Below are positions 1-34,978 of a stretch of 34,978 nucleotides of DNA, one piece after another. A program made the position numbers and the translations under genes. The notes under the pieces are model-generated. The model did not search any database, was not told the origin of the DNA, and worked only from the letters and a program-made list of their open reading frames with translations. The stretch spans positions 1 through 34,978 of the forward strand of contig CAJJCU010000129.1 of NCBI GenBank assembly GCA_905182775.1, written 5' to 3'. The stretch's first letter is position 1. Each line of letters starts with the position of its first letter. The DNA comes from an uncultured Flavobacteriales bacterium (GTDB taxonomy: Bacteria; Bacteroidota; Bacteroidia; Flavobacteriales_D; Crocinitomicaceae).

Positions 1-1056
1 GTTTCTAGAGGTCATATTAATGCACGTATGATGGATATTGCTGAAAAAAAAGGAAATGCAACCATTCATTACCATCATGAATGCTACAAAGTAGATTTTG
101 AAAATTCTATTTCCTTCATAAGAAACACCGAAACTAATGAAGAATTTGAGGTTAAATCTGATTTGATTTTTGCGGCAGATGGTGCTTTTTCTGCTACGCG
201 TTACAATTCAATGCAAAAATTACCTCGTTTTAATTTTAGTCAACGTTTTATTGAGGATGGATATCGAGAAGTATTGCTTCCTGCGGCTCCTAACGGAGAC
301 TATATTATGGATAAAAATGCTTTGCATATTTGGCCAAGAGGTCGTTTTATGATGATTGCTTTAGCAAATGAAGATGGTTCGTTTACGTGTACGTTATTCA
401 TGCCGCATGAAAATCATAAGTACTCTTTTGACAAACTCAAAACGAAAGAAGATGTTGATGAATTTTTCAGGGATGTATTCCCTGATTTCCATGAAATGAT
501 GCCGAATGTTGGAGAGGCATGGGAAGACCACCCTTTGGCTTCTTTGGCAATCATACGCTGTCATCCTTGGACGCATGGAAAGGTTGCCTTGATGGGAGAT
601 TCAGCACACGCTACAGTTCCATTCTATGGCCAAGGGATGAATTCAGGTTTTGAAGATTGTACGGTTCTTAATGACCTTATGATTAAACATAATGAGGATT
701 GGGATGCTGTGTTTAAAGAATATAATGAAACGCGAAAACCAGATGGAGATGCCCTCCAAGATCTTTCTTTGGATAACTATTATGAAATGCGTGATTATGT
801 TGCAGATGAAAATTTTCTTTTACGAAAGAAAATAGAAGCCAAGTATACTAAAATGTACCCTAAAAAGTGGTTGCCGTTATATTCTCAAGTGACCTTTAGT
901 ACAATTCGTTACAGTGTTGCCTATAAGCAAGGTAAAATACAAGATGGTATTATGGAGCGCGTAATGAAATTTCCTAATATTGAAGAGCATTGGGATAGTG
1001 ATGAGGTGATGGATTTAATAGCTGAGGAGAGTAAATCCTTTAAATTCGAAATATGA
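1..1056 (+). CDS. kmo: kynurenine 3-monooxygenase, C-terminal part (5' truncated by window edge)
   Basis: Open frame continues to position 1 (VSRGHINARMMDIAEK...). FAD-monooxygenase motif GDSAHATVPFYGQGMNSGFEDC typical of KMO. Confidence 0.9.
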   Translation, partial: VSRGHINARMMDIAEKKGNATIHYHHECYKVDFENSISFIRNTETNEEFEVKSDLIFAADGAFSATRYNSMQKLPRFNFSQRFIEDGYREVLLPAAPNGDYIMDKNALHIWPRGRFMMIALANEDGSFTCTLFMPHENHKYSFDKLKTKEDVDEFFRDVFPDFHEMMPNVGEAWEDHPLASLAIIRCHPWTHGKVALMGDSAHATVPFYGQGMNSGFEDCTVLNDLMIKHNEDWDAVFKEYNETRKPDGDALQDLSLDNYYEMRDYVADENFLLRKKIEAKYTKMYPKKWLPLYSQVTFSTIRYSVAYKQGKIQDGIMERVMKFPNIEEHWDSDEVMDLIAEESKSFKFEI

Positions 1057-1943
1057 GATATGGACTTTTTCTTTTTGTAATAGGTATTGCTTTTTCTGTA
1101 TTTAGCCAAGGTGGCTTTAAAAAAGGTGCAAGAGGCAACGATTACATAGTTGTGGTTAATGATGGTATTCAATTTTCACTAGCCGCTACCTATTTAATTC
1201 CAGGAAAAGAAACGAATGGACAAAATGAACTTTTAAGTGGGCAAAGAGAATCTTTCATTGTCAAACCTGAAGGTAAAATCAGATACGCAGCTGAGTTGGG
1301 TTTTGCACATTTCCCTAAATGGAAGGGGATCCCGATTAAATTTTTGAGGAAAAGTAGAATTATTGATTACTTTGATTGGGGTTTAGGATATAAAGTTTTC
1401 GCAGGAAAAGAGTCTACAGAGGTTAATGTGTTGGATGCTGCGGGTGTATCGATTTTAACTGAGAATGGAGAAGGAGCATTTACAATTGGTTCATTTTCTG
1501 CGAGAGTTTCTGCTCATTCATTAATTTATATTGGAAAGAAAAAAATCGACAAAGCAAGAAAGCATTTTATCGACAATGGAATAGGTTTTAATTATGAATT
1601 TAGACCGAACGAAGGGGAACGTCTCTATAATGACGGTTTTTCTCAGCGTCCTTTAAACTAACAGTTTCAGAGTCAAAATAACCTTCAACTTCATTATAGC
1701 CTTGGTGTCGGTGTGCGGTTTAATCGCGCATGGATGATGGTACCAACGCTCGAATTACCTATTATAGGTATTCACGAATGGAATGGTCCTCACGCTAAAT
1801 TGAATTGGTTCTCTTCACAATATTGGCCTATATTGTTCAAAATAAAGTTTATCAAACTTTTTGAGCGTGTACCAAAATGCGGTGCATATGGAGATCCAAG
1901 TGAAATGAATTTTGATAAAAAATTCCGTTCAGGAAATTTCTAA
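1053..1943 (+). pseudogene. putative secreted/outer-membrane protein interrupted by an in-frame TAA (1659-1661)
   Basis: ORFs 1053-1661 and 1713-1943 are in the same frame. Reading through TAA gives ...SQRPLN*QFQSQNNLQLHYSLGVGVRFNRAWMM... with no other stop until 1943. N-terminal signal-peptide-like sequence; ATGA overlap with the kmo stop. Confidence 0.6.
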
Positions 1944-2479
1944 TTTTTAGGCCACTTTTTTGAAATTCTTTTTGGAAGCTTTTTACGTATCCTTTTGATA
2001 ACCGAGTCTCTATCTCCAACGTTTCTGCATTTTAAGATGTCTCTAAAGTACATTTTGTTGTCCTTGAAGAAAATAAATTCAAAGCTTACTGAAGTCACTT
2101 CTTCTCTGTAAACGTGGTATATACTTGTTCTTCCAAGTGCCTCGCTTAGGGCGGTCTCTTTTTCACTTATTTTAAACCTTCGATCATATCCTCTAACATT
2201 TACAATCGCAATTGTTGTAATGCCCATGTTTCTTAGTAGCTCTTGTATGCTATCGGTTGCAAGAATAGAGGGGTTTGCTCCTTGCTTGATTACATTTAAT
2301 GATGGAACTGCAGGGATACCGTTCTTTGAAAACAAATCAGTTACCGCGACTTCTATTGCATACCGTTCTTCTGGCCGGTCAAACTGACCAATCACTAAGG
2401 TTTTTGCTTTGCTTTCTTCTTGGGTATAAGAAACCCCAAAGGTTGAGAGGAAAAGTAATAAAAGGAAATAATTTTTCAT
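1940..2479 (-). CDS. hypothetical secreted protein
   Basis: 179 aa ORF with N-terminal signal peptide (MKNYFLLLLFLSTFGVSYTQ). Confidence 0.7.
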   Translation of the reverse strand: MKNYFLLLLFLSTFGVSYTQEESKAKTLVIGQFDRPEERYAIEVAVTDLFSKNGIPAVPSLNVIKQGANPSILATDSIQELLRNMGITTIAIVNVRGYDRRFKISEKETALSEALGRTSIYHVYREEVTSVSFEFIFFKDNKMYFRDILKCRNVGDRDSVIKRIRKKLPKRISKKWPKN

Positions 2480-3430
2480 TTAAAAGATGTTACTAGCGAT
2501 GGCTTTTACAGCATCTGAATTAGACATAGTGTAATAATGAATACAGGGAACCTTTTCCGCGAAAAGTTCTTTAGATTGATGAATACCCCATTCGATCCCT
2601 ACCACTTCAACATCCTTATTTGTTTTGCATTTCAGTAGCTCAGTCGATAGTTCTTCAGGATAGTCAATATGAAAGAATTTGGGTAAAAATGAGATGTGGT
2701 TTAAAGTTTTTATTGGTTTGAGGCCCGGTATAATAGGGACATGGATCCCGAAATCTCTACAAGCCTTGACAAATGCAAAATATTTTTTATTGTCAAAAAA
2801 CATCTGGGTAACAATGTAAGAGGCACCAGCATCCACTTTTTGTTTTAAATGGATAAGGTCTGTTTTTAAATTCATTGCCTCAAAATGTTTCTCTGGATAG
2901 CCAGCCGCACCGATACAGAAATCAGTAGGTTCCATTTTGATATCGTCAACGCAATATTTGCCATGATTCATAGCATCAATTTGGTCAATTAATTCAGAAG
3001 CATATTGATGGCCTTTTGCGTGAGGTCGAAATGAGTTTTCTGTTTTTATAGAGTCTCCACGAAGTGCCAGGACATTGTCTATTCCTAAAAACTGAAGGTC
3101 AATCAAAGCATTTTCTGTTTCTTCTTTACTAAATCCACCACAAATTAAATGAGGGACTGCATCAACCTTGTATTTCGCCATAATTGCCGCGCAAATACCT
3201 ACGGTTCCTGGTCTTTTTCGAATCGCCACCTTTTCTAATAAGCCGTTTTCTTGCTCTTTGTAAATATATTCTTCTCTGTGGTAAGTAACATTAACAAATT
3301 TGGGGTTGAATTCCATTAATGGGTCAATACCATTGTAAATGGATTCTATACTCTTTCCCTTTAGAGGAGGGAGTATTTCAAATGAAAACAATGTGCTTTT
3401 AGCGTCTTTTAAGTAATCTGTAACCTTCAT
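2480..3430 (-). CDS. metF: methylenetetrahydrofolate reductase
   Basis: SFEILPPLKGKSIESIY, VTYH, ALRGD, GAAGYPEKH, GASYIVTQMFFDN motifs. Start likely at MKVTDYL rather than the upstream Met of the ORF track. Confidence 0.92.
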   Translation of the reverse strand: MKVTDYLKDAKSTLFSFEILPPLKGKSIESIYNGIDPLMEFNPKFVNVTYHREEYIYKEQENGLLEKVAIRKRPGTVGICAAIMAKYKVDAVPHLICGGFSKEETENALIDLQFLGIDNVLALRGDSIKTENSFRPHAKGHQYASELIDQIDAMNHGKYCVDDIKMEPTDFCIGAAGYPEKHFEAMNLKTDLIHLKQKVDAGASYIVTQMFFDNKKYFAFVKACRDFGIHVPIIPGLKPIKTLNHISFLPKFFHIDYPEELSTELLKCKTNKDVEVVGIEWGIHQSKELFAEKVPCIHYYTMSNSDAVKAIASNIF

Positions 3431-3487
3431 ATAAATATTGTGCAGTTGCAAAAATAAAGAATACCAACTTGGAAAGCTTCAATAATC

Positions 3488-4675
3488 TCAAATACTTTCT
3501 TCTATCGCATCCCGGATAATATTTGTTGCTTTAATAACCTCAGCTTCGGTAATTGTTAACGGAGGCGAAAGTCTAAAACTATTCGGATGTGAAAGGAACC
3601 AAAATATAATTAACCCCTTCTCTAAGCATTTCTCTACTACTTTCGCCACCAATTCTGCTGAGGACATATCAAAAGCGAAAAGCATGCCCTTCCTTCTGAA
3701 GCCAATGATGCCTTTTTGGGTACCGATGTTTTCTTCAATTAACTTTCCTAAGCGTTCTACTTCTCCTAAATTAATTTCTTCGTCTAGAATGGCACAGAAT
3801 TCAGCTGCCGCTGCGGAGATCAATGGGTGTCCGCCAAAAGTTGTTATGTGCCCAAGCTCTGGGTTGGTGCTAAACGTTGCTAATGTTTTTTGAGGTGCTA
3901 TTAGTGCACCAATAGGCAATCCTCCGCCTAATGATTTCCCTAAGGTGAGTACATCAGGAACGATATTGAAATGCTCAAATGCAAAGGTTTTGCCCGTTCT
4001 ACCCAGCCCACATTGGATTTCGTCTAAAACTAATAATGCGCCAGTTTCGTCACATTTTTGACGTAGTTTTTGCATGAAGTTTAGTGTTGGGATCTGAACA
4101 CCTGCATCGCCTTGAATAGTCTCTAGAAATACACCTGCCGTTTTTACTGTAATAGCTTGAAGGCTGCCTGTGTTATTAAGCTCAATAAATTCAATGTTAG
4201 GTAGTAGTGGTCTAAAGTTCTCTTTTCTTTTTTCGTTACTTGAAATACTTAGTGCACCATTCGTACTGCCGTGATAAGCACCTTTAAAAGAGATCAGTTC
4301 TTTACGTCCCGTATATGCTTTACATAATTTAATAGCCGCTTCAATGGCTTCTGTTCCGGAGTTCACAATATAAAGACCATCGAGATTTTTAGGAAGTAAT
4401 TTTCTTAAGTTATTGGAGAGCTGAACTTGTGGTTCTTGCACAAATTCTCCATATACCATTACGTGAAGATGTTTGTCAATCTGTTTTTTGAGCGCTTCTT
4501 TTATCCTTTGATTTCCATGACCCAGACTGCTCACTGCAATTCCGGCAATCATGTCCATGTATTTTTTCCCTTTTTTGTCAAATAGATATATACCCTCGGC
4601 GTGGTCTATTTCAATAAGAAGGGGGTGTGTTGTTGTTTGCCCCAAATGATTTAAGAAGATTTTTGGATGATCCAT
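3488..4675 (-). CDS. class III PLP-dependent aminotransferase (acetylornithine/ornithine aminotransferase-like)
   Basis: NSGTEAIEAAIKLCKAYTGRKELISFKGAYHGST, LDEIQCGLGRTGKTFAFEH, LGKSLGGGLPIGA. Confidence 0.88.
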   Translation of the reverse strand: MDHPKIFLNHLGQTTTHPLLIEIDHAEGIYLFDKKGKKYMDMIAGIAVSSLGHGNQRIKEALKKQIDKHLHVMVYGEFVQEPQVQLSNNLRKLLPKNLDGLYIVNSGTEAIEAAIKLCKAYTGRKELISFKGAYHGSTNGALSISSNEKRKENFRPLLPNIEFIELNNTGSLQAITVKTAGVFLETIQGDAGVQIPTLNFMQKLRQKCDETGALLVLDEIQCGLGRTGKTFAFEHFNIVPDVLTLGKSLGGGLPIGALIAPQKTLATFSTNPELGHITTFGGHPLISAAAAEFCAILDEEINLGEVERLGKLIEENIGTQKGIIGFRRKGMLFAFDMSSAELVAKVVEKCLEKGLIIFWFLSHPNSFRLSPPLTITEAEVIKATNIIRDAIEESI

Positions 4676-4685
4676 ATTGATAGGG

Positions 4686-6320
4686 TTAACGCTTCAGAAT
4701 TGCCTCGATTGGTTTACCGGTCATTTGCCCCGTTTTTGGTAAACTTAATATTTCGCGTAGCGTAGGAGCAATATCCGTAATGTTCAGGGGAGCAATTATT
4801 TCTTGACTTTTTATACCGGCGCCATACCAGATGCAGGGCACATGCGTATCGTAATTATATCCTGAGCCATGTGAGGTTCCTTGGGCGTGGTGAGCATCGA
4901 TACTAGACTTTGGTAAATATCCCGATTCTAATACAATGAGAAGGTCTCCACTTCTATTTGGGTCAAACCCATTAGCGAGTAGTCGGTCCCATTTGTCATC
5001 ATTCTTGTTTTGCGATCGAAGCGACACGCCTCTTCTAGTGGTCTTAATTCCTTTAACCTTTGAAAGTTCCTCTTCTAGTTGTGTTAGTAATAAGTTTTTC
5101 GAAACTTTGGGTAGGATAGAGTCTAAAACCTCCTGGTTTAAATAGATGTTTAAATTATTTTGACCTAAAATAAAATCCACACCAAATAAAGTGATGCTTC
5201 TATTTCGGAGATCTGAAATCACTCTATCTATAAAGACATATCCTCCACTCAAGCCTTCATCTACTCTTTTTTGAGGAACCGTCGCAACTCCATGATCGGC
5301 AGTTAGAAATAAAACAAATTCATCTTTGCCAAATGATTTTTCTAAGTGGTTTAAAAGCCGAGACAATTCAAGATCTAACCTGTAATACATGTCCTCAATC
5401 TCTTTGGAATCCGGACCGAAAAGATGCCCCGCAATGTCTGTAGAAGAATAGCTTATGCAAAGCATGTCAGTGAATTCGCCTTTACCGAGATTTTCTTTTT
5501 TCAGGGCTTCAATTGCTAAATCGGTTAATAAGTTATTTGCAAAAGGGGACATTGTAAATGGTTCATAGGATTGATTTAGGCTACATAAGTTTTTTATGTC
5601 ATATGGAAAAACGGCAGTTCCTTGGCCATTGATGACTTTTTCATAGGGGCTAGAATCTATAGCACGATAGCTTTCTTTTGCAAGAAGAGGTTTCCAAACT
5701 TGAGCATAACTCAAAGCATTGTTTTTGGCATTGAATTTTTTCACCCATTTAGGCATCTGACTTAGGTAGTAACTGCTGGTGATAAACTGCCCTTTTCCAT
5801 AATCAAACCAATAGCTTCCGTCACTTTTGAAGCCTCCTGGTAATATTGCGCCACGGTCTTTAATAGAGATAGAGATTACTTTAGATTTTGGGTGCTCATT
5901 TTTTAATTGGTCCGTTATTGTTGATGTATTTAGTCTATGTGGTGATGATTTGCCATAAAGAATGCTGCTTTCAATCCCTATAACGGATGGATCTCCAACA
6001 CAGTTGACGATGCTTTTGGAGGATTCCTCTATCCAGCTATTTGCAATAATGCCATGGACATTAGGTGTTGCACCTGTATAAATCGATGCATGACCTGGCC
6101 CTGTATATGTGGGTATATAGTTGTAGTGCATGTTTTTTAAATGACTTCCTTTTCTCATTAATTTCTTAAAACCATTTTCTGAAAAATTATTTTGAAATCG
6201 ATAGAGGTAATCATAGCACATTTGATCGATGACAATTCCTACGATGATTTTAGGTGTATTCTTTTGACTGCTTAAAGAGAATGAGAGAAGTAAAAGTGTA
6301 AAAAAGGAAAGTTTTTTCAT
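4686..6320 (-). CDS. PafA-like alkaline phosphatase superfamily protein (secreted phosphate monoesterase type)
   Basis: Signal peptide. IVGIVIDQMCYDYLYRF, nucleophile region TYTGPGHASIYTG, NSW and KDRGAILPGG motifs, LTADHGV, HGSGYNYDTHVP. Confidence 0.85.
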   Translation of the reverse strand: MKKLSFFTLLLLSFSLSSQKNTPKIIVGIVIDQMCYDYLYRFQNNFSENGFKKLMRKGSHLKNMHYNYIPTYTGPGHASIYTGATPNVHGIIANSWIEESSKSIVNCVGDPSVIGIESSILYGKSSPHRLNTSTITDQLKNEHPKSKVISISIKDRGAILPGGFKSDGSYWFDYGKGQFITSSYYLSQMPKWVKKFNAKNNALSYAQVWKPLLAKESYRAIDSSPYEKVINGQGTAVFPYDIKNLCSLNQSYEPFTMSPFANNLLTDLAIEALKKENLGKGEFTDMLCISYSSTDIAGHLFGPDSKEIEDMYYRLDLELSRLLNHLEKSFGKDEFVLFLTADHGVATVPQKRVDEGLSGGYVFIDRVISDLRNRSITLFGVDFILGQNNLNIYLNQEVLDSILPKVSKNLLLTQLEEELSKVKGIKTTRRGVSLRSQNKNDDKWDRLLANGFDPNRSGDLLIVLESGYLPKSSIDAHHAQGTSHGSGYNYDTHVPCIWYGAGIKSQEIIAPLNITDIAPTLREILSLPKTGQMTGKPIEAILKR

Positions 6321-6369
6321 GAACTAAAAGTAGTAAATATCTATGCTTTTTAATATTTTATTTTTTCAA

Positions 6370-6396
6370 TGCAACTTTTATAAAATATGGTGCGTC
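6370..6396 (+). promoter_or_regulatory. ECF-sigma-like promoter, unit 1 (TGCAAC-N17-CGTC)
   Basis: TGCAACTTTTATAAAATATGGTGCGTC. Confidence 0.65.
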
Positions 6397-6402
6397 TGAA
6401 TA

Positions 6403-6462
6403 TGGAAACTTAAAACATTTTTACTCTTATCATTGAAAACACCGCAAACGAGCGGTGTTTTT
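6403..6462 (+). ncRNA. predicted tandem sRNA, unit 1 (~60 nt)
   Basis: Body shares GAAACTTAAAACATTTTTACTCTTATC with unit 2. Terminator AAACACCGC-aaacga-GCGGTGTTTTT at 6437-6462. 5' end inferred. Confidence 0.65.
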
Positions 6463-6565
6463 GGTTTTATATGCATTCGGATACTTTACCCCTGCTTGTT
6501 GCTTTTCGATTTATGTTTTTTATTCCTTGGTTAGGGTTTTAATTCTTTAAAAAACATTTAGCTGA

Positions 6566-6592
6566 TGCAACTTTTAGAAATAGTTATACGTC
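6566..6592 (+). promoter_or_regulatory. ECF-sigma-like promoter, unit 2 (TGCAAC-N17-CGTC)
   Basis: TGCAACTTTTAGAAATAGTTATACGTC. Confidence 0.65.
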
Positions 6593-6598
6593 TATAAA

Positions 6599-6661
6599 AT
6601 GACTACGAAAACTTAAACATTTTTACTCTTATCGAAAGCACTGCCTCGGCAGTGCTTTTTT
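6599..6661 (+). ncRNA. predicted tandem sRNA, unit 2 (~63 nt)
   Basis: GAAAACTTAAACATTTTTACTCTTATC body. Terminator AAAGCACTGCC-tc-GGCAGTGCTTTTTT at 6635-6661. Confidence 0.65.
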
Positions 6662-6703
6662 CTTTTCAGTTATTCTGGCTCAGGTCTAATTTAATATCAC
6701 TTA

Positions 6704-6730
6704 TGCAACTTTTTGATATAGTATTACGTC
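6704..6730 (+). promoter_or_regulatory. ECF-sigma-like promoter, unit 3 (TGCAAC-N17-CGTC)
   Basis: TGCAACTTTTTGATATAGTATTACGTC. Confidence 0.65.
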
Positions 6731-6736
6731 AATATA

Positions 6737-6795
6737 ATGCTAATACTATAACTCAATAGAAAATTAAACACTGCTTTCGAGGAGTGTTTTTTTTT
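6737..6795 (+). ncRNA. predicted tandem sRNA, unit 3 (~59 nt)
   Basis: ATAACTCAAT motif shared with units 4/5. Terminator AAACACT-g-CT-TTCG-AG-g-AGTGTTTTTTTTT at 6766-6795. Confidence 0.62.
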
Positions 6796-6914
6796 GCTTC
6801 TGATTTTTCTTTAGTAGCGCATTAAGTCTCATCTTTTTCTAGTGCTATAATTGACGAATGATGATTACTTTAAAAAGAAAATAGTTCAGTTTTTTTAGAA
6901 TGTTTTTTGCCTGA

Positions 6915-6941
6915 TGCAACTTTATGAAATGCTGTTACGTC
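6915..6941 (+). promoter_or_regulatory. ECF-sigma-like promoter, unit 4 (TGCAAC-N17-CGTC)
   Basis: TGCAACTTTATGAAATGCTGTTACGTC. Confidence 0.68.
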
Positions 6942-6947
6942 ATACTA

Positions 6948-7005
6948 ACACTAAGACTTTTAACTCAATCACTCAGAACACTGCTTTTTAAGCAGTGTTT
7001 TTTTT
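6948..7005 (+). ncRNA. predicted tandem sRNA, unit 4 (~58 nt)
   Basis: CGTCATACTAACACTAAGACTTTTAACTCAATCACTCA shared exactly with unit 5. Terminator AACACTGCTT-ttt-AAGCAGTGTTTTTTTT. Confidence 0.7.
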
Positions 7006-7078
7006 GTTTTAATAAGGGGGTTCTCATCATTGCTTTATGATGGACTTCGATTTTTTTTCTGAGTTTTTAAATAGGGGA

Positions 7079-7105
7079 TGCAACTTTATAGAATAACGAT
7101 ACGTC
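7079..7105 (+). promoter_or_regulatory. ECF-sigma-like promoter, unit 5 (TGCAAC-N17-CGTC)
   Basis: TGCAACTTTATAGAATAACGATACGTC. Confidence 0.68.
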
Positions 7106-7111
7106 ATACTA

Positions 7112-7168
7112 ACACTAAGACTTTTAACTCAATCACTCAAAACACTGCTTTTAAGCAGTGTTTTTTTT
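7112..7168 (+). ncRNA. predicted tandem sRNA, unit 5 (~57 nt)
   Basis: Nearly identical to unit 4 from CGTC to the terminator. AAAACACTGCTTTTAAGCAGTGTTTTTTTT at 7139-7168. Confidence 0.7.
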
Positions 7169-7178
7169 ATGACAATAA

Positions 7179-7844
7179 TTACTGTATTAATTTGTATCCG
7201 ACTCCTTTTACGGTGGCAATACATTCTTCTCCCAGTTTACGTCTAAGTTTCCTTATATGAACATCAATGGTTCTATCACCCACAACAATCTCGGTCCCCC
7301 AAACTGTAGTTAGAATTTCATTCCTTCTAAAAACATGATTTGGTTTCGATGCTAAAAGTGAGATGAGCTCAAACTCTTTTTTTGGCAATAAAATCTCATC
7401 ACCATTTTTATACACAATATACTTATCGAAGTCAATATGAATAATATCCTGCTGGAGGGATGGTGAATGAGTTGTTCTTCTCAATAGAGCGTTGATCCTA
7501 CTCAGAAGAACTTTAGGTTTGATAGGTTTAGTTACATAGTCATCTCCGCCCGCCTCTAGTGCTGCAATTTGGCTATAATCCTCTCCGCGTGCAGTTAAAA
7601 AGCAAATGAGTATTTGCGCATTTGAAGGTTCCGATTTTATTTGCTCACAAACCTCCAATCCATCCATCTCTGGCATCATAACATCCATTAATATTAAATG
7701 GGGCTTATTTTCTTTTATTTTCTCCAGGCATTCAATCCCATTACTAGCGTTGTCAACATCATATCCTGCTTTTTCGATATTATAAGTCAAAAGGCTTCGG
7801 ATGTCTTCATCGTCGTCAACTATCAAGATTGATTTTTTACTCAT
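7179..7844 (-). CDS. PhoB/OmpR-family response regulator
   Basis: REC domain (ILIVDDDEDIRSLL, LMDVMMPEMDG, FLTARGED, GGDDYVTKP) plus winged-helix DNA-binding domain (VGDRTIDVHIRKLRRKLG...VKGVGYKL). Confidence 0.92.
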   Translation of the reverse strand: MSKKSILIVDDDEDIRSLLTYNIEKAGYDVDNASNGIECLEKIKENKPHLILMDVMMPEMDGLEVCEQIKSEPSNAQILICFLTARGEDYSQIAALEAGGDDYVTKPIKPKVLLSRINALLRRTTHSPSLQQDIIHIDFDKYIVYKNGDEILLPKKEFELISLLASKPNHVFRRNEILTTVWGTEIVVGDRTIDVHIRKLRRKLGEECIATVKGVGYKLIQ

Positions 7845-8148
7845 AGAACAAATATAATTCTAATTACATATTTATAGCCATTGAATGTCTCGTTCCGCCA
7901 ATAAACGAAAAGAGATATTATAAAAAATGTTAGCGTGGCTGATTCTTATTAAACATAGGCATACCAAAGTCATTAATTTTACCAATCAAAATATTTTCTT
8001 CCCAACTTTTCCTAATTGCTTTTGTTTGTGTTGGCTTTTAATAGTCGATACCATTGTTTAAAACGTGTTTATAATTATAACGTTCCACTCGTCAAAAAAG
8101 GCAGTATTCTCTTTAAATTTAGAACACGGTAGGTTAGGTTGATTTAGT

Positions 8149-8178
8149 AAAAGAGCTCTGAAAATGAGCTCTTTTTTT
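8149..8178 (+). terminator. Rho-independent terminator-like hairpin just upstream of the response regulator CDS
   Basis: AAAAGAGCTC-tgaaaat-GAGCTCTTTTTTT. No + strand gene lies between the divergent regulator (starts at 7844) and this site. Confidence 0.7.
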
Positions 8179-8192
8179 GTAACTTCGCTTTT

Positions 8193-8882
8193 ATGAAAAT
8201 CAAAATTTTATTGGTTGAAGATGATGTGAATTTAGGTGTGGTCATTTCGGATCATCTCAAATCTGCAGATTATGATGTGGTATGTGCAGAGGATGGGGCC
8301 GAGGGCTTGGTTAAATTTAATGAGGGTGATTTTAACCTATGTATATTAGATGTAATGTTGCCGAAGCTAGATGGGTTTTCATTGGCGCAGGATATTCGAA
8401 AAGTCAATGCTGAGATTCCTATTTTATTTTTGACAGCAAAATCTATGACAGAGGATAAGATCAAAGGTTTTGAAGCAGGGGGCGACGATTACCTTACCAA
8501 GCCCTTTAGTCTTCAAGAATTTCAACTAAGGGTCAAAGCATTACTGAAAAGAGTGCGCATAGAAACTAAGGAAGTAGAAGAAATGGTGTTTTCAATAGGC
8601 AACTATACCTATGATACTGAGAACCAAGTTTTGTCAATAAATAATCTTCCAAAAACTTTAACAAAAAAAGAAGCTCAAATCCTTAAGCTTTTATATCGGC
8701 ATAAAAATCAAGTAATCTCCAGGGAGATTATTTTAAAGGGAGTTTGGGGTCAAGATGATTATTTCGTAGGAAGAAGCCTTGATGTTTTTATTACCAAGCT
8801 TAGGAAATACTTTAGTGACGATCCGAGAATTATTATTTCAAATCTTCACGGGGTGGGATTTAAATTTGAGATACCTGAGTAG
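8193..8882 (+). CDS. OmpR-family response regulator (RprY-like)
   Basis: ILLVEDDVNLG, LDVMLPKLDG, FLTAKSMTEDKIKGFEAGGDDYLTKPF, C-terminal winged helix (GRSLDVFITKLRKYF...NLHGVGFKFE). Confidence 0.92.
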   Translation: MKIKILLVEDDVNLGVVISDHLKSADYDVVCAEDGAEGLVKFNEGDFNLCILDVMLPKLDGFSLAQDIRKVNAEIPILFLTAKSMTEDKIKGFEAGGDDYLTKPFSLQEFQLRVKALLKRVRIETKEVEEMVFSIGNYTYDTENQVLSINNLPKTLTKKEAQILKLLYRHKNQVISREIILKGVWGQDDYFVGRSLDVFITKLRKYFSDDPRIIISNLHGVGFKFEIPE

Positions 8883-9544
8883 TGGGTGAACTAATCCTAC
8901 ATATTGAAACTGCAACTAAAATTTGCTCTGTTGCACTATCTGAGTCAGCAGAAAAATTAGCTTTAGTAGAGAAAGATCCAGATGGTTATATTCATGGTGA
9001 ATTTTTGACGCTTTTTATTGAAGAGGTGATGCAGGTTGCAAATAAGAATTTACAAGATCTCAATGCGGTTTCCGTAAGTATTGGTCCAGGCTCTTACACC
9101 GGTTTACGGATAGGGTTGTCTACGGCAAAAGGCTTGTGCTTTGGTCTTGGTATACCCGTGATTGCGATTCCAACACTAGATAGTCTGCTTGCGTTAGGCC
9201 GTATTCAGTATCCTGAAGCTAATTTATGTGCCATGTTAGATGCCCGGAGGATGGAGGTTTACACAAAAATGATCGCTTGTGATGATTTGGTAATATGCGA
9301 ACTCGCTGCTGTTGTTGTTGAGCAGAATACTTTCAGGGAAAATGAGCCATTTATTTATTTTGGAGATGGGGCACCAAAACTTATTGAGCTTTGGAAAGAT
9401 CGTGAGCTCACCTATGATCCGAACGTAAATGTTAGCGCTTTGGGTCAGATGCTATTGGCACTCGAGAAATACCGAAACCATTCCTTTGTAGCACTCTCAG
9501 AATGTAATCCGTTGTACCTTAAAGAATTTGGCGTAAACACTTAA
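8882..9544 (+). CDS. tsaB: tRNA threonylcarbamoyladenosine biosynthesis protein TsaB
   Basis: ILHIETATKICSVAL, SIGPGSYTGLRIGLSTAKGLCFGLGIPVIAIPTLDSL. GTG start overlaps the preceding TAG by 1 nt. Confidence 0.93.
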   Translation: MGELILHIETATKICSVALSESAEKLALVEKDPDGYIHGEFLTLFIEEVMQVANKNLQDLNAVSVSIGPGSYTGLRIGLSTAKGLCFGLGIPVIAIPTLDSLLALGRIQYPEANLCAMLDARRMEVYTKMIACDDLVICELAAVVVEQNTFRENEPFIYFGDGAPKLIELWKDRELTYDPNVNVSALGQMLLALEKYRNHSFVALSECNPLYLKEFGVNT

Positions 9545-9635
9545 ATTTCTTTGAGAGCTATTTTTTTTGAAATTAAATGGCTATTGTCTTTTAAAACTTG
9601 CTTACAATCTTAACTTTGTATCAAAGTAGATTGCT

Positions 9636-9929
9636 ATGGATGATAAAATTCAACGTCGCATTGCGGAAATTTCAGAGAAAGTAAAGGTACTTCTTCAGAA
9701 TTTTTCAGATCTTAAATTGGAAAACGAAATGCTTACATCCGAATTGGATAAGAAGTCAAATGAGTTGAATGATTTAAGTATAAAACACAATGCAGAGTTG
9801 AAATCTACCATAACAGCTGCGAAAAATAATGTTACCGCGTCCGTCTCAAAAAACTTGGATGAAAAGAACAAGGAGATCGACACACTAGTTAGAGAAATTG
9901 AAATCTGTATAGAAGAGCTTAAAGACTAA
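9636..9929 (+). CDS. small coiled-coil protein upstream of zapA
   Basis: 97 aa, heptad-rich (KVKVLLQNFSDLKLENEMLTSELDKKSNEL), immediately upstream of zapA. Confidence 0.75.
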   Translation: MDDKIQRRIAEISEKVKVLLQNFSDLKLENEMLTSELDKKSNELNDLSIKHNAELKSTITAAKNNVTASVSKNLDEKNKEIDTLVREIEICIEELKD

Positions 9930-9931
9930 AA

Positions 9932-10246
9932 ATGGCTAAAATATCGTTGAAAGTAAATATAGCAGGAAGAACCTATCCCTTGACCGTTGAAGAGAACGAG
10001 CAAGAAAGTGTTTCGGCTGCAGTAGATACCATAAATAATGCCCTTGATAGCTTGAAAAAGAATTATGCGGTGAAGGATCCTCAAGATTTAATAGCAATGA
10101 CGGCACTTCAACTGATCATGAAACAAGAAGCGCATCAAAAATCTTCAGACACTTCAGAAGAGGAAGCATCGAATAACCTAGGTCAAATTGACAAAGCGCT
10201 TGAGCAGCTATGCCAGCAGATCGATGAAGCCAATCAGATCTCTTAG
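9932..10246 (+). CDS. zapA: cell division protein ZapA
   Basis: KVNIAGRTYPLTVEENEQESVSAAVDTINNAL...DPQDLIAMTALQLI. Confidence 0.88.
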   Translation: MAKISLKVNIAGRTYPLTVEENEQESVSAAVDTINNALDSLKKNYAVKDPQDLIAMTALQLIMKQEAHQKSSDTSEEEASNNLGQIDKALEQLCQQIDEANQIS

Positions 10247-10285
10247 TAACCCGGTAACACGATTATTAATTTTAATTGTGTAAGT

Positions 10286-11815
10286 ATGGAAATTGTATAT
10301 ATTGTAGTAGGGCTTATAGCTGGAATTGCTCTCGGACTGATTGGTCAGCGTATGATGCTCAAAGGAAAGGCTGATAACCTCATTAGAGAAGCCGAAACTA
10401 AAGCTGAATCCATTAAGAAGGACAAAATGTTTCAGGCCAAAGAGCGCTTCTTATCCCTCAAGCAAGAGCACGAAACCAAAATCAAAGACAGAGAACGCCG
10501 TATTCAATCTACAGAAGATCGAGCTAAGGCAAAAGAAAATAAACTAGAGCAACAGATTTCTTCATTTGGTCGAAAAGAAAAAGAAATTGAAAAAACAAAA
10601 TCCGATTTTGATGCCAAGTTTCGAGGGATCGAATTGCGTATTAAAGAACTAGATAAAACCCAAGAAAAAAGGGTGAGTGAATTGTCAAAAATTAGCGGTC
10701 TTTCCGCTGAAGATGCAAAAAATGCGCTAATGGAGGCTTTAAAAGATGAAGCCAAAACTGCCGCGATGATTCATATCAAAGAAATTACAGAGGAAGCCAA
10801 GTTAAATGCCAATAAGGAAGCGCGAAAGATTGTGATTCAGTCGATACAGCGGGTTGCTACAGAGCAAGCTATTGAGAATGCGGTGTCTGTATTTAATATT
10901 GATTCTGATGAGGTTAAAGGTCGAATTATTGGTCGAGAAGGACGAAATATTAGAGCGTTAGAGTCTGCTACGGGTGTGGAAATCATTGTTGATGATACTC
11001 CAGAGGCAATTATGCTGTCATGTTTCGATCCTGTAAGAAGAGAGATTGCAAGATTGTCGCTGCATCAGTTGGTCACCGATGGTCGAATTCACCCTGCGCG
11101 TGTTGAGGAAATTGTTGCAAAAACAAGAAAGCAGCTTGATGAGGAAATTGCTGAGACAGGAAAAAGAACTTGTATCGATTTAGGCATTCATGGGTTACAC
11201 CCGGAGCTTGTCAAAATGGTCGGTCGCATGAAATACCGTTCCTCTTATGGTCAAAACTTACTACAGCATTCACGTGAGGTTGCAAACTTATGTGCAACTA
11301 TGGCATCTGAACTAGGGATCAACCCTAAGATAGCAAAACGTGCCGGTCTCCTTCATGATATTGGTAAGGTACCTGAGGACGAGCCCGAATTGCCTCACGC
11401 AATCCTAGGAATGAAGATTGCTGAAAAATATGGTGAGAAGCCAGATGTACTAAATGCAATTGGAGCCCACCATGATGAAATCGAAATGACAACTCTGATA
11501 TCTCCGCTCGTTCAAGTTTGTGATGCTGTGTCAGGAGCAAGACCAGGAGCGAGAAGAGAGATTGTAGAGGCCTACGTTAAGCGTATTAAAGATTTAGAGT
11601 CACTTGCTTTGGCTTTTGATGGAGTTGCTAGTGCTTATGCTATTCAAGCGGGAAGAGAGCTAAGGGTGATGGTCGAGGCGGATCGCGTTTCTGATGCAAA
11701 ATCTGAAGAGCTTTCATTTCAAATATCTGAAAAGATCCAAACTGAAATGACGTATCCAGGTCAAGTTCGGATTACCGTAATTAGAGAGAAAAGAGCAGTG
11801 AATTACGCCAAGTAA
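10286..11815 (+). CDS. rny: ribonuclease Y
   Basis: N-terminal TM, coiled coil, KH motif ([28 protein letters not shown]), HD domain (LLHDIGK...IGAHHDE). Confidence 0.96.
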
Positions 11816-11872
11816 TTGACGCGCATATTTTCTTTTCGCATTGATGGACCTTTTAATAACTAAAATAAAATC

Positions 11873-13684
11873 TTGCTTAGATTAATTATTGTCTCATTTT
11901 TGTTTTGTCAAATAGCGAATGATTCATTTGCACAGTCATTCATTCATAGAGTCGAAAATAGTCCCTATCCTAGCTCTTCTCAGTCCGATACGCTCTATGT
12001 TTTTAATGATGATTCATTTACCCATGATGAGCTTTTATTGCTTCAAAGTATTCAAGGGCTTTGTGCTAAGATAGAACCAAAAATTTATAGAGATAAAGGC
12101 AGTGGGAGTTCAATTTGGATTCAGGATTTGGAAGAGAACTACAATGTCTTTATTTCCACAGAATTGAATGGCAGTATTGATTCTGTATTAACCCTTGTTC
12201 CTCATAATGTAACGGGGTATATTCTATGTAATTTAAATGATAATTCGACTAATGTTGCAAATTCGTTATGTGGTCCTCTCAATGCTTTAGCCGTGACAAC
12301 GGAACTTCAGTCTTTGGTTGAGCAGAGTGGGTTTGCTTTGCTCTTGGATGTTAGAGATAAGGATGAACAATGGGTGATGGATTATTATAGCGAATTCCTT
12401 AGCGATGAGATTGTGACTTATCAAAGGGAGGACAAGTCCTTGTTTTTAGGAGACTACTCTATTTTTAGCAGTGCTTTGCATTTTTATGATGACATTCATA
12501 GCACAACAACGGAGAATGCTTTCTCAAGAATGGCCTCGAATTCTATTCTCTATGGTTGGGGAGATGATGAGTACCAAACGATTGCTAAAGCTTCCGCTTA
12601 TTCTATAGGTGTTCATCCTGCGGATTGGGGTTTCAATATATCAACCCTAACAAATTTCAATGCAGAAACGATCCAGCAAGTTTCAACCCAAGAACCTTCT
12701 ATAGAGGAAAATACGCATACGGTTTGTTTTCTGATGTCTGACGGGGATAATGTTCAATGGATGTTAAATTTATTTGCAGAAGATAGCCGTTGGTTTGGTA
12801 GTGAGAATAGGGGTTTGATGGATATTGGTTGGACGATTCCTCCAGCTCTTTCTGAAATTGCGCCAACAGTAATGTCAAAACTTTATGATATGGCGGAGTC
12901 TACGGCGGCAGGGAAGGATTATTTTATTGCAGGCCCCTCGGGACATACATACCATTTTCCTGAGCTATATCCAGCTCTTGAGTCTTCATGTGATTTAATG
13001 AATTCATTTCTAGATAAATCTGACTTATCTATAGTAAATATTCTAGGAAATGCGTACGATGAATCTGTTTTCCACCCCTATTTGAAGCAGGAAAGCGTTG
13101 ATGGTTTATTCTATTACGACTATTCTAATTATAGTAAAATGAAAGGGAAAATGGATTGTTATGCCTTGAAACCAGTCATTTCTGCAAAGTATAACCTTTG
13201 GGGTGGTTTTGAAACCTGTGAGAGTTTGGCGAGTAAGCTTAATAATGAAGTTAAAGACCCTCATTCAACAGATGGATATTCATTAATTGCAGTCCATGCA
13301 TGGTCTAACTCTGTAGATAGCTTGTTGTTTGTTCGTTCTTTGCTTAACGAGGGCATTCGTGTGGTAGCTCCTGATGAATTTGTTTCATTGATTAGCGAAG
13401 CAATATGTGCACCTCAGCAAAGCGAATCCTTACTTCTTGAAGCATATCCAAATCCATTTTCAGAAGAAATTAAGTTGCGAATACGAGGGTATTTGGCTGC
13501 TAACTTTAGCCTTTATATAGAAGATATTCAAGGGAAGCATGTTCCTTTTGAATCACGCCAAATACAGACCATTGATGGATGGGTTTCTGAGATCTATATT
13601 CAAGGTGTACCAAACGGAATTTATTTCATTCATTTCGATTCACCGACTGAAGCTCAGGTTCTAAAAGTTTTCAAATACAATTAA
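11873..13684 (+). CDS. secreted GxGYxYP-like family protein with type IX secretion C-terminal sorting domain
   Basis: Signal peptide; SDGDNVQWML and GPSGHTYHFPELYP motifs; C-terminal EAYPNPFSEEIKLRI...GIYFIHF...VLKVFKYN (T9SS type A CTD). TTG start is uncertain. Confidence 0.72.
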   Translation: MLRLIIVSFLFCQIANDSFAQSFIHRVENSPYPSSSQSDTLYVFNDDSFTHDELLLLQSIQGLCAKIEPKIYRDKGSGSSIWIQDLEENYNVFISTELNGSIDSVLTLVPHNVTGYILCNLNDNSTNVANSLCGPLNALAVTTELQSLVEQSGFALLLDVRDKDEQWVMDYYSEFLSDEIVTYQREDKSLFLGDYSIFSSALHFYDDIHSTTTENAFSRMASNSILYGWGDDEYQTIAKASAYSIGVHPADWGFNISTLTNFNAETIQQVSTQEPSIEENTHTVCFLMSDGDNVQWMLNLFAEDSRWFGSENRGLMDIGWTIPPALSEIAPTVMSKLYDMAESTAAGKDYFIAGPSGHTYHFPELYPALESSCDLMNSFLDKSDLSIVNILGNAYDESVFHPYLKQESVDGLFYYDYSNYSKMKGKMDCYALKPVISAKYNLWGGFETCESLASKLNNEVKDPHSTDGYSLIAVHAWSNSVDSLLFVRSLLNEGIRVVAPDEFVSLISEAICAPQQSESLLLEAYPNPFSEEIKLRIRGYLAANFSLYIEDIQGKHVPFESRQIQTIDGWVSEIYIQGVPNGIYFIHFDSPTEAQVLKVFKYN

Positions 13685-14100
13685 GGGTCTTTTGGGAAAA
13701 CCCTGTCAGGAGCGGGTTCAACAAATACTTTAAAGCGCAGGAGTTCCTTTCCTTTTCTTGTATTGGTTCTTAAATAGATCATGCGGTTTTGAAAATAGTA
13801 TTTCCCTTGTGTGTCAAAAATCACATTTATTTTCGAGAATTCTCCAGGACGAATCTTTTGAGATGGAAGAACTACTTCAGTGCAAGAACATTCTGTCTCA
13901 GAGGAATAAATTTCTAAGTCAGACTTACCGGTATTTTTAATTTCGTAGCTAAACTTTAAGATCTCTCCTTCTGGAGTATTTGGGAATTTTATAGTCTTAT
14001 GCTTGACTGAAAAAACCGCCGCTTGTCCAAAGACAAGGGCGGTTTTAAATAGGATGAGTAAAAGTAATGTGCTTCTCAATTTACATTTTTGCAGGAGCAC
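13681..14100 (-). CDS. DUF1573 domain-containing protein
   Basis: FPNTPEGEILKFSYEIKNTGKSDLEIYSSETECSCTEV...IRPGEFSKINVIFDTQGK. Confidence 0.85.
   Translation of the reverse strand: MLLQKCKLRSTLLLLILFKTALVFGQAAVFSVKHKTIKFPNTPEGEILKFSYEIKNTGKSDLEIYSSETECSCTEVVLPSQKIRPGEFSKINVIFDTQGKYYFQNRMIYLRTNTRKGKELLRFKVFVEPAPDRVFPKDP
14010..14046 (-). terminator. terminator-like hairpin within the DUF1573 signal-peptide coding region
   Basis: Minus strand: AAAACCGCC-CTTGTC-TTTG-GACAAG-C-GGCGGTTTTTT. 15 bp paired with one bulge, 4-nt loop, T6 tract. Confidence 0.6.
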
Positions 14101-14524
14101 CAGAACTATTTACAGGGGCACCACTCTTAGGAGCTTGACCGACTTCACCTTTGATTCTTAGAACCTTTGTTGAAGCATTTACTGCATTTGAAGTAATGGT
14201 TACACTCTTATTGATTGGGCCTGGTCTTTTCGTGTCGTATTTAACTTTAATAGATCCTGAAGCTCCAGGAGCAATTGGTTCTTTAGGCCAAGTTGGTACA
14301 GTACAACCACACGAACCTTTGGAATTTGAAATAATTAAGGGCTCATTTCCAGTATTTGTAAATTTAAAACTACAATATGGATCACCATTGTATTTGATTT
14401 TTCCGTAGTCGTGAACTTCTTTTGAGAATTCGATTTTTGCACCTGTTGTCATTTCAGCTTGTGCATTGATGTTCATTGAGATTGCTCCGATGAACAACAT
14501 AGATAGGATAAGTAATTTCTTCAT
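14081..14524 (-). CDS. DUF1573 domain-containing protein
   Basis: FSKEVHDYGKIKYNGDPYCSFKFTNTGNEPLIISNSKGSCGCTVPTWPKEPIAPGASGSIKVKYDTKRPGP. Confidence 0.9.
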   Translation of the reverse strand: MKKLLILSMLFIGAISMNINAQAEMTTGAKIEFSKEVHDYGKIKYNGDPYCSFKFTNTGNEPLIISNSKGSCGCTVPTWPKEPIAPGASGSIKVKYDTKRPGPINKSVTITSNAVNASTKVLRIKGEVGQAPKSGAPVNSSGAPAKM

Positions 14525-14604
14525 GTTTTTTTTAATTTTATAGTCCTAAATTACGAAGATACCTTGTTGTTAAAAAATAATTAACAGAACATTAACAAAA
14601 CGTT

Positions 14605-14742
14605 TTAAGACTCACTTTGTGCTTTATGAAAAGCGCAGCTGTCGCAAGATTTTTTATCCTTTTTAAAACGGCGAAGAAATCTCCTCACAAGAAAAGTAAT
14701 TGCGATCGCTAAAAATAAAAAGACAAATAGCTCTTGAATCAT
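14605..14742 (-). CDS. FeoB-associated Cys-containing small membrane protein (45 aa; not in supplied ORF track)
   Basis: Translation MIQELFVFLFLAIAITFLVRRFLRRFKKDKKSCDSCAFHKAQSES. One TM helix, basic stretch, CxxC; 20 nt downstream of feoB on the same strand. Confidence 0.82.
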   Translation of the reverse strand: MIQELFVFLFLAIAITFLVRRFLRRFKKDKKSCDSCAFHKAQSES

Positions 14743-14762
14743 TTGTTAAATATAGTGTTTAG

Positions 14763-16709
14763 TTAGACCAAAGCCAAGTAGGTGATCCATGAAAAAACAT
14801 ATGCCATGACACCCATAAATACGAGCTGGAAGATAGGCCATTTCCATGACTGCGTCTCTCTTTTTACGACAGCCAATGTTGACATACATTGCATGGCGAA
14901 TACGTAAAAGACCATTAAAGACATTCCTGAAGCAAGATTATAGGTTGGGGTTCCGTCTTGTCTTTTTTCATTCCTCATTGACTCGAGCAATCCCTTTGTG
15001 TTGTCTCCATCAGCCTGAACGGCGTAGATTGTTGATATGGATCCTACAAATACTTCACGGGCAGCAAAAGAAGTGATAAGAGAAATACCAATCTTCCAAT
15101 CATACCCTAGAGGTTGGATGGCCGGTTCAATGAATTTACCAAGATGTCCAATGTATGAATTTTCAAGTCCAGCAGCTGATTTGATCCCCGCTTGATCAGA
15201 CTCTGAAGCATTTATAAATTTTTCGGATTGCATAGAACGATTCCTTGCGTCTTCCATTTTCGTGCCTGGTCCGTAACTTGCTAGAAACCAAAGTAATATT
15301 GAAATTGCAATAATTATTTTTCCGGCATCTAAAAGAAATACTTTAACTTTTTCAATAACGGAATAGAATACATTTCCCCATCTTGGTGCTTTTAAGCTAG
15401 GTAATTCAAGGAGCATAAAACCTTTTGATTTGTTCTTGATTATTAGTTTAAGAACAAAAGCAGTGAGTAAGGCGCCTACTATACCTAAAAGATATAATCC
15501 AAATAAAACAAATCCTTGAATATTAATAAATCCGAAGAAGTAACCTTCTGGGATGACCAAGGCAATCAAAAGGGTGTAGACAGGTATTCGAGCACTGCAG
15601 CTCATTAAGGGCGCAATTAAAATAGTAATCAGTCGTTCTTTCCAGTTTCCAATGGTTCTCGCTGACATTACGCCTGGTATTGCGCATGCCAAACTAGACA
15701 TTAAGGGAACCACACTTTTTCCATTTAAGCCTAGGGGTCTCATGATGCGATCCATAATAAATACGACTCTCGACAAATAACCTGTTTCCTCGAGAATTCC
15801 TATAAAGAAAAACAGCAGTGCAATTTGAGGTATAAAAATAAGTACCCCTCCTATACCAGGAATAATTCCTTGACAAATCAAATCGTTCAATACTCCTGCT
15901 GGCATGCGCTCAGATGACCATTCGGATAAGAAGCCAAAAGCGCTATCAATTAATTCCATCGGATAGCTTGCAAAAGAGAAAATCGATTGGAACATGACGA
16001 GAAGAACGAATAGGAAGAACAGATAGCCTGAGACTGGGTGTACAAAGAACTTATCGAGTAGTTTTCGTTCCGGTTTTTCGTTTTTTATTTGAACTGATGC
16101 GATCAGTTGCGAGATTTTTTCTTTTCTCTTTTTAGCGATTTCTCTATTTAATTTGTCCTTTAATTCATCATTCTGTTCAGGTACTGGTTGGATGAATTTG
16201 GTATTGTTTCTGGATTTTGCATCTCTTAGCGCAGTGGTAATCCGCTCCTTTCCTAATCCAACTCTAGCGTTTGTCGTAATTATTGAAATATCTGGAAATG
16301 CCTCTTGTAATTTTTCAAGGTCAATATGTATTCCTTGTTTTTCAGCCAAATCCCACATGTTGAGAACCAATACCATAGGCAATTGGAAGTCATACAATTG
16401 GGTAAAAAGGAACAAATTGTTTTCAAGTCGGGAAGCATCAACAACGGCGAGGATTTGGTCGGGGTAATCTTTGTGTTTTTTGTCTTCGAGGACCTTTGAA
16501 ACGACCGCTTCGTCTATGCTTCTTGCTATTAAGCTGTAGGTTCCAGGAAAGTCAATAATATCTATGCGGTCTTTTCCGTCCATGAAAAATCCAGACTTTT
16601 TTTCTACGGTCACACCTGGGAAATTTCCGACTTGCTGTCTAAGCCCTGTCAGAAGATTAAAGATGGAACTCTTTCCTGTATTTGGGTTTCCTAATAGTGC
16701 GACTTTCAT
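14763..16709 (-). CDS. feoB: ferrous iron transport protein B
   Basis: G domain (GNPNTGKSSIFNLLTG, DFPGTYSL) plus FeoB permease motifs (SLACAIPGVMSARTI, MSCSARIPVY). Confidence 0.96.
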   Translation of the reverse strand: MKVALLGNPNTGKSSIFNLLTGLRQQVGNFPGVTVEKKSGFFMDGKDRIDIIDFPGTYSLIARSIDEAVVSKVLEDKKHKDYPDQILAVVDASRLENNLFLFTQLYDFQLPMVLVLNMWDLAEKQGIHIDLEKLQEAFPDISIITTNARVGLGKERITTALRDAKSRNNTKFIQPVPEQNDELKDKLNREIAKKRKEKISQLIASVQIKNEKPERKLLDKFFVHPVSGYLFFLFVLLVMFQSIFSFASYPMELIDSAFGFLSEWSSERMPAGVLNDLICQGIIPGIGGVLIFIPQIALLFFFIGILEETGYLSRVVFIMDRIMRPLGLNGKSVVPLMSSLACAIPGVMSARTIGNWKERLITILIAPLMSCSARIPVYTLLIALVIPEGYFFGFINIQGFVLFGLYLLGIVGALLTAFVLKLIIKNKSKGFMLLELPSLKAPRWGNVFYSVIEKVKVFLLDAGKIIIAISILLWFLASYGPGTKMEDARNRSMQSEKFINASESDQAGIKSAAGLENSYIGHLGKFIEPAIQPLGYDWKIGISLITSFAAREVFVGSISTIYAVQADGDNTKGLLESMRNEKRQDGTPTYNLASGMSLMVFYVFAMQCMSTLAVVKRETQSWKWPIFQLVFMGVMAYVFSWITYLALV

Positions 16710-16964
16710 TTAGGATAGAATAGCGTTTTGGTTTCTGGATAATTTTTTTACCAAAATTTTACGTGCTTCAGCTTTTCTTATAGATAGTATAAAGCCATTA
16801 ATGTCTATTGCAATTGGATCGCCTAAGGGGGCAATTAAAACTACTTTTGTTTGCAGTTTCTCCGTGACACCCATCTCAATGAGTTTTGTTGCAATGAAGT
16901 CATCTTCTATTGAGACAATCTCTATTGCTTCGCCAACGGCACAATGTGATAAATTAATTTGCAT
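16710..16964 (-). CDS. feoA: ferrous iron transport protein A (FeoA/SH3-like)
   Basis: Directly upstream of feoB; FeoA-type sequence (LIEMGVTEKLQTKVVLIAPLGDPIAIDINGFILSIRKAEARKILV). Likely start at MQINLSHC. Confidence 0.85.
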   Translation of the reverse strand: MQINLSHCAVGEAIEIVSIEDDFIATKLIEMGVTEKLQTKVVLIAPLGDPIAIDINGFILSIRKAEARKILVKKLSRNQNAILS

Positions 16965-17029
16965 GATCGAACAAAGATAGCGCTTATCTGCACAGAACGG
17001 AAATACCAATTAAAAGGTATTTTAAATTC

Positions 17030-18310
17030 CTATATGAGGACAAACCTAGCTGTTGTTCTCGTTCTCTGTTGTAGAAGAATGGTTTTTCCTTTACAAACAA
17101 AGTCATTTGTTTTCTGATCGTAGTGCCTTACGGTTACCAATTCTACGTTGGAATTATATTTAACAAGGTATGTAGGGCTTAGTATTTCGATGACGTCTTT
17201 TAATTTGTCTGTGTCTTCATCAATTAAAAATGAAAAGCTCAATGCAGAATTTTGCATAATGTTAATCTCAGCTTTTACCTCTGAAAGTTTTAAAAAGATA
17301 TCACTCAGATTCGCTTCGATTAAAAACGAAAAATCTTTTGGTGTAACAGAAAATAGAACCTGATTCTTTTTGAAAATAAAGGATGGTATGTCACGGTCAT
17401 TAGATGTGTCAATATCGATTTTTGTTCCTGAGCCTAAGGGTTCTGTAAAGGACTTTACGTAAAGAGGGATTCCTTTGTTTTGAAGTGGTTTGAGTGTTTT
17501 CGGATGGATAACACTCGCTCCATAATAGGACAGCTCAATGGCTTCTTTAAATGAGATCTTATCCAGTTTGATTGTGTCTTTGAAGAATTTCGGATCTGCA
17601 TTTAACATGCCTGGAACATCTTTCCAAATAGTTACTGATTTTGCGTCTAACGCATGGGCAAAGATCCCTGCACTATAATCTGATCCTTCTCGACCTAAAG
17701 TTGTCGTATCCCCATTTTTGTTTGCTGAAATAAAACCCTGGGTAACTACAATTTTATGTGTACTCAACTGTGGTAGACAAATGCTGTTTATGTTTTTAAT
17801 AGTTCCTTCCCAGTCAACATTGGCTTTTTGAAAGTTGGCGTCTGTTCTGATTAATTGACGGGCATCCGCCCATGCGCTTTCATTTAAGCTATTGAGAATG
17901 GCCTTTTGAAGTATCAAACTCGACAAAAGTTCTCCATAGGAAACAAAAGAGTCATACAACTTGCTCTTGTTTTCACTTGTGTCCTGGTCGTATAATAAAG
18001 TGATCTGGTCAAATAAACTGGTTACCAAAGATCGTATTTCTCCCTGTTCTGAGTTGATGAAAATTTGGTCAATAATATCGACGTGAAATTCTCTAAGCTC
18101 ATTTAATTTCGATAAAAAAGCATCTTTGTCCTTCTTGTAAAAAGAGTTAAAGAGCAGCTCGAGTTGATTGGTTGTTTTTCCCATCGCAGAAACTACGATA
18201 AGAATCTTTTGCTTTGGGAAAAGCTTTAATATCGCTATTGCATTCTGAACAGCTTCACTGTTTTTAACGGAAGCACCTCCAAATTTGAAAACTAGAATTG
18301 AATCGTTCAT
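17030..18310 (-). CDS. aspartate kinase
   Basis: VFKFGGASVKN, TLGREGSDYSAGIFAHAL, VTIWKDVPGMLNADP, ELSYYGASVIHPKTLKPL. Confidence 0.92.
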   Translation of the reverse strand: MNDSILVFKFGGASVKNSEAVQNAIAILKLFPKQKILIVVSAMGKTTNQLELLFNSFYKKDKDAFLSKLNELREFHVDIIDQIFINSEQGEIRSLVTSLFDQITLLYDQDTSENKSKLYDSFVSYGELLSSLILQKAILNSLNESAWADARQLIRTDANFQKANVDWEGTIKNINSICLPQLSTHKIVVTQGFISANKNGDTTTLGREGSDYSAGIFAHALDAKSVTIWKDVPGMLNADPKFFKDTIKLDKISFKEAIELSYYGASVIHPKTLKPLQNKGIPLYVKSFTEPLGSGTKIDIDTSNDRDIPSFIFKKNQVLFSVTPKDFSFLIEANLSDIFLKLSEVKAEINIMQNSALSFSFLIDEDTDKLKDVIEILSPTYLVKYNSNVELVTVRHYDQKTNDFVCKGKTILLQQRTRTTARFVLI

Positions 18311-18319
18311 GCTACTGAA

Positions 18320-19324
18320 TTAATCTAATTGATCTGTGAGCGTTTTTAGTTTATTTTTAGATGATTTGTTTTCATACAAAATTCCATAAACGCATTCTAA
18401 TATTGGCATCTCCACTTTGAATTCATTTTTGATTTGATAAAGTGATTTTACCGCATAATAACCTTCGGCGACCATATTCATTTCTAATTGTGCTGCTTTT
18501 ACTGAATATCCTTTGCCAATCATGAATCCAAAGGTTCTATTTCTAGAGAATTTTGAATATGCTGTGACCAAAAGGTCTCCTAAATAAGCGCTGGTTTTTG
18601 TATCGCGGTGAATCGGGTGCAATGCATCTATAAAAGTTTCTATTTCACGTATAGAGTTGGAAATCAGCACTGCTTGAAAGTTATCTCCATAGCCAAGGCC
18701 TGCACTTATTCCTGTGGCGAGGGCATAAACATTTTTTAGAATTGCCGAAAATTCAGTTCCGAACAGGTCGTCGGAGACAGATGTTTTTATATATCGGCAA
18801 GCCAAAATATTGGCCATTTCAGTTGCTTTATTGAGATCTGAACATGCAATTGTTAAATAAGACAGTCTTTCCATAGCCACCTCTTCGGCATGACATGGCC
18901 CGCAGATAATACCCATGTTTTCGTAAGGTATGTCGAAGCTTTTATGAAAATATCTTGCTGGGATCGCTTTCATTTCAGGAATCATACCTTTTAGAGCAGA
19001 GAAAATGACTTTATCCTGAAGCAAGGCTTTTGGTATTTCCTTAAATGTAGAATGGACAAATGCAGATGGAACGGCTACAATAAGTACTTCGCACTCGGAG
19101 ATAAGTATTTTTAGATTTGAGGAGATATTTATTTTTGCTGTATTAAATTCTGCTGATTGCAGGTAATTAGGATGGTGGGAATGTGTTTTCAAATGTTCAA
19201 TAGCGGCCTCATCTCTCATCCACCAAGACAGTTTAGAGGTTCCGTTACTCAAAATCTTTATGAGTGCAGTTGCCCAGCTTCCACCACCAACAACAAGAAT
19301 TCGTTTTTTAAGAACTGTTTCCAT
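18320..19324 (-). CDS. gpsA: NAD(P)H-dependent glycerol-3-phosphate dehydrogenase
   Basis: VVGGGSWATALIKIL, ALKGM, GPCHAEEVA, ALKNVYALATGISAGLGYGDN, LGDLLVTAYSKFSRNRTFG. Confidence 0.94.
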   Translation of the reverse strand: METVLKKRILVVGGGSWATALIKILSNGTSKLSWWMRDEAAIEHLKTHSHHPNYLQSAEFNTAKINISSNLKILISECEVLIVAVPSAFVHSTFKEIPKALLQDKVIFSALKGMIPEMKAIPARYFHKSFDIPYENMGIICGPCHAEEVAMERLSYLTIACSDLNKATEMANILACRYIKTSVSDDLFGTEFSAILKNVYALATGISAGLGYGDNFQAVLISNSIREIETFIDALHPIHRDTKTSAYLGDLLVTAYSKFSRNRTFGFMIGKGYSVKAAQLEMNMVAEGYYAVKSLYQIKNEFKVEMPILECVYGILYENKSSKNKLKTLTDQLD

Positions 19325-19358
19325 GCTGTAAAATTAGTATAATCTACAGAGGTAATGG

Positions 19359-19712
19359 TTAATTAAAGTTGATAAGCTCTCCGGACTTTAAAGATTCGAT
19401 AAAGGTATCTCTCATTTTTTCAAGTTTTAATTTTGAATGAGGATCACCAGCATAAGCTTCATCCTTTAATCTGTAATAGGTATCGAGCGAACGCCCAAAG
19501 AGATCTTGCTCAAGTTTGCCTTTGATTTCCATAATTTTTGAGTTTACCCCTATGAGGTAATGCTCGATTTCACCAAGGCGATTTAATTCGTCTTTATCTA
19601 GTTCATCTTTCTTGAGCAGAGAATGATAATGAGGGAGCAATTGATTTAGTAAAGTAATAAATCGATCTAATTCCTCGTCTAATTCCTGTTTGTTGTCTCC
19701 TAAATCTTCCAT
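19359..19712 (-). CDS. hypothetical alpha-helical protein
   Basis: 117 aa ORF, acidic/helical composition; follows gpsA orientation. Confidence 0.65.
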   Translation of the reverse strand: MEDLGDNKQELDEELDRFITLLNQLLPHYHSLLKKDELDKDELNRLGEIEHYLIGVNSKIMEIKGKLEQDLFGRSLDTYYRLKDEAYAGDPHSKLKLEKMRDTFIESLKSGELINFN

Positions 19713-19790
19713 AGCACATGGGTTATTCTCTTAAATTAACGGATTTGATGCTGACGTTTTAGGGACTTTTATTTTTTTTACCATACTTCA

Positions 19791-19823
19791 TTGTTAATAT
19801 CTATAGGATTGGTCTTACATTTG
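19791..19823 (+). promoter_or_regulatory. Bacteroidetes-type promoter (TTG-N22-TACATTTG)
   Basis: Matches the known -33 TTG / -7 TAnnTTTG Bacteroidetes promoter; upstream of the DUF2911 gene. Confidence 0.45.
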
Positions 19824-19867
19824 TTGGATTAAATACATTGTTTCAAATTTAAAACCTCAAAAAAACC

Positions 19868-20728
19868 ATGAAATTATATAAGCTACTTTTTATCTTTATT
19901 TTTTGTTTATTTTCTTCTTCTTTTAACGTGTTTTCTCAGGTTGAGACGCCTCAATTGAGTCCCAAATGCGAACTTAACCAGACAGTTGGTTTAACAGATT
20001 TCTCATTGTCTTATTCTCGCCCATCAATGCGCGGTCGTGTTATTTTTGGCAATGTCGTTCCTTACAACGAAATGTGGCGCCTTGGTGCAAATAAGAATAC
20101 AACTATAGAGGTATCACAAGAGATTTATTTTAATTCAGATACCCTGTCCAAAGGCACTTATGCGTTATTTGCAATTCCAGGTAAAGAAAGTTGGGAGCTT
20201 ATTTTTTACAATGAATCCAATAATTGGGGTACGCCTGATAAGTGGGATGAAGCGAAAGTGGCTCTTCGGTTAAAATCTAAAATAAGTCCATTAAAAACGG
20301 CGGTTCAAACCTTGACTATTTCACTTGAAAACTTAAATACTGATGGCGCCAGTTTATGTATCTCTTGGGATCAGGTGAAGTTTACATATCCATTTGATTT
20401 GATGACAAAGAAGCAAGTCGTGAAAAACATCGACAAGCTAATGTCTGGACCAAGCGCTTCTGATTATTACAAATCAGCGAAGTACTATTTGAATGAAGGA
20501 ATTGATCTTGAAAAAGCTTTAATGTGGATTAATAAAGCGGTCGAAATTAGAGGGGTATCTGCATATTGGATGACTAAAGTTCAGGCAGAATTATATGCGG
20601 CAAATGGGAAGTATAAAGAAGCGATTTCTGCAGCAAAGGTGTCAATGAAATCTGCAGCAAAGGAAGGAGATTCAAGTTATGTGAGCGCAAATGAAGCTTC
20701 TATTGCCAAATGGATTAAAATGAAGTAA
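19868..20728 (+). CDS. DUF2911 domain-containing secreted protein
   Basis: FSLSYSRPSMRGRVIFGNVVPYNEMWRLGANKNTTIEVS...KGTYALFAIPGKESWELIF, C-terminal TPR-like helices. Confidence 0.9.
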   Translation: MKLYKLLFIFIFCLFSSSFNVFSQVETPQLSPKCELNQTVGLTDFSLSYSRPSMRGRVIFGNVVPYNEMWRLGANKNTTIEVSQEIYFNSDTLSKGTYALFAIPGKESWELIFYNESNNWGTPDKWDEAKVALRLKSKISPLKTAVQTLTISLENLNTDGASLCISWDQVKFTYPFDLMTKKQVVKNIDKLMSGPSASDYYKSAKYYLNEGIDLEKALMWINKAVEIRGVSAYWMTKVQAELYAANGKYKEAISAAKVSMKSAAKEGDSSYVSANEASIAKWIKMK

Positions 20729-20731
20729 ATC

Positions 20732-21631
20732 GTGTTTTCTAAATACAAGTACCACCTTCTTTTACACTTCATTATTTTCTTGTGGGGTTTTACGGGTATT
20801 CTAGGCAAGCTCATTAATCTTGAAGCTTTATACATTGTTTGGTATAGGGTAGGGATTGCTTCCTTTGTGATTTTTCTATATTTATTATTCAGGAAATCCT
20901 CCTTATCGATTCATAAAGGTCAGTTGTTAAAAGTGACCCTAGTAGGGTTTGTGGTTGCGGCGCATTGGGTTACATTCTACACTTCAATTCAGCTTTCTAC
21001 TGCTTCCTTGGGTATTTTATGTCTCTCAACAACAACACTACATGTGGCTTGGCTTGAGCCAATTATCATGAAAAAGAAGTTTTCTTGGCTTGAGTTCTCA
21101 TTGGGCCTATTGGTTGTCGGTGGTATCTATTTTGTTTCCGGAGACTTCTCACCAAATGAATACTGGGCATTGCTTGCTGGAGGGATATCCGCTTTTTTAG
21201 CTGCTTTGTTTGCTGTTTGTAATGCACGCCTTGTGGAAGAGATGCCCTCTACCCATATTAGCATGTATGAACTTGCTATGGGTTTTTTAGGTTTGACAAT
21301 TTACCTTGGTTTTACAAATAACCTGGATGCCTCAATGTTTGTGATGACCATGTCTGATATCTATTGGTTATTGTTTCTAGCAATTGTATGCACCTCTTTT
21401 GCGTTTCTTGTGACCATAGATATTGTGAAAAGATTGGGGGCATTTACAGTATCATTAAGTATCAATTTAGAACCTGTCTACACCATTATTTTGGCCATTT
21501 TTATTTTAAAGGAGCATGAGCAACTGGGCACTAACTTTTATACCGGATCACTATTGATTATTCTCGTTGTTATTGCCAATGGCATTATTAAAAGCCAACA
21601 AAAGAAAAAAACGGTAAGATCTCTACACTAA
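20732..21631 (+). CDS. EamA/DMT-family transporter
   Basis: About 10 TM segments, EamA repeats (LWGFTGILGKL...; LEPVYTIILAIFILKEHEQLGTNFYTGSLLIIL). Confidence 0.88.
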   Translation: MFSKYKYHLLLHFIIFLWGFTGILGKLINLEALYIVWYRVGIASFVIFLYLLFRKSSLSIHKGQLLKVTLVGFVVAAHWVTFYTSIQLSTASLGILCLSTTTLHVAWLEPIIMKKKFSWLEFSLGLLVVGGIYFVSGDFSPNEYWALLAGGISAFLAALFAVCNARLVEEMPSTHISMYELAMGFLGLTIYLGFTNNLDASMFVMTMSDIYWLLFLAIVCTSFAFLVTIDIVKRLGAFTVSLSINLEPVYTIILAIFILKEHEQLGTNFYTGSLLIILVVIANGIIKSQQKKKTVRSLH

Positions 21632-21880
21632 AAGAATGAAAGCAGCACCAATTCAAGAGAGAGTTGATTCGCTTGACCTCACCATAGGGTTCCCTATTTT
21701 GGGTGTTTATTTGATTAAGATTACTGCATTTCCCTATATTTTAATGGCTTAAACTCACCTATTTTTAACCTCCTGCTATATCCTCCATTAGGCTTTCGCT
21801 TGTTTCTATAAGAATACCTTGTTTAAGGGATGACGGATTTATAGAATTCCTTAATTTTGTATAACTTTTGAAAAGAACAG

Positions 21881-22891
21881 ATGATTAAAACAGATATTAT
21901 CATAATTGGTGCTGGACCGGTTGGCTTATTCACCGTTTTTGAAGCAGGGTTGCTCAAACTAAAGTGTCATTTAATTGATTCTTTGCCCATTCCTGGCGGG
22001 CAATGTGCTGAAATTTACCCTAAAAAACCTATTTATGATATCCCAGGTTTCCCATCTATCTTGGCGGGTGATTTGGTAGATAATTTAATGCTTCAAATTG
22101 AGCCTTTTAAACCAGGATTTACTTTAGGTGAGGCCGCTGTTTCTATTGAAAAACAAGAGGATGATTCTTTTATTGTTACGACCATAAAGGATACCCAGCA
22201 TGCGGCTCCTGTTGTTATTATTGCGGGTGGGTTAGGTGTCTTTCAGCCAAGAAAACCCCCAATATCAAATATTGAAGACTTTGAAGATAAGGGTGTCGAA
22301 TATATTATCAAAGACCCTGAGCTTTACCGAGGTAAAAAGTGTGTGATTGCGGGTGGGGGAGACTCCGCTCTTGACTGGTCTATCTTTTTAGCAGAAAAGA
22401 AAATAGCCAAAGAGGTCGTCTTGGTGCATCGAAGCAGCTCTTTTCGGGGACATCTCGATTCAGTTCAAAAAGTAATTGATTTGGCGGAAAAAGGGGCTAT
22501 TAAATTGGTGACGGAAGCTGAGGTGACAGGTTTGAATGGTTCTTCTAGTTTGGAAAGTGTAACGATTGCGCATCAAAGAGATGGTGAAATGATTGAAACC
22601 GCGGATCACTTTATTCCATTGTTTGGTTTAAAGCCAACACTAGGTCCCATTGGGGACTGGGGATTGGAGATCGTTAAAAATGCCATCAAGGTTGATACGT
22701 TGGATTATTCAACGAATATCCCGGGGGTTTATGCCGTTGGAGACGTGAATACTTATACAAATAAGTTGAAACTCATTTTGTGTGGATTTCATGAGGGAAC
22801 CTTAGCAGTACAATCTGCTTTTGCAAGGATTCATCCAGATAAAAAGAACATCCTGAAGTATACGACTGTAAATGGAGTGAAAGGCTTTTAA
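21881..22891 (+). CDS. ferredoxin--NADP(+) reductase, thioredoxin-reductase-like type
   Basis: IIIGAGPVGLFTVFEAGLLKLKCHLIDSLPIPGGQCAEIYPKKPIYDIPGFP, GGGDSALDW, GVYAVGDVNTYTNKLKLILCGFHEG. Confidence 0.92.
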   Translation: MIKTDIIIIGAGPVGLFTVFEAGLLKLKCHLIDSLPIPGGQCAEIYPKKPIYDIPGFPSILAGDLVDNLMLQIEPFKPGFTLGEAAVSIEKQEDDSFIVTTIKDTQHAAPVVIIAGGLGVFQPRKPPISNIEDFEDKGVEYIIKDPELYRGKKCVIAGGGDSALDWSIFLAEKKIAKEVVLVHRSSSFRGHLDSVQKVIDLAEKGAIKLVTEAEVTGLNGSSSLESVTIAHQRDGEMIETADHFIPLFGLKPTLGPIGDWGLEIVKNAIKVDTLDYSTNIPGVYAVGDVNTYTNKLKLILCGFHEGTLAVQSAFARIHPDKKNILKYTTVNGVKGF

Positions 22892-22932
22892 AGCTATGAA
22901 TTCCCTATATTTATCGAATAAGGCAAACACCT

Positions 22933-24267
22933 ATGGGGCGTTATTCTCTTAATGCATTAGTTCTTTTTGGTATTCTATCCATTGCAAGCATTCTTGTGGT
23001 CCAATTGGTTTGGGTCAGAAAAACTATGGAGCTTCAGAATACAAACATTGCGATTCAGCTTAAAGAGGACAGCCTTAATATCAAAGAATTTTCTGAGCAG
23101 AGCCATGTTGCTTTGCGAAATGTTTTAGAGCAAATCAATACCAATTTAGCCGATAGTACAGAATTATATGGTGCGGTAAAGCAGATTCGATCGAATCGAT
23201 TTATGGTAGATATCAATGAGGAGTTACAACCCTTTTACCTTGAAACTTTATTGAAAAAGTCGTTCTATGCCCAAAACATCAATCAGGATTTTGTTTACGG
23301 TATTTATGACTGTTTTTCGGACTCTATTGTATACGGTAATTTAATTCGATTCTCTAAAACATCTTTATATGAGCCAGATTCATTAGACCAGGAAGGGGTT
23401 ACTTCTGCGAATGTGACGATTAAAAATGATGGTCATTATTTCACTGTGTTTTTCCCAAATATTGCTGCGAAGCCGATTGCTCCTGTAAAGTTTATTTCCC
23501 CTTGGATTTATATCGGAATTATTGTTCTACTTGTGGCCTTTTTCTTCCTTTATAGCCTCGTCATTATCTTTCGTCAGAAAAAGGTATCAGAGGTTAAAAA
23601 TGATTTCATTAATAACATGACACATGAGCTTAAAACTCCGATTTCGACGATAAGCTTATCCTCTGAAATGTTATTGCAAATTGCGGGTTCTGATGAAGGC
23701 CAAGTAAAAAAGTACGCTGGAATTATTTTTGATGAAAATAAAAGATTGGAGCAGCAAGTGGAGCGCGTTTTGAATGTCGCAAAGTTGGATAAGAATGAGT
23801 TGGTTTTAAACAAAGAACCGTTTGATTTGAAAGAGCTCATCATGCAGCTAAAAGGCAATTTTGAGGTCTTTCAATTGGATGAAAGTAGCCGTATTGATTT
23901 AGAATTGACTGAGAAGTCTCATGTTGTTTTAGCTGACCCGGTGCACATCACAAATGTCTTACATAATTTATCAGATAATGCTGTGAAGTATAGTGAGGGG
24001 CCTATTCATATTGCGATTAAGACTTCACTGGTTTCTTCCCATATGATTATTGAGTTTTCGGACAAGGGGATCGGGATTGGTAAAGAGCATCAAAAAGCCA
24101 TATTTGAAAAATTTTACCGCGTACCTACAGGAAACGTACACAATGTAAAAGGTTTTGGACTTGGGCTTTACTATGTAAAAATGATTATTGGTGCCCATAA
24201 CGGAAAGATTTCGTTAAAGAGCAGTCCTGGGGACGGAACTACATTTACTATAAAACTTCCTGTTTAG
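22933..24267 (+). CDS. sensor histidine kinase
   Basis: Two TM segments, H box NNMTHELKTPISTISL, N box HNLSDNAVKYSEG, DKGIGIG, GFGLGLYYVKMI. Confidence 0.93.
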   Translation: MGRYSLNALVLFGILSIASILVVQLVWVRKTMELQNTNIAIQLKEDSLNIKEFSEQSHVALRNVLEQINTNLADSTELYGAVKQIRSNRFMVDINEELQPFYLETLLKKSFYAQNINQDFVYGIYDCFSDSIVYGNLIRFSKTSLYEPDSLDQEGVTSANVTIKNDGHYFTVFFPNIAAKPIAPVKFISPWIYIGIIVLLVAFFFLYSLVIIFRQKKVSEVKNDFINNMTHELKTPISTISLSSEMLLQIAGSDEGQVKKYAGIIFDENKRLEQQVERVLNVAKLDKNELVLNKEPFDLKELIMQLKGNFEVFQLDESSRIDLELTEKSHVVLADPVHITNVLHNLSDNAVKYSEGPIHIAIKTSLVSSHMIIEFSDKGIGIGKEHQKAIFEKFYRVPTGNVHNVKGFGLGLYYVKMIIGAHNGKISLKSSPGDGTTFTIKLPV

Positions 24268-24637
24268 ATTGTTTTACTAATTCGGAATCAGGTTGTGGAA
24301 AGATCCCTTTTCGAAGCAGCCTTTTCTCTTTGCCGTATAGATAGAATGACTCTTGGATATCCGAGTATTTGAGATCTGCAGTGATTTTATACACCCTTTT
24401 AGATTCTTTACTTGCTTTATACGCTGCCTTATATTCTTGCTGGCCAATTTGTAAAATCAACATGCTTTTATCTATAGACACCCGTACGGTGCTTTCTTGA
24501 ACCGTGAGTAGCTTCACGCCATTGTTAATGCGATACTCCTCAATGACTCCAGCGTATAACCCCAAGTCTTTTTTTTTAATTTGAGCAGAAATGGAGACGC
24601 CAAGCAATAAAAAGAATAATATTAAAGGGATTTTCAT
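24248..24637 (-). CDS. hypothetical secreted protein
   Basis: 129 aa with signal peptide (MKIPLILFFLLLGVSISAQ); 3' end overlaps the convergent histidine kinase gene by 20 nt. Confidence 0.65.
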   Translation of the reverse strand: MKIPLILFFLLLGVSISAQIKKKDLGLYAGVIEEYRINNGVKLLTVQESTVRVSIDKSMLILQIGQQEYKAAYKASKESKRVYKITADLKYSDIQESFYLYGKEKRLLRKGIFPQPDSELVKQSKQEVL

Positions 24638-24743
24638 GAATCTAAAATAAACATATTTCTTTGTCTTTCGATAGTTATTAACTTGTTAAAAAATCATGGC
24701 TACTGCGTGTTTATTTTGTGTTTATAAATTCTATTTTTGAGGT

Positions 24744-25538
24744 ATGAGACAATACCATGATTTACTTAAGCACATTCTTGAGAAAGGGGCGGTAAAAGAA
24801 GACCGCACAGGTACAGGAACAATTTCTGTTTTTGGTTATCAAATGCGTTATGATTTAAATGAAGGCTTTCCATGTTTAACAACTAAGAAGCTGCATTTGC
24901 GTTCTATTATTCATGAATTACTTTGGTTTTTAAAAGGAGATACAAATATTGGTTATCTCAAAGAAAACAAGGTTTCTATTTGGGATGAATGGGCGGATGA
25001 GAATGGTGATTTAGGTCCTGTATATGGTTCTCAATGGAGAAGTTGGCCCTCACGCAATGGTGAAAAAATAGACCAAATCAAGCAGGTTATTCAACAAATT
25101 AAAGAAACACCTGATTCTAGACGGATTATTGTTTCGGCATGGAATGTTGGAGAAATCCCTGGAATGGCTTTGCCGCCGTGTCATGCGCTTTTTCAATTTT
25201 ATGTGGCCGATAACAAGCTAAGTTGTCAGCTCTATCAGCGCAGCGCTGATACTTTTTTAGGTGTTCCCTTTAATATTGCGTCATATGCTCTTTTAACAAT
25301 GATGATTGCTCAGGTCTGTGATTTAGAATTAGGTGATTTTGTACATACCTTGGGTGATGCACACCTTTATTCAAATCATTTGGACCAAGCGAAATTACAA
25401 TTAGATCGGGATTTCCGAGCGCTCCCAACCCTGAAAATAAATCCAGAGGTCAAAGATTTGTTTGACTTTAAATTTGAGGATTTTGAGTTACTGAACTATG
25501 ATCCACATCCACACATTAAAGCAGCAGTAGCTATATGA
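24744..25538 (+). CDS. thyA: thymidylate synthase
   Basis: [54 protein letters not shown]. Confidence 0.98.
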
Positions 25539-26047
25539 TGAAGGTTTCGTTAATAGTTGCAATGGATCGTAATAGGGGTATTGGCAAGAACAATGACCTC
25601 ATGTGGCATTTGCCTAAGGATATGAATTTCTTCAAGACTTCAACTCAAAATCAAATTGTTGTAATGGGTCGTAAGAATTACGATTCTATTCCAGAAAAGT
25701 ACCGACCGCTTCCCAATAGAGAAAATGTTATTCTTACCCGGAATACTGATTTTAAGGCAGAGGGCTGTGCTGTTTTTAATTCTTTGCGAGATGCCTTGAA
25801 GGCTTATAAGAATCAGACTGATAAAGTAGTTTTTATTATCGGTGGAGGTGAGATTTATAAATTAGCAATTGAGCAAGGGCTTGTAGATGAAATGTTAATC
25901 ACTTATGTTAATGGTGATTATGATGCGGATACATTTTTCCCTGAATTTGATGAAAGTCGTTGGTCGAAAGAGTCTGTCTTAAGCCATGGTGTAGACGATA
26001 AACACAAACATAGCTTCGAGGTTTTTCGCTACAAATCACTTAAATAA
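25535..26047 (+). CDS. folA: dihydrofolate reductase
   Basis: [30 protein letters not shown]...[12 protein letters not shown]...[13 protein letters not shown] overlaps thyA stop. Confidence 0.96.
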
Positions 26048-26709
26048 AACACGCCAGCTAATGCGGCTGTTTCTGTTCGAAGTCTATTGGAACTTAGTTC
26101 AATGGCAGTATAATCCTTTTTTATAGCTTCTGCTACTTCAATTTCAGAAAAGTCTCCCTCTGGACCGATTAATATAGGGGCTGTTTCATTGATTTCTCGA
26201 GCGTGTTTTTTTTCAGCACTGTAGCAATGACCTATGTATCCTTTTGGGTATTCTTGGATGAATTCCATGTAGCTGACAGGGGTAGTTATTTCTGGTAGGT
26301 AATACCTTTTGGATTGTTTTATTGCGGAGATCGCAATTTTTTCAAGCCTTTTTTCGTTTGCGCTTCTGCGTTCACTATTTGCACAATTTAACAGAGATAG
26401 CCTGGTTAGTCCAAGCTCCGTTGCCTTCTCTAAAAACCATTCTAAACGCTCACTACTTTTTGGAATAGCCATGGCAATATGCAGCTGTTTTTCTCTTTTC
26501 GGGTGCTGTTCTTTTTTAATAAGCTGTACTTTGCATTTTTTAAAATGATCATCGATAATCTTGCACGTAAAGTGTCCCCCTTTACCATTTACCAATTCAA
26601 TGGTCGCGCCAACCTGTTGCCGTAATACCTTTATGCAATGCTTGGATTCAATTTCAGAAAGCGTGTATTCCTCATCTTTTAAGGAACATTCAGGTGCATA
26701 GAAAATCAT
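26029..26709 (-). CDS. rsmE: 16S rRNA (uracil(1498)-N(3))-methyltransferase
   Basis: KATELGLTRLSLLNCANSERR, AIKQSKRYYLPEI, LIGPEGDFSEIE, LRTETAAL. Confidence 0.93.
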   Translation of the reverse strand: MIFYAPECSLKDEEYTLSEIESKHCIKVLRQQVGATIELVNGKGGHFTCKIIDDHFKKCKVQLIKKEQHPKREKQLHIAMAIPKSSERLEWFLEKATELGLTRLSLLNCANSERRSANEKRLEKIAISAIKQSKRYYLPEITTPVSYMEFIQEYPKGYIGHCYSAEKKHAREINETAPILIGPEGDFSEIEVAEAIKKDYTAIELSSNRLRTETAALAGVFYLSDL

Positions 26710-27707
26710 GGATTCAATAGTTTAAAGACCAATTCTTTCATTAAATCTGCTTGACTCGAGGTGGTGTTGCCATATCCCTTTGATTTGAGGTCATACTCCT
26801 GAAGGATTTCCATGTTATGGGCTATCTTTTTTGGACTAAACTTTGCTTTGGCTTTACCTAACTCTCCGGCGACAAAGGGATGTACCCGAAGTTCTTTCGC
26901 AATGGCTTCTCTAGCTGTGAATTTGAGAAAGTGGATTTTTAAGACGTTGGAGAAAAAAGTAAACAATGAGCTCGTCACCTGTGTGAGATGCACCGCTTTT
27001 GGATTCATTTCAAAATAGTGAATGATTTTATAGGCTTTGTGAATGTCTTGAGCAGTAACGGCATTGGTGAGTTCGAAGAGGTTGTAGTCTTTAGATACAC
27101 CAATGTTTTCCTCAATATGTTTTTCCGTGATTTGAGTGCCTTTTGGATAAACCACGCCTAGTTTTTCGATCTCCTTTACAATACGACCGAGGTCATTTCC
27201 TAAAAACTCATTCAGAAGCATTGTAGCTTTTGAATTAAGAATAAATCCTTTACTCGTTACGTATCTCTGTATCCATTCATTAAGCTGGTATTCCTTAACC
27301 TTTTCCGATAAAAAAACAAACCCATTTTTAGCAATGAGCTTTAAAGATTTTTTCCGTGAGTCGTATTTTTTATACTTGAAACATAGAACAAAAACGGTCG
27401 TGGGGTTGGGGGTTTCAAAGTAGGCGCAAAGGTCTTCTATTTTTTTAAAATCTTGCGCTTCTTTTAATACCACCAGTCTTTTTTCACTTCCCATGGGAAA
27501 TGACTTGATTTCATTTAGGAGTGCTAATAAATCCGTGCTCTTTCCATAAAGAATACTTTGGTTAAATCCTTTTTCTTGATCGGATAGTACATTTTTTATG
27601 AGGGCATCAGATATAAGGTCAATAAAGTAAGGTTCTTCTCCGTGAAGAAAATAAACAGGTTGAAAGGACCTATTTTCAATTTCTTTAATGATCAGTTTTT
27701 CATTCAT
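26706..27707 (-). CDS. holA: DNA polymerase III subunit delta
   Basis: PVYFLHGEEPYFIDLISDAL, HolA-like AAA-type layout, NDLGRIVKEIEKL. Confidence 0.88.
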   Translation of the reverse strand: MNEKLIIKEIENRSFQPVYFLHGEEPYFIDLISDALIKNVLSDQEKGFNQSILYGKSTDLLALLNEIKSFPMGSEKRLVVLKEAQDFKKIEDLCAYFETPNPTTVFVLCFKYKKYDSRKKSLKLIAKNGFVFLSEKVKEYQLNEWIQRYVTSKGFILNSKATMLLNEFLGNDLGRIVKEIEKLGVVYPKGTQITEKHIEENIGVSKDYNLFELTNAVTAQDIHKAYKIIHYFEMNPKAVHLTQVTSSLFTFFSNVLKIHFLKFTAREAIAKELRVHPFVAGELGKAKAKFSPKKIAHNMEILQEYDLKSKGYGNTTSSQADLMKELVFKLLNP

Positions 27708-28947
27708 GATTCTTCTCCCATATTTGTATCAATTCAATCAGAGTTTTGACCGATTTTTCCATGTCTTGAACGACCACATATTCTTGTCTTGAATGAATGG
27801 CCATTTCCCCTGTAAATAGATTCGGACAAGGCATTCCCATAAATGACATTCGCGAGCCATCTGTACCCCCTCTAATTAAATCGAATACAGGTTCGATGCC
27901 TACATTTCGCATTGCTTCACCAGCGTATTCAGATACTTGAGGGAACTTTACCAGTACTTCTTTCATGTTTCGGTACTGCTCAGAAATTTCAATAGTATAT
28001 TCTATTCCTGGATGAGCCTCGGCGATAGACTTCATTGTATCTGCTATAAGGTTTTCGTATTCAGGAAGTTTAGAGGTGTCGTGGTCGCGTATAATAAAAT
28101 CTACGGTTGCGCTTTCAAGGGCGCCCTCTATGCCTAAAGGGTGAATAAATCCTTCTCGGTGCTCTGTAGTTTCTGGAGTCAACCGATCCTTTGGTAGGGA
28201 ATCCACAAGTAAGGATGCCATTTTAATTGCATTGACCATTTTGTTTTTAGCATAACCAGGATGAGCACTGAGTCCTTGTATACTCACTTTTAAAGCGTCT
28301 GCAGAAAAAGATTCGTCTTCGATGTATCCTTCAGGTCCACCGTCTAAGGTGTAGCCGAAATCAGCATTAAGCTTGTCCATGTCGAGATGGTCTACACCTT
28401 TTCCGATTTCTTCGTCGGGAGTAAATAGGATTTTGATGTCACCATGCTTTAATTCAGGATGCTCGAGTATATGCTTTGCGAAATCCATGATTATCGCGAT
28501 ACCCGCTTTATCATCTGCGCCTAAAAGCGTTTCTCCGCTAGCTGTTATGATATCATCGCCATGCTTTCCTTTTAGATAAGGATGCTTCTCTGCGCTTAGG
28601 ACTTGTGTATCATCATCGGGAAGTACGATAGGGGCCCCCTGGTAATTTCTATGAACAATTGGTTTCACGTTGGTTCCACTGCAGTCGGGAGCTGTGTCCA
28701 TATGCGAGCAGAAGCATATTTTAGGAATGTTTGATTTTGAAGAATTAGAAGGGATTGTAGCGAATACATAGCCCCATTTATCCATTTCAACATCTTTTGC
28801 ACCGATTTCTTCCAGTTCTTGAACCAAAACTCTAGCGAGGTCTTTTTGTTTTTCTGATGAAGGAAAAGAGGATGACGTCGGATCAGCTGTGGTATCTATT
28901 TTGGCATATTTGATAAAACGTTCTTCTACGGTATGGTTGTAATTCAT
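27700..28947 (-). CDS. pepT: peptidase T
   Basis: ERFIKYAKIDTTADP, CFCSHMDTAPD, LLGADDKAGIAIIM, FTPDEEIGKGVDHLD, IRGGTDGSRMSFMGMPCPNLFTG. Confidence 0.95.
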   Translation of the reverse strand: MNYNHTVEERFIKYAKIDTTADPTSSSFPSSEKQKDLARVLVQELEEIGAKDVEMDKWGYVFATIPSNSSKSNIPKICFCSHMDTAPDCSGTNVKPIVHRNYQGAPIVLPDDDTQVLSAEKHPYLKGKHGDDIITASGETLLGADDKAGIAIIMDFAKHILEHPELKHGDIKILFTPDEEIGKGVDHLDMDKLNADFGYTLDGGPEGYIEDESFSADALKVSIQGLSAHPGYAKNKMVNAIKMASLLVDSLPKDRLTPETTEHREGFIHPLGIEGALESATVDFIIRDHDTSKLPEYENLIADTMKSIAEAHPGIEYTIEISEQYRNMKEVLVKFPQVSEYAGEAMRNVGIEPVFDLIRGGTDGSRMSFMGMPCPNLFTGEMAIHSRQEYVVVQDMEKSVKTLIELIQIWEKNHE

Positions 28948-28979
28948 ACCTCAAATATACGAATCCTATTCCTTTGGAT

Positions 28980-29882
28980 TTAATTGCCTTGTATGATGTT
29001 TCTCAGAATTTTTAATTCTTCAACTTTCTCAGAATTTCCTACACGTTGAAAAGAAGAAATTAAGTTGGTTAGCATCCTTTTAATGATTGCTGAATTCGAA
29101 CATGGCTCGAAATATTCACGGTTGTGAGGTAGCTTAAGCTCATCTAGAAACTGCTTTATTTCATGTGTGTTAAAAATAACACCATTTGAAAACGCGTTGA
29201 TATAACAGAGTATGCCGAATTCATTTTCTTGATTGATCATTGCTCCTGACCCTCTGGCATCCATATAAGCCAATACAAAATGATTTGGTAAGTTCACACC
29301 GTAAATCGGGAGGTCTAAGGATTGTGCAATAATGCTATAAATCAGACAAAGACTTAAGGGATTTCCTTTTTTACTTTCAAGTACTGTATTGATATAGGAG
29401 TTAACAGGTGAATGGTAGTTTTTATTATCGCCATGAAACTTATGAGCCTTAAAAAAAATACGGTTAAATACCTTTACTTGCTCGTATGCAGTAAGGTGGT
29501 CATTGAGTTCCAGCCAAATATCTTGCTTTATAGTTTTAATAAAGCTTCTAATGGATTCTTCATCTAAACCGGGGTATTGATACTTCGCAACAGTAATTGC
29601 TCCTTCTAAAAGGTCCTTTTCTGGGCAATTGTTCCAATCCTCTAGATTTCTTTTTACCTCCTCAAATTGAATGTCATGGATAATGTTTTCAATTCTGCTT
29701 TGGAATACCAAACCGTAATAGTCCTCTTCCCAAGATTTTTCTAAATAAGGTATTGCCTTGCTGCCGTATTTTACTATTTCATCACGGACATGCAGGAAAA
29801 TATCTTCGTCTGGATCGTCAATTAATTTAACTAGAGCCGTTATGGATGGAGTCGCCTTGCGCATGGTAACAAATATATTCAA
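28980..29882 (-). CDS. SirB1/transglutaminase-like superfamily protein
   Basis: SYINTVLESKKGNPLSLCLIYSIIAQSLDLPIYGVNLPNHFVLAY. Confidence 0.82.
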   Translation of the reverse strand: MNIFVTMRKATPSITALVKLIDDPDEDIFLHVRDEIVKYGSKAIPYLEKSWEEDYYGLVFQSRIENIIHDIQFEEVKRNLEDWNNCPEKDLLEGAITVAKYQYPGLDEESIRSFIKTIKQDIWLELNDHLTAYEQVKVFNRIFFKAHKFHGDNKNYHSPVNSYINTVLESKKGNPLSLCLIYSIIAQSLDLPIYGVNLPNHFVLAYMDARGSGAMINQENEFGILCYINAFSNGVIFNTHEIKQFLDELKLPHNREYFEPCSNSAIIKRMLTNLISSFQRVGNSEKVEELKILRNIIQGN

Positions 29883-30010
29883 GCTAATGAACGGAAATGA
29901 ATAGGGAGAAATAGTTTATCAATGCTAAAATGTTAATTGAATGATGAAACTATTTTTATTGTATTGCGTTAAAAGGGGATGTGTTTAAATTAACTTTGCT
30001 ACAGGTTGAT

Positions 30011-30040
30011 AAAAAAAAGGAGGCTTCGGTCTCCTTTTTT
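30011..30040. terminator. Rho-independent terminator hairpin
   Basis: A8-GGAGGC-TTCG-GTCTCC-T6. On + strand: perfect 6 bp stem (one G-U) with cUUCGg tetraloop. Overlaps the stop codon of the - strand patatin gene by 2 nt. Confidence 0.75.
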
Positions 30041-32252
30041 ATTGATTAGACATTAATCCATTCAGTTTTTTCAAGGCTATTTGATTTTCAGGGCTTGTAA
30101 ATGCAGCTTCTATTTTTTGTTTTTCCCTTTTTGTTAGGTGCCACGAAAGCGAGATTCTTTCATTAAAGTCTTCCCTTAGGTTAAAGGTGATTTTGTCAAC
30201 AGGAAATTTGAAACTGCTCTTGCACATCTTCATTAATTGTTCTTGATCTAAATCTTGGGTTCTGGTAAAGTTGGTTAATAAGTTTCCGAACGGTAGGAAT
30301 ATCTTGTCGATCAATGACAACTCCTTATAGACCTCATTACTCATGATTCTTTTAGTATCACGAACCTCAACAATGACAACACCCGATGTGTTTTCAATGA
30401 TCCAATCACTCAAGGCAAATAAATAGTCGAGAGAGACTTTCCCTCCGTAATTATCTCTAATCCCTGCATCCATTAGTTGAATTTCAGGTTTGGTTGGCAT
30501 GCCCATCATCGGCATGATCATTGGAAAAGTAGCATTCGCCCTCAATACAGAAGAGAAACGAATTTCTTGTGGATTGTTGTTTCTGAAAAACGATTGAAAA
30601 TCTATGTTTTCAAAGGTTGTTTTTTCGTCGTCTCCAATCATAAAGCTTAAGTTCTGAGAAGAAATAAGCATTCTCCGCCCATCGTTTACGATGGTGGGGC
30701 TGAAAATCATAAGAGGAATATCACTCTGCTTTTCATATTTTTCATAATAGCCCAAAGGGTGCTCTAGATAATTCTGAAGGTTTTGGTGGAGCTCTGTTTC
30801 AAATTCACTGCCTCTTTCTTGCGTATATGATTTACCGTTATATTTTATTTTTTTATACCTCATGAAGAGGTCACTTGTCGAGGCTGAGAAGGATAGCCTG
30901 TTTAATAAATCTCGGCTTAATCTCGTTTTAAAAAAAGTATTGTCTCCCTTGAGTGTTTTTAATTTTTTCCGAAGATGTATTTCTCTAAAATAGGCAGCAC
31001 CCACCATTCCTCCCGATGCTCCTGTAATCATTTGTAAATGTTTGCTAAGCTTAGAATTTAGTTTCTCATCGGCATTAGAGAGTACTGTAAATGTCCAAAG
31101 AGCACTCCTTAAACCTCCTCCTGAAGTGTTTAGAATGACAAGTTTTGGCTTTTCCTCTCCAGTTCTTGCTTTCCAATTTTCTAATATTTCAATAATTCTT
31201 TGGTCAGAAGAGGTGTTTTCTCCAATTAATTTATGATTGTCTCTAATGTTGTCGGGGCTATAGTTGATAATGCTCTTTGTTGAGTAGTCTAATCCTAAGG
31301 CATAGCTGGTATAACGAAAGAAACCGACTTTTGAAGACAGAATAGACATTATAATGATTACAAGGAATACGAGTGGGTAAGTCCATCTATGAAACCACGA
31401 GTTTAGAGCCCCAATGACCATAGATAGAATGGTTAAGAGCATTAAAATACTCATCGCAGCAGGGACCTCAAACAAGGAGATGTTCCTGAAAAAACCGAGG
31501 CTTATAAATGCGGTGATGGTCAATACCTCAAATATGAATGCATTGATTCGTGTTTTTGAGAATACGCTTTCTACAACTGCTTTGTCGAGATGGGCTACAC
31601 TTCTGCTTTTGTAGAGCTTAAACTTTCTTCCCAAATAGTAAACAGGTCGTGTTCTTTTTTCTCTGAAATAGTTGTACCACTTCTGACCGATTCCTTTACT
31701 CGTTATTGTAGAAACAGGGTTTGACTCTGAAATGGAGTCATCTGCATCTTTATTTGTCCTTAAAGGGAAGAAATAGAGGATACTTAATAAAATGAATAAA
31801 AGAAAGCCAATAATAAAGGAGATGTTATAGATCAGCACATCGCTCGTAGAGGCGAACTCCTCGTACAATTGAAATTTAGACATCTTAATAAGATAGGCCA
31901 ATATATAGGCAAATGGAAGTAGGAAGTTATTGATACAAAACCTAAAAAAAGGGGTCGAAACAACCACTAAAAAAGGGAATCTAGGACCTAATTTAATGTA
32001 GCTATATACATTGAATGCCATGGAGAACCCACCTAAAGAAAAACCCAATAAAGCAAAAGACCACAAGCCAACTTCTCCTAGGTATTCTGGGGAGTAAAAC
32101 AGAAAAGGAACCCCGAAGGAGGCACCAAATACTTCAAAGAGAATAGAGAAGAGCAAAGCCCAATATAGTAAGCCGAAAAAGTTAAATTTAATTTGTGCTT
32201 TGATCAGAACAAAGGGAAAGAAATCTCTAACAAGTAGTATTTTTTGAAGCAT
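30039..32252 (-). CDS. patatin-like phospholipase domain protein with N-terminal multi-TM region
   Basis: NTSGGGLRSALW oxyanion-hole motif, GASGGMVGA serine motif, MDAGIRDNYGG (Asp of dyad); several hydrophobic segments in the N-terminal ~300 aa. Confidence 0.82.
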   Translation of the reverse strand: MLQKILLVRDFFPFVLIKAQIKFNFFGLLYWALLFSILFEVFGASFGVPFLFYSPEYLGEVGLWSFALLGFSLGGFSMAFNVYSYIKLGPRFPFLVVVSTPFFRFCINNFLLPFAYILAYLIKMSKFQLYEEFASTSDVLIYNISFIIGFLLFILLSILYFFPLRTNKDADDSISESNPVSTITSKGIGQKWYNYFREKRTRPVYYLGRKFKLYKSRSVAHLDKAVVESVFSKTRINAFIFEVLTITAFISLGFFRNISLFEVPAAMSILMLLTILSMVIGALNSWFHRWTYPLVFLVIIIMSILSSKVGFFRYTSYALGLDYSTKSIINYSPDNIRDNHKLIGENTSSDQRIIEILENWKARTGEEKPKLVILNTSGGGLRSALWTFTVLSNADEKLNSKLSKHLQMITGASGGMVGAAYFREIHLRKKLKTLKGDNTFFKTRLSRDLLNRLSFSASTSDLFMRYKKIKYNGKSYTQERGSEFETELHQNLQNYLEHPLGYYEKYEKQSDIPLMIFSPTIVNDGRRMLISSQNLSFMIGDDEKTTFENIDFQSFFRNNNPQEIRFSSVLRANATFPMIMPMMGMPTKPEIQLMDAGIRDNYGGKVSLDYLFALSDWIIENTSGVVIVEVRDTKRIMSNEVYKELSLIDKIFLPFGNLLTNFTRTQDLDQEQLMKMCKSSFKFPVDKITFNLREDFNERISLSWHLTKREKQKIEAAFTSPENQIALKKLNGLMSNQ

Positions 32253-32306
32253 TAATTTTAAGTTAGTAAAGAAATCTCAAATTCAAAAATAGGAAGCGAT
32301 AAAACT

Positions 32307-33674
32307 TTAAAATCTACTAGAAAGTTCCTGCATTGTAGTCACAAATTTGGCCTCAATATTTTTATTTGGAGCTTTATTTTCCTGAATTTTCCAATCTCCA
32401 TTTACAATTGTACCCTTTACCATGGTTTGATCAGATGCATAAACAATGGTGTTGGTCAGGTGCTGTTTTCCTGTTGTTTGAATTAAAGGATGCTGATCCG
32501 AAAGCACTACGGCGTCAAAAGAGGAACCGATTTTGAAATATTCTTGTTGTGTATTTCCCATGGCTTTTCGTCCATTTACAAGTGTACTTCGGATGGCTAT
32601 TGCGCCGTTATCTCCCGAGTTTTCATTTCCAAATGTGTTTCTGCTATGCGTTGCCAAGCGCTGTCCATAATCTAAAGTTCTGATTTCTTCAAATGGGTTC
32701 AGTCCTATATGACTATCTGTTCCAATCGACCAATTTCCTCCTTGAGATAGAAAGGATGCCATAGGGAACAGACCATCTCCAAGGTTGCCCTCAGTGGATG
32801 GGCATATCACGACATTCGCCTTACTTTTTGCAATTGAAGTGACCTCGTTAGGTGTTAAATGAGTTGCATGAACCAAATGAAAATCAGCAGTTAAATTGAT
32901 GTTTTTGGCGAGCCATTCGACAGGTCTCAAGCCAGTATGGCTAATGCAGTCTTCAATTTCTTGTAGCTGCTCAGAAACGTGAATATGAAATGGGACCTCG
33001 TCTTTTCTATAAGCACTTACTTTGATGATATTTTCCAGCGCCACGCCTCTCATGGAATGGATTCCTAATCCGACATTGCAAGACGAATAGTCTTTTGACA
33101 TTTTTTGAACCGCTTCAAATAGGTTGATATAATCATCGATAGATTTAGAAAGAAACCTTCTTTGCTCAGGCTGTGCCGGTAGGCCAAACCCTCCTTGCTC
33201 ATAATAAATAGGAATAATTGTAAGTTGTATTCCGGCTTGTTGTGCCGCACGAGCAATGCGCTCACTCAATTCTGCTTTATTTGAATAATGTCTACCCTCT
33301 TTGTCATGGTGTACATAATGAAACTCGGCTACGTGCGTGTAACCATGGCGAAGCATTTCTTGGTAAAGCATCGCCGCGATGGCTTCCATTTGTTCGGGTT
33401 CCACTTTTAACGCTAAGGCATACATCGATTGCCTCCAGCTCCAGAAATCATTGCGTTTCTTATTGGTGGAATGCAATTCTGCGAGTCCAGCCATAGCATA
33501 TTGAAAGGCGTGAGAGTGCGCATTCTGAAATCCAGGCATTGCGTATCCATTGCATTCTGAATGGTTTTGAGCGTCAACTATAGCTGTTATTTTCCCTTCA
33601 GTGTCTGTTGTAACGGTTACGTTTTCGCGCCAGCCATCTTCTTGTAAAAGGCCTTTAAAAGAAAATTTATTCAT
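32307..33674 (-). CDS. hutF: formimidoylglutamate deiminase
   Basis: Amidohydrolase motifs (MPGFQNAHSHAFQYAMAG, GLGIHSMRGV, HIHVSEQLQEIEDC, NVVICPSTEGNLGDG, GTDSHIGLNPFEEIR); adjacent to hutG. Confidence 0.92.
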   Translation of the reverse strand: MNKFSFKGLLQEDGWRENVTVTTDTEGKITAIVDAQNHSECNGYAMPGFQNAHSHAFQYAMAGLAELHSTNKKRNDFWSWRQSMYALALKVEPEQMEAIAAMLYQEMLRHGYTHVAEFHYVHHDKEGRHYSNKAELSERIARAAQQAGIQLTIIPIYYEQGGFGLPAQPEQRRFLSKSIDDYINLFEAVQKMSKDYSSCNVGLGIHSMRGVALENIIKVSAYRKDEVPFHIHVSEQLQEIEDCISHTGLRPVEWLAKNINLTADFHLVHATHLTPNEVTSIAKSKANVVICPSTEGNLGDGLFPMASFLSQGGNWSIGTDSHIGLNPFEEIRTLDYGQRLATHSRNTFGNENSGDNGAIAIRSTLVNGRKAMGNTQQEYFKIGSSFDAVVLSDQHPLIQTTGKQHLTNTIVYASDQTMVKGTIVNGDWKIQENKAPNKNIEAKFVTTMQELSSRF

Positions 33675-34482
33675 TGAGGTGCTTGATTAAATTTTGAAAA
33701 GTAGTCTTCAGCAAGGCTTTGATTTGAGTTGCTCTCTTAGCGTCATAGCTTGTTTCTTGGTGAGACATATAAAGATCTTTACACATTTCTAATTGCAATG
33801 CATGGACATTTGCCTCAGGCTTCCCTTTTGACCTTGTGATGAACCCTCCTTTGAAAGGGGTATTGTGCTTTAATTCGAAATTTTCGCTTCCTAATGACTT
33901 TAAGCATAGGTCAATCATCTCTTTTGAGGCCGTTTTCTGGTCGTTGTTGCCCAATATCAGATCAGGGAAATCATCTTTTTGAATCGTTTGTACATTTCTG
34001 CGTATCGAATGTGCATCCCAAAAAAGAACTTGACCAAATTCATTTTTAAGGTCGCTGATCAAGTCATCTATTTTATTGTGATACGGCCAATAGTAGTTTT
34101 CCAATCGACGCTCTATTTCCTCTGTGTCGGGTTGATAGGTATCTTTCTTATAAAGGTTTTCTCCAAAAAAAGTTGTGGTAGGGCAGAGCGAAGTAATGAT
34201 TCGGCCATCGTTGTAAAGGGATTGATTCTCGGGGGTTCTGTTTAGATCAATGACCCATCTCGAATAAACCGCTTTAATGATAGTGATCCCCATTTCTTCT
34301 GCGAAATCATACAGCGTTTCTAAATGCCAGTCGGTATCGTCAGGTGCTGAAATTAAATTTGGATTGTAGTTGTCTTTTATTTCATTAGGAAATGAAGTGC
34401 CACAATGAGGGATGCTTAATAAAAAAGGAACTCTCGTGTTTTTAGGTTTGTAGATCTCGAACGGTGCTTTCACTTCATTCAT
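33667..34482 (-). CDS. hutG: N-formylglutamate amidohydrolase
   Basis: LLSIPHCGTSFP, DDTDWHLETLYDFA, VIDLNRTPE, DAHSIRR. Confidence 0.9.
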   Translation of the reverse strand: MNEVKAPFEIYKPKNTRVPFLLSIPHCGTSFPNEIKDNYNPNLISAPDDTDWHLETLYDFAEEMGITIIKAVYSRWVIDLNRTPENQSLYNDGRIITSLCPTTTFFGENLYKKDTYQPDTEEIERRLENYYWPYHNKIDDLISDLKNEFGQVLFWDAHSIRRNVQTIQKDDFPDLILGNNDQKTASKEMIDLCLKSLGSENFELKHNTPFKGGFITRSKGKPEANVHALQLEMCKDLYMSHQETSYDAKRATQIKALLKTTFQNLIKHLNE

Positions 34483-34511
34483 TTTTTATTTCTTTTTAGT
34501 TAAAGATTTCT

Positions 34512-34913
34512 TCAAAATAGGGATTGAATTTTTTCTGGAGCGTTGATTGGTTTCATTGTTCCTGAATCTAGAAAAACGAGTTCTGTAATTGCTGTTGCAA
34601 TCAAGTTGTTTTTTTCATTTCTTATTTCGTAAGAAAACTCAATTCGAGAGGCTTGTATTTTTGATATTATGGTTTCGATGTGAAGCAGGTCATCGTATTT
34701 CGATGGTGCGATATATTTAATTGAAAAAGTACGAACGGGTAGGAGGACTCCTTTCTCTTCAAGTGATTTGTAGGAAACGCCATTACTTCTAAGTAATTCA
34801 ACCCGAGCAACTTCAAGAAACTGTGCGTAATTTCCATAATAACAGAAGCCCATTTGATCCGTTTCTCCGTAACGTACGCGCAATTCTGTGGTGTGTTTTG
34901 TTTTTCCTGTCAT
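34512..34913 (-). CDS. acyl-CoA thioesterase, 4HBT/YbgC-like
   Basis: LRVRYGETDQMGFCYYGNYAQFLEVARVELLRSNGVSYKSLEEKG. Confidence 0.92.
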   Translation of the reverse strand: MTGKTKHTTELRVRYGETDQMGFCYYGNYAQFLEVARVELLRSNGVSYKSLEEKGVLLPVRTFSIKYIAPSKYDDLLHIETIISKIQASRIEFSYEIRNEKNNLIATAITELVFLDSGTMKPINAPEKIQSLF

Positions 34914-34978
34914 TTTCCTTTTAATAAAGCTAAAATAATATTACTTTAGGGAAGCTAAACTATTACTTTTCTCATAAG

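Follow-up and report, generated by a model that had tools for sequence, protein, structure and literature searches.

The sigma-E-dependent envelope sRNAs of Escherichia coli, MicA and RybB, are encoded by separate single genes, and the enterobacterial representatives use Hfq. FoxJ of Fusobacterium is described as a further sigma-E-type envelope sRNA (PMC11005410). A multicopy arrangement is found in Listeria, where LhrC1-5 are five sibling sRNAs of 111-114 nt with their own promoters, which carry UCCC motifs, are controlled by the envelope-stress regulator LisR and do not need Hfq for their action on their target (PMC4132741). Among the Flavobacteriales, Rfp11 is an sRNA listed for Flavobacterium psychrophilum; the SM6 promoter that precedes it is ECF-type, has CGT as its -10 box and belongs to a class said in the same account to cover also a sigma/anti-sigma pair of ECF type and genes of the T9SS (PMC9723704).

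Knowledge of regulatory RNAs in Bacteroidota is sparse outside Bacteroides and a few members of Flavobacterium, and the majority lack an identified regulator. At the locus described here, sequence reveals at once an sRNA family, the promoter that it uses and the stress-type sigma factor that probably serves it. It lies in a contig of an uncultured marine Flavobacteriales bacterium (Crocinitomicaceae; CAJJCU010000129.1), positions 1 to 34,978 of which form the window analysed. The array it contains most probably represents an undescribed family of sibling sRNAs, strongly indicated to be such and transcribed by an ECF sigma factor; kept at the same place in close relatives, it is a convincing candidate for a new regulatory RNA family.

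Cassettes, promoters and terminators

The array spans positions 6370-7168 of the window, within a gap of 858 nt (6321-7178) bounded by two genes on the - strand, and consists of five + strand cassettes starting at 6370, 6566, 6704, 6915 and 7079. The features are as follows.

4686-6320, - strand: gene for a pafA-like alkaline phosphatase/phosphodiesterase, flanking the array on the left and divergent from unit 1; syntenic in carriers where flank sequence is present
6370-6396, + strand: ECF-type promoter of unit 1, TGCAACTTT being the -35 and CGTC the -10; element and spacing as upstream of an ECF sigma gene
6403-6465, + strand: predicted sRNA of unit 1, class A; body GAAACTTAAAACATTTTTACTCTTATC (27 nt), terminator ACACCGC/GCGGTGT
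6566-6592, + strand: ECF-type promoter of unit 2, by element and spacing
6599-6661, + strand: predicted sRNA of unit 2, class A; terminator GCACTGCC/GGCAGTGC
6704-6730, + strand: ECF-type promoter of unit 3, by element and spacing
6737-6795, + strand: predicted sRNA of unit 3, a divergent member of class B; terminator weaker, a single position being mismatched
6915-6941, + strand: ECF-type promoter of unit 4, by element and spacing
6948-7005, + strand: predicted sRNA of unit 4, class B; terminator ACACTGCTT/AAGCAGTGT
7079-7105, + strand: ECF-type promoter of unit 5, by element and spacing
7112-7168, + strand: predicted sRNA of unit 5, class B; terminator ACACTGCTT/AAGCAGTGT
7179-7844, - strand: gene for a PhoB-like response regulator of the OmpR family, flanking the array on the right and convergent with unit 5

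The predicted transcripts, with 5' ends placed ~6-7 nt after CGTC, are 55-63 nt long and fall into two seed classes, units 1-2 having ACTTAAA(A)CATTTTTACTCTTATC and units 3-5 CTAA-ACT-T-ACTCAAT; unit 5 equals unit 4 over the first ~30 nt after CGTC. The string TGCAACTTT-N14-CGTC is present in 5/5 units with identical spacing, on the + strand only. These five occurrences compare with ~1e-5 expected in the gap from base composition, and there are none outside the gap in the 1,950,751-base assembly, for the whole of which the same calculation expects 0.05. The housekeeping Bacteroidota -7 box (TAnnTTTG) was searched for in the units and none was found; housekeeping promoters were rejected, the number of sigma-70-like matches equalling the shuffle mean.

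Every cassette ends in a GC hairpin and a T tract. A terminator scan of the gap found four terminator-like sites, against 0.2 +/- 0.4 in shuffles, and the fifth terminator, that of unit 3, is interrupted by one internal mismatch and has a weaker fold. The stems of units 3-5 covary, with 97.8% of cells paired and 18 cells changed on both sides, giving a score of 0.357, where shuffles gave 0.221 (0/500) and slid partners 0.05-0.20 (maximum 0.204). The units thus possess the hairpin, T tract and compensatory changes of independent, intrinsically terminated transcripts. When folded, four of them have an unstructured 5' part and a single 3' hairpin, while unit 3 shows a weak additional helix (z of the five units -2.0 to -5.4).

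Much of this had been anticipated by the preliminary description, made from the window alone. All five tandem + strand units are found where it had placed them, between genes that do lie on the - strand; the own promoter and terminator it gave each unit correspond to five promoters, four scanned terminators and the weaker one of unit 3, and the terminator arms change yet pair as it had reported. Its fixed gap between boxes is exact in every unit, with the refinement that the boxes belong to an ECF-type promoter.

Within 7139-7178, the hairpin of unit 5 lies ~11 nt past the stop codon of the response-regulator gene that converges on it, with A and T runs alongside, and for this reason may be a two-way terminator. 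Genes for ZapA and RNase Y are located a few kb from the array, at 9932-11815, RNase Y being a candidate for the turnover of the array RNAs.

The probable sigma factor and the distribution of the array

Elsewhere in the genus, in a different clade, this promoter string directly precedes an ECF sigma gene, a relative of which was found in 60 of the 61 genus genomes searched. TGCAAC-N18-GTC, with an invariant 27-nt span, precedes this gene in 20/20 genomes whose upstream DNA was read (~0.0015 expected in shuffles), beginning 40-42 nt before the start codon, also in genomes without the array; in the window's own genome it reads TGCAACTTTTAAGTATTAATTGTAGTC (G000:C36). Among the regions upstream of ECF paralogues, 12 are without it and several bear a different element, GGCAAC...CGTTTA. 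Upstream of a second ECF sigma gene (regions L254-L258) a separate element, GGCAACG...ACGTTTAA, is conserved, which suggests a parallel autoregulated system of related specificity.

The sigma gene is followed by one whose product has a single apparent transmembrane stretch and, at its C-terminus, a CHU_C/T9SS type-B domain; this product is likely to be an anti-sigma factor. Array genomes have further sites of the promoter type before genes for large secreted, T9SS-type surface proteins, one of which bears a T9SS type-B sorting domain. As expected of ECF-dependent sRNAs, the units and the ECF sigma operon have this promoter in common. Judged from sequence, the conserved boxes of the units are an ECF-type promoter; given the sites before the ECF sigma and T9SS-type genes and the absence of a -7 box, the units are read as ECF-sigma transcription units whose RNAs would start ~7 nt after CGTC. 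In most genomes AGTC takes the place of the units' CGTC in the promoter of the sigma gene itself, and the paralogue element is similar; we therefore infer the pairing of the array promoters with this particular sigma factor with less than certainty. It is nevertheless quite probable that an autoregulated ECF sigma factor, with a putative membrane-bound anti-sigma factor, has as one of its outputs the five sibling sRNA genes with their own promoters and terminators.

A promoter pattern and a covariance model (R1) were used to search 86 genus genomes for the array. Orthologous arrays of 5-6 units are present in nine (G000, that of the window, G017, G019, G026, G027, G033, G082, G084 and G099), a partial match in G019:C17 being a unit truncated by the contig end, and a divergent array occupies the same locus in three more (G031, G075 and G089). 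Carriers thus total 12/86 congeners, yet the sigma gene is found in nearly all, a disparity that weighs against the explanation favoured here; several carriers appear in public records as MAGs of uncultured marine Flavobacteriales or Crocinitomicaceae. Where flank sequence is present, carriers constantly have pafA on one side and the response regulator on the other, whereas in the non-carrier congeners examined the region upstream of pafA has neither array nor response regulator. Identity to the window's PafA is 56-85% in carriers and at most 53% in non-carriers (full-length matches); that carriers' PafA are the nearest to it suggests, without proving, a single origin of the array.

The units are orthologous by position across species, and the 27-nt body of unit 1 is identical in 8/8 species compared. 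In five pairwise comparisons between species, bodies are 78-94% identical and inter-unit DNA 30-66%, by which selection is shown to act on the predicted RNA bodies of the array. This bears out the earlier view that the conserved parts are the transcription units. Unconserved drift, which the preliminary description had named as the outcome that would undo its reading, fails as an explanation because orthologous arrays lie at the same locus, bodies are more conserved than spacers and terminators covary. The covariance-model search that it proposed recovered arrays in congeners, with no convincing homologue among 379 order-level genomes outside the genus (model R1). Single weak matches to the model in other genomes were, on inspection, mRNA terminators or unrelated promoters.

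The near-identity of neighbouring units, namely units 4/5 in the window and four copies in L061, points to continuing tandem duplication. In the divergent array (L061 4366-4917, L176, L177, L178), near-identical copies come after a distinct first unit, GGGCTCAGTAATA...GAACCCTTATC, which points to concerted expansion. Congeners lacking the array (L034, L037, L038, L042, L045, L049) have the promoter string dispersed before other genes, including those for small secreted proteins, a thioredoxin-like protein and a DOPA-dioxygenase-like protein, which suggests a rewiring of the sigma regulon.

Proposed action and alternative readings

The genes of the sigma factor and the putative anti-sigma factor lie together elsewhere in the genome, away from the array. 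Under the proposed mechanism, an envelope or secretion signal would act on the anti-sigma factor, with its one TM helix and T9SS type-B/CHU_C-like outer domain, so as to free the sigma factor, and RNA polymerase would then initiate at all five TGCAAC-N17-CGTC promoters simultaneously. The output would be a burst of 55-63 nt RNAs, each comprising ~30 nt of unstructured A/U/C-rich sequence and then the terminator hairpin. Their single-stranded parts would serve as antisense seeds on mRNAs, the effect most likely being repression of envelope, surface or secreted-protein mRNAs, and the two seed classes would have partly different target sets. A search that, as a control, recovers Hfq in E. coli and B. 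subtilis detected no gene for it in 12 genomes; pairing would consequently be Hfq-free or use another chaperone, and the array RNAs most likely act as short antisense RNAs without Hfq. More tentatively, and with rather less than even confidence, the main output of the sigma factor may be a dedicated Hfq-free battery of 5-6 minimal sRNAs of two seed classes, forming an off-switch for the surface/T9SS programme. If so, an ECF/anti-sigma pair with a T9SS-like sensor domain has been repurposed in an uncultured marine Flavobacteriales lineage, with the off-switch amplified by dosage.

Outside the array, long complements of both seeds occur at the rate of reversed-pattern controls, a comparison in which short seeds are not resolvable, and GAGTWAAAA near ATGAA shows no excess over such controls. 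An orthologous TPR/PD40 envelope-type gene pair (L321, L332) has complementarity adjoining the start codon at background frequency, and is a lead only. The sole strong match among eight local or regulon 5' regions, a duplex of units 4/5 with a surface-protein gene, was rejected because most of it falls in the promoter of the surface-protein gene, before the inferred start. Complementarity to mRNAs not above chance in the searches run would also suit RNAs that titrate an RNA-binding protein or another RNA and pair with no mRNA, as would multiple near-identical copies with a short single-stranded common core, ACTC(A/T)(A/T)AT. Such a sponge is improbable, however, as a protein-binding motif would usually be shorter than the conserved stretches of 22-27 nt and the individual RNAs contain no repeated motif.

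The sRNAs might alternatively be real but the boxes be binding sites of the adjacent PhoB-like response regulator, in the manner of LhrC and LisR, instead of an ECF promoter. The regulator gene adjoins every array whose flank sequence is present, and LhrC1-5 requires LisR (PMC4132741). Against this, the element sits where a core promoter would and its span of 27 nt does not vary; it is followed by no housekeeping -7 box, and it lies 40-42 nt before one ECF gene in all 20 genomes read, array-less ones included. Sites of OmpR-family regulators are usually direct repeats, which the array boxes are not. We regard binding by this regulator as distinctly unlikely and retain the ECF promoter.

Very little probability attaches to the units encoding very small peptides from ECF promoters, such as the signal-peptide-like MKLKTFLLLS... 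of unit 1. The frame of unit 1 is open through the terminator in several species, but its start codon varies between them (ATG, TTG, ACG or absent), for which reason peptides were rejected; its body is invariant at third positions too, units 2, 4 and 5 are without an ORF of at least eight codons in nearly every species, and no ORF is conserved. Read as codons, the unit 1 body (L060 5239-5334 and orthologues) gives the signal-peptide-like KLKTFLLLS, and may have descended from a gene start. A non-functional repeat array or mobile-element debris, to which tandem copies and ongoing duplication (units 4/5; the four near-identical units of L061) might point, is already contradicted by comparative data, since the cassette parts, unlike the diverging spacers, are conserved between species, the terminators covary and the locus is fixed, and merits virtually no credence.

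Comparison with known systems

Searches of Rfam at gathering and permissive thresholds gave no relevant match, LhrC not being among the matches to E=5, in keeping with the initial impression of an undescribed family. The likeness to LhrC1-5 first drawn from the layout holds for that layout: several siblings, five in both systems, each have a promoter and a terminator, and an envelope-stress regulator and Hfq-independence, here inferred, would be further points in common (PMC4132741). It does not extend to homology, to the UCCC motif (TCCC occurs in 0/48 units) or to LisR, in whose place an ECF sigma factor is implied, and the array RNAs are 55-63 nt long as against 111-114 nt. By sequence, UCCC motifs and apparent regulator type, the array is outside the LhrC family.

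The closest described precedent is Rfp11, compared here by its description: also in Flavobacteriales, it is an sRNA with a CGT box at -10 whose motif class precedes an ECF pair and T9SS genes. Unlike the array, it is listed as a single RNA, with no five-copy array in the description used here (PMC9723704). The use of an ECF sigma factor to drive short sRNAs as a post-transcriptional arm is analogous to MicA, RybB and, as described, FoxJ (PMC11005410), from which the five tandem copies, two seed classes and want of a detected Hfq set the array apart, the contrast in Hfq being with the enterobacterial MicA and RybB. In its apparent mode of working the array resembles the LhrC and sigma-E sRNAs, but it belongs to neither family. 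A search of open-licence papers found no ECF-driven sRNA array described in Bacteroidota. The locus offers a testable model of sigma-dependent RNA regulation in bacteria in which no Hfq was found, one that bears on why sRNA genes multiply and on the link between ECF control and the type IX secretion surface. What is new is the combination of tandem sibling sRNAs, an ECF promoter on each copy and a background in which Hfq was not found, its individual parts being of known kinds.
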